Assembly (NCBI RefSeq): GCF_011762045.1 | Contig: NZ_JAASQS010000004.1 | Span: 248,001-312,000 of the forward strand | From: Rhizomicrobium electricum | GTDB lineage: Bacteria; Pseudomonadota; Alphaproteobacteria; Micropepsales; Micropepsaceae | DNA: 64,000 nucleotides | Direction: 5' to 3' | Shown here: piece by piece, positions 1 through 64,000 of the stretch | Layout of the letters: every line of letters begins with the position of its first letter | How positions within the stretch are numbered: position 1 is the first letter of the stretch | The notes under the pieces: model-generated | Seen by the model: only the letters and a program-made list of their open reading frames with translations | What the model was told of the DNA's origin: nothing | Databases searched by the model: none | Position numbers and translations under genes: made by a program

Positions 1-387
1 AATGTGCCGGCCGATTTGATCTTCGTCGAAGCGGTGTTCGAAGGCTCGCGCGACGAGCCCGCTGCGGTGAAGGCGCGCACGGAAGAACTCCTCGCCCGCC
101 GCGAGGAAAGCCAGCCGATCCGGTCTAAGACCGGCGGGTCGACGTTCAAGAATCCGCCGGGCGCCAAGGCCTGGAAGCTGATCGAAGAAGCAGGCTGCCG
201 CGGACTGCGCCATGGCGAAGCGATGGTGTCCGACGTCCACTGCAATTTCCTCATCAATCTTGGTGAGGCGCATGCGGCCGATATCGAGGCGCTGGGCGAG
301 GAAGTTCGTGCCCGCGTCAAGGAAAAATCCGGCATCGAGCTGGAATGGGAAATCAAAAGGGTGGGAACGCCCGGAGCGCAAAGATGA
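1..387 (+). CDS. murB: UDP-N-acetylenolpyruvoylglucosamine reductase, C-terminal part (cut by left edge)
   Basis: MurB reduces UDP-GlcNAc-enolpyruvate to UDP-MurNAc with NADPH and FAD in the cytoplasm, an early step of peptidoglycan precursor synthesis. Only about the last 128 codons are present; the frame is open at base 1. The visible part carries the family's C-terminal signatures: TGGSTFKNP, whose Ser is the proton donor in the family, then [20 protein letters not shown], and the closing stretch [10 protein letters not shown] with the conserved Glu. The stop codon overlaps the ATG of ddl (ATGA at 384-387), which fits translational coupling in the division and cell wall cluster. The identity is secure; the N-terminal FAD-binding part lies outside the window. 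Confidence 0.95.
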
Positions 388-1301
388 CGAGAGTTGTTGT
401 TCTGCTGGGTGGGCGTTCCTCCGAACGCGAAGTGAGCTTGGTATCGGGTCAGGGCTGCGCCGGCGCGCTGCGCGAGGAAGGTTTCGACGTGGTCGAACTC
501 GACCCCAGTGTCGGCGATTTTCCGGCCGCGCTGCAGGCCGCCAAGCCCGATGTCGTGTTCAACGCGTTGCACGGCCGTTTCGGCGAGGACGGTACCGTCC
601 AGGGCCTGCTCGAACTTCTGCGCATTCCCTATACCCATTCGGGCGTGCTGGCGTCCGCGCTCGCCATGCACAAGCAGCGTACCAAGGACATCTATGCCCG
701 CGCCGGCGTGCCGATCGTCAATTCGATCGTGGTCGACCGCAAGGCGGCCGCCGCGGCACACCTGATGGAGCCGCCGTATGTCGTGAAGCCGGTCTGCGAA
801 GGCTCGTCGGTCGGCGTGTTCATCGTGCGCAAGGGCGACAACCGTCCGCCGGAAGAACTCGCCAGCGCACAATGGGCGGACAGCGGTTTGTGGATGGTCG
901 AAGAATTCGTGCCCGGCCGCGAACTGACCGTCGCCGTGATGGGTACTCAGGCGCTTGCCGTCACCGAAATCACCACCAGCCTCGAATTCTACGATTATCA
1001 GGCCAAATACGCCGCCGGCGGTTCGCGTCACATCCTGCCGGCACCGATTCCGGATCTCGCCGCGGCCGAAGCGATGAAGTTGGCCGAAATGGCGCATGCC
1101 GCGCTTGGCTGCCGTGGCGTGTCGCGCACCGATTTCCGTTACGACGACTCGAACGGCAAGCATCGCCTCGTCGCGCTCGAGACCAACACCCAGCCCGGCA
1201 TGACGCCGACCTCGCTGGTGCCCGAACAAGCCGCTTTGAAAGGCATCAGCTATCGCGCACTGTGCCGATGGATCGTGGAGGACGCTTCGTGCGACCGGTG
1301 A
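384..1301 (+). CDS. ddl: D-alanine--D-alanine ligase
   Basis: Ddl is a cytoplasmic ATP-grasp enzyme that joins two D-Ala residues for the peptidoglycan pentapeptide. The 305-residue product has the usual length. It opens with [19 protein letters not shown], followed by [21 protein letters not shown], the ATP-grasp loop EGSSVGV, and the C-terminal metal and substrate motif ETNTQPGMT. The start at 384 is chosen because it overlaps the murB stop by 4 nt and gives the family N-terminus; an in-frame ATG at 345 would add a 13-residue tail unlike Ddl. It lies between murB and ftsQ, the normal alphaproteobacterial order, and its stop at 1301 lies 10 nt inside ftsQ. Confidence 0.97.
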
Positions 1302-2233
1302 GCAAGGAACGCCCGTCTGAACGCACGCGCGGCCGTTCGAGCCGCAGCCCGGCACGCGGCATCACCCGCGGACGCCAGGAAGCACCGCGCCGTGCCAAGC
1401 GTTCGGGCGGCTTCTGGCCGATGGTCGGTAGTTTCTTCGCATCGGTGTTCAGCCCGCGCCATCCGATGGTGCTGCTCACGATCGTCGTCGTGATGCTTGC
1501 CGTTGCGGCAGCGATCATTACCGGCGGAGCGATCCCGCGCACCATCCACAAGACCGATGTGGCCGCGACGACGCTGGTCGATCACGCCGGTTTCGGCGTC
1601 GCGCAGGTGCATCTGTCGGGCAATGCCCGCACCAAGCCGGACGAGATCATGGGCGGCCTCGGGATCAAGGCCGGCCAGTCGATCTTTGCGATCAATCTCA
1701 GGACGGCACGGGCGCGGCTTTTGACGCTGCCGTGGGTGGCCGATGCCGAAATTCACCGCCGCTATCCCGACGACATCAGCGTTCAGATCGTCGAACGGGT
1801 CCCTTATGCGCGCTGGCAGACCCCGAACGGCGTCGTGCTGGTCGAGCGCAAGGGGCGCGTCATCACCGGTGACGACACCAACGAGTTCGGCAAACTGCCG
1901 CTCCTGATCGGCGGCGGAGCCCCCGAACACGCCGACGGCTTCATCGAAGCGGTGGCGCATCACCGTGCCGTCGCCGCCCGCGTCAAGGCCTACCAGTATC
2001 AATCGGGCCGGCGCTGGAACCTGCTTCTCGACAACGGCGTCGTTGTCAAACTGCCGGAGACCGGCTGGGACGTCCAGATCCGGGAACTCGACCGTTACAT
2101 CGTCGAAGACGGCATCCTTGAGACCAACATCCGCGAAATCGATTTACGGCCGACCTCTCCTTACTTCTTTGTCGTCAACCGCGACGGCACTCCGGCCAAG
2201 GAGAAGAAGCCCGAAACGGGGAGTGCGATCTGA
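1289..2233 (+). CDS. ftsQ: Cell division protein FtsQ
   Basis: FtsQ is a bitopic inner-membrane protein that links early and late divisome proteins through its periplasmic POTRA and beta domains. The product is 314 aa. It has a very basic cytoplasmic N-terminus, one transmembrane helix around residues 60-80, and a POTRA domain at about 98-170 starting near [11 protein letters not shown]. The segment [15 protein letters not shown] is typical of FtsQ. I choose GTG at 1289 because GGAGGA at 1277-1282 sits at good distance. ATG 1268 and GTG 1298 in the same frame are alternatives. The gene overlaps the ddl end and its stop overlaps the ftsA start. Confidence 0.93.
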
Positions 2234-3513
2234 TGGGTGAAACGGTGCGCATGCGAGCCGGCGAGGGGATGCCGGCCTACCGCACGGGCCTAGTGGCGGT
2301 CCTCGATGTCGGATCGACCAAGACGGTGTGTCTGATCGCACGCTGCGAGCCGGGGCAGATCAAGGTGGTGGGTACCGCTTTGCGCGAGACCCGCGGCCTT
2401 CGGGGCGGCACGGTGATGGAGATGACCGCGGTCGAGGAGTCGATCCGCGATTGCGTCGCCGCGGCGGAGAACATTGCCGATGCGCGTATCCAGAATGTGC
2501 TGCTCTCGGTCAATTGCGGCAGTCCGGCCTCGATCACCGCGCGGGCGGTGATGGCGCTCGATGGCGCCGAAGTCACCGACGATATCCTGCGCCAGCTTCT
2601 GGCCGAGGGCCGTGCCCGCTGCCAGCTCGATGGCCATGTCGTGATCCAGTCGATGCCGACCTCCTACGTAGTCGACGAGTCGCTGGGCGTGCGCGATCCG
2701 TCCGGCATGGTCGGGCAGCGCATCGGCGTTTCGATGCATGCGGTGGCGGTGAAGCCGACTGCGCTCGCCAATCTCAGGCTGGCGGTCGAACGTTGTCACC
2801 TCAATGTCGCAGCTTCGCTGTTCGCCCCCTATGCGTCGGGCCTGTCGGTCCTCACCGACGACGAGAAACTGCTCGGCTGCACCATTCTCGACATGGGCGG
2901 CGGCTGCACCTCGATTGCCGTCTTCCTCGAAGGCCATCTCGTCCATGCCGACGTGGTGCCGATCGGCGGCCAGGCGGTGACCAACGATCTCGCCGTCATG
3001 CTGTCGTCGCCGGTGGCGGCGGCCGAACGGGCCAAGGTGCTCTACGGCGCGGCCCTGGGCGATCTCGAATCCGGCGCCGACGTCGTTTCGGTGCCGCAGA
3101 TGGGCGAAGAGAACGAAGAGGGCGACTTGCGCGTTCCCCGTTCAATGCTGACGCGGATCATCCAGGCCCGTCTCGAAGAGACCTTCGGCGAGGTGCAGAA
3201 GCGTCTGCGTGACTCAGGCTACGATGTCGCTGCAGGGCGCCGGCTGGTCTTGACAGGCGGCGCGAGTCAGTTGGCGGGCGCGCGCGAACTCGCCGCCCGC
3301 GTCTTGAACAAGCAGGTCCGCGTCGGACGTCCGCGGCCGCAAAGCGGAATGCCCGCTTCTTCGGCAGGGCCTGACTACGCGACCGCCATCGGTTTGTTGA
3401 TGGCGGGCGCAACGATGCCGCCGGAGGTGTTGAATCCGGAACTTGCACTGCAACGCGAAGAAAATGGAACGAAAGGATGGCTCTCACGGTTGACCGGAGG
3501 GCTCATCGGATGA
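2233..3513 (+). CDS. ftsA: Cell division protein FtsA
   Basis: FtsA is the actin-like ATPase that tethers FtsZ filaments to the inner membrane. The 426-aa product contains the phosphate 1 motif VLDVGSTKT near residue 25, the phosphate 2 motif LDMGGGCTSIAV, and the adenosine motif VLTGGASQLAG. It ends in an amphipathic segment, GWLSRLTGGLIG, which matches the FtsA membrane-targeting helix. The ATG at 2233 overlaps the ftsQ stop. Residues 1-15 precede the usual start of homology, so a start at the later ATG (MPAYRTG) is possible. A 71-nt spacer separates it from ftsZ. Confidence 0.96.
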   Translation: MGETVRMRAGEGMPAYRTGLVAVLDVGSTKTVCLIARCEPGQIKVVGTALRETRGLRGGTVMEMTAVEESIRDCVAAAENIADARIQNVLLSVNCGSPASITARAVMALDGAEVTDDILRQLLAEGRARCQLDGHVVIQSMPTSYVVDESLGVRDPSGMVGQRIGVSMHAVAVKPTALANLRLAVERCHLNVAASLFAPYASGLSVLTDDEKLLGCTILDMGGGCTSIAVFLEGHLVHADVVPIGGQAVTNDLAVMLSSPVAAAERAKVLYGAALGDLESGADVVSVPQMGEENEEGDLRVPRSMLTRIIQARLEETFGEVQKRLRDSGYDVAAGRRLVLTGGASQLAGARELAARVLNKQVRVGRPRPQSGMPASSAGPDYATAIGLLMAGATMPPEVLNPELALQREENGTKGWLSRLTGGLIG

Positions 3514-3535
3514 TTCAACGATAAGAATGTGATTC
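3512..3535. promoter_or_regulatory. Two GANTC (CcrM-type) sites in the ftsA-ftsZ spacer
   Basis: GATTC occurs at 3512-3516 and 3531-3535, 70 and 50 bp before the ftsZ start. GANTC is the methylation site of CcrM in alphaproteobacteria, and in Caulobacter such sites in the ftsZ promoter are needed for GcrA/CcrM-dependent transcription. The sites are seen directly; the regulatory role is inferred by analogy. Confidence 0.5.
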
Positions 3536-3584
3536 GCTTTGGGCTAATGGCGGCGACAAGCGCGACCAGCCAAGGAGAGTAAAG

Positions 3585-5135
3585 ATGTCGATCAGTTTCA
3601 AAGCGCCAGAACCGCAGGAACTTCGCCCCCGCATCACCGTCCTTGGCGTCGGTGGCGCCGGCGGCAATGCGGTCAACAACATGATTGCCTCCAAGCTGGA
3701 AGGCGTGGAGTTCGTGGTCGCCAACACCGACTCCCAGGCACTGGCCGGATCGAAGGCCGAGCGCCGGGTCCAGCTCGGGGCCCACGTGACGGAAGGCCAG
3801 GGCGCCGGCGCCCAGCCCGATATCGGTCGCGCCGCCGCCGAAGAGACGCTCGATGAGATCATGGAGCACCTGCGCGAATCCCACATGGTGTTCATCACCG
3901 CCGGCATGGGCGGCGGCACCGGCACCGGTGCGGCTCCGGTCATCGCCCGCGCGGTGCGCGAGGCGGGTATCCTCACTGTCGGCGTGGTCACCAAGCCGTT
4001 CGCCTTCGAAGGCGAGCGCCGCATGCGGATCGCCGAAAAGGGGATCGCCGAACTGCAGCAGTTCGTGCACACCCTGATCGTCATCCCCAACCAGAACCTG
4101 TTCCGCGTCGCCAACGACCGCACCACCTTCGCCCAGGCCTTCGCCATGGCCGACGACGTGCTGCATGCCGGCGTGCGCGGCGTCACCGACCTGATCGTCT
4201 GCCCCGGCCTGATCAACCTCGACTTTGCCGACATCAAGTCGGTGATCACCGAGATGGGCAAGGCGATGATGGGCACCGGCGAGGCCGAGGGCGAAGATCG
4301 CGCCCAGAAGGCCGCCGACATGGCCATCTCCAACCCGCTGCTCGACGACGTGTCGATGAAGGGCGCCCGCGGCGTGCTGATCAACATCACCGGCGGTCCC
4401 GACCTCGGCCTGTTCGAAGTCGAAGCGGCGGCCAATCGCATCCGCGCCGAAGTCGATTCCGACGCCAACATCATCTTCGGCAATACCATCCTCGACGACA
4501 TGGAAGGCCGCATCCGCGTCAGCGTGGTCGCGACCGGCATCGAGGCGGCCGAAATGCGGGTGGGCAAGAACATCGAGCAATTCCCGGCCCGCGCCAAGCC
4601 GCGTCCGGTCGACATGCTGAAGGCCGCGGCCGCCAGCGTGCAGAAGCCGGTCGCGCCTCCGCCGCCACCTCCGCCGCCGGCCCCGGCGATGTCGGCCAAT
4701 CAGGTACATCGCCGCATCGAGGACCTCGAAGCCGGCCTTACGCCGACGCCGCATAGCACGGCCGAAGCCATGATCCTCGGCAACAACGATCTGCCGCCGG
4801 CCGATTTGCCGCCACCGGCGCCCGAGCCGCTGCCGCAGGCGCGTCCGATGGCCGAAGAGGTCATCCCGGTCCGTCACGAACCCGAACGCAAGCGCCGTGG
4901 CATCTTCGGCTGGGGCCGCAAGGAAGAACGGCACGTCGAACCGGCGCCGCACGTCCAGCAGCCGGTTCAGCACCGTCAGCCGGCGCCGCAGCAGCCGCGC
5001 GCACTGGCCCAGGCCGAACCGATCCGCCCGGCGCCGCAGCAGCCGGTCGTGCCGCAAGGCTCCGACCTGTTCGGCGATCAAAAGAGCGGCGACCAGTTCG
5101 AAATCCCGGCCTTCCTGCGCCGCCAGACGAACTGA
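3585..5135 (+). CDS. ftsZ: Cell division protein FtsZ
   Basis: FtsZ is the tubulin-like GTPase that forms the cytokinetic ring. The 516-aa product has the GTP-binding signature [10 protein letters not shown] near residues 106-115 and the T7 loop NLDFADIK near residue 211. A long Pro/Gln/Ala-rich linker runs from about residue 350 to 500. The C-terminal peptide EIPAFLRRQ is the docking site for FtsA and other partners. The long linker is typical of alphaproteobacteria. The ribosome site is AAGGAGAG before ATG 3585. The spacer before it carries two GANTC sites, and a strong intrinsic terminator follows at 5161, so ftsZ ends the transcription unit. Confidence 0.98.
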
Positions 5136-5160
5136 TCGGTCTCGAATACGCTACAAACAA

Positions 5161-5189
5161 GGGCGCGTTCTTCGGAGCGCGCCCTTTTT
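5161..5189 (+). terminator. Intrinsic terminator after ftsZ
   Basis: GGGCGCG (5161-5167) pairs with CGCGCCC (5178-5184), with a 10-nt loop, and is followed directly by five T residues. It ends 25 nt after the ftsZ stop and 15 nt before the next gene. Confidence 0.9.
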
Positions 5190-5204
5190 CGTAGGAGATC
5201 GCCG

Positions 5205-5864
5205 ATGACCGCCTGCCTGACACCCGGACCAATGCCGCGACCGGTCGTGCTGGAAGGACGAAGTGTCCGCGTCCGGCCCTTGGTGGTCGCCAGCGATGCC
5301 GGCCCATTGTTTGACGCCCTCAGCCCCGACCTCGAGCGTACTTATCAGTTCCTGCAGGCCTCGGCGCCATCCGGTTCCGGCGTGTTCGCCAGTCTGCTCG
5401 CCGACTGGCAGGCCAACCCCGCCACGCTGCAATTCCTGTTCGAGGACAAAGCCAGCGGCCGCCCGGCCGGGACCGCCAGCTTCATGCGCATCGCGCCCGA
5501 GCACCGGGTGCTCGAAGTCGGGTTCGTGGTGATGGCGCCCTGGGCGCAACGCTCGATGCTCGCCACCGAAGCGCATTACCTCCTGGCGCGGCATGTGTTC
5601 GAGGATCTCGGCTACCGCCGCTACGAATGGAAATGCGACGACCGCAATCTGCGCTCGAGGAAAGCGGCCGAACGGCTCGGCTTTGTCTATGAGGGCGTGT
5701 TCCGCGCCCATATGATCGTCAAAGGCCACAACCGCGACACCGCCTGGTTCGCGATCGTCGATGCCGATTGGCCGGGCGTGAAAGCGGGCTTCGAGCGCTG
5801 GCTCGCCCCCAACAACTTCGATGCCGACGGCCGCCAACGCCAAAGCCTCGCCGCCTTGCGCTAA
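5205..5864 (+). CDS. GNAT acetyltransferase of the RimJ/RimL type
   Basis: This 219-aa protein has the GNAT fold of the RimJ/RimL branch, which transfers acetyl from acetyl-CoA to amino groups of proteins or small molecules. The C-terminal half shows the branch pattern YEWKCDDRNLRSRKAAERLGF followed closely by GVFRAHMIVKGHNRDTAWF (split here only for description). The substrate cannot be told from sequence. AGGAG at 5193-5197 supports ATG 5205. It has its own ribosome site after the ftsZ terminator and is probably transcribed separately. Codon use looks like its neighbours. I am sure of the family, not of the function. Confidence 0.85.
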   Translation: MTACLTPGPMPRPVVLEGRSVRVRPLVVASDAGPLFDALSPDLERTYQFLQASAPSGSGVFASLLADWQANPATLQFLFEDKASGRPAGTASFMRIAPEHRVLEVGFVVMAPWAQRSMLATEAHYLLARHVFEDLGYRRYEWKCDDRNLRSRKAAERLGFVYEGVFRAHMIVKGHNRDTAWFAIVDADWPGVKAGFERWLAPNNFDADGRQRQSLAALR

Positions 5865-5890
5865 AAAAATGGCCTCCGAAGGAGGCCTTG
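5863..5890 (-). terminator. Intrinsic terminator acting on the minus strand
   Basis: GGCCTCC (5871-5877) and GGAGGCC (5882-5888) form a 7-bp hairpin with a GAAA loop. On the minus strand it is followed by a run of seven T (A at 5863-5869). On the plus strand it has no T run, so it should end leftward transcription coming from about 6240. It touches the stop codon of the GNAT gene. Confidence 0.75.
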
Positions 5891-6243
5891 AAAAGAAGAG
5901 ACTCTGGAAGCTGGGGCGCCAGCGAGCGCCGCACTCAAGCGGCGAATGACTGGTCACAGTCCGCTTTCTCAACAGACCGCGCAGACAAGCCATCAGCAAG
6001 CGCAAGAAGCCGGAAATTTCGCCATTTCCGATTGCGCTCCGGTGCCGCCGCCGTACGCCACTGCCCGCAGGTCTCACGTGGTTATGCACGGACTTACGCC
6101 GGTCCTTCGCCAGGCTTGCCCGCAACGCGCACGAGCGCGCATGCAGGTCCTATTATGTCTCGTGAGTGCGAGGCAGGGCTCAGCTACGGCCCGTTCCCGC
6201 GTGCTTTGTCGGCGATCCTCTTTTTAAAAACAGCACGCGGAGT
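5863..6243 (-). ncRNA. Candidate structured transcript of about 375 nt, function unknown
   Basis: The stretch of 526 nt between the GNAT gene and the membrane protein at 6391 holds no convincing gene. On the minus strand it is bounded by a promoter-like element at 6270-6244 and an intrinsic terminator at 5863-5890. In between are many hairpins: CCGCGTGCT (6198-6206) with AGCACGCGG (6233-6241), CGCCGC with GCGGCG at 5928-5945, GACTG-GTCA-CAGTC near 5950, and GCGCAA/TTGCGC enclosing GGAAAT/ATTTCC near 6000-6037. No conserved core of RNase P RNA, tmRNA, 6S or SRP RNA is visible. A short leaderless peptide cannot be excluded. The RNA itself is an inference. Confidence 0.35.
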
Positions 6244-6270
6244 GTATAGAACAAAAAGGGAACATGCAAG
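6244..6270 (-). promoter_or_regulatory. Minus-strand promoter with a LexA-type box
   Basis: Read on the minus strand, TTGCAT (6270-6265) and TATACA (6249-6244) resemble -35 and -10 elements. The 15 nt between them are exactly GTTC-CCTTTTT-GTTC, the alphaproteobacterial LexA box GTTC-N7-GTTC (plus coordinates 6250-6264). The 15-bp spacing is short for a sigma-70 promoter. About one chance match of this 8-base pattern is expected in a window this size, so the placement between promoter elements is the main support. Confidence 0.45.
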
Positions 6271-6390
6271 AGGTTTGTGAGACCCGCAACGTTCTTCAGG
6301 GCGCGACGCATTCGTAAATCAATGCCGAATTCCCCAGGTGCCCTAAGCCCGCTTTGCGCCAGAACACGACATTGCACCTTAACTGCGTGC

Positions 6391-6657
6391 CTAATTTGGC
6401 TGCCGCGCCCAACGGATTACTCGCTCCAGGAAGATCACAATCGCGAGGATCAGCAAAGGCAGAACAATCCCAGCGATAAAGATCAGCGTGAGATTTCCGG
6501 CTAATTCCGAACCAAGATCACTGTGAGGACCGGCCGCGCAAAACGTCGCCAGACCGGCATATGGATCGCAGTTTGAGAGCAACTTGAAACACAGGAACGC
6601 GAGCCAGGTCAGACTAGCCGCCGACCACAGCCACAGAAGTGTCCTTCGTGTCATCAC
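6391..6657 (-). CDS. Small membrane protein, function unknown
   Basis: This 88-residue product has two hydrophobic helices: one at about residues 8-27 (LLWLWSAASLTWLAFLCF) and one at about 53-78 (NLTLIFIAGIVLPLLILAIV). A Cys-containing loop of some 25 residues lies between them, and the C-terminus is basic (ERVIRWARQPN). Both ends probably face the cytoplasm. I recognise no family. AGGGG lies about 12 nt before the ATG at 6657, and the ATG three bases later is an alternative start. It stands alone between the structured stretch on its left and a copy of a dispersed repeat on its right, so context gives no hint of function. Confidence 0.55.
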   Translation of the reverse strand: MMTRRTLLWLWSAASLTWLAFLCFKLLSNCDPYAGLATFCAAGPHSDLGSELAGNLTLIFIAGIVLPLLILAIVIFLERVIRWARQPN

Positions 6658-6720
6658 AGATCGATCCCCTGTCGGGTGGTGTCGCGCAACAGTCCAAGTC
6701 TATTCCGATCTGAGCCTCAC

Positions 6721-6825
6721 CGGAACGACCGTTCGTGGCGCGTTTCCGCCGTCGCCACGACGTCTGGAAACAGTCCAACTTCGGACCTAGGCCAACCGGC
6801 GATTTGGCGCCAATTCCGGTCATCC
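6721..6825. repeat. Dispersed intergenic repeat, copy 1
   Basis: This is the first of three diverged copies (6721, 8625, 9184). The 34-nt core at 6736-6769 starts TGGCGC and ends GTCTGGAA, and it aligns without gaps to the cores of the other copies. Copies 1 and 2 also share the 16 bases AACTTCGGACCTAGGC (here 6777-6792). It contains no gene. Confidence 0.6.
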
Positions 6826-6857
6826 ATTTCGCAGCGCACGGGGTGTAAAGTGGACTG

Positions 6858-7343
6858 ATGAAAAGGACGCACATATTCAGGTTTGGCTTTGCTGTCGTGC
6901 TGACATTGTGCACGTTGGCCGCCGCGCGAGCGCAGACCTGGGACAACATAAACGGCACGCCCCCGCCATCATCTGTAGAGAACTGGACCAGAGTGTCAGT
7001 CCTTGGCAAAAGGACTATCCTCTACATGATTTTATGGATTTCGCCGCAAAAGTTTGAACGGCAACCATTTGAATGGCACTTGGCGCTGCAAACAGATGAA
7101 TATCGGCGCGTCCAATCGTTACGCGGCAGTTTTCCTTGCTTAGATCGTGATGCAGCGGCCTCGGAGCTTCACCCGCTGCAAATTTCAGAATTTACGGCGG
7201 GAAAAGGTCAGACTGATTGCATATTGAGCAATAAAATCAGTTGCGCATACCTGATTAGGCTGGCTGGGCTTCCGGGCATACGCGGAATAGCAAAAAAGGA
7301 AGAACTGGTTCACGACCTCGCCGACGAGATTGGGTGTTCCTAA
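6858..7343 (+). CDS. Exported protein of unknown function
   Basis: The 161-aa product starts with a clear signal peptide, basic MKRTHIFRFGF then a hydrophobic stretch ending in LAAARAQ, so it should be exported to the periplasm. The mature part is about 135 residues with four Cys (LDRD segment, two around residues 120-127, and the penultimate residue), which could form disulfides. No family is recognised. It is flanked by a repeat copy upstream and by 220 nt without a gene downstream, where I see only faint resemblance to the same repeat near 7376-7490. It belongs to a group of small exported proteins in the block between ftsZ and lpxC. Confidence 0.6.
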   Translation: MKRTHIFRFGFAVVLTLCTLAAARAQTWDNINGTPPPSSVENWTRVSVLGKRTILYMILWISPQKFERQPFEWHLALQTDEYRRVQSLRGSFPCLDRDAAASELHPLQISEFTAGKGQTDCILSNKISCAYLIRLAGLPGIRGIAKKEELVHDLADEIGCS

Positions 7344-7563
7344 AGCGCGGGAAGCAGCTTCAACGACTCGCAGGGCAATGTCCGGAGTTGGCCGCGCTTA
7401 TGCGACCTTGTCGCAAAGTCCCATTCCGGCCCCAAACTCGCCCTTCGAGCTACTTCCGGGTTGCGCCACATCCGGTCATTCGCGTCGATCCATCATCTGA
7501 CGTAATCTGCGCCTTTCCGCCCACCGCGGCGGGAGGCTTTGATGTTGCCTCGGGGGGAAGCCG

Positions 7564-8583
7564 ATGATCGTGCGATTGTTTCTGTCCGCTGCGTGCGTGA
7601 TGATGGCATCAGCAAACGCCGAGCAGGTCCATTTCTCGGGCCATACGCGAGCGAATGAGACCTTGCTCCATGACGTTATGCAAAACGTGACGTTGATCAG
7701 CAAGGCACGCTTCAAGTGCGAAAGCCCCGATGCCGTCGAAAGCGAGACACTGTCGGACGATTTTGTCATGCCTGAAGTGCAACAGGCCGCGGGTGGCGCA
7801 AAGGTCCAATACGAGCGTTGGAAGGTCTCCTTGTGCGGGCATGTCGAGCCATTCGTCGTCGGTTACAGGTCCTCCCCGAATGGCAGAACGATGTTCCTTG
7901 TCTCGCAAGGCGATTCGAAAGAGAAACCAAGCGCGCTTCTTGTAATCGAAGACCCCGAAATCCACCGCAACCGGATAGCCGCCGAAAATGGCGATCCGAA
8001 TGCCCAGTTCGCATTGGGCCTTGCTTACCAGCAAGGAAGCAGCGTTCCAGTCGATTATGCTCAGGCGGCTGATTGGTACGCAAAAGCAGCGGCAGCCGGA
8101 CATGTCGCCGCCGAAGGCAGACTAGGCGAGTTGTACGAACGCGGGGCCGGTGTGGAAAAGAACCTTGCGAAGGCTGTCGCGTTATTTCGCAAAGCCGCCG
8201 AGGGCGGTGATCCGGTTGGACAACTCGATTTGGGTACTGCCTATGTAAACGGCAGCGGCGTGCCTCAAGATTACAACCAAGCACTCGCGTGGTATCAAAA
8301 ATCGGCGGCACAAAGTAATCCAAAAGCACAGTACGACATCGGCGCGATGTACATGAAGGGCGTCGGCGTCGCAAAGGATTATGCGGTTGCGCTGCAATGG
8401 TTTCGAAAGTCTGCGGCTGCGGGCGAGGCGCGAGGGCAGTTCGCGTTGGGCTACATGTACCAGATGGGTTGGGGTGTCGAGCAGGATTATGCTGAGGCAA
8501 GGGCGTGGTACGAAAAAGCAGCCGCACAGGGCGATGACATCGCAATCCAGTATCTGGCGCGTTTGAAAGCCTCAGGACATTGA
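7564..8583 (+). CDS. Exported Sel1-repeat (SLR) protein
   Basis: The 339-aa product has a signal peptide (residues 1-19, ending near SANA). An N-terminal domain of about 120 residues follows that I do not recognise. From about residue 145 there are five Sel1-like repeats, each with the pattern AQFALGxxYxxGxGVxxDYxxAxxWYxKAA. Sel1 repeats are helical pairs that act as protein-binding scaffolds; in bacteria they occur in signalling and envelope proteins. The partner is unknown. GGGGGAAGCCG precedes the ATG at 7564. The repeat part is certain; the role is not. Confidence 0.8.
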   Translation: MIVRLFLSAACVMMASANAEQVHFSGHTRANETLLHDVMQNVTLISKARFKCESPDAVESETLSDDFVMPEVQQAAGGAKVQYERWKVSLCGHVEPFVVGYRSSPNGRTMFLVSQGDSKEKPSALLVIEDPEIHRNRIAAENGDPNAQFALGLAYQQGSSVPVDYAQAADWYAKAAAAGHVAAEGRLGELYERGAGVEKNLAKAVALFRKAAEGGDPVGQLDLGTAYVNGSGVPQDYNQALAWYQKSAAQSNPKAQYDIGAMYMKGVGVAKDYAVALQWFRKSAAAGEARGQFALGYMYQMGWGVEQDYAEARAWYEKAAAQGDDIAIQYLARLKASGH

Positions 8584-8624
8584 CATGGGCCACTGGTGTG
8601 GCCCTCAAACAGCTTGGTTTTTAC

Positions 8625-8726
8625 GTCCAGAGTTGGCGCAAGGTCGCCGTCCCGCCAAAGTCTGGAATCGGTGCAACTTCGGACCTAGGCTGGTCGTCCG
8701 GCTTGCGCCAGGAACGGCCATTCTAG
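8625..8726. repeat. Dispersed intergenic repeat, copy 2
   Basis: The core at 8634-8667 matches copy 1 and copy 3 over 34 nt without gaps. The stretch AACTTCGGACCTAGGC at 8675-8690 is identical to copy 1. It lies between the Sel1 gene and the lipoprotein gene and holds no gene. Confidence 0.6.
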
Positions 8727-8766
8727 CGCGACCCCAAAGAGTATAGTTCTGTGGTAACGGCGGGGG

Positions 8767-9183
8767 ATGGCAATGGGACGTAAAGCTCGACACCTACTCA
8801 TTTGGGCATTGCTAGTGTCGCTGGCCGGATGTGGCTTCTATAACGATGAGGCCCTAACCGCGAAATACAAGCTCGTCGCCGTAGACGCTAGAGAGCAGAT
8901 GGCGCTGTGTTGGGACGAAGGCGACGGCGTTAGCAGTTTTCTGGCCGGTCCTACGCTGTTTTCGGCGGGATACGACAGGAACTACGTGGTAGCCGCCATT
9001 CACCCCAAGGGCGAGAAGGCCGTTACCCAATACTTCTACATCGTTCGTAACCCTAAGTTCGAGGCACGACGTGGGCCAAGTAGCGACGATATTCATGGTC
9101 CTTTCAATGCGCAGGAATACTCAAAGGAATCTGCTCGTCTTCGGCTCCCACCGTTTACCCGAACCTTTGATGATCTGAAGTGA
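8767..9183 (+). CDS. Predicted lipoprotein of unknown function
   Basis: The product is 138 aa. It begins with a lipoprotein signal peptide: basic GRKAR, hydrophobic LLIWALLVSLAGC with the lipobox LAGC, and Cys near residue 22. After signal peptidase II cleavage the protein would be anchored to a membrane, probably the outer one since Gly follows the Cys. The remaining 115 residues show no family I know. ATG 8767 and ATG 8773 are both possible starts, with a G-rich stretch just before. Repeat copies lie on both sides. Confidence 0.65.
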   Translation: MAMGRKARHLLIWALLVSLAGCGFYNDEALTAKYKLVAVDAREQMALCWDEGDGVSSFLAGPTLFSAGYDRNYVVAAIHPKGEKAVTQYFYIVRNPKFEARRGPSSDDIHGPFNAQEYSKESARLRLPPFTRTFDDLK

Positions 9184-9250
9184 TGGCAATGACCGTTGCT
9201 GGCGCGAGGCCGCCGTCCAGCCAATGTCCGGAAGCCATGGCGCATTCCTG
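9184..9250. repeat. Dispersed intergenic repeat, copy 3
   Basis: The core at 9200-9233 (TGGCGCGAGG to TCCGGAA) aligns gap-free with the cores at 6736 and 8634. It starts right after the stop codon of the lipoprotein gene. The rest of the gap up to 9338 shows nothing recognisable. Confidence 0.55.
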
Positions 9251-9338
9251 CCGTTGCCGTTTGATAAGGAAACGCAACTTCCGTCCTGATCTCGGTGGAG
9301 ATCGTGGCTTCCGGCTGACAGCAAATCGGGCGGCCGAT

Positions 9339-11540
9339 CTATCCGGCGCGCGCCGCTTCCGTCAGCGCGTCTTCCAGGGCTTTCACGGCGGCGCGGTTGC
9401 CATTCGCCTTTGCGGCGGCATTCCGGATGGTGTCGCGTTTTGCGCCTTCGTGCGCGAAGCGGATAGCGCGGTCCACGTATTCTTCCTGCGATGACGCGAT
9501 CCCGTCCGTGATCCCGATTTGCCGCAGGAGGCCGGCCGCCAGGCGCTGCCGCAGGAAGGCGCCTTCCAGGGTGACGATCGGCAAACCGCGATGGACGGCC
9601 TGCCACGCGGTGGTGTAGCCGGAAAACGCCGGGCAATCCAAATACACGTCCATCGCGTCGAGGAAGCCGGCGAATTCGTCGGGCGCGAGCCACGGCATCA
9701 CCCGCAAATGCGCGTCGGGATCGAGGCCTTCGGCGCGAAACGCTGCGGCGAGCCGGTCGCGCAATTTTGCCGTGGCCCAGTGGAGTTTCTTCCGCGGCGC
9801 CAAGAGCCAGAACTCGCTGGGACCGACAGCCTTGGCAATGCGGGCGATGAGGCCGTCGTCGGCGGGATCGAATTTGATCGGCTGGTGACACAAGGCAAAA
9901 CGCACCGTGCCGCTTGCGGCAGATGGGGGAGCCCACGGTTTCGCCGATCCGGCGGGCGCCTCCATGCAGACTCCGGTGCCGGGCAGGCGCACGAGCCGTT
10001 CGCGATAGTGCCGCTCGGCGTCCGGCCCTTCGAGCAAATCGCCGGACAGAAACACATCGATGGTCGGCAGGCCGGTGGTGACCGGATGGCCCCAACCCGC
10101 CGCCTGCACCGGCGCCAGGCGAAGCGCGGCGAGCGTGCAAGCCGTGGGGTCCATGCCGACTTCGGGATAGAAGATCACGTCCGGGGTGTCGTGCTTGATG
10201 GCGTCGATCCAAACCCGAACGGATTTCGGCCCGGCAACGAAGCGGCTGACCTGGGCAGCAGCCCACGCGGCTTCGTCCCCTGTCGCGGCTTGCGTGTGAT
10301 AAAAGAAAATCTCGAACCGCTGACGGTCAAGCTGCGCCACGATCCCGCGCAGGATGACTTCCCAAACGGGATGATGCCGCCGCACTTGTCCGCTGACGAT
10401 GCCGAGGCGGATTTTATCGCGCCGCACGGCGCAAGGCATTTCCGGATGCCAGTACTCCGCCGCCGCCGCACTGGCGAGATCGCCATAGCGGGAAAGAAGC
10501 GCGCCGGTATCGCTCGGCCGGTAAGCCAGATAAAACGGCTGCATGGTTCCGATCGCCTTGCCCAGCTTGCCGGGATTGGCGCGGCTCCAGGTCTCCAACG
10601 CCGTGAGGGCCTCAGCGAAGTCTTCCGCCGCACCGGTGCTTTGGCGGACATCCTCGGCGAAGACCGGAATCGCCGCGATGGTCTCGCCGAGTTTCGCTTC
10701 GGCAAAATCGGGCTGGATCGCCAGAGCGCGGCGGAACGACTCGGCGGCTTCTTTGGCGTGGCCTTGTTCCATCAGGATCATGCCCAGCGTCTTGTGCGCT
10801 TCGGCGTAATCGGGCTTGGCGCGCAAAGCCTCGCGGCACGCCGCCGCCGCCTCGTCCAACTGTTCGGTCCCGATGAGGACGAGCGCGAGATTGCCGTGCG
10901 CTTCGGCGAAAGCCGGTTTGATTGCCAGCGCGCGGCGATACGAAGCCGCGGCCTCTTCGAGCTTGCCCTGCAGCCGGAACAGACTGCCGATGTTGTTGTG
11001 GACCTCGGCGAAGTTCGGGTTGGCGGCCAGAACCTGCCGGTACGCCGCCATGGCCTCGTCCGGCAATCCTTCCGCCATGAGAACGTTACCGAGACAGAAG
11101 AGGGCCTGATGATGGTTCGGCTTCAGTTTCAGGGCTTGCCGGAACGATGCCGCCGCTTCGTCGAGCGAGTTCGCGGCCTGAAGAACGAGGCCGAGATGAT
11201 AATGCGCGTCGACATGATCCGGCTTGAGCGCCAGCGCCCGGCGATAGGACGCCGCTGCGGCATCCAGCTTGCCTTGCTCCTTCAGAGCGTTGCCGAGATT
11301 GTTGTGGAACGACGGAACCTTGTCGTTCTGGCCGATCGCTTTGCCGATCCAGTCGACGGCCGCATCGAACTGCCCGCGCTGAAGCGCAGCCACGCCCAGA
11401 AGATGCAAGGCATCGGCATGGCGCGGATCGAGCGCGAGGATGTTGCGGTAAAGCTGCTCCGCATCGTTCAGGCGGCCCGCTTGATGATGGCGCAGCGCCA
11501 GAGCGAACATGTCCTGCAGCCGCTTCGGCGGTTGTTCCAT
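9339..11540 (-). CDS. TPR protein with GT41/SPINDLY-like glycosyltransferase domain
   Basis: The 733-aa product has about eight tetratricopeptide repeats in residues 1-290, each with the pattern AxxxLGxxLxxxGxxxxAxxxxxxAL. A C-terminal domain resembles the GT41 (O-GlcNAc transferase-like, SPINDLY) family. It shows KIRLGIVSGQVRRHHPVW near the domain start, HPVTTGLPTIDVFLS, FALCHQPIKFDP, and the UDP-sugar end motif YTTAWQAVHRGLPIVTLEG. In bacteria such proteins glycosylate proteins or take part in polysaccharide synthesis; the acceptor is unknown. It is single, with a GGAAAGGG ribosome site, and convergent with nothing in its family nearby. The family is clear and the substrate is not. Confidence 0.85.
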   Translation of the reverse strand: MEQPPKRLQDMFALALRHHQAGRLNDAEQLYRNILALDPRHADALHLLGVAALQRGQFDAAVDWIGKAIGQNDKVPSFHNNLGNALKEQGKLDAAAASYRRALALKPDHVDAHYHLGLVLQAANSLDEAAASFRQALKLKPNHHQALFCLGNVLMAEGLPDEAMAAYRQVLAANPNFAEVHNNIGSLFRLQGKLEEAAASYRRALAIKPAFAEAHGNLALVLIGTEQLDEAAAACREALRAKPDYAEAHKTLGMILMEQGHAKEAAESFRRALAIQPDFAEAKLGETIAAIPVFAEDVRQSTGAAEDFAEALTALETWSRANPGKLGKAIGTMQPFYLAYRPSDTGALLSRYGDLASAAAAEYWHPEMPCAVRRDKIRLGIVSGQVRRHHPVWEVILRGIVAQLDRQRFEIFFYHTQAATGDEAAWAAAQVSRFVAGPKSVRVWIDAIKHDTPDVIFYPEVGMDPTACTLAALRLAPVQAAGWGHPVTTGLPTIDVFLSGDLLEGPDAERHYRERLVRLPGTGVCMEAPAGSAKPWAPPSAASGTVRFALCHQPIKFDPADDGLIARIAKAVGPSEFWLLAPRKKLHWATAKLRDRLAAAFRAEGLDPDAHLRVMPWLAPDEFAGFLDAMDVYLDCPAFSGYTTAWQAVHRGLPIVTLEGAFLRQRLAAGLLRQIGITDGIASSQEEYVDRAIRFAHEGAKRDTIRNAAAKANGNRAAVKALEDALTEAARAG

Positions 11541-11727
11541 TGCGGTACCCTTTCCAAGGCGGGGCGCCCGATCCTAGACGGCCGCCGTCGCCCGCGGCAA
11601 GGCGGCGAGGTCCCCGTCGATTTTCTTCCCGAATACGTATTCAGGCGCTCGCGCCGAACCCGACAGCCGCGTAACAATCGGCTCCAAACCGGCACCGCCG
11701 AGGGCGGGCCCCTTTCGGGAGGATGGA

Positions 11728-13749
11728 ATGAAGCACGCACTCTTCGCGCTGGCGTTGGCGTTTGCCCTGGTTCCGGCCAAGGCCGATCCGGTGGCGGAGA
11801 TCGCCTCGCCCGGCAAAGTGCTGGCGGTTCAGATCCAGATCGACGGCGACGGGCGGCCGTCCTATTCGGTGACGCGGGGCGGTAAAGACGTGATCCAGCC
11901 GTCGCGGCTCGGCTTCCTTCTCACCGATCAGCCCAAGCTCGAACGCAATTTCAAGCTCGACGGCGTCGAAACCGCCGCCCACGACGACACCTGGGAGCAG
12001 CCTTGGGGCGAATGGCGCTTCATCCGCAATCACTACAACGAGCTGCGCGTCCATCTGAAAGAGAAGATCGCGCCGGCGCGCAAACTCGATATCGTGTTCC
12101 GCGTCTATGACGACGGTGTCGGCTTCCGCTACGAATTCCCCGAACAGCCGCAGCTCAAGACCGTGAACATCGGCGAGGAGCTGACCGAATTCGCCGTCGC
12201 CGATCCGGCCGAGGCGTGGTGGGAAGTCGGCGGCGAATGGAACCGCTACGAGCAGCTTTACCAGCACACCCGTCTCGATCAGGTGAGCCAAGCGCACACG
12301 CCGCTGACGATCAAGACCGACAAGGGCCTCTACATCGCGTTCCACGAAGCGGCGCTGGTCGATTATTCCGCGATGTGGCTGCGCCGCGTCGATGGTCAGC
12401 GGCTCAAGACGGTGCTGTCGCCGTCGGCGCAGCATGCCGCCAAGGTGCTGCGCACGGCGCCGTTCCCGTCGCCCTGGCGCACGATGATCATCGCCGATAG
12501 CGCGCCCGGTCTTTACATGTCGCATCTCGAACTGAACCTCAACGAGCCCGCCAAGGTCGATGTGGCGTGGTTCAAGCCCTACAAATACGCCGGCATCTGG
12601 TGGGGCATGCACCTCGGGCTCGAGACCTGGGGTTCGGGGCCGCATCACGGCGCCACCACCGAGAACACCAAGCGCATGATCGATTTCGCCGCCGCCAATG
12701 GCTTCAAGGAAGTGCTGGTGGAAGGCTGGAATTATTCGTGGGACGACGACTGGTTCGCCAACGGCCACGATCTTTCCTACACGCGCGCTTATCCCGATTT
12801 CGACATCAAGGCGCTGGCGGCCTATGCCAAGGCGAAGGGCGTCAAGATCATCGGCCATCACGAGACGTTCGGAAAGGTCGACAATTACGAAGCCCAGCTT
12901 CCCGCCGCGCTCGATCTGCTCGCCGGGCTCGGCTACGACTCGATCAAGACCGGCTATGTCGCCGATGCGGGCGGTCTGCGTGTCAAAGGCGCCGACGGCA
13001 AGACCTATTACGAATATCACGACAGCCAAGCCTCGGCGGTGCATCACTTGAAGGTGGTCACCGAAGCGGCCGGGCGCCATATCGGCGTCGTCGATCACGA
13101 GCCGATCAAGGACACCGGCCTGCGCCGCACCTATCCCAACTGGGTGTCGCGCGAAGGCGCCCGCGGCCAGGAATACAATGCCTGGGGCAATCCGCCCAAT
13201 CCGCCGAACCATGAATCCTTGCTGGTCTTCACCCGCATGCTGGCCGGTCCGTTCGATTTCACGCCGGGCGTCTTGAGCCTTACCGGCCAGAAAGGCCAGA
13301 AGATCCGGAACACGGTCACGCACCAGCTCGCCGACTACATCGTGCTCTACAGCCCGGTGCAGATGGTCGCCGATTTGCCGGAGAACTATGCCAAGTATCC
13401 GGGGCCGTTCCAGTTCATCAAGGACGTGCCGACCGACTGGCAGGATACCCGCGTGCTCGCGGGCGAGCCGGGCCAATTCGCCGTGATCGCGCGCAAGGAT
13501 CGCAATTCCGCCAACTGGTATCTCGGCGCCGTCGGCGACGACACCAAGCGCACGCTGACGGTGAAGCTCGATTTCCTCGACAACAAGCATCGCTGGGTCG
13601 CCGAGACCTATCTCGACGCCAAGGATGCCGATTGGGACACCAACCCGCACGCCATCGATATTGGAAAGCGCGCGGTGAAGCCGGGCGAGACGCTGACGCT
13701 GAATCTCGCCCGCGGCGGCGGCGCCGCGATCCGCTTTGTGGCGAAGTGA
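11728..13749 (+). CDS. Glycoside hydrolase family 97 alpha-glucosidase, exported
   Basis: This 673-aa protein has a signal peptide (MKHALFALALAFALVPAKA) and the full GH97 layout: beta-sandwich N-domain, TIM barrel and small C-domain. In SusB, an inverting member, three Glu residues carry out the reaction; the matching ones here are Glu379 (HHET), Glu458 (DHEP) and Glu482 (RGQEYN). All three being Glu points to an inverting alpha-glucosidase rather than the retaining alpha-galactosidase branch. It acts in the periplasm on alpha-glucosides such as starch fragments. The next gene is a GH13 alpha-amylase, so the two probably degrade alpha-glucan together. AGGATGGA precedes the ATG. A palindromic element follows the stop within 8 nt. 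Confidence 0.92.
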   Translation: MKHALFALALAFALVPAKADPVAEIASPGKVLAVQIQIDGDGRPSYSVTRGGKDVIQPSRLGFLLTDQPKLERNFKLDGVETAAHDDTWEQPWGEWRFIRNHYNELRVHLKEKIAPARKLDIVFRVYDDGVGFRYEFPEQPQLKTVNIGEELTEFAVADPAEAWWEVGGEWNRYEQLYQHTRLDQVSQAHTPLTIKTDKGLYIAFHEAALVDYSAMWLRRVDGQRLKTVLSPSAQHAAKVLRTAPFPSPWRTMIIADSAPGLYMSHLELNLNEPAKVDVAWFKPYKYAGIWWGMHLGLETWGSGPHHGATTENTKRMIDFAAANGFKEVLVEGWNYSWDDDWFANGHDLSYTRAYPDFDIKALAAYAKAKGVKIIGHHETFGKVDNYEAQLPAALDLLAGLGYDSIKTGYVADAGGLRVKGADGKTYYEYHDSQASAVHHLKVVTEAAGRHIGVVDHEPIKDTGLRRTYPNWVSREGARGQEYNAWGNPPNPPNHESLLVFTRMLAGPFDFTPGVLSLTGQKGQKIRNTVTHQLADYIVLYSPVQMVADLPENYAKYPGPFQFIKDVPTDWQDTRVLAGEPGQFAVIARKDRNSANWYLGAVGDDTKRTLTVKLDFLDNKHRWVAETYLDAKDADWDTNPHAIDIGKRAVKPGETLTLNLARGGGAAIRFVAK

Positions 13750-13756
13750 GCACACC

Positions 13757-13930
13757 TGTCATCCCCGGCTGAGCAAGCGTCAGCGCAGCGAAGGGAAGGG
13801 GACCCAGGTGTTGAAGCGAGCTGTACGCTGACGATGTGATGCAGTTTTGCTCGGGTGTCGGCGCCATTCCGTTATCGGCACCTGGGTCCCCTTCCCCTGC
13901 GCCGCTACGCGGCTTCGGCCGGGGATGACA
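13757..13930. repeat. Nested palindromic element, family P1, copy 1
   Basis: The outer inverted repeat TGTCATCCCCGGC (13757-13769) / GCCGGGGATGACA (13918-13930) is perfect over 13 bp. Inside is a perfect 18-bp inverted repeat starting GGGAAGGGGACC (13793-13810 and 13879-13896), around a 68-nt centre. There is no transposase. Other copies are at 61458 and, in shorter form, 44742. It resembles a small non-autonomous palindromic element. Confidence 0.8.
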
Positions 13931-13948
13931 GAATTTTGGAGAGGGAAC

Positions 13949-15259
13949 ATGTCCAACCGCGCACTTCTTCTTGCCACCGCTCTCGCCTTTTCTCTCGCGC
14001 CGTTCGCCTCCGCCGATGTCGTCCATCCCGGCTGGGCCAGGAACGCGACCATTTATGAAGTGAATGTGCGCCAGTATTCGCCCGACAGCGCGCTTTCGGC
14101 GGTGACCAAGGATCTGCCGCGGCTGAAGACCATGGGCATCGACATCGTCTGGCTGATGCCGATCCATCCCATCGGCAAGGAGCACAGGAAAGGCCCGCTC
14201 GGCAGCTACTATTCGGTCGCCGACTACAAGGCGGTCAATCCCGAGTTCGGCACCATGGACGATCTCAAGACGCTGGTCGCGCGCGCCCACGGCCTCGGCA
14301 TGAAGGTCATCCTCGATTGGGTGCCCAATCACACCGCCTGGGACAATCCCTGGGTCAAAGACCATCCCGAGTGGTACCTGAAGGACGAGACCGGCAAGAT
14401 CGGGCCGGTGACGTTCGGCTCCGGCGCCGACAAGCAGGTGTGGGAAGACGTCGTCGGCCTCGATTACAAAGTGCCGGCGTTGCGCGCGGCGATGATCGAC
14501 GCCATGGCGTTCTGGATCAAAACCGCCGACGTCGACGGCTTCCGTGAGGACGTCGCCACCAACGTGCCGGTCGATTTCTGGAACGAAGCGCGGCGCGAGT
14601 TGGACAAGATCAAGCCGGTGTTCATGCTGGCCGAGTCCGACAAGCCGGAGCTGCAGCAAGACGCCTTCGATATGACTTATGGCTGGGATTTCTACCATGT
14701 CCTGGTCAAATCGGCGAAAACCGGCGATGCCGACGTCTTGCGCGATTTCTTCGCTCATCCGCCCAAGACCTATCCGGCGGGCTCGTATCGGATGGAGTTC
14801 ACCTCCGATCATGACGAGAATTCCTGGGCCGGGTCCGATACCGAGCTCTACGGCAAGGCGTTCAAGCCGTATGCGGTGATCGCCGCCACCGTGCCCGGCA
14901 TGCCACTGGTTTATTCGGGGCAGGAGTCCGGCCTCGACAAGCGGCTCAAATTCTTCGAGAAGGACCCGATCGCCTGGAAGAACTATCCGCTGGCGGATTT
15001 TTATCGCGGCCTGCTGACGCTCAAGCACGACACGCCGGCGCTCTGGAACGACAACGCCGCGATGGACGTGCTCGATCCGCACAATGCGCACGTCTTCGCC
15101 TTCCGGCGCGCGAAGGACGGTCACAGCGTGACGGTGACGGTGAATCTTTCGGACAAGGTGCAGGTGGTGAAAGGCGCGGGTCTGAAACCCGGTGCGCTCA
15201 AGCCGTATGCCTGGACGATCTCTCTAAAAGAGGCGTCTACCCGAAAATCAGCGCGCTGA
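13949..15259 (+). CDS. Exported GH13 alpha-amylase family protein
   Basis: The 436-aa product has a signal peptide (MSNRALLLATALAFSLAPFASA) and a compact GH13 barrel. The catalytic triad is visible: nucleophile Asp201 in GFRED, acid/base Glu229 in MLAESD, and transition-state Asp289 in SDHDEN; region I is DWVPNHTAWDN. It hydrolyses or rearranges alpha-1,4-glucans in the periplasm. The start at 13949 is supported by GGAGAGGG at 13939-13946 and the signal peptide; an upstream in-frame ATG at 13847 lies inside the palindromic element and is unlikely. It follows the GH97 gene in the same direction. Its 3' end overlaps the small minus-strand gene by 23 nt. Confidence 0.92.
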   Translation: MSNRALLLATALAFSLAPFASADVVHPGWARNATIYEVNVRQYSPDSALSAVTKDLPRLKTMGIDIVWLMPIHPIGKEHRKGPLGSYYSVADYKAVNPEFGTMDDLKTLVARAHGLGMKVILDWVPNHTAWDNPWVKDHPEWYLKDETGKIGPVTFGSGADKQVWEDVVGLDYKVPALRAAMIDAMAFWIKTADVDGFREDVATNVPVDFWNEARRELDKIKPVFMLAESDKPELQQDAFDMTYGWDFYHVLVKSAKTGDADVLRDFFAHPPKTYPAGSYRMEFTSDHDENSWAGSDTELYGKAFKPYAVIAATVPGMPLVYSGQESGLDKRLKFFEKDPIAWKNYPLADFYRGLLTLKHDTPALWNDNAAMDVLDPHNAHVFAFRRAKDGHSVTVTVNLSDKVQVVKGAGLKPGALKPYAWTISLKEASTRKSAR

Positions 15260-15431
15260 GGATCAGGCCCATCACGGCGATGGTGGCGACCGACAGGAGC
15301 GGGCGGGCATGGTCGACGGACCAGGACACCGCGGCGCCGCGGCGGCCGTTGCGTTCCTCGAGCTCCATCGCCAGCCAGTCTTCGGTCTCGGCGGCGGTGC
15401 AAACGATACTGGTCGCGTGTTCCTGGGACAT
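15237..15431 (-). CDS. Small single-pass membrane protein
   Basis: The 64-residue product has a soluble, Glu-rich N-terminal part and one C-terminal transmembrane helix (LLSVATIAVMGLILSALIFG), so it looks like a tail-anchored protein. GGAGG lies 7 nt before the ATG at 15431; an in-frame GTG at 15443 would place the ribosome site inside the gene and is less likely. It overlaps the end of the GH13 gene on the other strand by 23 nt. No family is recognised and no function can be inferred. Confidence 0.55.
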   Translation of the reverse strand: MSQEHATSIVCTAAETEDWLAMELEERNGRRGAAVSWSVDHARPLLSVATIAVMGLILSALIFG

Positions 15432-15573
15432 GCTGGCCTCCACAGCGCCAGAGTGACCGCGGGGTCGTTAGCGTAGGGTTAGCATTGCCGGGGAAATTGT
15501 GCGCGTTCCGGCATTTGCCGCCGACCGTTGCCGGAAAGCCGCGCCGCCGGCGCGAACCGACGCGCGGTTCGCT

Positions 15574-16458
15574 CTAGCCTTGTCCGGCCTCGGGGTTGCG
15601 GGACCACAGCCGCTGGGTCACCGCTTCGCGCTCTTTCGCCAGCGTTTTGATGGCCGCCGCATGCGACTTGAAGCGGGCGGCATCGCGGGTGCCGTAGAAC
15701 GCCATGTCGAAGCCATGGGCGTACCAGCCGGACTTGGCGGCGGCCAGATCGTCGAGCATGCGGGTGTACTCGGCGATCAGGTCGGCATCGATCTGGCGCA
15801 AGCGGGCACTGTCGGCTTCGGCGCTGTCGGCGAGCGCAGCAACAGCCGCTTGTCTCGCCGCCGAGGTCGTGTGCAGCGCGGCGAGTGCGGTCCGGAACTT
15901 GGCCGCGGCGGCGGTATCGCGGTCGCGGCAGGACTGCTCGACGGCTTGCGTCTGTTTCAGCTTTTCGCGGGCGCGCTCGAGCCCCTTTTGCGATCCGAGA
16001 CTGACGGGGCGCATGAATTTCGGAAAGCCGACCTGATCCAGTTCGGCCTGACAGGCGTTGGCGTTCATAATCACCTGGGCGGCGTAGTCGTTCTCCAGCA
16101 TCCGCGGCGATTGCCAGCGCGTATCGTCGACCCAATCGAAACCGGCTTTGCGCGCGAGCTGCGGACCGAAATTGACCAGGATCACCGCCAGCAGCAGGAC
16201 CGGCAGGAGATTGAAGCCTTGCCACACACGGCTGTTGCGCTGGAGCGCCGCGCAAACGCCATAGGTCAAACCCCATACGATGAAGCAAATCGCGATTTCG
16301 GCGCCCCAGAGATACATCTGCGGCGCCCGCCCGGCGGGGCCAACGGCACGGCCAAGATCTTCAAGTTCGAGACGATAAAACCATGTGCCGTAAACCGTCG
16401 CGGCGACGACGATCGCCATGACGATGACGGAAAGCCATTTATTGCGGTGTTCTTCCAC
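15574..16458 (-). CDS. Membrane protein with coiled-coil domain, function unknown
   Basis: The 294-aa product has an N-terminal transmembrane helix (residues 8-27), a second at about 50-70 (AEIAICFIVWGLTYGVCAAL) and a third at about 80-98. A soluble domain of about 190 residues follows that is rich in Ala, Lys and Glu and likely forms long helices or a coiled coil (KGLERAREKLKQTQAV and later). I do not recognise the family. It is a single gene, divergent from lpxC. The membrane part is well supported; anything beyond that is not. Confidence 0.7.
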   Translation of the reverse strand: MEEHRNKWLSVIVMAIVVAATVYGTWFYRLELEDLGRAVGPAGRAPQMYLWGAEIAICFIVWGLTYGVCAALQRNSRVWQGFNLLPVLLLAVILVNFGPQLARKAGFDWVDDTRWQSPRMLENDYAAQVIMNANACQAELDQVGFPKFMRPVSLGSQKGLERAREKLKQTQAVEQSCRDRDTAAAAKFRTALAALHTTSAARQAAVAALADSAEADSARLRQIDADLIAEYTRMLDDLAAAKSGWYAHGFDMAFYGTRDAARFKSHAAAIKTLAKEREAVTQRLWSRNPEAGQG

Positions 16459-16611
16459 GGCACATCCCCCCGACCGTTTGGAAATCCATTAATGGCAGGA
16501 ATAGCCGTACTGGCAAGCGGCGGCGTTACGGTAACATCCTGGTATCATCCGTGATGTGACGGCGTCTTTGACGCTTGTATGATCCGGCTTCCGCCACGAG
16601 AATGCTCCGCC

Positions 16612-17463
16612 ATGAGCTTCAGACACACGATTGCCAAGGAAGTCGCCTGCGAGGGCATCGCCCTGCACGCCGGCACTCAGGTCCGCATGATCCTGGCTCC
16701 CGCCGCGGCGGGATCCGGCGTGGTGTTCCGGCGGATGGATTTGGGCGGTCTCGAGGTTCCGGCCCGCTATGATTGCGTCACCGAAACGACCCTCGGCACC
16801 ACACTCGAAAGCGGGCGGGCGTCGGTCGCGGTCGTCGAGCACCTGATGGCGGCGGTAGCCGGCGCCGGGATCGACGATCTGGTGGTCGAGGTCGACGGCC
16901 CCGAGCCGCCGGTGCTGGATGGCGACGCCCTGTCGTTCCTCGATCTGCTCGACGCCGCCGGGGTGCGGGAGCTCGAGACACCCCGCCAGGCGGTGAAGGT
17001 CCTGCGCCGCGTGGAAGTGACGCACAAGGAGGCGCACTGCGCCCTGGTCCCGGCGCCGACCCTGCAATTCACCTTCGAGATCGCGTTCGCCTCGGCGGCG
17101 ATCGGCCGGCAGCATTTCGCGTTCGAGTGGTCGCCTGCGGCATTCCGGCACGAGATCGCTCCGGCCCGCACTTTCGGCGACATCGCCCAGCTCGAGGCCC
17201 TCAAGAAGATGGACCGCGGTCATGGCGCCTCGCTGCACAACACCCTGGCGATCGACGGCGACAAGGTTTTGAACGCCGATATCATGCGTTTTCCGGACGA
17301 GTTCGTGCGCCACAAGCTCCTGGACGCCGTGGGCGATCTCAGTCTGGCCGGGGCGCCGCTGATCGCCCGCTTCGAAGGCGTCAAGTCCGGCCACGCGCTC
17401 AATAACGCGTTGCTCCGGGCGCTTTATTCCGACCCCGCCAATTACCGGATCGTTCCCGCGTAG
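16612..17463 (+). CDS. lpxC: UDP-3-O-acyl-N-acetylglucosamine deacetylase
   Basis: LpxC is the zinc-dependent deacetylase that commits UDP-acyl-GlcNAc to lipid A synthesis. The start at 16612 gives MSFRHTIAKEVACEGIALHAG, the normal N-terminus, and 283 aa, slightly short for the family (about 300). Key residues are present: catalytic Glu and zinc His in VVEHLMAA, zinc His and Asp in HKLLDAVGD, and the catalytic His in SGHALNNA. The ATG at 16579 would add 11 residues without homology. In related genomes lpxC follows ftsZ closely; here 11 kb of accessory genes separate them. Confidence 0.95.
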   Translation: MSFRHTIAKEVACEGIALHAGTQVRMILAPAAAGSGVVFRRMDLGGLEVPARYDCVTETTLGTTLESGRASVAVVEHLMAAVAGAGIDDLVVEVDGPEPPVLDGDALSFLDLLDAAGVRELETPRQAVKVLRRVEVTHKEAHCALVPAPTLQFTFEIAFASAAIGRQHFAFEWSPAAFRHEIAPARTFGDIAQLEALKKMDRGHGASLHNTLAIDGDKVLNADIMRFPDEFVRHKLLDAVGDLSLAGAPLIARFEGVKSGHALNNALLRALYSDPANYRIVPA

Positions 17464-17661
17464 TTTGGGATCGCCGCGCTCGCGGATGGAAATCCAGAGG
17501 CCCTTTTCCGGCAGGCGCTTCAAATTACGGCGCTGTAACCCCGGCCCCATGCTAACCGGTTAATACAAAGGCGGTTTTGCCCTCTGGACCTTGCGTCGTT
17601 CCGGATGCGATAAGGCGTCCCGCATGCCCGTTTCTGGGCGCCTGAACTGGAACGCTTGTCC

Positions 17662-18507
17662 ATGCAGCTTCTGTCGCGCGGTTTGGCCGCTGTGCTCGTC
17701 ATCGGCGTCGGCATGTCCCTGTCGGGCTGCGCCTGGATCGATCGTCAGACCGGCAAGGAAGAGCAGCGCGACGCCGACTATCAGGAACGGCCGATCGAGC
17801 AGATCTACGCCGATGCCTGGAAGAAGCTGCGCAACAACGACTGGGCCGATGCCGCCAAGCAGTTCGCCGAAGTCGAGCGTCAGCATCCCTATTCGGTGTG
17901 GGCGCGCCGCGCCTCGCTGATGAGCGCCTACTGCTACTATCAGGCCAACAAATACACCGACGCGGTGTCCGCCGCCGACAACTACATCTCGCTGCATCCC
18001 GGTTCGAAGGAAGTGGCGTATGCCTTCTACCTGAAGGCGGTGTCGCTCTATGAGCAGATCGTCGACGTCGAGCGCGACCAGACCAACACCGAACAGGCGC
18101 TCGTTGCCCTGCAGGACGTGGTGCAGCGTTTCCCCGATACCGAATACGCCCGCGACGCCACCCTGAAGATCGACCTGACGCTGGATCACCTTGCCGGCAA
18201 GCAGATGGAAGTCGGCCGCTATTATCTTCATCGCGGCGACTACATCGGCGCCATCAACCGCTTCCGCGTCGTGGTCGAACAGTATCAGCGCACCACCCAG
18301 ATCGCCGAAGCCCTGGAGCGGCTGACCGAGGCCTATTACGCCCTCGGCCTCACCCGCGAAGCCCAGACCGCCGCCGCCATCCTCGGCCACAACTATCCCG
18401 GCAGCCCCTGGTACGAGGACGCCTACAACCTGCTTCAGAAAAAGCATCTGAAGCCGGAAGAGGACAAGGGCTCGTGGATTTCGCGGGCGTTCAACCACAT
18501 TCTGTAA
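17662..18507 (+). CDS. bamD: Outer membrane assembly lipoprotein BamD
   Basis: BamD is an essential lipoprotein of the BAM complex that folds beta-barrel proteins into the outer membrane. The 281-aa product has a lipobox LSGC (Cys near residue 23) and five TPR-like units, including ADAAKQFAEVERQHPYS, AYYALG and the segment ALEALQ-like VALQDVVQRFPDTEYARDA typical of BamD/YfiO. ATG 17662 is preferred over TTG 17656. It lies between lpxC and recN, the usual alphaproteobacterial order. A TAACCGGTTA palindrome at 17553-17562 in front of it may be a regulatory site but I cannot assign it. Confidence 0.95.
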   Translation: MQLLSRGLAAVLVIGVGMSLSGCAWIDRQTGKEEQRDADYQERPIEQIYADAWKKLRNNDWADAAKQFAEVERQHPYSVWARRASLMSAYCYYQANKYTDAVSAADNYISLHPGSKEVAYAFYLKAVSLYEQIVDVERDQTNTEQALVALQDVVQRFPDTEYARDATLKIDLTLDHLAGKQMEVGRYYLHRGDYIGAINRFRVVVEQYQRTTQIAEALERLTEAYYALGLTREAQTAAAILGHNYPGSPWYEDAYNLLQKKHLKPEEDKGSWISRAFNHIL

Positions 18508-18525
18508 AAAGCGACGGATTTCCTG

Positions 18526-18543
18526 CCTCCTCCGCGGAGGAGG
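18526..18543. repeat. Perfect 18-bp palindrome between bamD and recN
   Basis: CCTCCTCCGCGGAGGAGG is a perfect palindrome 18 nt after the bamD stop. It has no T run on either strand, so it is not a standard terminator; it may stabilise or attenuate the transcript. Confidence 0.4.
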
Positions 18544-18610
18544 AAAGAACGCTTGATCCTTCCCTTCTTCTGGTCACTATTCGTTCCGAAAGATTCTGGG
18601 TGAACGCGCG

Positions 18611-23036
<4,426 letters not shown>

Positions 23037-23076
23037 ACTGCGGCTCGCCCCAGTCGTAATCCGCTGACGCGCGCCG

Positions 23077-23763
23077 TCAGTTGCGGCCGTCGACGATCTG
23101 CTCAGCCTCGCGCAATGCTTGGCGATAGCCCTCGGATTCTTCTGTTGCCAGGAACGGGGCCGATGGCGGCTGATAGGAACCGTCCTTCACGTCCCAGCGC
23201 GTCACGGTACACAGGTCGCTGAAGAATTCGTGGCCGCCGGGGCAGGCGCCGACGCATTCGCGCGTTTTCACCGGGTGGCACGACAGGATCAGCACGATCC
23301 GGGGCGTTTGACCGGGAGCGGTGCGCCGCGATTGTTCGATGTCCATCGTCTTGTCGGCATCGATCGCGATCGGGCAATCGGGCGTGCCGGCACACTTGTC
23401 GTCGCGCCGCATCACCACAATGCCGGCCAGCGGCCGCGTGCCGATCTGCTCTTTCCCGCTTTGGAGGCGCTGCATTGTCGTGATGGTCGCTTGGTAGAGG
23501 TTCCGCATGCCTTTGGGGCCGTTATGGCCGGCGACGAGGTAATAGCCGCCGATCACGACGGCCAGCGGCAGGCCGAGGTTGACGATGCGGAACGTCATTC
23601 CGTGGCGCAGCGTGTTGTAGTCGATCCAGAACCCCTTCTGGCTGCCAGGGTCGTAATGCGCCGCGGCAAGCACGACGCGGAGAACGATTTTCAGAACCAG
23701 ATACAGCGCGATCCACGCCAGCAGCGCGAACCCGAACAGCGTGTTTTCGGAATAGTATTCCAT
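23077..23763 (-). CDS. Membrane protein with Cys-rich cytoplasmic or periplasmic domain, unknown
   Basis: The 228-aa product has two transmembrane helices: residues about 9-33 (LFGFALLAWIALYLVLKIVL) and about 60-78 (IVNLGLPLAVVIGGYYLVAG). A soluble domain of about 150 residues follows with seven Cys, among them DKCAGTPDC, SCHPVKTRECVGAC and LC, a spacing that suggests disulfides and hence a periplasmic location. The family is not recognised. It is 25 nt downstream of the NIPSNAP gene in the same direction and may share its transcript. Confidence 0.65.
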   Translation of the reverse strand: MEYYSENTLFGFALLAWIALYLVLKIVLRVVLAAAHYDPGSQKGFWIDYNTLRHGMTFRIVNLGLPLAVVIGGYYLVAGHNGPKGMRNLYQATITTMQRLQSGKEQIGTRPLAGIVVMRRDDKCAGTPDCPIAIDADKTMDIEQSRRTAPGQTPRIVLILSCHPVKTRECVGACPGGHEFFSDLCTVTRWDVKDGSYQPPSAPFLATEESEGYRQALREAEQIVDGRN

Positions 23764-23788
23764 CGTGCCCCCCGGAACGTGGTGAAAC

Positions 23789-24109
23789 CTACACCGTCCA
23801 GTTCACCGCGCTTTCGTCCATTTCGACCGGCACCACGTCGTGCTTTTCCAGCACCGGCATGAAAATTCCCGACAGCGTATTCGTCCACGCGGCGCCGCCG
23901 TAGAATTCGTTGGTCATTTTGGTGCGCGACGCCGCGTCGGGAAAGCCGCGCATCCAGAAGACTTTCTGTTCGTCTTCGGTCGAGGCCCATGGTCCGGCGC
24001 ACTTGACGCCGATGCGCTTCAGTTCGGCGAAGGTCGGTCCCTTCAGCGCTTCGAGAATGGCGGCGCGGTGGCCGCGCTTGATGGTGTAGGTGCGCAGTTC
24101 GACGATCAT
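23789..24109 (-). CDS. NIPSNAP family protein
   Basis: The 106-aa product is a complete NIPSNAP domain, a dimeric alpha-beta barrel of the ferredoxin-like type: start MIVELRTYTIKRG, middle VFWMRGFPDAASRTKMTNEFY, and the closing segment PVEMDESAVNWTV are typical. Bacterial members are small cytoplasmic proteins of unclear role; some lie near degradative enzymes. Here it follows an esterase gene with a 65-nt gap. Confidence 0.85.
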   Translation of the reverse strand: MIVELRTYTIKRGHRAAILEALKGPTFAELKRIGVKCAGPWASTEDEQKVFWMRGFPDAASRTKMTNEFYGGAAWTNTLSGIFMPVLEKHDVVPVEMDESAVNWTV

Positions 24110-24174
24110 GGGCTTCCCCTAGCTGAGCGCGACCGGAAAAGTGTGCAGCGGTTTTCCGATCAGTCGCGCGACAA

Positions 24175-25185
24175 TTAAAGAAGTGCATTGGCGAGAATGG
24201 GCAGGCTGCGGTCCATGCGGTAATCGACCGAGGAATGATTGTCGGGAAATTCCTCGTAAATGTGCGGCACGCCGAGCGCATCGAGCCGCTTGTGCATCCG
24301 CCGGGCGCCGTAGACGAGATTGTACTGGTCCTCGTCGCCGCAATCGAGATAGAGCGCCTTCAAGCGCTTCAAGCCTTCGCCGTGGGTTTCGACCAGCGTC
24401 AGCGGATCCCATTTGACGAAATTGGCCCAGCGTTCGGGAATGATCTCGCAAGTGTCGATCGTCACCGGCAGGCGCACGCCCATGAAGGCATCCGGATCGG
24501 GATCGTAGGTGGCGCACATGGCGAGATCCATCAGCACATGCACGTCGCCGTCTTTCACTTTCACCGCGGTGGCGGCGAAAAAGGCTTCCAGCCATTTTTG
24601 GATGGAATTCTCGGTCTTGGCGATCGCCCGCAAAACCTTCGGCCAGTCGCTTGCGAACAGCAGTTCGAACGCCTTGTCGCCGGAATGATCGGCCGCCGCC
24701 GACCAGAAATCGGGATGCAGCAGCGCATGCACCATGGCGCCGTAGCCGCCCGAGCTTTTGCCGAAACAGCCGCGCCGCCCGGCACCGCCGCAGGAAAATT
24801 CGCGTTCGACCAGCGGCACCATTTCCGAGAGCAGGAAATCGTCCCAGCGGCCCAGCGCTGCGGAGTTGATATACTGATTGCCGCCGAGCTTGGTGTAGCA
24901 ATCGGGCAGGGCGACCACCACCGGCGGCATGGCGCCGGTCGCGATCAGCCGGTCGAGCCGTTCCGGCAAATTCTCGCCGAAGTTTTTCCAGTTGGTGTGC
25001 GACGGCCCGCCGCCGGTGAAGCCGACGAGATCGACCAGGAGCGGCAAGCCGCGCCCGTCGTGATCCGCCGGCACATAAACATCGATGCGCCGCTCGGTCG
25101 GTTCGCCGATCAGATTGCCCTGCAGCACCGTGCTTTCGAGCCACAGCGCCGAGACGGTGCCGCGGGGAAACGCCTCGCGCCGCAT
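24175..25185 (-). CDS. Alpha/beta-hydrolase, esterase D type
   Basis: The 336-aa product belongs to the esterase D-like alpha/beta-hydrolases. The nucleophile Ser lies in GKSSGGYGA, the acidic residue probably in LDCGDEDQYN, and the His in FPDNHSSVDYR. No signal peptide is seen, so it is cytoplasmic. The start ATG at 25185 overlaps the stop of the aminopeptidase gene by one base (TGATG), with GAGGG upstream; a longer reading from 25215 would run into that gene and is unlikely. Coupled expression with the aminopeptidase is inferred. The natural substrate is unknown. Confidence 0.85.
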   Translation of the reverse strand: MRREAFPRGTVSALWLESTVLQGNLIGEPTERRIDVYVPADHDGRGLPLLVDLVGFTGGGPSHTNWKNFGENLPERLDRLIATGAMPPVVVALPDCYTKLGGNQYINSAALGRWDDFLLSEMVPLVEREFSCGGAGRRGCFGKSSGGYGAMVHALLHPDFWSAAADHSGDKAFELLFASDWPKVLRAIAKTENSIQKWLEAFFAATAVKVKDGDVHVLMDLAMCATYDPDPDAFMGVRLPVTIDTCEIIPERWANFVKWDPLTLVETHGEGLKRLKALYLDCGDEDQYNLVYGARRMHKRLDALGVPHIYEEFPDNHSSVDYRMDRSLPILANALL

Positions 25186-26999
25186 CAGATCGCCCTCGTG
25201 GCGGCCGCCAGCCACGCCTTGGTGTCGTCATCGACGAGCGGCGACAGCACCTCGCGCACGCGCGCATGATAGGCGTTGAGCCAAGCCTTCTCCGCCTCGG
25301 TCATCAGCGCGGGTTCGATCAGGCGGGTGTCGATCGGGGCCAGCGTGATGGTTTCGAATTCCATCATCCTGCGATCGCCTGGGTTGGCGCAAAGCTGCAC
25401 CACGACAAGGTTCTCGATGCGGATGCCGTATTCGCCCGCCTTGTAGTAGCCGGGCTCGTTGGAGATCACCATGCCGGGCTTCAAGGCCTGCGGGATCGGG
25501 CGCTTGGAAATGTTCTGCGGGCCTTCATGGACCGACAGATAGGCGCCGACGCCGTGGCCGGTGCCGTGATCGTAATCGAGCCCTGCGTCCCACAACGGCC
25601 GCCGCGCGAAGCTGTCGAGCTGCACCCCCGCCGTGCCTTCGGGGAACTTGGCGGTGGCGAGCGCGATATGGCCCTTCAAGACGCGGGTGAAGCGGTCCTT
25701 CATCTCCGCGCTCGGGGTGCCGACGATAATGGTGCGGGTGATGTCGGTGGTGCCGTCGGGATACTGGCCGCCGGAATCGATCAGATAGATCTCGTTCATC
25801 TTGATCGGCAGGTTCGACGACTGCGTCACATGATAGTGCGGGATCGCCGCGTGTTCCGATGCCGCCGAAATCGAATCGAACGACAGATCGGTGAGGTATT
25901 CCGACGTACTGCGGAACGCCTCCAACTGCTGCGCCGCCTTGATCTCGTCGAGTCCGCCTTTGGGCGCCTCGGCATCGAGCCAGCACAGGAACTTCGCCAT
26001 GGCGATACCGTCGCGCAGGTGCGCCTTGCGCATGCCTTCGATCTCGACCGAGTTCTTGCACGCCTTGGCGAGCTGGCAGGGATCGGCCATCCGCTTGACG
26101 GTGGCGCCGGCTTTTTCGAGCCGCGCGAAGATCGCCGCCGCGGCGGTGTTGGGATCGGCCGCGACGGTTTTGCCTTTCAGGGTGTCGAGCACCGGCGCGA
26201 ATTCCGCGGGCGTATGGCGGCGCACGCTGTTGCCGAGATGGGCGATCAGCTCCGGCGAAGTCTTCTTCTCGTCGATGAACCAGTCGGCGGTGCCGTCGCT
26301 GTGCAGGATCGCGAAGCTGAGCGCGAACGGGGTGTGCGGAACGTCGTCGCCGCGGATGTTGAACAGCCAGGCGATCGAATCCGGCATGGTCTGCACCAGC
26401 GCATCGGTGCCTTTGGCTTTGATCTCTTCGGCGATGCGGGTGCGCTTTTTCTCCGAGGTCTCGCCGGCCATGTTGAACGGCTGCACGATGGCCTTGGCGG
26501 TCGGCGGCTCGGGCTGATCGGCCCACACCGCATCGATCGGATTGGTGCTGCAGGCGACGAGGGTTGCCCCGGCTTTCTCGACGCTCGCGGTCAAGGACTC
26601 GATGGCGCTCGCGGTATGCAGCCAGGGATCGAAGCCGATCTTGGCGCTCTTGGGTGCGTTCTGCTCCAGCCACGCGCCGGGGCCTTCGGCGATCAGATCG
26701 TGCGGTTCGATCAAATCAAGATCGACCTGGCCCCGCACCATCAAGGTGTAGCGGCCGTCGACGAAGATCGCCGCCTTGTCCTTCAGCACCACCGCGATGC
26801 CGGCCGAGCCGGTGAAGGCGGTGAGCCATGCGAGGCGCTCGGCGTGCTTGGGCACGTATTCGCCTTGGTGCTCGTCGGAGCGCGGCACCAGAAAGCCGTC
26901 GAGCCCGCGGCGGGCGAGTTCCTCGCGCAGGAGTTTCAAATGCGGCGCACAGGTCGCCGGATCGGAGATTTCGTCGAACGACTGGAAGATCTTTTTCAT
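25185..26999 (-). CDS. Xaa-Pro aminopeptidase (M24B)
   Basis: This 604-aa cytoplasmic metallopeptidase removes an N-terminal residue preceding proline. It has two creatinase-like N-domains (residues about 1-310), the pita-bread M24 domain, and the C-terminal extension of the long eukaryote-like form. Metal ligands are visible: Asp in YLIDSGGQY and in TTDITR, His in GTGHGVG, Glu in SNEPGYY, and Glu in GIRIENL. The start is the ATG at 26999 (MKKIFQSFDEI); the frame is open further upstream but that part is not family-like. The esterase follows with one-base overlap. Confidence 0.93.
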   Translation of the reverse strand: MKKIFQSFDEISDPATCAPHLKLLREELARRGLDGFLVPRSDEHQGEYVPKHAERLAWLTAFTGSAGIAVVLKDKAAIFVDGRYTLMVRGQVDLDLIEPHDLIAEGPGAWLEQNAPKSAKIGFDPWLHTASAIESLTASVEKAGATLVACSTNPIDAVWADQPEPPTAKAIVQPFNMAGETSEKKRTRIAEEIKAKGTDALVQTMPDSIAWLFNIRGDDVPHTPFALSFAILHSDGTADWFIDEKKTSPELIAHLGNSVRRHTPAEFAPVLDTLKGKTVAADPNTAAAAIFARLEKAGATVKRMADPCQLAKACKNSVEIEGMRKAHLRDGIAMAKFLCWLDAEAPKGGLDEIKAAQQLEAFRSTSEYLTDLSFDSISAASEHAAIPHYHVTQSSNLPIKMNEIYLIDSGGQYPDGTTDITRTIIVGTPSAEMKDRFTRVLKGHIALATAKFPEGTAGVQLDSFARRPLWDAGLDYDHGTGHGVGAYLSVHEGPQNISKRPIPQALKPGMVISNEPGYYKAGEYGIRIENLVVVQLCANPGDRRMMEFETITLAPIDTRLIEPALMTEAEKAWLNAYHARVREVLSPLVDDDTKAWLAAATRAI

Positions 27000-27039
27000 G
27001 GCGCGGCAGGTTACGGCCAACGCCGGGCGGAATCCACCC

Positions 27040-27900
27040 TTACGCCCGTTCCAGCACCAGTGCGCTCCAGCTTCCGTCGCGACGGGTATCGACCAGCTTG
27101 AGGCCGTGCGGGCGGTAGTAGCTGAGCACCAGGATTTCCTGCCAATGCAGCAGGCCCGACAGCACCAGCGTGCCGCCCTTGGCAACGATATGGGAGATCG
27201 ACGGCGCCAGCCGCGTCAACGGGCCGGCCAGGATGTTGGCGAGAATGAGATCGTAAGGCGCCAGGGTGCGCAGGATCGGATGCATCGGCCCATCGGCGAC
27301 GACCGACTGGACCAGCGGCCCGACGCCGTTGGCGACCGCGTTCTCGCGCGTCACTTCGATGGCGATCGGATCGATGTCGGAGGCGGTGACGGGTTCGCGC
27401 CACAGCTTGGCGGCGCCGATGGCGAGCAGACCGGTGCCGCAGCCGATGTCGAGCACGTTGTCGTAGCGCCGCAGCTTGGCGAGCGCCGAGAGAACCGAAA
27501 GGCACAACGCGGTGGTTTCGTGATGGCCGGTGCCGAACGCCTGCCCGGCTTCGATCTTCATCGGAATGACGCCATGCGGCACCTTGCCGGCGTCGTGGGC
27601 ACCATAGACGAAGAAGCGTCCGGCGCGTACCGGCGGCAGGCCTTCCTGGGAAAGCTTGATCCAATCGGCATCGGGCAGAAGCTGCACATGCACCGCCTTG
27701 CCGACGATGCGGCTGAGCAGATCGCCGTCCGGCATCACGTCGTACAGCGCCTCCACCATGCCGTTATCCTTGAACGGGTCCTCCTGGATCAGCACGGCCT
27801 GCGGGCTCGGCGGCGCGAGCTCCAACGCCGCCACGATATCGGGCGCATCGATCTTCTTGCAGGGAACGGAGGCTTTCCAGAGGGGGGGCTGCGTGTTCAT
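27040..27900 (-). CDS. prmA: Ribosomal protein L11 methyltransferase
   Basis: PrmA trimethylates ribosomal protein L11 using S-adenosylmethionine. The 286-aa product has an N-terminal substrate-recognition domain and a Rossmann methyltransferase domain, with the PrmA-specific GQAFGTGHHETT, motif I LDIGCGTGLLAIGA, and motif IV LILANILAGPL. ATG 27900 is chosen; ATG 27909 adds three residues. It lies 40 nt upstream of the aminopeptidase gene in the same direction. Confidence 0.95.
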   Translation of the reverse strand: MNTQPPLWKASVPCKKIDAPDIVAALELAPPSPQAVLIQEDPFKDNGMVEALYDVMPDGDLLSRIVGKAVHVQLLPDADWIKLSQEGLPPVRAGRFFVYGAHDAGKVPHGVIPMKIEAGQAFGTGHHETTALCLSVLSALAKLRRYDNVLDIGCGTGLLAIGAAKLWREPVTASDIDPIAIEVTRENAVANGVGPLVQSVVADGPMHPILRTLAPYDLILANILAGPLTRLAPSISHIVAKGGTLVLSGLLHWQEILVLSYYRPHGLKLVDTRRDGSWSALVLERA

Positions 27901-27931
27901 GGGGCGCATTTACGCCAGCGCCGCCATTTCC

Positions 27932-28321
27932 TCAAGCTGTGGACTTGGCGCGCCAGAGAAGCCCGCCGAGGACGGCAGCAACGACGAACAGTGCGGGAAC
28001 ATCGCCCGCCAGATGGCCCATGTGGTTCATTCCGCCGGCGGTTCCGAAGGATTGCTGCGTCATGATGGCTCCATGGACGAGGCTCGAAACCGCGGTGAAC
28101 CAGATCAGGCTTTGATGGGCGAGCGGATCGCGCGCGGCGCGAATGAGAAATACGCCGAGGGTGGCGTAGAGCCCGACGATCATCATGAAATAGTCGGACT
28201 CGTAGGGCGCGCCGTGGTGCCAGATCCAGCCCGACGGCCACACCAGCGCGATTGGATAAAAGAGAAGACAGACGACGCCGAAGACAACCAATGCAAGCCG
28301 GAGCAGGGACAAGGCGTTCAT
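27932..28321 (-). CDS. Small four-helix membrane protein
   Basis: The 129-aa product has four likely transmembrane helices: residues about 6-28, 44-62, 72-90 and 106-124. The first loop, WPSGWIWHHGAPYESDYF, is rich in aromatic residues, and HGxxM and HMGHL supply several His. It resembles small membrane proteins of unknown function found scattered in proteobacteria; I cannot name the family with certainty. It precedes prmA by 31 nt on the same strand. Confidence 0.65.
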   Translation of the reverse strand: MNALSLLRLALVVFGVVCLLFYPIALVWPSGWIWHHGAPYESDYFMMIVGLYATLGVFLIRAARDPLAHQSLIWFTAVSSLVHGAIMTQQSFGTAGGMNHMGHLAGDVPALFVVAAVLGGLLWRAKSTA

Positions 28322-28351
28322 GACTGGACCCTTATCGATGTGGGTGGCGTG

Positions 28352-28768
28352 TTACGGAACCTTCTGCAACAGAGAGTCGTGCTGGCCGATGAGGGCCGGA
28401 TCGCCGATCAGGGCGATGGGCGAAGCCGCCGCATCATAGCGCTGAGTGAAGACGAACGCATCCGCACCCGGCTCGCCGGCGATCACCAGAATGGCATCGA
28501 ACGGCGTGCCTTCGACGGTGACAGTGCCGTCATACGTCAAGGCATAGGTCGACGTCGTATCGGACTCCCGGGCAAGAAACGCCGCGGCTTGTTCCACCAC
28601 GTCGTCCTTCGCTGCGAACGCGCGGATATAACAATGCCCGCCGCTCTCGATCAGCACGAACGGCGCAAAATCCGCCGCCCCCTGCCGCGCCGCCAAACCT
28701 TGCTCCAGCGCGACCAGCGCGAGGTCGGAGACGGTTTCGGTGATGGTGATATCATCGGCTTCAGGCAT
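28352..28768 (-). CDS. Soluble protein of unknown function
   Basis: The 138-aa product is acidic, without signal peptide or membrane helix. Its composition and pattern (a helix of VSDLALVALEQGLAARQG followed by several short beta strands) suggest a small alpha/beta domain. No family is recognised. ATG 28768 is taken as start; the frame also allows TTG 28771. It is 30 nt upstream of the four-helix membrane protein on the same strand and may be co-transcribed. Confidence 0.6.
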   Translation of the reverse strand: MPEADDITITETVSDLALVALEQGLAARQGAADFAPFVLIESGGHCYIRAFAAKDDVVEQAAAFLARESDTTSTYALTYDGTVTVEGTPFDAILVIAGEPGADAFVFTQRYDAAASPIALIGDPALIGQHDSLLQKVP

Positions 28769-28776
28769 CAAGGCTT

Positions 28777-29583
28777 CTATTTATGCTTTTCACCCAGCAG
28801 ATAGCATGGATGGCTGGTTTGGGGATGCCTATTCTGGCGCCAATTTCTGGCAAATATATGCTTCGTGAAGCAGAGATAGTTGTCGCCTTTTCGGTGTGAG
28901 GCGTCCTTATCGATCTCCTGGTTGTAACTGTCACCTTCGATGTCTCTGAGGATCACGGGCTGCTGCAATACGGGCTTGAGCGATCCGACGCGGAGGTCGA
29001 AGACCGAGACCGTCGCAGCGTAGAACCCGCCGCCACCTTCGTTCGTGATCGTGGTCAGCAGGGGCCGTGTCGGATCATCGATCATCGCGAAACGCTGCAC
29101 GGTTCCGTGATGGACCGTTTCAAACTGGTACGTTGCGGTGATCTTCCATCCGTTGCCGCCTGATGATAGGCGAAACAGGCGGGAGAGCGCGGTACACGAA
29201 CCCGGCGGATTACCATCGGCAAACTCATACTGAATGAGCGCCAAAAAGTCCGCGCGCGTTCCTGGCCAAGGCAACACTTTAAGCCGAACCTCGCGTCGTG
29301 TTCTGACATGGCCGTCGTCACTCAGGAGGTCTGACGCTAGACACTTTTCCATGTCGTCGTTCGGTGCGCCGTCGACACGATAGACCGCAGAGTCCGCCAA
29401 CGCGTCACGAAACTTGAATCTATCAATATTGCCGCTGCGATCGATGTGCTTGTTGGCTAGCAAGGAAATCGTGGTGTGCGGGAATATTGCGTGCAGCAAC
29501 TCGACGTCGCTCGGCTTTGCCTGTGCAGAGGTCAGCTCCACCAGCCCAGCGAGTGTGCATGTCAATAAACGACAGGATCTCAT
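28777..29583 (-). CDS. Exported protein of unknown function
   Basis: The 268-aa product starts with a short signal peptide (MRSCRLLTCTLAGLVELTSAQA). The mature part contains scattered Cys and a Gly-rich segment, TNEGGGGFYAATVSVFDLRVG, and ends in the basic YLLGEKHK. No family is recognised. Codon use is a little less GC-biased than in the surrounding core genes, which may hint at later acquisition. It lies 8 nt before the small soluble protein gene on the same strand. Confidence 0.6.
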   Translation of the reverse strand: MRSCRLLTCTLAGLVELTSAQAKPSDVELLHAIFPHTTISLLANKHIDRSGNIDRFKFRDALADSAVYRVDGAPNDDMEKCLASDLLSDDGHVRTRREVRLKVLPWPGTRADFLALIQYEFADGNPPGSCTALSRLFRLSSGGNGWKITATYQFETVHHGTVQRFAMIDDPTRPLLTTITNEGGGGFYAATVSVFDLRVGSLKPVLQQPVILRDIEGDSYNQEIDKDASHRKGDNYLCFTKHIFARNWRQNRHPQTSHPCYLLGEKHK

Positions 29584-29607
29584 CGGCCCCCCCGAAGTTT
29601 TGAAACG

Positions 29608-31932
29608 CTATCCCCTCGTCACGAACTGGTCGATCACCTTCTTCTCGCCGGCCTTGTCGAAATTCACCGTCAGCTTGTTGCCTTCGACGCCGGTGACGCG
29701 GCCGTAGCCGAATTTCTGGTGGAAGACGCGGTCGCCGCGCGCGTATTGCGAGGCGCTGGGATCGCTGGTCTGCACGCTCCAGGCTTGCGCTTCGATCAGC
29801 GGCGGGCGGGTGCGGCGGTAACCGGCATCCTTGTTGGCCTGGGCGCGCTTCCAGCCGGGGCTTTCATAAGTCGACGCGAAGCCGCTCATGTTATCGCGGA
29901 AGCCGGCGTTGCCGCCGTAGAAGCCTTCGTCGACCGTGGTCTCGACATGCTGTTCCGGCAGCTCGTTGATGAAGCGGCTGGGCAGCGCGCTTTGCCAGCT
30001 TCCGTGCACGCGCCGGTTGGCGGCGAAGAAAATCCGCGCCCGCTTCTTGGCGCGCGTCAGGCCGACATAGGCAAGGCGGCGTTCCTCTTCGAGACCGGCG
30101 AGGCCGTTCTCATCCATGGTGCGCTGGCTCGGGAACAAGCCTTCTTCCCAGCCGGGCAGGAACACGGTGTCGAATTCGAGACCCTTGGCGGCGTGCAGGG
30201 TCATCAGGTTCAGCTTGTCGTCGGTCTCGTTCTGCTCGACATCCATCACCAACTGCACATGTTCGAGGAACCCGGCGAGGGACTCGAACTGCTCCATCGA
30301 GCGCACCAGTTCCTTCAGGTTGTCGAGCCGCCCCGGCGCTTCCGCCGATTTGTCGGCCTTCAGCATGTCGGTATAGCCGCACTCGTCCAAGATCATTTCG
30401 GCGAGTTCGGTGTGCGGCAGGTGACGCGAGACATCGCTCCAACGCGCGAAACTGGCGGCGAGTTCGTTCAACGCCTTCTTCGCCTTGGGCGGCAGTTCGT
30501 CGGTCTCGACGATCTCGCGCGCGGCGGCGAGCAGCGGCAGATGGCGCCCGCGGGCGAAGGTATGCAGCGTCTGCACACTGGCATCGCCGATGCCGCGCTT
30601 GGGCTTGTTGACGATGCGCTCGAAGGCGAGATCGTCGTCGGGCTGGGCGGTGAGGCGCAAATACGCCATGGCATCGCGGATTTCGGCGCGTTCGTAGAAG
30701 CGCGGACCGCCGATGACGCGATAAGGCAGGCCGAGCGCGATGAAGCGGTCTTCGAATTCGCGCATCTGGAACGAGGCGCGCACCAGAATCGCCATGGCGG
30801 AGTAGGCATGGCCCTGGCGATGCAGATCCTCGGCGGTGGCGGAGACGTTGCGGGCCTCTTCCTCGCCGTCCCACACGCCTTGCACCTTGATCTTCTCGCC
30901 GGGATCGCCTTCGGTCCACAGCGTCTTGCCGAGGCGGCCTTTGTTGGCTTCGATCAGGCCCGAAGCGGCGCCCAGGATCGACGGCGTCGAGCGGTAATTG
31001 CGTTCGAGGCGGATCACCTTGGCGCCGGGGAAATCGCGTTCGAAGCGCAGGATGTTTTCGACTTCGGCGCCGCGCCAGGCGTAAATCGACTGATCGTCGT
31101 CGCCGACCACGCAGACGTTATGGCGTCCGCTTTCCTTGGCGCCGCCGCCCAAAAGCTTCAGCCACAGATACTGCACCACGTTGGTGTCCTGGTATTCGTC
31201 GACCAGGATGTAGCGGAAGCGGTCGCGGTAATCGGCGAGCACGTCGGGATGTTCGCGCAGGATCGACAGCGTATCGAGCAACAGATCGCCGAAATCGCAG
31301 GCGTTGAGCGATTTCAGCCGCTCCTGATACATCGCATAAAGCGTGCGGCCCTTGCCGTTGGCAAAGCCGTGCGCCTCGCCGTCGGGCACGTCGTCGGGCT
31401 TGAGGCCCTTGTTCTTCCAGCCGTCGATCATGGCGGCGAGCGTGCGGGCCGGCCAGCGCTTCTCGTCGATGTTCTCGGTTTCGAGCAACTGCTTCATCAG
31501 CCGGATCTGGTCGTCGGTGTCGATGATAGTGAAGTTCGATTTGCGGCCCGCCAGTTCGGCATGGCGGCGCAGCATGCGGGCGCCGATCGAGTGGAAGGTG
31601 CCGAGCCACTGCATGCCTTCGACCACGCCGCCGATCAGCGCGCCGATGCGCTCCTTCATCTCGCGCGCGGCCTTGTTGGTGAAGGTCACCGCCAGGATCT
31701 GCGACGGCCACGCCTTGCGCATGTAAAGAATGTGGGCGAGGCGCGTCGTCAGCACGCGCGTCTTGCCGGTGCCGGCGCCGGCCAGCACCAGAACCGGGCC
31801 ATCGGTGGTCTCGACCGCCTCGCGTTGTTCCTTGTTGAGCCCCTTGAGGTACGGGGGCTCCACTGCCGGAGCGGGCGTCACGGGTTCGTGCCCGAATGCG
31901 GAATCGAGCGGGTCTTCGTAATTGCCGATCAT
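29608..31932 (-). CDS. uvrD: UvrD/PcrA-type DNA helicase
   Basis: This 774-aa superfamily 1 helicase unwinds DNA 3' to 5' in repair and replication restart. Motifs in order: Q motif and Walker A LAGAGTGKTRVL near residue 50, Walker B DEYQDTN, motif III DDDQSIYAWRGAE, motif IV NYRS, motif V TLHAAKGLEFDTVF and motif VI YVGLTRAKKRARI. The C-terminus is a Tudor-like domain (FGYGRVTGVEGNKLTVNFD) that in PcrA binds RNA polymerase. A LexA box lies 33 bp upstream, so SOS induction is likely. The gene is single. Confidence 0.95.
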   Translation of the reverse strand: MIGNYEDPLDSAFGHEPVTPAPAVEPPYLKGLNKEQREAVETTDGPVLVLAGAGTGKTRVLTTRLAHILYMRKAWPSQILAVTFTNKAAREMKERIGALIGGVVEGMQWLGTFHSIGARMLRRHAELAGRKSNFTIIDTDDQIRLMKQLLETENIDEKRWPARTLAAMIDGWKNKGLKPDDVPDGEAHGFANGKGRTLYAMYQERLKSLNACDFGDLLLDTLSILREHPDVLADYRDRFRYILVDEYQDTNVVQYLWLKLLGGGAKESGRHNVCVVGDDDQSIYAWRGAEVENILRFERDFPGAKVIRLERNYRSTPSILGAASGLIEANKGRLGKTLWTEGDPGEKIKVQGVWDGEEEARNVSATAEDLHRQGHAYSAMAILVRASFQMREFEDRFIALGLPYRVIGGPRFYERAEIRDAMAYLRLTAQPDDDLAFERIVNKPKRGIGDASVQTLHTFARGRHLPLLAAAREIVETDELPPKAKKALNELAASFARWSDVSRHLPHTELAEMILDECGYTDMLKADKSAEAPGRLDNLKELVRSMEQFESLAGFLEHVQLVMDVEQNETDDKLNLMTLHAAKGLEFDTVFLPGWEEGLFPSQRTMDENGLAGLEEERRLAYVGLTRAKKRARIFFAANRRVHGSWQSALPSRFINELPEQHVETTVDEGFYGGNAGFRDNMSGFASTYESPGWKRAQANKDAGYRRTRPPLIEAQAWSVQTSDPSASQYARGDRVFHQKFGYGRVTGVEGNKLTVNFDKAGEKKVIDQFVTRG

Positions 31933-31964
31933 GATTCCGGTGTTCTAGCAGGGGCGGCGCGAAA

Positions 31965-31979
31965 GTTCACGCGTTGTTC
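31965..31979. promoter_or_regulatory. LexA box upstream of uvrD
   Basis: GTTC (31965-31968), seven bases, GTTC (31976-31979) is an exact alphaproteobacterial LexA box. It lies 33-47 bp before the uvrD start codon, a position compatible with repression of its promoter. The match is seen directly; LexA binding is inferred from the known consensus. Confidence 0.75.
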
Positions 31980-31999
31980 TCACCCCGCGACCCCCGGAA

Positions 32000-32176
32000 C
32001 TACTCGTCCAGCTTGTGGCCTTCCAGCCGCCGGTTCGTATGGGCGGCCATGATCTTGGCCTTGGTATGGGCGCTCTTGGCGATGCCGTGCTTGGCCCGAT
32101 TGGCTTCAGCGACGACTTCCTTCTCGTGACGCGCTTTGACTTTGCGCGCTTGGCGGAGATTGACGACGTTGCTCAT
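32000..32176 (-). CDS. DUF4169 family protein
   Basis: The 58-aa, highly basic helical protein matches DUF4169: VVNLRQARKVKARHEKE, EANRAKHG and the ending LEGHKLD. Function is unknown; the family is an alphaproteobacterial marker often near fumC, RHH and sspB genes, all of which lie within 5 kb here. ATG 32176 is preferred; GTG 32182 in frame overlaps the GST stop. Confidence 0.85.
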   Translation of the reverse strand: MSNVVNLRQARKVKARHEKEVVAEANRAKHGIAKSAHTKAKIMAAHTNRRLEGHKLDE

Positions 32177-32178
32177 GC

Positions 32179-32766
32179 TCACGATTCCATGGCCCGTTTG
32201 AACGCCGGCCGCGCGGTGATGCGGTCAGTATACGCCTTCAGGACCGGCGTTTCATGCATCACCTTGAACATCGTGAGATAGTAAATCGCCCCGCCGGTGA
32301 TGATATCCGCGGCCGAAAAGCGGTTCCCGAGAAGGTATTCGCGGGTCTCCAACGTCTGGTTGAGAAAGGCTTCGACCTCCTCGGCGGGGGCCCAGCCCAT
32401 GGCGCCGGGAACGTGGGTGACATTCAGCCGCCGCATCATCAGCGAGGGTTCGATCACGCCCGGCCGGTAGGCGAGCCAGGACAGATACTCGCCGCGGTCG
32501 GGATCGCCGACTTTGGGCGCCAGACCCTTTTCCGGGAACAGATCCGTCAGATAGAGCGCGATGGCGGCGGTCTCGAACACGTGCTGGCCGTCATGGTCGA
32601 GCGCCGGCACCTTGCCGTGCGGATGCGGATTGTGGGCATCGCGGCTGCCGCTGCCGTCGGCGCGGCGGATGTCGACCACCCGCATCTGATAGGACTGGCC
32701 CAGTTCCTCGAGCAGCCACACAATGGAACTCGAGCGCGACTTGGGCGCGTGATACAGCGTCAGCAT
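32179..32766 (-). CDS. Glutathione S-transferase family protein
   Basis: The 195-aa product has a thioredoxin-like N-domain (MLTLYHAPKSRSSSIVWLLEE, with SRSSS as the catalytic region, and HGKVPALDHDG with the cis-Pro) and the helical C-domain. The glutathione-binding ET pair is seen in VFETAAIALYL. It conjugates or reduces with glutathione in the cytoplasm; the substrate is unknown. The next gene (DUF4169) begins at its stop, suggesting one transcript with the RHH gene upstream. Confidence 0.9.
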   Translation of the reverse strand: MLTLYHAPKSRSSSIVWLLEELGQSYQMRVVDIRRADGSGSRDAHNPHPHGKVPALDHDGQHVFETAAIALYLTDLFPEKGLAPKVGDPDRGEYLSWLAYRPGVIEPSLMMRRLNVTHVPGAMGWAPAEEVEAFLNQTLETREYLLGNRFSAADIITGGAIYYLTMFKVMHETPVLKAYTDRITARPAFKRAMES

Positions 32767-32795
32767 GGCGATCTCTCCAATGGGGCGGGGAGAGG

Positions 32796-33005
32796 CTAGG
32801 GCGCCCGTTTTGCCGCAGCAAGCGCATGAATGCGCAGGGCGCTCGCCAGTGGGCGCATACCTCGCGCAGCGTCAATCTCCCCCACCAGGGCGGCAAGGCT
32901 CTTTCCGGCGGCGCGCGCGTCGGCTTCCAGCACCGCCCAGAACTCGTTTTCCAGGGCGACGGAGGTGCGATGGCGCGAGAGCGAGAAGGATCGTTTTTTC
33001 AGCAT
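32796..33005 (-). CDS. Ribbon-helix-helix domain protein
   Basis: The 69-aa product matches the RHH_4-type DNA-binding domain: KKRSFSLSRHRTSVALENEFW forms the beta strand and first helix, followed by GKSLAALVGEID. Such proteins occur near fumC/sspB in alphaproteobacteria and may act as dimeric repressors. The target is unknown. It is 29 nt upstream of the GST gene. Confidence 0.8.
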   Translation of the reverse strand: MLKKRSFSLSRHRTSVALENEFWAVLEADARAAGKSLAALVGEIDAARGMRPLASALRIHALAAAKRAP

Positions 33006-33110
33006 GGCGATTCCCCGGAAGCGGACCCTAGCACGCCGGCCGCGATTTCCCGCTTCCCTTCCGCAACGGTGCCCCGGTTAGGTTCCGCCCGCGTCTTCGG
33101 TTGCAGGATC

Positions 33111-33488
33111 ATGCGAAAACTGTTGTGGGGAGCGATGCTGGCTGTCTTGGCGGTGCCCGCGCACGCGGCGGACGCCGATACGGTCTGCGCCACGCTCTAC
33201 ACTTATCTGGCGGAAGGGGCCCGGCTCAACGGCGCCTCCGGCGCGGCGTTCGAAATGGGCGCGATCAAGGCGCAGCAGGCCCATCTCAATCGCAATCCGA
33301 CCGAAGACCCGGAGCGCTACACGCTGACGGTGATTGACGGCGCGGCCATCATTCGCGAAGGCATGGCGCAAGGCACCATCACCGACGGCACGGTGCAGCT
33401 CACCGCGACACGCTGCAACAACCACTATTTCCCCGGCGTGGGACAGCAGTTGGCGTTCCCCGACGATTGGTGGGCCGACCAGCGTTGA
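33111..33488 (+). CDS. Small exported protein of unknown function
   Basis: The 125-aa product has a signal peptide (MRKLLWGAMLAVLAVPAHA) and a mature domain of about 105 residues with two Cys (VCATLY and RCNNHY) that could form one disulfide. No family is recognised. AGGATC just before the ATG at 33111 supports the start. Its stop is directly adjacent to that of the convergent transporter gene. Confidence 0.65.
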   Translation: MRKLLWGAMLAVLAVPAHAADADTVCATLYTYLAEGARLNGASGAAFEMGAIKAQQAHLNRNPTEDPERYTLTVIDGAAIIREGMAQGTITDGTVQLTATRCNNHYFPGVGQQLAFPDDWWADQR

Positions 33489-34424
33489 TCAAGCTGCCAT
33501 CCTTCTGAGCCACAGGAACGGGCGACCGTCGATGGCGGCAAGCCCCAGCGCGATCACCGCCATGCCGGCCAGATCGGTCGGCGCCACGGTTTCGCCGAGA
33601 AACACCGTGCCGAGGAACAAGCCGCTCACCGGAATGAGGAAGGTGACGAGCGAAATATTGGTCGCGCCGGCCTTGTTCAGGATGTGGAAGAAAATGAGAT
33701 AGGCGAGCACGGTCGAGACCACAGCGATACCGATAAGAGCGCTCCACACATGCCAATCCGGCATCGGCAGCGTCCAGGGATGCTCGAACAGGAAGGCCAA
33801 CGGCGCCACCAGAATGGTCGCGGCCGTCAACTGCGCCGTCACCACCACGAACAGCGAGCGGTGGGAAAAGCGTTTGCCGTAAACGCCGCCGAAACCGTAG
33901 GACACCGTCGAGCCGAGGCAGGCAAGCTCGCCGACGATGCTGTTGCCGCCGAGCGCGCTCGGTCCCATCAGGATGGTGACGCCGGCAAGTCCGCACGCCA
34001 CCCCGGCCGCCTTGTTCCAGGAGAACTTCTCGTTATAGGTCCAGAAATGGGCGACGATGACGGTGAAGATCGGCGTCATGGCGTTGATGATCGACGCCAG
34101 TCCCGACGAGATGGTCTGCTCGCCGTAGGCGAACAGGCTGAACGGGATCACGTTCGACAGCAGCGCCAGGAGGAAATAGGGGCCCCATTCGCGCAACGCC
34201 GGGAGCTTCTCGCCGCGCACGGCGAGGAACAAGTTCATGATGACGGCGGCGATGCCCATGCGGCCGAGCACGATGGTGAACGGGCCCAGCGCCGTCACCA
34301 GCACTTTGTAGAAGAAGAACGAGGCGCCCCAGAAGAAACTGAGCACCAGGAACAGCGCCCATTCGCGGCGTCCCATCGTAGCGGCCGTCATTCGCGTATC
34401 CGTTTTCTGCTGCGTCCGAGACAT
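33489..34424 (-). CDS. DMT superfamily (EamA) transporter
   Basis: The product, 311 aa from ATG 34424, has ten predicted transmembrane helices in two EamA repeats, starting with LFLVLSFFWGASFFFYK and ending with GLAAIDGRPFLWL. EamA proteins export amino acids, nucleosides or other small metabolites across the inner membrane; the cargo here is unknown. A start at ATG 34391 would shorten the tail before helix 1 by 11 residues and is equally possible. It is a single gene, convergent with the small exported protein. Confidence 0.85.
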   Translation of the reverse strand: MSRTQQKTDTRMTAATMGRREWALFLVLSFFWGASFFFYKVLVTALGPFTIVLGRMGIAAVIMNLFLAVRGEKLPALREWGPYFLLALLSNVIPFSLFAYGEQTISSGLASIINAMTPIFTVIVAHFWTYNEKFSWNKAAGVACGLAGVTILMGPSALGGNSIVGELACLGSTVSYGFGGVYGKRFSHRSLFVVVTAQLTAATILVAPLAFLFEHPWTLPMPDWHVWSALIGIAVVSTVLAYLIFFHILNKAGATNISLVTFLIPVSGLFLGTVFLGETVAPTDLAGMAVIALGLAAIDGRPFLWLRRMAA

Positions 34425-34513
34425 ACCCGCAGGGCGCTGTCTCGTGCAGCCCGATCCTTGCGGCGGACGGCGGCGGGCGCCAGCGATCCCGGCGCATAGC
34501 ACCTATGCCGCGC

Positions 34514-35242
34514 TCAAGCGCGTACGGGACGGAAATCCAGGGTGCGAAGGTCGCGCGCCAGCGATTTGGCGCAGCATTTCGGCCGCATCAAAAGCCGCGG
34601 CCGCTTGAGGTTTTTCACCGCGCCCGCGACGGCAACGGCGTTGCGGCCTTCGTGGCCGACGGCATCGAGCAGGCGAACCTGACGCCAGGTGCGCTGCATC
34701 ATCCGCGCGATGCGGTCGGGCGTGCCGTCGTCGTCGTCGCGGACGATCAGGTTGAGAAGCACAACGCCGCGCAGCTTGAGCCGCGACTTGACGAGATTGA
34801 AGAAACGGCGGCTGCGCATGTGACGCGGGATCTCGTTGTCGCAATAGGCGTCGAGCACGACGGCGTCATACTTGTCGCCGGTCTTTTTCAGGAACGCTTC
34901 GCCGTCGGCGATATGGCATTCGACGTCGGCAGGCAGATGGAAATAGGTGCTGGCGATCTCGAAGCTGCGTCCGTCGATGTCGACCATCGTCACGCGAACC
35001 CCGACGCGCCGGAGCATGGTCGCGAGCGTGCCGCCGCCGCAGCCGATCATCAGGACGTGACGGCTTCCCGCTTGCCGCAGGAAGCCGTACATGGCGTGGA
35101 TGTAGTCCGCCGTCGAGATGCCGCGGCTGTCGGCGAGGCTGTGATTGTCGTCTTTCTGCCAGAAGGAGACTTTGCCCGAGGCATTGTTGTATTCGACGAC
35201 GAGCCCGTGGTCCGCCGTCGCGGACGTCTTCTTGCGTGGCAT
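34514..35242 (-). CDS. Spermidine synthase-like methyltransferase-fold protein
   Basis: The 242-aa product has the Rossmann fold of the spermine/spermidine synthase family: motif I VLMIGCGGGTLATMLRR, the acidic residue in VTMVDIDG, and YDAVVLDAYCD. The N-terminal beta domain of true SpeE is shortened, and the length is below the usual 280-300. It may be an aminopropyltransferase or another SAM-binding enzyme. The C-terminus carries a basic, Cys-containing tail (LLMRPKCCAKSLARD). It lies just downstream of the fumC tail fragment on the same strand. Confidence 0.75.
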   Translation of the reverse strand: MPRKKTSATADHGLVVEYNNASGKVSFWQKDDNHSLADSRGISTADYIHAMYGFLRQAGSRHVLMIGCGGGTLATMLRRVGVRVTMVDIDGRSFEIASTYFHLPADVECHIADGEAFLKKTGDKYDAVVLDAYCDNEIPRHMRSRRFFNLVKSRLKLRGVVLLNLIVRDDDDGTPDRIARMMQRTWRQVRLLDAVGHEGRNAVAVAGAVKNLKRPRLLMRPKCCAKSLARDLRTLDFRPVRA

Positions 35243-35249
35243 GGCGGAA

Positions 35250-35321
35250 CTATTTCGGCGCGATCCTGTTTTCCGGGTTCACGATACACTCGAATTCTTC
35301 CGCTGTGACAAGTACCCTCTT
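35250..35321 (-). pseudogene. Displaced second copy of the fumC 3' end
   Basis: Downstream of fumC, 72 nt encode [20 protein letters not shown] plus stop, nearly the same as the intact fumC ending [20 protein letters not shown] plus stop. The fragment is not in frame with fumC (stop codons are 104 nt apart) and has no start of its own. Thirty-two nt with a CGCGCC-TTT-GGCGCG hairpin lie between the two ends. It is either the remnant of a second fumarase gene or the scar left by a recombination event at the fumC 3' end. Confidence 0.75.
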
Positions 35322-35353
35322 CCGCGCGCCTTTGGCGCGGCGAAAGACGTCTG

Positions 35354-36745
35354 CTACTTCGGCGCGATCATATCCTCCGGGCGCACGATCGCCTCGAACT
35401 CCTCCGCCGTGACGAGCCCCGTCCTGAGGGCTTCCTCTTTCAGCGTGGTGCCGTTCTTGTGGGCGGTCTTGGCGATCTTGGCGGCGGCGTCGTAGCCGAT
35501 CTTGGGCGCCAGCGCCGTCACCAGCATCAGCGAGCGTTCGAGGCCCGCCTTGATGTTGTCCCGCCTCGGTTCGATGCCCGCCACGCAGTTGTCGGTGAAG
35601 CTCACCGCCGCATCGGCCATCAGCCGCACGCTTTGCAGGAAATTGTAGGCCATCACCGGATTGAACACGTTGAGCTCGAAATGGCCCTGGCTGCCCGCGA
35701 AGGTAAGCGCAGCGTTGTTGCCGAAGATCTGGATTGAGACCTGGGTCATCGCCTCGCACTGGGTGGGATTGACCTTGCCCGGCATGATCGAGGAGCCCGG
35801 CTCGTTCTCCGGCAGCGCCAGTTCGCCGAGGCCCGCGCGCGGTCCCGAACCGAGGAAGCGGATGTCGTTGGCGATCTTGAAGAGGGACGCGGCGACCGTG
35901 TTGATGGCGCCGTGGCTCATCACCATGGCGTCGTGGGCTGCGAGCGCCTCGAACTTGTTGGGTGCCGAGGTGAAGGCGAGGCCGGTGATGGCGGCGATCT
36001 TTCCGGCCACCAGTTCGGCGAAGCCGACCGGCGCATTGAGGCCGGTGCCGACCGCGGTCCCGCCTTGGGCGAGTTGCATCAGCATCGGCAGGGTCTGTTC
36101 GATGCGGGCGATGCCGTTCGTCACCTGCTGGGCGTAGCCGGAAAATTCCTGCCCCAGCGTCAACGGCGTGGCGTCCTGGGTGTGGGTGCGGCCGATCTTG
36201 ACGATGTCGTGCCAGGCCGCCGCCTTTGCGGCCAGCGCATCGCGCAGCTTGGTGAGGGCGGGCAGCAGCCGGTGGACGATCTCCTCCGCCGCCGCGACAT
36301 GCATGGCAGTGGGATAGGTGTCGTTCGACGACTGGCTCATATTGACGTGATCGTTGGGATGGACCGGCTTTTTCGAGCCCATCTCGCCGCCCAGCATCTC
36401 GATGGCGCGGTTCGAAATCACCTCATTGGCATTCATGTTCGACTGTGTGCCCGAACCGGTCTGCCACACCACCAGCGGAAAATGCGCGTCGAGCTTGCCG
36501 TCGATGACCTCTTGCGCGGCCGCGATGATCGCCTTGCCGAGCGCCGGATCGAGACGTCCGAGTTCCATGTTGGTCTCGGCGGCGGCGCGTTTGACGATGC
36601 CGAGCGCGCGGATCACCGGCGCCGGCTGTTTCTCCCAGCCGATCTTGAAATTGTTGCGCGAGCGTTCCGCCTGGGCGCCCCAATAGCGGGACGCATCCAC
36701 GTCGATGGGACCGAAGGTGTCGGTCTCGGTGCGAGTCTTGGTCAT
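35354..36745 (-). CDS. fumC: Class II fumarate hydratase
   Basis: FumC converts fumarate to malate in the TCA cycle without an iron-sulfur cluster. The 463-aa product has the normal length and the superfamily signature [15 protein letters not shown], with the catalytic Ser in the GSSIMPGK loop, and [11 protein letters not shown] for substrate binding. The start [14 protein letters not shown] is typical. It lies 55 nt downstream of sspB on the same strand, part of the conserved fumC/sspB neighbourhood of alphaproteobacteria. A decayed copy of its 3' end follows. Confidence 0.97.
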
Positions 36746-36800
36746 GGAACTATTCTAATCGGTGACGAGGCGTTGCCAACACCGATTCATCGGTCCCGGC

Positions 36801-37334
36801 CTACTTCTTGCGGAACTGATCGAGACTGACGACTTCGCCCGCGCCGGCCGGTTTTTCCGCGGCGGGTTCGCCGGACTCTTCGCCCTCGGACTTCGGCTTG
36901 GGCGCCAGAGGCGTCGCTTCGGTCGCGGTATGGGAACCCGCGTCCGCCGGCTTGGCGGGGGCGGATTTGACCTCGGCTTCGGTGGTCTTGAATTCGAGGC
37001 CGAACGGCACGCCGGGATCGAAGAATTTGGTCAAGGCCTGGAACGGAATGGACAGGGTCGCCGGCACCTTCTTGAAGGTGAGCGCTACCTCGAACGAATC
37101 ATCGCCGATCTTCAAACCCCAGAACTGGTGCTGCAGGATGATGGTCATCTCGTCGGGATACTGCTCGGCGAGAAAGCTGGGGATATCGACGCCCGGAAAG
37201 CCGGTCTTGAAGGTGAGATAGAAATGGTGCGAGCCGATCAGGCCCTGTTTTTCGATCCGGCGCAGAGCATCGCGCACGACGCCGCGCAGCGCCGCGTCCA
37301 GCAAAGCCTGATAGCCGATGTAATCCTTGGTCAT
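36801..37334 (-). CDS. sspB: SspB-type adaptor of ClpXP
   Basis: SspB brings ssrA-tagged proteins to the ClpXP protease. The 177-aa product has the substrate-binding domain (residues 1-115; HHFYLTFKTGFPGV, EQYPDEMTIILQHQFWGL), an Ala/Pro/Glu-rich flexible linker, and the C-terminal ClpX-binding peptide VVSLDQFRKK. ATG 37334 (MTKDYIGYQ) is the family start; the frame runs further upstream without homology. The ssrA gene itself lies 1.5 kb away, beyond the MFS gene. Confidence 0.93.
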   Translation of the reverse strand: MTKDYIGYQALLDAALRGVVRDALRRIEKQGLIGSHHFYLTFKTGFPGVDIPSFLAEQYPDEMTIILQHQFWGLKIGDDSFEVALTFKKVPATLSIPFQALTKFFDPGVPFGLEFKTTEAEVKSAPAKPADAGSHTATEATPLAPKPKSEGEESGEPAAEKPAGAGEVVSLDQFRKK

Positions 37335-37438
37335 TACGCCCTGTCCGGGAAAGAGGGCAGAGACTAGCCGCCGGGCGTGACGAGTCAATGCGGGAGGTTG
37401 GTCGGGGGCGCTGGAATCGCCTGTCGATTTGGCGCCTT

Positions 37439-38716
37439 ATGCCGGGCATGCGTCCTGAGACCTCCTTGCGAGACGAGGAGCCGGTCCGTCCGGCCCTGGC
37501 CGTGCTCGGCGTTTTCCGTCATCGCAATTTCCGGCTGTTTTTCGCCGGACAGCTTGTCTCGCTGATGGGAACGTGGATGCAGACGGTGGCGCAGGCCTGG
37601 CTGGTCTACGCCTTGACGCATTCGCCGCTCCTGCTCGGCCTGACGACGTTCTGTTCCCAGGTGACGGTGTTTTTTCTGGCGCCTTTCGGCGGGCTGGTGG
37701 CCGACCGCGTCGACCGGCGCCGTCTGCTGCTCGTCACCCAGTCTGCGGCGATGTTGCAGGCGGCGGTGCTGGCCGGATTGACGCTGGCGGGCGTCGTCCG
37801 GGTGTGGGAGATCGTGGCGCTGGCGTTCGGGCTCGGCCTCATCAACGCCTTCGACATGCCGACGCGCCAGGCGATGCTGCTCGACATGGTTGGGACGTCG
37901 GATCTGCGCCATGCCATCGCCGTCAACTCGATGATGTTCAATCTCGCCAGAGTGATCGGGCCGTCACTGGCGGGCGCCGTGATCGCCCTGACCGGCGAAG
38001 GCTGGTGCTTCGCGCTCAATGCCGTCTCGTTTTCCGCGGTGCTGGCGAGCCTGTGGTTGATGCGGCTCACGCCGCGCCTGCCGCGCCGCCACGACCGCCC
38101 GCTCGACGAAATCGCCGAAGGCTACCGCTATTCCTTCCATCACCGGCTGATCCGGGTGTCGCTGTTCCTGATCGCCGCCTCGTCGTGTTTCGGCGCCGCC
38201 TATCTGACGCTGATGCCGGCCTTCGCCCGCGACATGCTGCACGGGTCCGCGGCCCATTACGGCGTCCTGATGGCCGCGGTGGGGGCGGGTGCGTTCGTCG
38301 GCGCCTACGGGCTGTCGCTGATCAAGGAGCGCTGGCTGGTCGCGGCGCCGGTGATCGCGGGCGCGGTGTTCGGCATCGGGCTGATGGCGTTTTCGCAAAG
38401 CCAGGGGCTGTGGCAGGCGGTCGTCGTGCTGGTGCCGACCGCGATGTGCCTGATGATCCAAGGCGGCACCACCAACACCATCATCCAGCTCGCAGCCGGC
38501 GAGCGTTTCCGCGGCCGGGTGATCTCGCATTACAGCCAGGCCTTCATCGGCATGATGCCGTGGGGCGCCTTGATCCTCGGTGCGCTCGCCGACCGCTTCG
38601 GCGTACGCGAGGCGATCCTGTGGGGCGGCTCGGTGGTGCTGGCCAGTTCCACCCTCGGCTGGCTGATGCGCCGCGGGCAGGTGTGGAAGTTAGAGAATCT
38701 GAGGACAAAGGAATGA
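37439..38716 (+). CDS. MFS exporter of the MFS_3 type
   Basis: The 425-aa product (from ATG 37439) has about eleven to twelve transmembrane helices and resembles the enterobactin-exporter-like MFS_3 branch: FRHRNFRLFFAGQLVSLMGTWMQ, LVADRVDRRRLL in loop 2-3, and NAFDMPTRQAML are signatures. It is a proton-driven exporter of the inner membrane with unknown cargo. ATG 37448 is another possible start. It is divergent from sspB with about 100 nt between starts. The ssrA gene follows on the other strand. Confidence 0.88.
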   Translation: MPGMRPETSLRDEEPVRPALAVLGVFRHRNFRLFFAGQLVSLMGTWMQTVAQAWLVYALTHSPLLLGLTTFCSQVTVFFLAPFGGLVADRVDRRRLLLVTQSAAMLQAAVLAGLTLAGVVRVWEIVALAFGLGLINAFDMPTRQAMLLDMVGTSDLRHAIAVNSMMFNLARVIGPSLAGAVIALTGEGWCFALNAVSFSAVLASLWLMRLTPRLPRRHDRPLDEIAEGYRYSFHHRLIRVSLFLIAASSCFGAAYLTLMPAFARDMLHGSAAHYGVLMAAVGAGAFVGAYGLSLIKERWLVAAPVIAGAVFGIGLMAFSQSQGLWQAVVVLVPTAMCLMIQGGTTNTIIQLAAGERFRGRVISHYSQAFIGMMPWGALILGALADRFGVREAILWGGSVVLASSTLGWLMRRGQVWKLENLRTKE

Positions 38717-38789
38717 CCGTTCCTCCCTCGCGGAGCACTGTTGGTGGCTTCGCATGTTGGGCGAGCAGCGGCGAGATGGAGGGAGAAGC

Positions 38790-39091
38790 GGGACGTGCTT
38801 CTGTTGCCCGGTGCACGTCCCAAAACCGCGCTTGTCTAACTAGAAGTTAGGCAGCGAGGGCCATTTCATTGTCGTTGGCACCTATACAGACAGCCCGATA
38901 ACGGCGGATACCATACCGAGCGAAAGGTCAACCTTTACACGTCTGTCGATCCTATTTCGCCCCCACATGCCCCTTCGAAAAGGGCTCCCGCTTCTAGCCG
39001 GGAGGAAGTGGTGGAGGCGCCGGGTACCGCCCCCGGGTCCAGTCCGCTTATTACGAAGCCGTTTATCGCCGTAGTCCGGCCGAAGCCGGAC
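38790..39091 (-). ncRNA. ssrA: tmRNA, circularly permuted two-piece form
   Basis: On the minus strand the acceptor piece comes first (about 39091 to 39009) and ends CGCCTCC-A-CCA. A 44-nt spacer (39008-38965) follows, then the coding piece starting GGGGGCGAAATAGGATCGAC at 38964. GGGGGCG pairs with CGCCTCC over 7 bp, and the third pair is G-U, the identity mark for alanyl-tRNA synthetase. The T arm is CCGGG/CCCGG. The tag frame at 38879-38847 reads ANDNEMALAA plus TAA, followed by a CTAACT/AGTTAG hairpin. The order is the permuted arrangement known from alphaproteobacteria. The 3' boundary is uncertain; a 9-bp hairpin (GGGACGTGC/GCACGTCCC, 38790-38821) may mark it. Confidence 0.95.
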
Positions 39092-39097
39092 AGTGCT

Positions 39098-39126
39098 AAT
39101 ATAGGGGGTGGCGTGGCCAATTTGAA
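39098..39126 (-). promoter_or_regulatory. Likely ssrA promoter
   Basis: On the minus strand TATATT (39103-39098) is a good -10 element and TTCAAA (39126-39121) a weak -35, with 17 bp between. Transcription would begin near 39091, just before the acceptor piece. It lies back to back with the GTG start of the next plus-strand gene. Confidence 0.5.
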
Positions 39127-39140
39127 GGGCGGGGGCGGAC

Positions 39141-39701
39141 GTGCGCACAATCATTGTTGCGGCCATTTTCTTTCTGCTTGGGACACCGGCATTTGCCCAG
39201 GAATTGACTCCGGACGAGGTTGCTGCGGAAACGGCAAAGGCCAACGCCTGGGAAGCCCACCGCAACGCGGTTAAGATTCCCGCCCAGCTGTTCCCTGGCG
39301 CGGCCGAGGTGCGCCTTTATACCTGCGCGTGCGGGTTCGATATCCTAATCACCCGAGACGGTCCCAAGCTGCGCCGTGAGCTGCCGACCAACGTAGCGGT
39401 GTTGACGGCTGCGGAAGTCGCGACGTTGCGCCGGTCGGTGTTCCGCGCACCCGAACCGTATGTCGTCAACGGGTGCATCATGATCCCCAAGCACGCCTTT
39501 CTGTTCTACGACAAGGTTGGAAAGCTGCTGGGCGGCTTTCTGCTCAATACAGACTCGGGTTATGCCAAACTCCTTCCCGATCAAAAGCCGCCGCACAATT
39601 TTACCGCTGTGATGATGGATTTCCCGAAGATCGCAGCAATCATCCAGGCGCACGGGGCACCCATCCATCTCAAAGATGCGCGTTCCTGCCCGGTGCGGTA
39701 A
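39141..39701 (+). CDS. Exported protein of unknown function
   Basis: The 186-aa product begins with a signal peptide (MRTIIVAAIFFLLGTPAFA, cleaved before QELTP). The mature protein has a CAC motif near residue 62 (YTCACGFD), a single Cys in NGCIMIPKHAF and one near the end. No family is recognised. The start is GTG 39141, preceded by a G-rich ribosome site. It is divergent from ssrA, with both promoters packed in about 50 bp. Confidence 0.65.
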   Translation: MRTIIVAAIFFLLGTPAFAQELTPDEVAAETAKANAWEAHRNAVKIPAQLFPGAAEVRLYTCACGFDILITRDGPKLRRELPTNVAVLTAAEVATLRRSVFRAPEPYVVNGCIMIPKHAFLFYDKVGKLLGGFLLNTDSGYAKLLPDQKPPHNFTAVMMDFPKIAAIIQAHGAPIHLKDARSCPVR

Positions 39702-39723
39702 CCCGCCCGACTGCGGGGCGGCC

Positions 39724-39752
39724 TTGACTGCCAATCTTATTGTAGTTACAAT
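39724..39752 (+). promoter_or_regulatory. brnTA promoter with overlapping operator palindrome
   Basis: TTGACT (39724-39729) and TACAAT (39747-39752) are spaced by 17 bp, a near-consensus sigma-70 promoter. The -10 element is one arm of a perfect inverted repeat ATTGTA-GT-TACAAT (39739-39752). BrnA antitoxins repress their own operon by binding a repeat at the promoter, so this is the likely operator. The palindrome is seen; binding is inferred. Confidence 0.75.
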
Positions 39753-39755
39753 TAA

Positions 39756-40030
39756 ATGAGGATCGAATTCGATCCCGCCAAAAGCGAGAAGAATGCGCGT
39801 GTGTTCCGTTCACCATGGTGGAAGGGTTCGCCTGGGAAACCGCGCAGGTTGCGGAAGATATGCGTTTTGCCTACCCCGAACGCCGCTTTGTAGCGTTGGG
39901 GTTTCTTGGTGAAAGGCTGCATGTCCTCTGTTTCACGCCGGTCCCAGAGGGCATTCGGGTCATCAGTTTTCGCAAAGCCAATAAGCGCGAGGTGCGCCGA
40001 TATGAGCAAGAAAAAGCCGCTGACCGATAA
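39756..40030 (+). pseudogene. brnT: BrnT-type toxin gene with a frameshift
   Basis: BrnT is a RelE-fold ribonuclease toxin. The ATG at 39756 starts a typical BrnT N-terminus (MRIEFDPAKSEKNAR), but that frame leaves the family after about 15 codons and reaches a stop. The rest of the toxin continues in another frame from about 39803 (VPFTMVEGFAWE to YEQEKAADR, stop 40030). A few bases seem to be lost around 39795-39803, beside a short GCGCGT repeat. The frame's first ATG after the break, at 39815, would give only a truncated 71-aa protein. So the toxin is probably inactive, unless the frameshift is a sequencing error or is corrected by recoding. Confidence 0.75.
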
Positions 40031-40274
40031 AGATGGCGAAGTGCGCGAGCTGACGACGGCTGACATCCGCGCCATGCGGCCGATGGCGGAGGTGTTGCCG
40101 TCTGATCTGGTTGAAATCATCCGCAAGCGCGGCGAACGTGGGCCGCAAAAGGCGCCGACCAAGCAGCAGGTCACGCTGCGTCTCGACCGCGACGTGGTGG
40201 AACGGTTCAAGGCAACCGGGCCGGGCTGGCAGAGCCGGATCAACAACGCCCTGCGCAAAGCGCGCGTAGGCTAG
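40002..40274 (+). CDS. brnA: BrnA-type antitoxin
   Basis: The 90-aa product is a BrnA antitoxin. The N-terminal part ([27 protein letters not shown]) covers the toxin in the family complex. The C-terminal ribbon-helix-helix ([19 protein letters not shown], then [12 protein letters not shown]) binds the operon promoter. Its start overlaps the toxin gene by 29 nt, the standard brnT-brnA arrangement. It is intact although the toxin gene is frameshifted, so it may persist as a stand-alone repressor. Confidence 0.88.
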
Positions 40275-40302
40275 GGACACGAATCCCGGTATAGCGAGTT
40301 CC

Positions 40303-41097
40303 ATGCGACAGTATCTCGACCTTCTCGACCGCGTGCTGAAAACGGGTGTCCAAAAGGGCGACCGGACCGGCACCGGCACGCTTTCCGTGTTCGGCCACCA
40401 GATGCGCTTCGACCTCTCGGAAGGATTTCCGGTGGTCACCACCAAGAAGCTGCATCTCAAATCGATCATCTACGAGCTTCTGTGGTTCCTGCGCGGCGAC
40501 ACCAACATCAAATGGCTCAACGAGCACGGGGTCTCGATCTGGGACGAATGGGCCGACAAGAACGGCGAACTGGGCCCGGTCTACGGCCATCAGTGGCGGG
40601 CCTGGCCGCGCGACCATTCCGGCACGCTCGATCAGATTTCGACGGTCGTGAACGACATCAAGACCAATCCGGATTCGCGCCGGCTGATCGTCACCGCCTG
40701 GAACCCGGCCGACATTCCGCGGCAGGCGCTGCCGCCGTGCCACTGCCTGTTCCAGTTCTATGTCGCCGACGGCAAGCTATCCTGTCAGATGTATCAGCGC
40801 TCCGCCGACATCTTCCTCGGGGTGCCGTTCAACATCGCGAGCTATGCGCTGCTCACGATGATGATGGCGCAGGTCACCGGCCTCAAACCCGGCGAGTTCA
40901 TTCATTCGCTTGGCGATGCGCACCTCTATTCGAACCACATCGAGCAGGCCAAACTGCAGCTTTCGCGCGAGCCCTATCCGCTGCCGGCGATGCGGATCAA
41001 TCCCGAGGTGAAGGACATCTTCCGCTTCACCTATGAGGATTTCACGCTGGAAAATTACCAGTCGCATCCGCACATCAAGGCGGCGGTGGCGGTGTGA
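40303..41097 (+). CDS. thyA: Thymidylate synthase
   Basis: ThyA methylates dUMP to dTMP with methylene-tetrahydrofolate. The 264-aa product has the same length as the E. coli enzyme and the catalytic Cys146 in [12 protein letters not shown]. The dUMP phosphate-binding Arg is in GDRTGTGT, and there are also [24 protein letters not shown] and the closing IKAAVAV. folA, which regenerates the folate product of this reaction, lies 2.7 kb downstream. The gene starts 28 nt after brnA. Confidence 0.98.
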
Positions 41098-41098
41098 T

Positions 41099-41144
41099 TT
41101 TCTGCCCCCGCTTCTTCAGCGGGGGAAGTGTCCGCGCAGCGGAC
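41099..41144 (+). terminator. Double hairpin after thyA, short relative of the P2 element
   Basis: CCCCCGC (41105-41111) pairs with GCGGGGG (41119-41125), followed by GTCCGC-GCA-GCGGAC (41130-41144). No T run follows, so termination is uncertain. The sequence TCTGCCCCCGC and the GGGGGAAGTGTCCG segment are shared with the element at 57625, so this is probably a short version of that repeat family. Confidence 0.5.
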
Positions 41145-41163
41145 GAACGGCGCGCGCGCAGCG

Positions 41164-41691
41164 CTAGTCGAAGAGCCCGTACTGCGTCCGGACGATTTCG
41201 CCGTTGGTGCGGTCGACCAGAAGCGCGTCGGGACCGCTGCGCACCCACACTTTGTCGGGCGGCGGTGTCGTCAAGCCGTAAAGGCCGAAGCGCGCGATCC
41301 GCAGATCGGGGCCGTAATAAAGCGGCGGCAGGTGTTCGCCGGTGGTCCAGCGGCGATACTGGTATCCGGCCGGCGGCGTCCACGGGGCCATGTGAAAGCG
41401 GCGTCCGGCTGCGAAATTGCCGCGCTCTTCGCCGAAATGGCTGTTGTCGCCATCGGGCCGGTTGGGGCCGACGCTTTCGATCTCGCCGTTGCGGTTCATG
41501 CCGAGATGATTGGGCATGATGCCGGGAGAACTGTGGCGATTGGGCCCACCGATCTGCGGACCGGAATTGCCGGAAAATCCCGCTCTCGGCGGCGGCGCCG
41601 GCGGATTGCCGTGTTCTTGGGCAGCGCTTTGCGCTTCGGCGGCGCCGAAAATCAGCAATGCGCCGGCCAGTGCTGCGAAAATGGCGTTCAT
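41164..41691 (-). CDS. RcnB family exported protein
   Basis: The 175-aa product has a signal peptide (MNAIFAALAGALLIFGAAEA). A Pro/Gly/Asn-rich middle follows. The C-terminal RcnB-type domain has WTPPAGYQYRRWTTGEHLPP, then YYGPDLRIARFGLYGLTTPPP and WVRSGPDALLVDRTNGEIV. RcnB in E. coli is a periplasmic protein that modulates nickel/cobalt efflux, but most members have no known metal role. The start at 41691 fits the signal peptide. It is a single gene, convergent with thyA. Confidence 0.8.
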   Translation of the reverse strand: MNAIFAALAGALLIFGAAEAQSAAQEHGNPPAPPPRAGFSGNSGPQIGGPNRHSSPGIMPNHLGMNRNGEIESVGPNRPDGDNSHFGEERGNFAAGRRFHMAPWTPPAGYQYRRWTTGEHLPPLYYGPDLRIARFGLYGLTTPPPDKVWVRSGPDALLVDRTNGEIVRTQYGLFD

Positions 41692-41824
41692 GCGAACACT
41701 CCTTGCCCAATAAAACGGCCCGGCCGGGGGCGCCGTTCCGCTTCCGCGCTTCGCATCGGGAGTGTGGCCGCTTTCTTGGCAAGCCGGAATAGCCAACTTA
41801 TGATGACGTCCGAAAGGAATTCCA

Positions 41825-42301
41825 ATGCTTGCCATCCGCTCCGCTGTGCCCGGCGACGAAGCCCTTGTGCTCTCTTTCATCCGGGCGCTCGCCGAATACG
41901 AAAAGCTGCTCGATCGCGTTGTGGCGACGAAGGAAACCGTACACGAAGCGTTGTTCGGACCGACGCCGCGACTTTTCTGCGATATCGCCGAATGGGACGG
42001 CCAGCCGGCGGGCTTCACCGTGTGGTTCTACAACTATTCGACCTTTCTGGCCCGCCACGGGCTTTATATCGAAGACCTGTTCGTCAAGCCCGAGTACCGC
42101 AACAAAGGCATCGGCAAGGCGCTGCTGGTGAACCACGCGGCGCGCGCGGTCGCCGAAGGCTGCGGCCGCCTCGAATGGATGGTGCTCGATTGGAACAGCC
42201 TCGCCATCGAATTCTACGAAACCCTCGGGGCGCGCGAAGTGGACGGCTGGTCCGTCTACCGCGTCCAAGGCGAGGCGCTGGCGAAACTGGCGGCCTCGTG
42301 A
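41825..42301 (+). CDS. GNAT acetyltransferase, diamine/thialysine acetyltransferase-like
   Basis: The 158-aa product resembles the SSAT/thialysine acetyltransferase branch of GNAT enzymes: ALAEYEKLLDRV, the substrate segment FTVWFYNYSTF, the acetyl-CoA loop in IEDLFVKPEYRNKGIGKALL, and the family ending LDWNSLAIEFYETLGA. It probably acetylates an amino group of a small diamine or amino acid analogue in the cytoplasm. GGAATTCC lies before the ATG. It is divergent from the RcnB gene. Confidence 0.85.
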   Translation: MLAIRSAVPGDEALVLSFIRALAEYEKLLDRVVATKETVHEALFGPTPRLFCDIAEWDGQPAGFTVWFYNYSTFLARHGLYIEDLFVKPEYRNKGIGKALLVNHAARAVAEGCGRLEWMVLDWNSLAIEFYETLGAREVDGWSVYRVQGEALAKLAAS

Positions 42302-42422
42302 CGGCTCGCAGGTACTAGTTTTCTTTCCGCTGCGTCCCGGCGCGTCAGCTTTGCACAAAGTACACTTGCTCCCGGCCCACGCCGGCGGCTCACTGGCCCG
42401 GTACCTGAGTCTGGGGCAGTCG

Positions 42423-43814
42423 ATGTCGTTCAAATCCGTGCTGGTTCTTCTGTACGCCGTGGTGACCATGGGCGCGGCCGCCGATCCGGTCGACGACGCC
42501 ATGGCGAAGTTCATGGCACCCGCCCATATCCCCGGCGCTGCGGTCGCAGTCGTCGAGAAGGGCAAGCTCACCAAGCTCGCGGCGTACGGCACGGCCGATC
42601 TCGAATGGGACGGCAAGGTCACGCCCGATACGCCGTTCCAGCTTGCCTCGGTGTCGAAAATCTTCGCCGGTGTTGTGCTGATGCGAATGGTCGAGCAGGG
42701 CAAGCTTTCGCTGTCCGATCCGCTCACCAAGTATTTCCCGCAAGCGCCGGAAAGCTGGAAGGCGATTACCATCCGCCATCTGGCCGGACACATGTCGGGG
42801 CTGCCGGAAGGCCTCGGACAATCCACCAATGCGACGCCGCTCGAGGTGGCTTCCGAAGCGATGAAACGCCCGCTTGCCTACGCGCCCGGCTCGAAATCGC
42901 AATACGGATTCACCGATTTCGTGGTGATGACGGCAATCCTGGAGAAGGTCTCGGGCCTTTCCTACACCGCATTGCTGCAACGCGAGGTGCTCGATCCGCT
43001 CGGTCTCAAGCATACCGGCTTCACCATGGCGCGCGAGGACGGCCCGATCCGGTCCACCGGACTCATCCCCGGCCGGGCGAAGGTTTACGCTTGGCGGGCG
43101 CCGGTCCAGCGCGACGAGGCCTTCCTTTACCCCGTGCATGCCTACGCTGCCGGCGGGCTCTACAGTTCGGCCCGCGATATGGCGACGCTGATGACGGCGC
43201 TGACGCATGGCGGCTTTCTGAAGCCCGAAAGCTTCGCGCTTCTCACCCACCCGATCCGCCTCAACGACGGCAGGAATGGCGAGTTCGGTGTCGGCTGGAC
43301 GTTCGGTCGCTATCACGGGCTCGAAACGGTCGGCCATACCGGCGGGCCCGGTCTCGGCGACGTGATGTACATCCCATCGGCCGATTTGGTGGTGATCGCG
43401 CTCACCAACCAGCGCCGGTTTGTGCCGCTCTTGTCCCAGGCGATTGCCGATCTGAAGCTGCCGCCGTCCCCCGTGCAGCCCGCTATTGCCGACAGCCACC
43501 CCGAGTTCACAGCCGACTTCACGGCCCAGCTCGCCGCCGCGCGCGACGGCAAACTCGATGAAGCGCGGTTTACCGCCGAGGGCGCACGCGATTGGCTGCC
43601 GTTCTACAAGGAATTCGGGCAGGCGATGCTGGAGGCGGTGGGGCCGGTAAGCAAGGCGGAACTGCTGTCCGAGAGAGCCAAGGACAGCGGCGGCCTGCGG
43701 CGGCTTTACCGCGTTGTGTTCGCGCGCAAAACCATGCTGATGGTAGCTTCGACTGACGGCAATGGGCGCTATACTGCGATCGTGCCCTTGTCGGGAGATG
43801 ATACCGAGAGGTGA
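42423..43814 (+). CDS. Beta-lactamase-fold serine hydrolase, exported
   Basis: The 463-aa product has a signal peptide (MSFKSVLVLLYAVVTMGAAA) and the class C beta-lactamase/esterase fold. The SxxK motif is SVSK near residue 75, and the KTG-like box is HTGGPG near residue 303. The Tyr motif is YGF rather than the usual YSN or YAN, which may point to esterase or peptidase activity instead of beta-lactamase. A C-terminal domain of about 110 residues follows. The start at 42423 is supported by the signal peptide. folA follows after 3 nt, so both are probably on one transcript. Confidence 0.85.
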   Translation: MSFKSVLVLLYAVVTMGAAADPVDDAMAKFMAPAHIPGAAVAVVEKGKLTKLAAYGTADLEWDGKVTPDTPFQLASVSKIFAGVVLMRMVEQGKLSLSDPLTKYFPQAPESWKAITIRHLAGHMSGLPEGLGQSTNATPLEVASEAMKRPLAYAPGSKSQYGFTDFVVMTAILEKVSGLSYTALLQREVLDPLGLKHTGFTMAREDGPIRSTGLIPGRAKVYAWRAPVQRDEAFLYPVHAYAAGGLYSSARDMATLMTALTHGGFLKPESFALLTHPIRLNDGRNGEFGVGWTFGRYHGLETVGHTGGPGLGDVMYIPSADLVVIALTNQRRFVPLLSQAIADLKLPPSPVQPAIADSHPEFTADFTAQLAAARDGKLDEARFTAEGARDWLPFYKEFGQAMLEAVGPVSKAELLSERAKDSGGLRRLYRVVFARKTMLMVASTDGNGRYTAIVPLSGDDTER

Positions 43815-43817
43815 TCC

Positions 43818-44312
43818 GTGGCCCAGGCTCCCATCGTTCTCGTTCTTGCCCGCGCCGAAAACGGCGTCATCGGTGCGGACGGCCGTCTGCCGTGGGGCCG
43901 CCTCGAAGGCGACCTGCCGCGCTTCAAAGAGCTCACCATGGGCAAGCCCTGCATCATGGGGCGCAAGACCTGGGACAGTCTGCCGTTCAAGCCGCTGGTC
44001 GGGCGGACCAATATCGTGGTGACCCGCAACCGTTTTTTCGCTGCCGAAGGGGCGGTAGTGGCGACCAATATCGAAAAGGCGCTGCGGCGGGCCGACGAAG
44101 AGATGCCGGAGGCGATCATGGTCATCGGCGGCGCCGAGATCTTCGCCCAAGCCCTGCCGTTCGCTGACAAAATCGAGCTGACCGTAGTGTACGGTACACC
44201 ACAGGGCGATGTCGTGATGCCGGATTTCCCGCCCGGAAAATGGCGCCAGACGGCCAGCATCGAGGCCGGCTCAACCCACCGTTACGTCACTCTCGAACGG
44301 CGTTCCGTCTAA
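43818..44312 (+). CDS. folA: Dihydrofolate reductase
   Basis: FolA reduces dihydrofolate to tetrahydrofolate with NADPH. The 164-aa product has IVLVLARAENGVIGADGRLPWGRLEGDLPRFK-type N-terminal motifs: LPW, and the catalytic acid in EGDLPRFK. GKPCIMGRKTWDSLP, the NADPH-binding VIGGAEIFAQAL and the GDVVMPDFP segment follow. The start is GTG 43818 with GAGAGG before it; there is no ATG nearby. It follows the serine hydrolase gene by 3 nt, and thyA lies 2.7 kb upstream on the same strand. Confidence 0.95.
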   Translation: MAQAPIVLVLARAENGVIGADGRLPWGRLEGDLPRFKELTMGKPCIMGRKTWDSLPFKPLVGRTNIVVTRNRFFAAEGAVVATNIEKALRRADEEMPEAIMVIGGAEIFAQALPFADKIELTVVYGTPQGDVVMPDFPPGKWRQTASIEAGSTHRYVTLERRSV

Positions 44313-44377
44313 CCCCTATTCGTGAGACGCAAGTCATCGTAAGACTCCCACACCAATAAATTGGGGGAAACGAAACC

Positions 44378-44740
44378 ATGCGTATCAGCCTCGTTGCTTT
44401 ATCGGCATTGTTTCTGGCGTCGGCAGCATTCGCCGCCAGCGAAGACGAACTCATGGCCTCGCGTTATGGCAATACACTGGTGATCAAAGACACGCTCGGC
44501 ACCTCGCGCGTCTACTACAACAAGGACCATACCTTCCTGGCGGCGAGCTGGCTCGGCGACGTGAAGGGCGAGTGGCGGCTCGAGAACGGCAAGATGTGCC
44601 TTTACGCCAAAGATTATCCGATGCTCTATCGGCTGAAGTACAAGATCCCCGAATGCGACGACATTTCGGTCAAGAAGGTCGGCGACTCGTGGGACGAAAA
44701 CGGCCGCCACTACGAATTGGTGCAAGGCATCCAGAAATAG
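44378..44740 (+). CDS. Small exported protein of unknown function
   Basis: The 120-aa product has a signal peptide (MRISLVALSALFLASAAFA). The mature domain of 100 residues contains SRYGNTLVIKDTLGTSRVYYNKDHTF and a Cys pair (KMCLYAKD, IPECDD), with a pattern of repeated beta strands. It resembles small periplasmic beta proteins found next to each other in alphaproteobacteria, but I cannot name a family. GGGGGAAACG precedes the ATG. A palindromic element starts two bases after the stop. Confidence 0.65.
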   Translation: MRISLVALSALFLASAAFAASEDELMASRYGNTLVIKDTLGTSRVYYNKDHTFLAASWLGDVKGEWRLENGKMCLYAKDYPMLYRLKYKIPECDDISVKKVGDSWDENGRHYELVQGIQK

Positions 44741-44741
44741 C

Positions 44742-44884
44742 TGTCATCCCGGGCGCGCCACGACGATGTCAACGTCTGGCGCGTCGGCGCGACCCGGGAA
44801 CCACTCCGAAATTTGGATTGTGTCTGAGTAGCTCCCGGCTCTACGCGCCCAGCGCTTCGCGCTGAGCGCTTGGCCGGGATGACA
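44742..44884. repeat. Palindromic element, family P1, variant copy
   Basis: TGTCATCCCGG (44742-44752) and CCGGGATGACA (44874-44884) are perfect 11-bp inverted repeats flanking 121 nt. The ends match the P1 elements at 13757 and 61458, while the centre differs. It fills the space between the stop codons of two convergent genes. Confidence 0.7.
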
Positions 44885-44892
44885 CGCGGTGT

Positions 44893-45534
44893 TTATGCCG
44901 GCGGCGCGAGGTCGAATTCGATCGTCACCCGCGTGCCGTTGCCGTCGAAGCGGTGTTCGCCGCGCGGCAGCCATGACGGATGCAGGATGATCATGCCCGA
45001 AGCGGGGCGGATGGCTTCGACTTGTCCGGCGGTGAGGCCGTTGGGCACGCGGAAGCCGAACTGCGGCGCCAGCATCGCCGGCAATACGCCGCGCGGATCG
45101 GCCAGCTCCGCTTCGCCGCCGAGCGATTCATCGTCCTGCTTCATATAGCCGTCGTCGACGTAATAGACGCCCGACCAATACCAGCCCGGACGTGCGGCGC
45201 GTTCGAGATATTCGCCTTTGTTGCGGATCGCGGCGGCGGCCTGGATCTTCCAGTCGAGCACGACGCGGGTGCCGTTGCGCATCGCGGTCACGCTGTCGGC
45301 GAGTTCGCGCAACACCCGGAACAGGGTCTGCACGCTGCCGCCGCCCCAGGCTTCGAAATCATAGGCGGAACGCCAGCCCTGATGGTGATTGTTGTTCGCC
45401 GGTGCGGTTTCGAGCTTGGCGTGATCGAGGATCAGCGGCCTCAGCTCGGTGTTGAATTCCTGCGCCACCGGCAAGTAATGCACGCACACCGGCGTCGCGA
45501 ACATGCTGCGGATCTGCGGCTTGGGAGCGACCAT
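44893..45534 (-). CDS. Putative 2OG-Fe(II) oxygenase (TIGR02466 type)
   Basis: The 213-aa product looks like the small family of putative 2-oxoglutarate/iron dioxygenases once called TIGR02466. It starts with MFATPVCVHYLP after a short lead and has the motif NNHHQGWRS. It ends with GMIILHPSWLPRGEHRFDGN followed by TRVTIEFDL, which carries the likely distal His and the 2OG-binding Arg. The substrate is unknown. It lies 20 nt upstream of nothing on its strand except mrp's 3' side, and ends next to a palindromic element. Confidence 0.7.
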   Translation of the reverse strand: MVAPKPQIRSMFATPVCVHYLPVAQEFNTELRPLILDHAKLETAPANNNHHQGWRSAYDFEAWGGGSVQTLFRVLRELADSVTAMRNGTRVVLDWKIQAAAAIRNKGEYLERAARPGWYWSGVYYVDDGYMKQDDESLGGEAELADPRGVLPAMLAPQFGFRVPNGLTAGQVEAIRPASGMIILHPSWLPRGEHRFDGNGTRVTIEFDLAPPA

Positions 45535-45553
45535 GGATGAAATTAAATCCTGA

Positions 45554-46642
45554 TTATTCGATCACGATACTCGGCGCGGGACGCTGCGGCTCGCCGATTT
45601 TCGCCGCCACCTGTTCGGCAATCAATAGAAAAGCGCGCGCTTCGGGGGTGTCGGGTGCGGCTGCGACGATCGGTGTCCCGGCGTCCGAGGTCAGCCGAAT
45701 GGCGGTATTTAAGGGAATCTCGCCCAGGAACGGTTCGCCGAGCCGGGCGGCGGTCTCGCGTGCGCCACCATGTCCGAAGATGTGGCTTTCGTGTCCGCAA
45801 TTGGGACAGATGAAGGTCGACATGTTCTCGACGATGCCGAGCACCGGCACCTGGGTCTTGCGGAACATGGCAATGCCGCGCCGCGCGTCGGCCAGCGCCA
45901 CGTCCTGCGGCGTCGACACGATCACCGCACCCTTCAGAGGCACGCGCTGGGCAATGGTCAGCTGCACGTCGCCGGTGCCGGGCGGCATGTCGATCACCAG
46001 GACGTCGAGCGGCGCCCACAATCCGTCGTTGATCATCTGGACGAGGGCGCTCTGCACCATCGGTCCGCGCCAGATGGTGGCTTCGTCGTCGGCGAGGAAA
46101 AGGCCGATCGAGATCGCCTTGATGCCGTATTTCTGCAGCGGGATGAACTTGCCGTTTTCGCCGAGCGGGCGCTCGGTGAGGCCGAGCATTTTCGGCACGC
46201 TGGGGCCGTAGATATCGGCATCGAGCAGGCCGACCTTGAGACCGAGCTTGGACAAAGCGAGCGCAAGGTTGACCGCGACGGTCGACTTGCCGACGCCGCC
46301 TTTGCCGCTCGCCACCGCGATGACGGCCTTGACGCCGTCGATGCCGGCGGGCGGCGGCGGGGCTTTGCGGGCCGGGCGCGGCGAGGCCGCCGGTTCGCTG
46401 TGTGCGGTGAGCACCGAAGTGACCGACAACACGCCCGGCACCTTCTTTACGGCTTCGTCGCATTCGAGCCGCAACGGTTCGGCCGTGGCGCCGCGGGCGG
46501 GATCGACTTCGAGCACGAACCCGACATGGCCTTCGCGCACGACGAGGCCTTCGATCATGTCCTCGTGCACGACACTGCGTCCGCTGACCGGATCGATCAC
46601 GGAATCGAGGGCTTTAAGAATGTCTTCGCGGTTCACTGCCAT
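45554..46642 (-). CDS. mrp: Iron-sulfur cluster carrier ATPase Mrp/ApbC
   Basis: Mrp proteins hold and transfer iron-sulfur clusters in the cytoplasm. The 362-aa product has an N-terminal MIP18/DUF59 domain (residues 1-80), a Pro/Ala-rich linker, and a ParA-like P-loop domain with the deviant Walker A GKGGVGKS at 113-120. The C-terminal cluster-binding CPNC lies in FICPNCGHESHIFG. It is divergent from hflK. The 2OG oxygenase gene, an iron enzyme, lies 19 nt downstream on the same strand, so both may be expressed together. Confidence 0.95.
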   Translation of the reverse strand: MAVNREDILKALDSVIDPVSGRSVVHEDMIEGLVVREGHVGFVLEVDPARGATAEPLRLECDEAVKKVPGVLSVTSVLTAHSEPAASPRPARKAPPPPAGIDGVKAVIAVASGKGGVGKSTVAVNLALALSKLGLKVGLLDADIYGPSVPKMLGLTERPLGENGKFIPLQKYGIKAISIGLFLADDEATIWRGPMVQSALVQMINDGLWAPLDVLVIDMPPGTGDVQLTIAQRVPLKGAVIVSTPQDVALADARRGIAMFRKTQVPVLGIVENMSTFICPNCGHESHIFGHGGARETAARLGEPFLGEIPLNTAIRLTSDAGTPIVAAAPDTPEARAFLLIAEQVAAKIGEPQRPAPSIVIE

Positions 46643-46717
46643 AAATTTGCGCCTTTTGCCGGATGCTCATATAACCGCAACGCCAGGAATGACAAGGAAT
46701 CAAGGCCCGTGCCGTGG

Positions 46718-47836
46718 ATGAATGAGAACGGCGGCGGTCAGCCGAAGGGACCCTGGGGGCAAAGCCGTAAACCCGCGCCGCCAAAGCCCCCCACCGGCAT
46801 GCGTCCGCCCGATTTCGAGTCGCTCCTGCGCAAATGGCGGGAGGATCTGCAACGCTACCTCCCGGCGGGATTTCTCGGCAAACGCGGCGCCTGGGCGGTG
46901 GGAACTTTCGCGCTGGCGATCTGGCTGGCGCTCGGCTTCTACACCGTCAACGACAACGAGCAGGGTGTGGTCCTGCGTTTCGGCGCGTTCGTGAAACACA
47001 CCGGACCGGGCACCTATTGGCATCTGCCGTGGCCGTTCGAGACCGCCTACACGCCGAATGTGAAGAAGCCGAACCAGCTCGATATCGGTTTCAAGCCGCC
47101 GGCCGAGGCGGGCGGCCAGCGCGAGGACATCCAGGACGAGAGCTACATGCTGACCGGCGACGACAACATCGCCGCGGTGCAGTTCTCGGTGTTCTGGCGC
47201 ATCAAGGATGCCAACGCCTATCTCTTCAACGTCGATCGCGGCAAGTCGGACGATACCGTGAAAGCGGTCGCCGAAAGCGCCATGCGCGAAGTGGTGGGGC
47301 AGGAGCGCCTCGACGCCATCATGACCTCGCACCGCGAACAGATCCAGGATCGGGTCCAGCGCGGCATGCAGTCGATCCTCGACACCTACAACGCGGGCAT
47401 CGAAGTGGTCAGCGTCAAGATGCTGGGCGTCGATACGCCGTCGCAGGTGCGCGCCGCCAATGCCGACGTGCAGAAAGCGGTCGCCGACAAGGACAAGAAG
47501 CGCAACGACGCCGAGGTCTATGCCGCCACCGCGGTGCCGGAAGCGAAAGGCGAAGCCGCCCGCATCGTCAAGGAGGCCGAGGCCTACAAACAGCAGGCCA
47601 TCGTGCTCGGCGAAGGCGAGGCCAAGCGCTTCACCGCCGTGTATCAGGAATACAAAAAGGCACCGGATGTGACACGGCGCCGGATTTATCTCGAGACCAT
47701 GACGACGGTGCTGAAGCCGCTCAACAAGATCATCATCGACGACGAAGCCAAGGGTGTCACCCTGCAAATTCCGCCGTCGTCCGCACCGAAACCTGCGCCT
47801 GCCCGAGCCGGCAAACCGGGAGGCGCCAAGAAATGA
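46718..47836 (+). CDS. hflK: HflK, membrane complex modulating FtsH
   Basis: HflK with HflC forms a large periplasmic cage around the FtsH protease. The 372-aa product has a Gly/Pro-rich cytoplasmic N-terminus, one transmembrane helix at about residues 60-80 (WAVGTFALAIWLALGFYTV), the SPFH/band 7 domain (starting DNEQGVVLRFGAF), and a helical segment KGEAARIVKEAEAYKQQA. ATG 46718 is taken as start; GTG 46709 in frame is equally near the AAGGA motif. It overlaps hflC by 4 nt. Confidence 0.94.
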   Translation: MNENGGGQPKGPWGQSRKPAPPKPPTGMRPPDFESLLRKWREDLQRYLPAGFLGKRGAWAVGTFALAIWLALGFYTVNDNEQGVVLRFGAFVKHTGPGTYWHLPWPFETAYTPNVKKPNQLDIGFKPPAEAGGQREDIQDESYMLTGDDNIAAVQFSVFWRIKDANAYLFNVDRGKSDDTVKAVAESAMREVVGQERLDAIMTSHREQIQDRVQRGMQSILDTYNAGIEVVSVKMLGVDTPSQVRAANADVQKAVADKDKKRNDAEVYAATAVPEAKGEAARIVKEAEAYKQQAIVLGEGEAKRFTAVYQEYKKAPDVTRRRIYLETMTTVLKPLNKIIIDDEAKGVTLQIPPSSAPKPAPARAGKPGGAKK

Positions 47837-48699
47837 ACCGCGTTCTCGGCCTCAGCCTTGCCATCGTGGTGCTGCTTCTCACCGGCCTGATGGTGTCGTG
47901 CGTCTACACCGTGTCGCAGACCCAGCAGGTGGCCCTGGTCGAATTCGGGGCGCCGATCGGCGTCGTCACCGAGCCCGGCCTGCATTTCAAGTCGCCGCTG
48001 CAGAAGGCGCTGTTCTTCGACCGCCGGCTGCTCGACCTCGAAACCCAGAATGAAGACATCTTCACCCAGGATCACAAGCACGTTGCCGTCGACGTGTTCG
48101 TGCGCTGGCGCATCGTCAGTCCGCTGTTGTTCTCGGCCCAGCCCGATTTCAACATCGCGGCCGACAATCTGAAGTCGATTTTGTCGTCGAACCTGCGCAG
48201 CGTGCTCGGCACCCAAAGCCTGACGGCGCTGCTGTCGGAACGGCGTTCGGCCCTGATGGCCCAGATCCGCGACCGCATGAATGCCGATGCCCGCCAGTTC
48301 GGAGTCCAGATCGTCGACGTCCGCATCCGCCGCGCCAGCCTGCCGGCCGAGGCGAGCGAGGTGATCTACCAGCGCATGAAAAAGGAGCGCGAGCGCCAAG
48401 CCTCCACCTACCGGGCCGAAGGCGACGCCGAGGCGCAGGAAATCCGCGCCAGCGCCGATCGCGATGCCACCGTCATCAAGGCCGGGGCGCTGGCGGAGGC
48501 CGCCCGGATCAAAGGCGAAGGCGATGCCGTCAAGACGGCGAAGACCGCCGCCGCGGCCAAGCTGGACCCAGGTTTTTATGCTTTCTGGCGGTCCATGCTG
48601 GCCTATCAGGACACGCTGGGGTCGAACACCACGGTGGTCCTGTCGCCCAAAAGCGAGTTCCTGAAATACATGGACGACGGCGCCTCCAAGAAGAAATAG
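47833..48699 (+). CDS. hflC: HflC, membrane complex modulating FtsH
   Basis: HflC is the second SPFH partner of HflK in the FtsH-associated complex of the inner membrane. The 288-aa product has an N-terminal signal anchor (VLGLSLAIVVLLLTGLMVSC), the band 7 domain (TQQVALVEFGAPIG), the conserved FGVQIVDVRIRRASLP, and a helical region with ERQASTYRAEGDAEAQEI. The ATG overlaps the hflK stop. The GAF gene and the DegP-type protease follow on the same strand, a common alphaproteobacterial order for the protease. Confidence 0.94.
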   Translation: MNRVLGLSLAIVVLLLTGLMVSCVYTVSQTQQVALVEFGAPIGVVTEPGLHFKSPLQKALFFDRRLLDLETQNEDIFTQDHKHVAVDVFVRWRIVSPLLFSAQPDFNIAADNLKSILSSNLRSVLGTQSLTALLSERRSALMAQIRDRMNADARQFGVQIVDVRIRRASLPAEASEVIYQRMKKERERQASTYRAEGDAEAQEIRASADRDATVIKAGALAEAARIKGEGDAVKTAKTAAAAKLDPGFYAFWRSMLAYQDTLGSNTTVVLSPKSEFLKYMDDGASKKK

Positions 48700-48818
48700 C
48701 CGTCCGCCCCGCCCGTGTTCAAAACGGCACGACTCACGTATGAGGCGTGGTGCCGCGCCGGGGGGCGCCGCAAACACGCCTATAAGTACCGCGTGTCGTG
48801 GACTGTGCGAGGGGCAGC

Positions 48819-49286
48819 ATGGACAAGGCCGAGATCTACCGCAAACTCGAAGACGAGGCGCGCAATCGCGCGGCCGGCGAACGCAATCCGATCGCCAATG
48901 CCGCCAATTTTGCCGCCCTGATGTGGGAATACCTGCCCGACATCAACTGGGCCGGGTTCTATTTCCGCAAAGGGCGCTGGCTGGTCTTGGGCCCGTTCAT
49001 GGGCAAGCCGGCCTGTACCCGCCTGCAGGTCGGGCTTGGGGTCTGCGGCACCGCGGTGGCGGAAGGCAAGACGCTGGTCGTGCCGGACGTGCACCAGTTC
49101 GCCGGGCATGTCGCCTGCGATGCCGCCTCCAATTCCGAGCTGGTGGTGCCGCTGTTCAAGTATTCGACCATCATCGGCGTCATCGACATCGACAGCCCCA
49201 GTTTCGGCCGTTTCGACGAAGTCGACGCCAAAGCCATCGAATCCCTGGGACGGCTGTTCATGCTGCGCAGCGACGACGTTTCCTGA
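48819..49286 (+). CDS. msrC: Free methionine-(R)-sulfoxide reductase (GAF domain)
   Basis: The 155-aa product is a single GAF domain of the fRMsr type, which reduces free methionine-R-sulfoxide. The three redox Cys are present: GKPACTRLQ, GLGVCGTA and HVACDAAS. NWAGFYF, WLVLGPFMGKPAC and the substrate acids in VPDVHQF and NSELVVPL also fit. GAGGGG lies 5 nt before ATG 48819; GTG 48798 would put the ribosome site inside the gene. It is 119 nt after hflC. Confidence 0.9.
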   Translation: MDKAEIYRKLEDEARNRAAGERNPIANAANFAALMWEYLPDINWAGFYFRKGRWLVLGPFMGKPACTRLQVGLGVCGTAVAEGKTLVVPDVHQFAGHVACDAASNSELVVPLFKYSTIIGVIDIDSPSFGRFDEVDAKAIESLGRLFMLRSDDVS

Positions 49287-49427
49287 AAATAGTCCTATCC
49301 CGGCCCGTGGTGAGTCCGGCACAGCACGCTGAAGATTATTTCACGCAAGCGTTCATCACGCCTCTTTGCTTCCCATCGTGCCCGCATATGCTGTAGGCAT
49401 CCCGTTGCAGTCAGGGGCTTTTGGCCG

Positions 49428-50828
49428 ATGTCTTGGCGTTCGCCGGTAGTTGCCGCGTTTTGCGCTGTTTTACTGATGATTCCGGCTCTCGCGCGGCCGG
49501 CGCCGGATAGTTTCGCCGATCTTTCGGCGCGTCTGTTGCCGACCGTCGTCAACATCTCGACCAGCCAGACGCTGAAGCCGAGCCAGCGCAATCTCATCCC
49601 CGACGTGCCGCCCGGCTCGCCGGTCGAGGATCTCATCAAGAAATGGTTCGGGCCGCGCTCGAGCCTGCCGCGCCATGTCTCGTCGCTGGGGTCGGGCTTC
49701 ATCATCGACCCGAGCGGACTGGTGGTGACCAACAATCACGTCATCGACGACGCCGACCAGATCACGGTCACCCTCAACGACGGCACCTCCTTGCCCGCCA
49801 AGGTCATCGGCCGCGACGACAAGACCGATCTCGCCCTGCTCAAGATCAACCCGCGCCATCCGCTACCGGCCGCCCATCTCGGCGATTCCGATAAGGCGCG
49901 CATCGGCGATTGGGTGATCGCCATCGGCAATCCGTTCGGTCTCGGTTCGACGGTGACCGCCGGCATCGTGTCGGCGCGCAACCGCAACATCGACGCCGGG
50001 CCGTATGACGAGTTCCTGCAGACCGACGCGCCGATCAACCGCGGCAATTCCGGCGGGCCGCTGTTCGACATGAACGGCACCGTGGTCGGGATCAATTCGG
50101 CGATCTATTCGCCGTCGGGCGGCTCGGTCGGCATCGGTTTCGCCATTCCCTCCAATCTGGCGCGCGACATTCTCGGCCAGTTGCGCGCCTTCGGTCAGGT
50201 CCGTCGCGGCTGGGTCGGCGTGAACATCCAGCCGGTGACGCCCGATCTCGCCGAAGGTCTCGGACTGCCGGGCCCGGTGGGTGCCCTGGTCGGCAACGTG
50301 ACGCCGAACGGTCCGGCGGCGAAGGCCGGCATCCGCACCCGCGATGTGATCGTCGGCTTCGACGGCAGGAAAATCCCCGATGCCCGCGAGCTATCGCGGG
50401 TCGCCGCCTCGACCCCGATCGGCAAGACGGTCAACGTCGAAGTCCTGCGCGGCCGCCAGCATTTGAATTTGCGCCTGACGGTGCAGCGCCTCGCCGATCC
50501 GCCGAAACAGCAGAAATCGGCGCCGCCCAAGCGCAAGACGTCGCAACTCGGCCTCGGTCTCGCGCCGATGAATGCCGCCGTGCGCAACCAGTTCCAGGTG
50601 CCCGGCGGAGTGTCCGGCGTGGTGGTAACCGACGTCGATCCCGACAGCGCGGCCTACGAGAAGAACATGCACGCCGGCGACGTCATCGTGGCGGTGCAGG
50701 ATCAGCCGGTGAAAACGCCGAGCGACGTGCAGCAGCGCATTGCCGCCGATCTCAAGGCCGGCCGTCATGTCGAAGTGCTCTTGGTGAGCCGCGCCGGTTC
50801 GCTGCAATACGTGGCGCTGCGGTTCTAG
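49428..50828 (+). CDS. DegP/HtrA-type periplasmic serine protease
   Basis: The 466-aa product has a signal peptide (residues 1-23) and a trypsin-like domain with His104 (TNNHVID), Asp134 (KTDLALL) and Ser208 (RGNSGGP). Two PDZ domains follow, at about 260-350 and 380-460. It degrades or refolds misfolded envelope proteins. It lies downstream of hflKC, which controls FtsH, so the group as a whole concerns membrane protein quality control. It could be called degP or degQ; I leave the symbol open. Confidence 0.94.
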   Translation: MSWRSPVVAAFCAVLLMIPALARPAPDSFADLSARLLPTVVNISTSQTLKPSQRNLIPDVPPGSPVEDLIKKWFGPRSSLPRHVSSLGSGFIIDPSGLVVTNNHVIDDADQITVTLNDGTSLPAKVIGRDDKTDLALLKINPRHPLPAAHLGDSDKARIGDWVIAIGNPFGLGSTVTAGIVSARNRNIDAGPYDEFLQTDAPINRGNSGGPLFDMNGTVVGINSAIYSPSGGSVGIGFAIPSNLARDILGQLRAFGQVRRGWVGVNIQPVTPDLAEGLGLPGPVGALVGNVTPNGPAAKAGIRTRDVIVGFDGRKIPDARELSRVAASTPIGKTVNVEVLRGRQHLNLRLTVQRLADPPKQQKSAPPKRKTSQLGLGLAPMNAAVRNQFQVPGGVSGVVVTDVDPDSAAYEKNMHAGDVIVAVQDQPVKTPSDVQQRIAADLKAGRHVEVLLVSRAGSLQYVALRF

Positions 50829-50829
50829 C

Positions 50830-51756
50830 TTACAGCTTATACACCGGCGGTTCCGGCTTGGGCGGCGGCGGGGTGACGATCTCGCCTTCGCAATAGCCTT
50901 GCAGATACAGCACCGCCTTCAGGTCGTTGTGCGCGATCGACGTGCCGGCCGCTTCCGCCACCAGCGGCTTGGCGTGGAAGGCGATGCCGAGACCGCCGTT
51001 CTCGCCGGCATAGCGGATCATGGCGAGATCGTTGGCGCCGTCGCCGATAGCGATCGCGGCGGCGGGTGCGAATTCCTGCTCGGCCAGTGCGCGCTTCAGC
51101 GCCTCGAGCTTGGCTTCGCGCCCCAGGATCGGCTCGCCGACCGTGCCGGACAGCACTTTGCCGTCGTCATGCAGCGTGTTTGACTGATGCTCGTCGAAGC
51201 CCGCCGCGTCTTTCACGCGTCCGGTGAACCAGGTGAAGCCGCCGGAAACCAGCAGCGTCCTGGCGCCGTTCGCCTTCATGGTGGCGACGAGTTCGCGCGC
51301 GCCGCCGATCAGCTTCACTTTCTCGCGATAGACCTCTTCCAGCGCCGTGACCGGCAGGCCTTTCAAGAGCGCCACCCGTTCGCGCAAGGCGCCTTCGAAG
51401 GCGATCTCGCCCCGCATGGCGCGCTCGGTGATGGCGGCGATCTTCGGTCCGATCCCCGCAATGGCCGCCAGTTCGTCGAGGCATTCGCAACTGACGATGG
51501 TCGATTCCATGTCGGAAACGAGGAGTTTCTTGCGCCGGCCTTGGCAGGCCACGACATTGATGTCGGCCTTGAGTTCGGTGGCGAGGTCGCCCGCTGCCGC
51601 CCGTGCCGTCTTCAGCACCGCCGCGGGATCGCCGTCGAAGCCGATGTCGAAGGCGCGACCTTCCGCCAGCCAGGCCAGTTCGCCGAACGAGCGCAACCGC
51701 GCTGCCAACCGGCCGGCGTCCTGTGCGATAACGTTCAGGACATGGGAGAATCGCAT
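50830..51756 (-). CDS. serB: Phosphoserine phosphatase
   Basis: SerB makes serine from phosphoserine. The 308-aa product has an N-terminal ACT-like domain and a HAD phosphatase domain: motif I VSDMEST at residues 81-86, motif II LLVSGGFTWF, Lys in GREAKLEAL, and motif III AIGDGANDLAMI. Motif I normally reads DxDST; here the second Asp is Glu84, a conservative but notable change in the general acid position. The C-terminus has a Pro-rich tail (PPPPKPEPP). Its ATG at 51756 overlaps the miaA start codon on the other strand, and GAGG on its own side supports the start. Confidence 0.92.
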   Translation of the reverse strand: MRFSHVLNVIAQDAGRLAARLRSFGELAWLAEGRAFDIGFDGDPAAVLKTARAAAGDLATELKADINVVACQGRRKKLLVSDMESTIVSCECLDELAAIAGIGPKIAAITERAMRGEIAFEGALRERVALLKGLPVTALEEVYREKVKLIGGARELVATMKANGARTLLVSGGFTWFTGRVKDAAGFDEHQSNTLHDDGKVLSGTVGEPILGREAKLEALKRALAEQEFAPAAAIAIGDGANDLAMIRYAGENGGLGIAFHAKPLVAEAAGTSIAHNDLKAVLYLQGYCEGEIVTPPPPKPEPPVYKL

Positions 51757-52676
51757 TGAGTGCCTCGTTTAATGCCGTGCTTATTGCAGGCCCGACCGCC
51801 AGCGGCAAGTCGGCGGCCGCGCTGACGCTGGCCGAAGAATTGAACGGCATCGTCATCAATGCCGATTCCATGCAGGTCTATCGCGAGGTGCGCATCCTGT
51901 CGGCGCGGCCGTCCGAGGCCGACGTCGCGCGGGCGCCGCATCTGCTTTACGGCCATGTCGGCGCGGCGGAGCGCTATTCGGTCGGGCGCTATCAGATCGA
52001 CGCCGCCGCCGCCCTGGCGAAGGCGCAGGCCGAGAACCGCCTGCCGATCTTCGTCGGCGGCACCGGGCTTTATTTCGCCGCCCTGACCGACGGCCTTGCT
52101 GCGATTCCGTCCGTGCCGGTCGACATCCGTGAAGCGGCGCGGGTGCGGCTGGCCGCGCTGGGCGTGGCCAGTCTTCACGCCGAACTGATGGTGCGCGATC
52201 CGCTGACTGCGGCGGGGTTGCGTTCCTCCGATCCGCAACGGGTGTTGCGCGCCTGGGAGGTGTTCGAAGCGACCGGCCGTCCGCTGGCGAGCTGGCAGAA
52301 AGAGGCGGGGACGCCGGTTCTTGCCGGCCTCAAGCTTGCCCGCTTCGTGCTCGATCTCGACCGCGCCGACTTGCGCGAGCGCATCCGGGTCCGCTTCCTC
52401 AAGATGCTGGAAGAGGGGGCGGCGGCGGAAGCGGCGGCGCTGGCGGGTCTCGACCCCACCCTGCCGGCGGCAAAAATCCTGGGATTGCGGCAGCTTACGG
52501 CGCTTGCCACGGGCGAGATCGAGGCCGAGGATGCGATCACCCTGGCGGTCACCGCCACCCGCCAGTTCGCCAAGCGTCAGGTGACCTGGTTCCGCCACCG
52601 GATGGCGGACTGGGAGTGGCTCTCAGTGGACGATTCCAGAAACATTGTGTCCCGCATGCGACATGTTTCCTCCTAA
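51756..52676 (+). CDS. miaA: tRNA dimethylallyltransferase
   Basis: MiaA adds the dimethylallyl group to A37 of tRNAs that read codons starting with U. The 306-aa product has the P loop AGPTASGKSAAA near residue 11, NADSMQVYREV, VGGTGLYF and the closing RQFAKRQVTWFRH. The start is TTG 51756, preceded by GGGAGA at 51744-51749; GTG 51777 would cut off the residues before the P loop. The start codon shares one base with that of serB on the other strand. The ilv leader promoter begins 7 nt after its stop. Confidence 0.94.
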   Translation: MSASFNAVLIAGPTASGKSAAALTLAEELNGIVINADSMQVYREVRILSARPSEADVARAPHLLYGHVGAAERYSVGRYQIDAAAALAKAQAENRLPIFVGGTGLYFAALTDGLAAIPSVPVDIREAARVRLAALGVASLHAELMVRDPLTAAGLRSSDPQRVLRAWEVFEATGRPLASWQKEAGTPVLAGLKLARFVLDLDRADLRERIRVRFLKMLEEGAAAEAAALAGLDPTLPAAKILGLRQLTALATGEIEAEDAITLAVTATRQFAKRQVTWFRHRMADWEWLSVDDSRNIVSRMRHVSS

Positions 52677-52682
52677 AATTGC

Positions 52683-52711
52683 TTGACGGCGCCCTTGCCG
52701 CTCCATAGTTT
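52683..52711 (+). promoter_or_regulatory. Promoter of the ilv leader
   Basis: TTGACG (52683-52688) and TAGTTT (52706-52711), spaced by 17 bp, are plausible -35 and -10 elements. Transcription would start near 52718, giving a leader of about 190 nt before ilvB. Confidence 0.55.
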
Positions 52712-52737
52712 GCAGCCACCGCAAAGGAATACCCCCT

Positions 52738-52791
52738 GTGTTTAAACGGATGGTACTGCTTATTAGGAAGCCGCGCTCCGGCTGGGTTTAG
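52738..52791 (+). CDS. Branched-chain amino acid leader peptide
   Basis: A 17-codon reading frame from GTG 52738 encodes MFKRMVLLIRKPRSGWV and stops at TAG 52791. AAAGGA at 52723-52728 gives a good ribosome site. The run Val-Leu-Leu-Ile, plus a final Val, makes translation sensitive to charged Val, Leu and Ile tRNAs. An attenuator hairpin follows. Similar leaders ahead of ilvIH-type genes are known in alphaproteobacteria from comparative work on attenuation. It was too short for routine gene calling. Confidence 0.85.
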   Translation: MFKRMVLLIRKPRSGWV

Positions 52792-52822
52792 TCCCGGCTC
52801 GGCAGGGCGGCTTCACGCGGAC

Positions 52823-52851
52823 AAGGGGCGGCAACGCCCCTTTCGCTTTTT
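52823..52851 (+). terminator. Attenuator terminator of the ilv operon
   Basis: AAGGGGCG (52823-52830) pairs with CGCCCCTT (52835-52842) around a GCAA loop and is followed by TTCGCTTTTT. It lies 32 nt after the leader stop codon. The leader sequence between offers competing pairings, for example GCTGGG (52781-52786) with CCCGGC (52793-52798), and CCGCG near 52771 with CGCGG at 52815-52819, as expected for pause and antiterminator stems. Confidence 0.85.
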
Positions 52852-52908
52852 CAGACCACAATGCCACCGAATGAGGACCCCGAGGGTCACGCCGCAAGGC
52901 AAGCAGAC

Positions 52909-54690
52909 ATGGATAAGACGATGATCCCTTCGATAAAAGAAATGACCGGCGCCGAAATGGTGATCCAGGCTCTCAAGGACCACGGCGTCGAACATATTTT
53001 CGGCTATCCCGGCGGTGCCGTACTGCCGATTTACGACGCGCTGTTTGCTGCCGCCAACGAACTCGTCCATGTCCTTGTCCGTCACGAGCAGGGCGCCGTG
53101 CACGCGGCCGAGGGCTATGCCCGGTCGACCGGCAAATGCGGCGTGGCGCTGGTCACCTCCGGCCCCGGTGCCACCAATGCGGTGACCGGCCTTGCCGATG
53201 CGCTGCTGGATTCGATCCCGATCGTGGTCCTTTCGGGTCAGGTCGCGACCCATCTGATCGGCACCGACGCCTTCCAGGAATGCGATACCGTCGGCATCAC
53301 CCGGCCGTGCACCAAGCACAACTGGCTGGTGAAGGACATCGCCGACCTGCCGCGCATCCTGCACGAAGCCTTCCAGATCGCGACCACGGGCCGTCCCGGT
53401 CCGGTGGTGATCGACATCCCCAAGGACATCCAGTTCAAGAAAGGCTTCTACGTCGAGCCCGGCAGCGTCAGCCATCGCACCTACAAGCCGCCGTTCGAGG
53501 CGGACATCGATGCGATCAGCCAGGCCGTGGCGCTGATGGCGTCGGCCAAGAAGCCGATTTTCTACACCGGCGGCGGCGTCATCAATGCCGGTCCGGCGGC
53601 AAGCGAGCATTTGCGCGAACTGGTCGAACTGACCGGCTTTCCGGTGACCTCGACGCTGATGGGCTTGGGGGCCTATCCCGCTTCGGACGACAAATGGCTC
53701 GGCATGCTCGGCATGCACGGCACCTACGAAGCCAATTGGGCGATGCACGATTGCGACGTGATGATCGGCCTCGGTGTGCGCTTCGACGACCGCGTGACGG
53801 GGCGCATCGACGCCTTCTCGCCGGGCTCGAAGAAGATCCATGTCGACATCGATCCGTCGCAGATCAACAAGAACATCCGCGTCGATCTGCCGATCATCGC
53901 CGACGCCGGTCAGGCGATCAAAGCCATGATCAAGGTGTGGAAGCAGAAGGAATACAAGGCCGACAAGAAGGCGCTCGCCGAATGGTGGGAGCAGATCGAA
54001 CGCTGGCGGGCCAAGAATTGCCTCGCCTACAAGCAGAACGGCAACGGCATCAAGCCGCAATACGCCATCGACCGGCTCTACGAACTGACCAAGAATCGCG
54101 ACACCTACATCACCACCGAAGTCGGCCAGCATCAGATGTGGGCGGCCCAGCGCTACAAGTTCGAGCAGCCCAACCGCTGGATGACGTCGGGCGGCCTCGG
54201 CACCATGGGCTACGGCATTCCGGCGGCGCTCGGCGTGCAGCTTGCCCATCGCGACAGCCTCGTCATCGACATTGCCGGCGAAGGCAGCGTGCAGATGACC
54301 ATGCAGGAAATGTCGACGGCGGTGCAGAGCAACCTGCCGATCAAGATCTTCATCCTCAACAACCGCTATCTCGGCATGGTGCGCCAGTGGCAGCAGCTCT
54401 TGCACGGCGGGCGCTATTCGCACACCTATTCCGAGGCGCTGCCCGATTTCGTCAAGATGGCGGAAGCGTTCGGTTGCGTCGGCATCCGTTGCGACAAGCC
54501 GGAAGACCTCGATGCTGCGATCCTGAAGATGATCGATTGCCCCAAGCCGGTGCTGTTCGACTGTATCGTCGACCAGATGGAGAACTGCTATCCGATGATC
54601 CCTTCGGGCGCGGCGCACAACGAGATGATCCTGTGCGATGCGGACGAAGAGGCGACGCAGGTTTCCGATGCCGGCAAGATGCTCGTCTGA
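52909..54690 (+). CDS. ilvB: Acetolactate synthase, large (catalytic) subunit
   Basis: This thiamine diphosphate enzyme condenses pyruvate (or pyruvate plus 2-oxobutyrate) in valine, leucine and isoleucine synthesis. From ATG 52909 the product is 593 aa. It has the catalytic Glu in VRHEQGAVHAAEG, the FAD-binding middle domain (VMIGLGVRFDDRVTG), and the ThDP motif GEGSVQMTMQEMSTA followed by NNRYLGMVRQWQQ. ATG 52861 is in frame but lacks a ribosome site and lies just after the attenuator; ATG 52921 is a further option. It could be named ilvI; I use ilvB for the family. A small gene and ilvH follow. Confidence 0.95.
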   Translation: MDKTMIPSIKEMTGAEMVIQALKDHGVEHIFGYPGGAVLPIYDALFAAANELVHVLVRHEQGAVHAAEGYARSTGKCGVALVTSGPGATNAVTGLADALLDSIPIVVLSGQVATHLIGTDAFQECDTVGITRPCTKHNWLVKDIADLPRILHEAFQIATTGRPGPVVIDIPKDIQFKKGFYVEPGSVSHRTYKPPFEADIDAISQAVALMASAKKPIFYTGGGVINAGPAASEHLRELVELTGFPVTSTLMGLGAYPASDDKWLGMLGMHGTYEANWAMHDCDVMIGLGVRFDDRVTGRIDAFSPGSKKIHVDIDPSQINKNIRVDLPIIADAGQAIKAMIKVWKQKEYKADKKALAEWWEQIERWRAKNCLAYKQNGNGIKPQYAIDRLYELTKNRDTYITTEVGQHQMWAAQRYKFEQPNRWMTSGGLGTMGYGIPAALGVQLAHRDSLVIDIAGEGSVQMTMQEMSTAVQSNLPIKIFILNNRYLGMVRQWQQLLHGGRYSHTYSEALPDFVKMAEAFGCVGIRCDKPEDLDAAILKMIDCPKPVLFDCIVDQMENCYPMIPSGAAHNEMILCDADEEATQVSDAGKMLV

Positions 54691-54701
54691 GCGAGGACCC
54701 C

Positions 54702-54974
54702 ATGCGTTATCTCTACATCAAATGGGTACACAAAGACCCCGCCAGTCCGGTGCATCTCTACAGCGAGATCGACGACGACTCCTATGAACGCCGGCGGGTC
54801 GAAGTATGGGCCGACGGACGCAAGGGCTATGCCGATGCGAGCGAGGAGAAGGGCGGAACGGCGCTGAGCGTCATGCCGGTTCCCTCGCTGAAGGAAATCG
54901 CGGCCCAGCCGGAATTCCTGCCCAAAGAAATTGAAGCCGAAGACTTCCACAAGATATGGCTGAAACGCAGATGA
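54702..54974 (+). CDS. DUF6881-like protein inside the ilv operon
   Basis: The 90-aa product (MRYLYIKWVHKDPASPVHLYSEIDDDSYERR at its start, in family terms IKWxHxxPxxPVxLYSExDDxxYExR) resembles DUF6881. The family is small soluble proteins, usually of unknown role, seen near polymorphic toxin immunity genes or alone. GAGG precedes ATG 54702. It is placed between ilvB and ilvH, 11 nt after the first and overlapping the second by 4 nt (ATGA). The arrangement couples it tightly to the acetolactate synthase subunits, although the family has no known link to them. Confidence 0.75.
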   Translation: MRYLYIKWVHKDPASPVHLYSEIDDDSYERRRVEVWADGRKGYADASEEKGGTALSVMPVPSLKEIAAQPEFLPKEIEAEDFHKIWLKRR

Positions 54975-55480
54975 GCACCAACCGAATCGAACGACACACC
55001 TTCGCCATCCTGGTCGACAACGAAGCCGGCGTGCTCGCCCGCATCGTCGGCCTTTTCTCGGGCCGCGGCTACAACATCGAAAGCCTGACGGTGGCCGAGA
55101 TCGATCCCAGCCAGCACACGTCGCGAATTACCATCGTGACCTCGGGGACACCGGAAATCCTCGAGCAAATCCGTGCCCAGATCGGCCGCGTGGTCCCGGT
55201 GCACCGCGTCGTCGACTGGACGGTGGACAAGCCTTCGATCGCGCGCGAAATGGCGCTCATCAAAGTTGCCGGAACCGGAGAAAAGCGGGTCGAAGCCTTG
55301 CGCATCGCCGACGCTTTCCGCGCGCGGCCCGTGGACACCACCCACACCAGCTTCGTGTTCGAGATCACCGGCAGCCCCGACAAGATCAACCAGTTCGTCG
55401 ATCTGATGCAGCCGCTTGGTCTGGTTGAGATTTCCCGCACCGGCGTGGCCGCGATTTCGCGCGGACCGGATCCGATGTAA
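54971..55480 (+). CDS. ilvH: Acetolactate synthase, small (regulatory) subunit
   Basis: IlvH binds valine and regulates the catalytic subunit. The 169-aa product has the N-terminal ACT domain (HTFAILVDNEAGVLARIVGLFSGRGYNIESLTV in family form, starting at residue 9) and the C-terminal domain with FEITGSPDKINQFVDLM and the ending GVAAISRG. The start at 54971 overlaps the DUF6881 stop; an in-frame ATG at 54956 would lie inside that gene. It is in the ilv operon. Confidence 0.95.
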   Translation: MSTNRIERHTFAILVDNEAGVLARIVGLFSGRGYNIESLTVAEIDPSQHTSRITIVTSGTPEILEQIRAQIGRVVPVHRVVDWTVDKPSIAREMALIKVAGTGEKRVEALRIADAFRARPVDTTHTSFVFEITGSPDKINQFVDLMQPLGLVEISRTGVAAISRGPDPM

Positions 55481-55547
55481 TCGCCGGGCTTTTGAGACAC
55501 GACACATCGTTGTATGAACGGCGCGCTTGCACGCCGGAACGCATTAA

Positions 55548-56657
<1,110 letters not shown>

Positions 56658-56684
56658 TCGGCTGTCACGCAGGACATTACGGAA

Positions 56685-56712
56685 AAGGCGGTGCTCCGGC
56701 GCCGCCTTTTTT
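56685..56712 (+). terminator. Intrinsic terminator after ilvC
   Basis: GGCGGTGC (56687-56694) pairs with GCGCCGCC around TCCG and is followed by six T. It ends the ilv operon, downstream of the duplicated ilvC tail. Confidence 0.9.
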
Positions 56713-56848
56713 GTTGGCGCAGATTAGACATCCTCCAATCGGCACCGTCTAACCGGCGTCGCGCCCCCGTGCTAATCTTCCTGCGGTCGGCGGCCACCGC
56801 CGATGGGGCTTGCAGCGCATCCGCGCCGCACAAAGGGGGAGATCAATC

Positions 56849-57571
56849 ATGCCGCAAGACGGCTTGTTTTTCCGTGTATTACGTCGCTTCAACATGATCC
56901 TGGTCGCGATCATCTGCCTGGCGCTGATCGCGTTCGTCGGCTGGCATCTGTACAAGACGCCTGCGTTACGCGGCAGTTTGCTGGGCTATCATCATGCCAT
57001 CGCCAAGCCACTGGTGACCAAGGCGCAGGTCGCGATCCAGCCGGAGAATTACGGCACGCCGGACACCATCTATGGTCCGCACCTGAACACCGTGCTGGTG
57101 CTCAACCGCAATATGCCGTTCCCGACCGCCGAAGCGCCGGAGGCGTTCGAGAACTATGTGCCGAGGCAGGCGCTCAACATCATGGTGCTGGACGAGAAGA
57201 CCGGCACCGGCCATTGGCTGTTCGCCGACAACAAGCAGATCATCACCATGCGTGATGCGCTTTACGAAGGCGAAGCGGTCGCCCGCACGACGCCGGCCAC
57301 CGATACGCGTCCGGTGCTTGGCATGGTGATGGTGGTGGTGCCCGATGCCGCGGCCAAAACGGCCAAGCTGCAAGCGATCTATGCCTGGACCAAGCAGCTC
57401 GGGACCGCGAAGAAGCTGGTCGACACGGACGAGATGGTCTCCATCTCCCAGACCGCCGAAAACCGCTATGTGGTGATCTACCGGAAAGGCCCGGCGACGC
57501 GATCCGCCACTTATTCGGTGCCGGATTTCAAGCTCCTGTCGGATGTGGAGCTGCCGGCCGCGCCGAAGTAA
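56849..57571 (+). CDS. Membrane-anchored paralog family, member 1
   Basis: The 240-aa product is the first of three related proteins (also at 59481 and 60200). The shared layout is a short N-terminus with FFRVLRRFN, one transmembrane helix at about residues 15-37, and a periplasmic domain. That domain has a segment GHWLFADNKQIIT (WLF motif) and a C-terminal ending YSVPDFKLLSDVELP. Unlike the other two it has no EF-hand-like loop; the matching position reads VPDAAAKTAKLQAIYAW. GGGGGAGA precedes ATG 56849. No function is known to me. Confidence 0.75.
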   Translation: MPQDGLFFRVLRRFNMILVAIICLALIAFVGWHLYKTPALRGSLLGYHHAIAKPLVTKAQVAIQPENYGTPDTIYGPHLNTVLVLNRNMPFPTAEAPEAFENYVPRQALNIMVLDEKTGTGHWLFADNKQIITMRDALYEGEAVARTTPATDTRPVLGMVMVVVPDAAAKTAKLQAIYAWTKQLGTAKKLVDTDEMVSISQTAENRYVVIYRKGPATRSATYSVPDFKLLSDVELPAAPK

Positions 57572-57591
57572 GCGGCTTCTGCCGTACGACG

Positions 57592-57620
57592 AAAGGCGGC
57601 GCTCCGGCGCCGCCTTTTTT
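57592..57620 (+). terminator. Intrinsic terminator after paralog 1
   Basis: GGCGGCGC pairs with GCGCCGCC around TCCG, followed by six T (57615-57620). It is almost identical to the terminator after ilvC about 900 bp upstream, so one may derive from the other. Confidence 0.9.
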
Positions 57621-57624
57621 GCAT

Positions 57625-57801
57625 TTTCTGCCCCCGCGGGCGCAAAATTCTCATCACATGTTCGTAGACCGTGGGGGAAGTCCGGCGCAGCCGGAAAGGG
57701 GGCTAATTCACTTCTTCGCGAGCCCCCTACGGCGCTTCGCGCCACTTCCCCCGCGATCTCAGTGCGCGTTGAAAAATCGTGTTCGCTCGCGGGGGCAGAA
57801 A
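57625..57801. repeat. Nested palindromic element, family P2
   Basis: The 177-nt element has perfect 14-bp ends, TTTCTGCCCCCGCG (57625-57638) and CGCGGGGGCAGAAA (57788-57801). Inside are further inverted parts: GTGGGGGAAGT with ACTTCCCCC, and GGGGGCT with AGCCCCC. It fills most of the 314-nt gap between paralog 1 and the peptidase gene and has no gene. A short relative lies after thyA at 41099. Confidence 0.8.
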
Positions 57802-57885
57802 GACGCGACTGCGGCATTTATGGTATCGACGTGCGAAGGTGCGCGGGCGATCTTCGCGGCGGTCACATAGAGGAAGTTACCGCCA

Positions 57886-59229
57886 ATGTTGAGGTCGTTC
57901 GCGTTTGTCGCTGTTGCCGCGCTGGTAATGCCGTCGTTTGCCGGTTCGGTCGAAACCGCCGTGCAACTGCGCGACAAGGCGCTGACCGACACGACGGCCT
58001 GGGCCATCGTCGAAACGCTCACGTCCGAGGTCGGGCCGCGGCCGATCGGCAGCGCCGCCTACAATCGTTCGCGCGATTGGGCCGTCGCCAAGCTCACGGC
58101 GTTCGGCTTCACCAATGTGCATGTCGAAACCTTCGTCAAACCGGCGTGGAGCCGCGGCGCCGAAAGCGCCGAGATCGTCGGCGCCCATTCGCAGAAGCTT
58201 GCGGTGCTCGGGCTCGGCTATTCGGTGCCGACGCCGAAAGCCGGCATCGAAGCGCCGGTCGTTGTGTTCGGCTCCTATCGCGAAATGCTGGCGCAGCCGC
58301 CGGGATCGCTCAAAGGCAAGATCGTGCTCGTCAACCAGCCGATGACCCGCACCCAGGACGTTTCCGGGTACGCTGCGGCCGTGGTTGCACGCAACGGCGA
58401 TGCCGAAGCGGCCATGCGCGGCGCCGTCGCGTATCTGGTGCGTTCGATCGCGACCGGAACCGGCCGTGCTCCGCACACCGGTGCGACCTGGGGACCGGGG
58501 CCGCATATTCCGTGCGCCGCGCTCGGCGTGCCCGATGCCGATCTGGTGGCCTCGCTGGCCCGCCACGAGACCGTCCGTATACGGCTGAAACTGCAATCCT
58601 CCCTCGACCAGAAGGCGGTGGCGTTCGACGTTTCCGGCGAGATCAAAGGCCGCGAACGGCCCGACGAGGTGATCGTCATCGGCGGCCATCTCGATTCCTG
58701 GGATCCGGGCACCGGCGCGCTCGACGACGGCGCCGGGATCGCGATCACCACCGCCGCCGCCAAGCTGATCGGCGATCTTCCCGCCCATCCGCGCCGCACC
58801 ATTCGCGTCGTCTGGTGGGGCTCGGAAGAGAACGGCGGTTCGTCGGAGGCCTATGCCAAGGCGCATGCGGGCGAGAAGTTCGTCATCGCCGGCGAAGCCG
58901 ATCTCGGCGGCGATCACGCCTATATGGTGGCCGTGCCGCAGGGCCTGCCGGGTCTCGACGAGGTAATGGCGCCGCTGAAGACGATCGTGTCGCGTGCGAT
59001 GCCGCGCAACGGCGGAGCCGATATCCACGGATTGGAAGAGGCGGGCGTGCCGGTTCTGGTCGTGCTCAACGATGCGTCGCGCTATTTCGATTATCATCAC
59101 TCGGCCGACGATACGCTGGCGGTGGTCGATTCCGACGGGTTGAAGCAGAACGTCGCCGTCTGGGCTGGCCTCGTTTACCTGATCGCCGAGTCCGACATCG
59201 ATTTCCGCAAAGTGCCGGCGGCGAAATAA
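57886..59229 (+). CDS. Exported M28 family zinc peptidase
   Basis: The 447-aa product has a signal peptide (MLRSFAFVAVAALVMPSFAG) and an M28 peptidase fold interrupted by a PA-like insert (residues about 100-230), like carboxypeptidase Q. Zinc and catalytic residues: His268 and Asp270 in GGHLDSWDPG, Asp in GALDDGAG, Glu314/Glu315 in GSEENGG, the acid in GEADLGGD, and His in YHHSADD near residue 404. It cleaves amino acids from peptides in the periplasm. AGAGGAAG precedes the ATG. It is placed between paralogs 1 and 2 of the unknown family. Confidence 0.9.
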   Translation: MLRSFAFVAVAALVMPSFAGSVETAVQLRDKALTDTTAWAIVETLTSEVGPRPIGSAAYNRSRDWAVAKLTAFGFTNVHVETFVKPAWSRGAESAEIVGAHSQKLAVLGLGYSVPTPKAGIEAPVVVFGSYREMLAQPPGSLKGKIVLVNQPMTRTQDVSGYAAAVVARNGDAEAAMRGAVAYLVRSIATGTGRAPHTGATWGPGPHIPCAALGVPDADLVASLARHETVRIRLKLQSSLDQKAVAFDVSGEIKGRERPDEVIVIGGHLDSWDPGTGALDDGAGIAITTAAAKLIGDLPAHPRRTIRVVWWGSEENGGSSEAYAKAHAGEKFVIAGEADLGGDHAYMVAVPQGLPGLDEVMAPLKTIVSRAMPRNGGADIHGLEEAGVPVLVVLNDASRYFDYHHSADDTLAVVDSDGLKQNVAVWAGLVYLIAESDIDFRKVPAAK

Positions 59230-59480
59230 AATCCGGCCGTTGCATTGGTACTGCAATCCATTTGCAGGCGTGTCCGCCGCTGTCACGCGCGCGGGCACGC
59301 GGCCAAGTGCTTGATACGTCTGGCGGCCTTCGAACGGCGTCGCAGGGAAGACGAAATTTCGAAAACTCCCTTGAAGAATGCGGGAGGTTTCCCCATCTAG
59401 GCTATATCCCCATTCGTGTAGGCCGCCCCGCTCGCCAAGTCGCGCGCCGTTCGGCATGATGCGGGTGGTGGGACGGTGCG

Positions 59481-60185
59481 ATGGCTGGGTTTTTCAAAGT
59501 TCTGTGGCGCATCAATGCGGTACTGGCGTTCGTCGCGCTCGTGGCGGTGATCGGCTTCGTGGTGTTGTTCTCGAAAGAGCGGATCGACCGGCCGCTGCGC
59601 GATTATTTCGTGCCGCCGCCGGCCGCGGCGCGCGTTCCGGTCAAGCCGAGCTATCGCTATGAACTCGAAAAGGATTTGCTGATCGGCGCCGATACGGCGC
59701 ACGAGGACTTCGAGATTTATCGCCTGGTGCGCTGGAACAGGAATGTGCCGGCCACGTCGAATACGTCGGACATCGTCAATCTGTTGGTGAGCGACAAGAA
59801 ATCCGGCGGCAACAAATGGCTGTTCGCCGGTTTCGACCGCACCATCATCAACCAGGAAACGGTCCTCACCGGCCGCTGGTACTGGCGCGAGCCCGAGGCC
59901 GACGACGATGTGCCGGTCGAGATCGTGGTGTTGAAAGTGATCGAGGCGGACACCAACGGCGACGGCGCCCTGACGCTCGACGACCGCCAGACGCTGTATG
60001 TCGCCCGCTTCCCGGCGACGGGTCCGGTCAAACTCCTCACCGCCGATGCGGTGTGGTTCACGATGCAGAAGAACAAGGAATACCAGGTCGGCTATCGCGA
60101 GAAGGGCGAAGGCTTCCTCGCCACCTACGCGCTGCCCGATTTCACGCTGGTGTCGAAAACCAAGATCGAAGGAATGCCGAATTAG
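59481..60185 (+). CDS. Membrane-anchored paralog family, member 2
   Basis: The 234-aa product shares its layout with the genes at 56849 and 60200. It has FFKVLWRIN before a transmembrane helix (residues about 10-30), then a periplasmic domain with NKWLFAGFDRTIIN. An EF-hand-like loop follows at residues 157-168 (DTNGDGALTLDD), suited to calcium binding, and then PVKLLTADAVWF. The C-terminal YALPDFTLVSKTKI ends the protein. It is 15 nt upstream of member 3 and probably on the same transcript. Function is unknown; a calcium-sensing or envelope role is only a guess. The 251 nt before it hold nothing recognisable. Confidence 0.75.
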   Translation: MAGFFKVLWRINAVLAFVALVAVIGFVVLFSKERIDRPLRDYFVPPPAAARVPVKPSYRYELEKDLLIGADTAHEDFEIYRLVRWNRNVPATSNTSDIVNLLVSDKKSGGNKWLFAGFDRTIINQETVLTGRWYWREPEADDDVPVEIVVLKVIEADTNGDGALTLDDRQTLYVARFPATGPVKLLTADAVWFTMQKNKEYQVGYREKGEGFLATYALPDFTLVSKTKIEGMPN

Positions 60186-60199
60186 CCGAGGAGTATGCC

Positions 60200-60997
60200 A
60201 TGCCTGAAGAGAACCGGTTTTTCCGTTGGGTGTGGCGGTTCAATGCCGTGGTGATCGCACTGGCTGTGCTTGGTCTCCTGGGAATCGCGGCGGCCAGTTT
60301 CGTCGTAGGGTATCTGCATCCCTGGCAGAATGAAAAGCCGGAAGGTCATTTCACGCCGGTGCAGAACGCGGCGGAGGCGCACAACACCTATCGCCTGCGT
60401 TCAACGGGTACGATTGCATTCTTGAAAGCAGGCGGTGGGCAGGAAGTCGATCTCGTTTTTTCGCTCGGCAATTGGGAAGGCAGCCCGAACGAATACGGAT
60501 TGCAGCACATCAATAGATCAGGTTCTTACCGCGAGCCTTACAATGCCAATGTGTTGTTGGTGAGTTCCGAGACCGGTGACGGACGGTGGCTTTTCTCCGG
60601 TGTCGGCCGCAACATCCTGAGCTGGGATGCGGTGGTCGATCCCACGGCAAAAGATGCTTCCGAAATTGCTTCCGCCGAGCCGCAGGTCGTCTCGGCGCGC
60701 GGGCTCAACGGCGGTTTCAGCGCGGCGAAAGCGCTGGTGCTCAAGGTAGTCGATAAAGACACCGATAAGGACGGCGAATTGACGGCGAAGGATGGCCCGT
60801 CACTCTACACGTGGCGGCTCGGCGAGAAGACGCCGGTCAAGCTTCTGGATGCCGACCTCGTCACCTCGCAAACTCAGATTGGCGCCGATCGCTACGCCAT
60901 TTCCTACGAGAGCAAAGGTGCGGCTTTTCTCGCCGTCTATTCGGTGCCAGATTTCAAGCTCGTGATCAAGAAAACGCTGCCGAAGTTACCGGGTTAG
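60200..60997 (+). CDS. Membrane-anchored paralog family, member 3
   Basis: The 265-aa product is the longest of the trio: FFRWVWRFN before the helix (about residues 15-38), an insert near residues 50-105, and GRWLFSGVGRNILS. An EF-hand-like loop lies at 187-198 (DTDKDGELTAKD), followed by PVKLLDADLV and the ending YSVPDFKLVIKKTL. GAGGAG before ATG 60200 is a good ribosome site. It follows member 2 in tandem. All three share the N-terminal (F)FxxxxRxN motif and the SVPDF-like C-terminus, which defines the family. Confidence 0.75.
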   Translation: MPEENRFFRWVWRFNAVVIALAVLGLLGIAAASFVVGYLHPWQNEKPEGHFTPVQNAAEAHNTYRLRSTGTIAFLKAGGGQEVDLVFSLGNWEGSPNEYGLQHINRSGSYREPYNANVLLVSSETGDGRWLFSGVGRNILSWDAVVDPTAKDASEIASAEPQVVSARGLNGGFSAAKALVLKVVDKDTDKDGELTAKDGPSLYTWRLGEKTPVKLLDADLVTSQTQIGADRYAISYESKGAAFLAVYSVPDFKLVIKKTLPKLPG

Positions 60998-61054
60998 CTG
61001 TCGTCCCCGCGCCGATGGTGTAAAACGCCGGCCGGTTTCGGCTTGGAGAACGAG

Positions 61055-61453
61055 ATGCACGTCACCGGTCATTGTTATTGCCAGAAGATCAAGTTCGAAG
61101 CCGAGGCCGATCCGGCGGCCGTGCTGGTCTGCCATTGCACCGATTGCCAGGAGCTGACCGGCTCGACCTATCGTGTCGTGGTGGCGGCGAAGGACCTGAA
61201 GATTCTGTCCGGCACGCCGAAAGTCTGGATCAAGACGGCGGAGTCGGGGCGTCAGAAAGCGCATGCCTTCTGCGCCGATTGCGGTTCGCCGATTTATTCC
61301 GGCGCCCCCGATGGCAGTCTCGCCGCGGTCACCTTGCGCGTTGGCACGCTCGATCAGCGCCGCGAACTGGAGCCGCACAAACAAATCTGGACCCGCTCCG
61401 CACTGCCTTGGGCGCTCGATCTGCACGAATTGCCGGGGAACGAGAAACAGTAA
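61055..61453 (+). CDS. GFA/CENP-V family zinc protein
   Basis: The 132-aa product has the GFA fold with its two zinc sites: GHCYCQKI, VCHCTDCQELTG and FCADCGSPIYSG supply seven Cys. The family includes glutathione-dependent formaldehyde-activating enzyme, but most members have other or unknown roles, so I do not assign gfa. GGAGA precedes ATG 61055; TTG 61043 in frame is less likely. A P1 palindromic element begins 5 nt after the stop. Confidence 0.85.
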   Translation: MHVTGHCYCQKIKFEAEADPAAVLVCHCTDCQELTGSTYRVVVAAKDLKILSGTPKVWIKTAESGRQKAHAFCADCGSPIYSGAPDGSLAAVTLRVGTLDQRRELEPHKQIWTRSALPWALDLHELPGNEKQ

Positions 61454-61457
61454 CACC

Positions 61458-61637
61458 TGTCATCCCCGGCGGAGCAAGCGCAGCGCAGCGACGGGAAGGG
61501 GACCCAGGTGCGAGCGTTGTCGCGACGAAGAAGGTTTGGCACAGTGCCATTCCTTCAACGAAAGCCATTGGGGCGGGACCTGGGTTCCCTTCCCCTCGGA
61601 ATCTTCGCTGCGCTCGATCCCTCGGCCGGGAATGACA
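61458..61637. repeat. Nested palindromic element, family P1, copy 2
   Basis: The ends TGTCATCCCCGGC (61458-61470) and GCCGGGAATGACA (61625-61637) match with one mismatch. The inner arm GGGAAGGGGACCCAGGTG (61493-61510) is identical to that of copy 1 at 13793, and its partner near 61578-61595 has one mismatch. It lies between the GFA gene and the ABC transporter ATPase gene. Confidence 0.8.
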
Positions 61638-61704
61638 GTTATTTTTTCGCGGCCGATCGGCCGCCGCGCCTCGTGGCGCGAGCCCCGCGGCGTTTGAGCG
61701 AAAA

Positions 61705-63000
61705 CTACGTCGGATTTTCCAAACTGAACGTCTCGCTCTCCGCGTCGTAGGAGAACAGTTCCGCATACCGCCCCCAGCTGGTGACGGCGCGCAGGGTTTC
61801 GTCGGCGGCGTCGTCGGTGAAACGGTCTTCGAGTTCGTCGATGAAGCGGCGGCGCGGCGCGGTGTGGCTGGCGCGTTCGTCCAGGACTTTGCGGATATGC
61901 GCCGCGAACGGCACGTTGGCGATCAGCGCCCGCTGGAAGATTTCCTTGCGGGTCTGATTTTCGGATTCGGCGAAGTGCCGGCCGAGCGGCGTCAGGCGTA
62001 CGTCGCCGCCTTCCATGTCGCCGAGGCGCAGCATCTGCAAGGCTTCGGTCATCGGAAACAGCTCGTCGACTTCGAGCTGCAGGTCGGAGGCGATGTCGGG
62101 CAAGTCGGCCTTGCCGTGATACGGCGGCGCGTTGAGCGCTTCGATCAGGCCCGCCAGCGCGCTGGTGGACGAACGATGGATCGGCGCGTCGGGAATGAAG
62201 CCGACGGCCGGCAGGTTGCGCTGGCGTTCGATCCGCCGCGAGGTCATTTCGACATAGATGCGGTCGACGCAGTCCTCGAAGTTGGGGTCGGCGCGGTCGC
62301 GCGGATGGACCAGGTCGATCTTGATCTCGGTGGTGACGCGTCCGGGGTTGGAGGAGAAGATCAAGGCGCGGTCGCACATCTGCACCGCTTCCTCGATATT
62401 GTGGGTGACGAGCAGGATCGATTTGATTGGCAGTTTTTTCTGCTGCCACAGCTCGATCAGATCGGTGCGCAGGTTTTCGGCGGTCAAGACGTCGAGCGCC
62501 GAGAACGGTTCGTCCATGAGGAGAATGTTGGGATGCACGACAAGAGCGCGGGCAAAGCCGACGCGCTGGCGCATGCCGCCGGAAAGCTCGCGCGGATAGG
62601 CGCTTTCGTAGCCGTCGAGGCCGATGAGGTCGATGGCTTCCAGGGCGCGGGTGCGGATTTCCTTGTCCGGCAGGCCCAAGGCTTCGAGCCCGAGCTGCAC
62701 GTTTTCGAGCACCGTCAACCAGGGAAACAGCGCGAAGCTCTGGAACACCATCGAGATGCCGCGCGCCGGCCCGTCGATCGGATTGCCGAGATAGGAGAGC
62801 GTGCCGCCTTGCGGCTGGGCGAGGCCGGCGATCAAGCGCAGCAAGGTCGATTTGCCCGAACCGGAACGGCCGAGCAGCCCGACGATCTCGCCCTCTTTCA
62901 AGGTGAGATTGACGCCGTCGAGCACCAACAGTTGATCGCCGCCCGGCCGCGCAAACGAGCGGCGCACATTGGCGACATCGAGGAGAACGGTATTGTCCAT
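61705..63000 (-). CDS. ABC transporter ATPase of the nitrate/sulfonate type with C-terminal AAA-associated domain
   Basis: The 431-aa product has a full ABC domain (residues 1-245): Walker A GRSGSGKST, Q loop, signature LSGGMRQRVG, Walker B ILLMDEPFSAL and the His switch VTHNIEEA. A C-terminal domain of about 180 residues typical of the AAA-associated family follows (ending ELFSYDAESETFSL). It energises uptake or export with the permease encoded next to it (95 nt upstream on the same strand). The cargo is unknown; no binding protein gene is seen in the window. Confidence 0.88.
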   Translation of the reverse strand: MDNTVLLDVANVRRSFARPGGDQLLVLDGVNLTLKEGEIVGLLGRSGSGKSTLLRLIAGLAQPQGGTLSYLGNPIDGPARGISMVFQSFALFPWLTVLENVQLGLEALGLPDKEIRTRALEAIDLIGLDGYESAYPRELSGGMRQRVGFARALVVHPNILLMDEPFSALDVLTAENLRTDLIELWQQKKLPIKSILLVTHNIEEAVQMCDRALIFSSNPGRVTTEIKIDLVHPRDRADPNFEDCVDRIYVEMTSRRIERQRNLPAVGFIPDAPIHRSSTSALAGLIEALNAPPYHGKADLPDIASDLQLEVDELFPMTEALQMLRLGDMEGGDVRLTPLGRHFAESENQTRKEIFQRALIANVPFAAHIRKVLDERASHTAPRRRFIDELEDRFTDDAADETLRAVTSWGRYAELFSYDAESETFSLENPT

Positions 63001-63095
63001 TGCTCGTCTCCTTCCAAGGCGCTTTCAGGAAAAGTGGGCCGTTAGCGACAGCGTATAGCGGCGGTTTTCCGTCCGAAAGCGCGACAACAAAAAGC

Positions 63096-64000
63096 CTAAG
63101 CCAGCCGGAACTTGCGTTCCGCATACCAGTAGAGCGGACGCCAGAACAGGCGGTTGATGATCACGACGAATATGCACATCGTGAGGATCCCGATCACGAT
63201 GCGCTTGAAATCGCCCGCCGAGGTCGCATCCGCGATATAGGCGCCGAGGCCGTAGGCGTGCAGCGATTTGTTGCCCCAGCTTACCACTTCGGCGACGATG
63301 GCCGCGTTCCACGATCCGCCCGAGGCGGTGATGGCGCCGGTGACGTAATACGGCATCACGGCGGGCAGGCCGACCGTCTTCCACCACAGCCAGCCTTTGA
63401 CCTGGAAATTGGCGGCGGCGTCTTTCAGTTCGCGCGGCAGCGCGGAGGCGCCGGCGATGACGTTGAACAGGATGTACCACTGCGTCCCCAACACCATCAG
63501 CGGCGACAGCCAGATATTGGGATTGAGGTTCCACGCCACGATCAGCGACACCGCGATGGGGAAGACGAGGTTGGCGGGAAAGGCGGCGAGGAACTGGGCG
63601 ACCGGCTGGATCACCCGCGCCAGCCGCGGCCTCAGGCCGATATAGACGCCGAGCGGCGTCCAGATCGCACTGGCGAGCGCGATCAGCACCATCACCCGCA
63701 CCATGGTGGCCATGCCGCGCAGTCCGGCATCGAGCAAGTCCGGCCAGCGGAACGAGGTGCCGACGAAGTGCACCACATGCCATGTCACCCAGGCGGTACC
63801 GGCGGTGAGAAGTCCGTACCAGACGATGTCGCCGATCCGCGACCGATGGCTTTCCACGGCGACCGCCCGCGGCCGGACCGGCGATTTCAACGTCCAGCTC
63901 CAGCGCATCAGCCGGGCAAAGGGGTGCGACAGGGCGTCGAACAGGCGGGAGCGGCGGTACATGGTCAGCGCCCAGCTTTCCGGCTCCTCGTCGCTCGGCT
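63096..64000 (-). CDS. ABC transporter permease, C-terminal part (cut by right edge)
   Basis: The frame is open to the last base of the window (reading SDEEPESWALTMYRRSRLFD around the first internal ATG at 63962). At least 301 codons are present and the start lies beyond the edge. The visible half has six transmembrane helices and the BPD_transp_1 coupling loop (LKDAAANFQVKGWLWWKTVGLPAVMPYY). It matches the double-permease proteins of about 570-590 aa that pair with AAA-associated ABC ATPases, of which this would be the second half. The N-terminal half is inferred. Confidence 0.85.
   Translation of the reverse strand, partial: PSDEEPESWALTMYRRSRLFDALSHPFARLMRWSWTLKSPVRPRAVAVESHRSRIGDIVWYGLLTAGTAWVTWHVVHFVGTSFRWPDLLDAGLRGMATMVRVMVLIALASAIWTPLGVYIGLRPRLARVIQPVAQFLAAFPANLVFPIAVSLIVAWNLNPNIWLSPLMVLGTQWYILFNVIAGASALPRELKDAAANFQVKGWLWWKTVGLPAVMPYYVTGAITASGGSWNAAIVAEVVSWGNKSLHAYGLGAYIADATSAGDFKRIVIGILTMCIFVVIINRLFWRPLYWYAERKFRLA

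Follow-up and report, generated by a model that had tools for sequence, protein, structure and literature searches.

Three neighbouring proteins encoded in a 64,000-nucleotide stretch of the Rhizomicrobium electricum genome (the window) form a real family that is so far unnamed, and are best explained, with a probability that we put at about one half, as membrane-tethered periplasmic partial beta-propellers that carry a calcium clip and would serve as binding modules, their copies turning over singly and independently of the M28 peptidase encoded among them. The peptidase gene is flanked by the three paralogs (members 1, 2 and 3), the whole set lying downstream of ilvC (Table 1); member 2 starts about 250 nt past the peptidase gene on the same strand, and member 3 starts 14 nt past the end of member 2. 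Upstream of member 1 are genes that we take to be ilvI, ilvN and ilvC, and past member 3 lie what are presumably a small GFA-like gene and then ABC transporter genes on the opposite strand. The neighbour peptidase scores 73.6 bits against the M28 profile (cut-off 21.3) and matches 3iib nearly over its full length (E 9.4e-86). A promoter scan of positions 56500-61700 found no promoter.

Table 1 Features of the locus, in positions of the window.
Feature	Positions	Strand	Description
Member 1 (P1)	56849..57571	+	240 aa; N-terminal helix and 12-strand partial propeller (model); acidic loop absent
M28 peptidase	57886..59229	+	447 aa; signal peptide judged by eye; neighbour of the trio
Member 2 (P2)	59481..60185	+	234 aa; helix 2-35 and 12-strand partial propeller (model)
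Member 3 (P3)	60200..60997	+	265 aa; same family by alignment
Member 2 loop DTNGDGALTLDD	59949..59984	+	residues 157-168, between strands 148-154 and 170-176
Member 3 loop DTDKDGELTAKD	60758..60793	+	residues 187-198
Terminator-like hairpin, copy 1	56684..56713	+	after ilvC; direct repeat of 57592-57621, 97%
Terminator-like hairpin, copy 2	57592..57621	+	20 nt after member 1

The original prediction held that the three proteins share one plan, and the FFxxxxRxN and WLF motifs and the PDF segment are indeed present in all of them, together with a hydrophobic stretch at the N-terminal end, in reading frames that were recovered where it had placed them. Homology within the trio goes beyond chance, since member 2, used as query in its own genome, retrieves member 3 with E 2.8e-15 and member 1 with E 3.1e-8; the sole other row of that search (E 0.6) has three internal stops, leaving no further credible copy. 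The profile search proposed as a check returned zero Pfam or NCBIfam families at cut-off for the trio; the family is uncharacterised, and none of the open-licence papers listed on partial propellers, calcium propellers, Tsi1 and Tni2 describes it. Sequence searches of the PDB gave chance-level matches, to calcium-binding proteins for the loop region (E 0.14 and worse) and to PQQ-like or designed propeller blades (E 0.05 to 0.16).

The best-conserved part of the family is the N-terminal FFxxxWRxN motif, with a mean pairwise identity of 0.46 as opposed to 0.22-0.25 in the sheets and 0.31 in the loop; most of it is missing from the P0006/L062 clade. Strong matches to this motif among 81 relatives are confined to the family or its remnant in G067, and its use as a module on unrelated proteins was discarded as an idea, the only two other matches being weak (E 0.005 and 0.03). 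Compared with the relative G051, member 2 has a dN/dS (one method) of 0.17-0.27 and member 3 one of 0.25, as against 0.03-0.12 for ilvN, ilvC, GFA and ABC and 0.11-0.22 for the M28 gene, and dS by the same method is about 1.0 for members 2 and 3 and 0.18-0.43 for the other genes. Members 2 and 3 appear from these values to be kept by purifying selection, yet to be fast-evolving.

Structure prediction points to a common fold. The model of member 2 (18-sequence alignment; pLDDT 79.3, pTM 0.66) and that of member 1 (28-sequence alignment; pLDDT 81.5, pTM 0.67), whose mean pLDDT is 79-82, each have one N-terminal helix followed by 12 strands in the order 1+4+4+3, the grouping into sheets being taken from this strand order; the 28-row alignment contains the 18-row one, so that the two models are not independent. 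Member 3 is a row in both alignments and was assigned its fold by alignment. The anticipated shared fold is therefore borne out by models alike in plan for members 1 and 2, and by alignment for member 3. Structure searches with both models return mainly propellers, and the best matches are beta-propeller chains: 2gop_A for member 2 (Z 10.6, rmsd 5.4, 133 aligned) and 6zon_B, a chain of the human 43S complex and presumably eIF3b, for member 1 (Z 9.7, rmsd 4.1, 136 aligned), each tied with its neighbouring rows. Member 1 further matches 6b12_B of the Tne2-Tni2 entry (Z 8.8, rmsd 4.0, 125 of 153 residues aligned), taken to be Tni2 because the C-terminus of Tni2 is given as Arg153 in passages of PMC10539506 and the chain has 153 residues, and 4fgi_B, a chain from the Tse1/Tsi1 entry (Foldseek E 7.9e-3) that we take for Tsi1 on account of the all-beta match. 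The TM-scores stay low (no more than 0.37 when normalised to the query length, and 0.46 when normalised to that of 6b12_B), and the partial-propeller fold class is therefore likely, short of proven. A blade repeat among the three sheets was sought by profile comparison and rejected, 15 to 21 of 60 column shuffles having equalled the score. At 12 strands to the chain in either model, the domain falls short of a closed beta-propeller, which needs at least four blades of four strands, and agrees, as predicted and with the grouping taken from strand order, with the Tsi1 type, in which some 150 residues form three antiparallel sheets. Altogether, the exported domain is likely to form only part of a beta-propeller, about three sheets.

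The same strand order would suit an exchanged edge strand, i.e., a composite propeller in which each chain would lend an edge strand to its neighbour, whose three-stranded last sheet it would complete, so that two or three chains, perhaps mixed paralogs, would close a full ring on the membrane, and oligomeric propellers are on record in parts of PMC6805158. However, Tsi1 reaches a similar sheet tally in one chain, as passages of PMC3391265 describe it, and a single profile match is found in 9/13 genomes with full-length members, so that mixing of paralogs is not required; we regard such a composite ring as rather unlikely.

The acidic loops that had been reported in members 2 and 3 were found in these proteins (Table 1). 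A D-x-[DN]-x-[DN] motif is present in 20/28 aligned members (11/19 from the order and 9/9 distant ones) and 8/28 have no loop. Although the search for this motif did not demand it, position 12 is D in 20/20 loops; position 8 is I, L or V in all 20/20, and position 9 is D in 5/20 and S, T or N in 15/20. The spacing of an EF-hand loop (12 residues; ligand positions 1, 3, 5, 9 and 12) is consequently found in 20/28 members; in EF-hands proper, position 12 is commonly E. The family has one loop per protein, and in the member 2 model it joins two strands rather than helices. Pfam EF-hand models match weakly (best E 0.059, 3/18 members), and the Dockerin_1 model gives a single weak match (E 0.0033, 1/18 members). 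Of the reading as an EF-hand or dockerin-type loop, the spacing thus stands and the helix-loop-helix and tandem loops fall: a strict EF-hand is contradicted by the strand flanks in the member 2 model together with the weak Pfam matches, and a type I dockerin, with its two tandem calcium loops and helices, by the single loop and its strand flanks. The loop is absent from member 1, as had been noted, and its supposed loss fits, short of proven: on the tree, loop state has undergone at least 4 changes, to which the tree gives no direction.

A parallel is offered by calcium-binding propeller blades (integrin alpha, PilY1, rhamnogalacturonan lyase, a fungal lectin), in which Dx[DN]xDG sits at the blade tip and an extra ligand lies two residues past the motif, according to parts of PMC3123361. 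The family motif is likewise in a blade hairpin, here a predicted one; at the position two residues after the motif, where these blades have their ligand, members 2 and 3 have T, and 5/20 family loops have D at position 9, which could fit both blade and EF-hand spacing. What sets the family apart from these blades is the D at position 12 of 20/20 loops, shared with EF-hands, and a propeller that is partial. The acidic loop is a candidate for, and probably is, a calcium-binding hairpin.

The family is patchily distributed. Within the order, 15/96 genomes match its profile (E 0.001), 13 of them with full-length members, the remaining two being G067, in which a remnant is left, and G084, whose short match was kept out of the full-length count. 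A class-wide sample yielded 1/385 genomes, the window's own. In a sample of the phylum, 7/398 genomes match at E 0.01, of which G000, G590 and G762 were judged credible and G531, G573, G581 and G668 (E 0.001 to 0.006) were dropped as short partial matches; a wider profile, which includes G000, G590 and G762 themselves, matches just these three of the 398 at E 0.001. A second row of G762 (L060) was set aside as another kind of protein, and, from another search, L022-L024 as frames of about 780 aa with E 7e-4 to 8e-4 that are absent with the profile. Further members were found in the order of G762 (6/197 genomes, G762 included, one of them, G957, with a contig-end piece of 41 residues) and in that of G590 (4/148, G590 included). 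The first profile, which contained no distant members, recognises the nine distant proteins of the 28-sequence set at E 6.5e-34 to 2.4e-7. The G762 group falls outside the class and is presumably gammaproteobacterial. A contig collection scanned with P0004 gave no relative, and with alignment A3 gave 5 loci, all in Alphaproteobacteria MAGs; a plasmid collection searched with P0004 and P0006 gave no match. As sampled here, the family would be rare and thinly spread, yet extends beyond the class, with matches so far within one phylum.

Neighbourhood comparison in relatives, which had also been proposed, shows that the position at ilvC recurs and that the link to M28 is inconsistent. At least one member lies downstream of ilvC in the same contig stretch in 10/13 genomes with full-length members, the stretches read in G022, G087 and G088 containing no ilvC, and in the alphaproteobacterial family f22 the vicinity of rnpA/yidD is a stable position. 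The original prediction placed the trio in a calcium-dependent envelope system, in which the paralogs would hold or regulate the exported M28 peptidase. The proximity and shared strand of member 2 and the peptidase gene speak for this, as does the member-2 clade, whose genes sit downstream of M28 at a distance of up to about 1.5 kb in 5/5 genomes, directly next to it in 4/5 and one gene away in G023; co-occurrence too is above independence, with family and M28 together in 7/96 genomes (Fisher p 0.003) and, for close orthologs only, in 5 (p 0.03), both values uncorrected for ancestry. However, such a system is mostly contradicted by the overall distribution, since 12/19 genomes of the order with M28 (of 96, at E 1e-30) have no family match and 6/13 genomes with full-length members have no M28 at the same threshold. 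G086 and G094 carry M28 on another contig than the member, and in the family-less M28 loci (8 of 12 read) M28 itself lies 0.1 to 3.4 kb past ilvC, with the two on one strand, in 7/8, the eighth being on a contig without visible ilvC. In G020, M28 is kept and the member-2-like gene is a fused remnant, and in G067 about 24 N-terminal residues remain after ilvC; these remnants therefore indicate independent decay of family genes. Distant members have no M28 neighbour among frames of 90 aa or more within about 10 kb on each side, and the distant clades share, besides the family, only neighbours that we take to be ABC-ATPase-like, kinase-like, efflux-pump-like and glutathione-transferase-like. Within the window, moreover, a terminator-like hairpin conserved in two relatives separates member 1 from the peptidase. 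The joint system is accordingly very improbable, and the M28 peptidase appears mostly to be an independent neighbour whose partnership is not well supported by these comparisons; a looser link to member 2 alone is compatible with them.

The hairpins also bear on the origin of member 1, which is flanked by two copies that are 97% identical. In G051 and G027 a single hairpin stands between ilvC and M28, with no member 1, and the DNA past it matches the window at 76 to 81%; the G016 locus has one hairpin downstream of ilvC, and the pattern is absent from the loci of G023, G064, G020 and G025. The case for these hairpins rests on their conservation, because a general terminator scan gave 3 sites as against 5.1 expected in shuffles, i.e., sites no commoner than by chance. 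Either an insertion that duplicated the hairpin brought in member 1, or recombination between the two hairpin copies removed it. The branch of member 1 is long (1.8 changes per column), which argues against a recent local duplication. The AU test does not reject a clade of member 1 with the copies of G063, G062 (9667-10314) and G023 (10418-10972), with a p-AU of 0.35, grouping with the member-2 clade has support 67/35, and grouping with the member-3 clade has p-AU 0.052, so that several placements would be compatible with the alignment.

Under the explanation that we prefer, each protein would be a single-pass inner-membrane protein anchored by FFxxxWRxN and one helix, with its N-terminus presumably in the cytoplasm and a predicted partial propeller of about three sheets exported. 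In most members a hairpin of the middle sheet would carry the EF-hand-spaced loop, which may coordinate a single periplasmic calcium ion and so stiffen the hairpin. By analogy with the partial propeller Tsi1, the domain, for which no enzyme family was recognised, is most likely a binding module, tethered to the membrane, for a protein or peptide partner. Copies would be gained and lost one at a time, mostly downstream of ilvC.

The same analogy suggests a more specific role, in which the proteins would be orphan immunity or inhibitor proteins, tethered Tsi1-like partial propellers that block the periplasm-acting toxins of competitors, the tandem, divergent copies forming a small defence array. 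The chains of similar size among the structural matches are immunity proteins (the Tsi1 entries and the Tne2-Tni2 entry), and such arrays would also fit the patchy spread, the divergence of the tandem copies, the gene remnants and the copy that lies between terminator-like hairpins and that relatives lack. Nevertheless, no toxin gene was recognised by eye beside members in the loci read, where the neighbours look housekeeping-like by eye and differ between clades, and defence (PADLOC) and phage libraries gave zero matches at E up to 0.1. The stable positions downstream of ilvC or near rnpA/yidD likewise speak against it, as does the type VI sheath family PF05591, present in 0/15 matching genomes of the order and 5/96 overall, although a victim of such toxins needs none. 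We consider this role unlikely. More doubtful still is a variant in which calcium-stiffened tethered propellers would constitute a movable array of inhibitors of periplasm-acting toxins, with copies entering at the ilvC terminator while old ones decay; if true, this would be a role akin to immunity that is exercised apart from any known secretion-system locus.

These results describe a protein family without curated Pfam or NCBIfam match, which combines a predicted partial propeller, a membrane anchor and an EF-hand-spaced calcium-type loop in a beta hairpin, and they weaken a tempting link to the neighbouring peptidase. The loop aspartates, the WRxN motif and the natural losses provide handles on what free-standing propeller fragments do. 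Among known systems, Tsi1, the immunity protein of Tse1 in Pseudomonas aeruginosa (which we take to be PA1845), is described as likewise a partial propeller, and is a structural match to the family models; in a profile search of PDB sequences neither Tsi1 nor Tni2 appeared at E up to 10. Passages of PMC3391265 portray Tsi1 as a small periplasmic protein whose three antiparallel sheets form a partial propeller, whose nearest Dali matches are to DPP IV and which is encoded together with its effector. It is exported by a leader according to the same passages, whereas the family is anchored by a conserved helix motif, and it has a disulfide and a C-terminal helix, whereas members 2 and 3 contain no cysteine and member 1 a single one, within the helix. 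Tni2, the immunity protein of the type VI NADase effector Tne2, is said in parts of PMC10539506 to have a distinct fold, not named there as a propeller. Its 153-residue chain in 6b12 is nearly all aligned to member 1. Propellers of the DPP IV, prolyl oligopeptidase and 2gop type, which are frequent best structural matches of the family domain, form complete rings on large enzymes; in contrast, the family would have about three sheets on a membrane anchor.

An imperfect inverted repeat separates member 1, the first of three membrane-anchored paralogs predicted to be partial beta-propellers, from the M28 peptidase gene, with a fold energy of -100 kcal/mol that is far more stable than that of shuffled sequences (z -7.0), and it lies at the equivalent position in two relatives (G051 and G027). 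Two-sided changes affect 3 of its 61 predicted pairs among the three sequences compared, over which the covariation term taken overall is unfavourable (+2.68). An Rfam scan of the palindrome returned nothing scoring near the gathering score, and the window contains a single match to a 13-base pattern of its core, against 0.26 expected. The same two relatives lack member 1 and carry a single copy of the terminator-like hairpin.

RNA and repeat features of the window
Feature	Coordinates	Strand	Location	Basis
Imperfect palindrome, 189 nt	57622-57810		between member 1 and M28	folding, comparison with relatives
Terminator-like hairpin, two near-identical copies	56684-56713 and 57592-57621		either side of member 1	
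tmRNA gene, alphaproteobacterial type	38790-39130	-		RNA model match

The permuted tmRNA model also scores at the tmRNA gene. In G023, the ilvC match (locus L034, 14695-15601) is split into two pieces that lie next to each other, one at 14695-14988 and the other at 14990-15601, which looks like a broken reading frame or an assembly error.

Among distant carriers, four genomes of alphaproteobacterial family f22 (G590, G1012, G1013 and G1072; loci L085-L088) each hold one gene of the paralog family at a conserved position, near what we take to be rnpA, yidD and a yidC-like gene.
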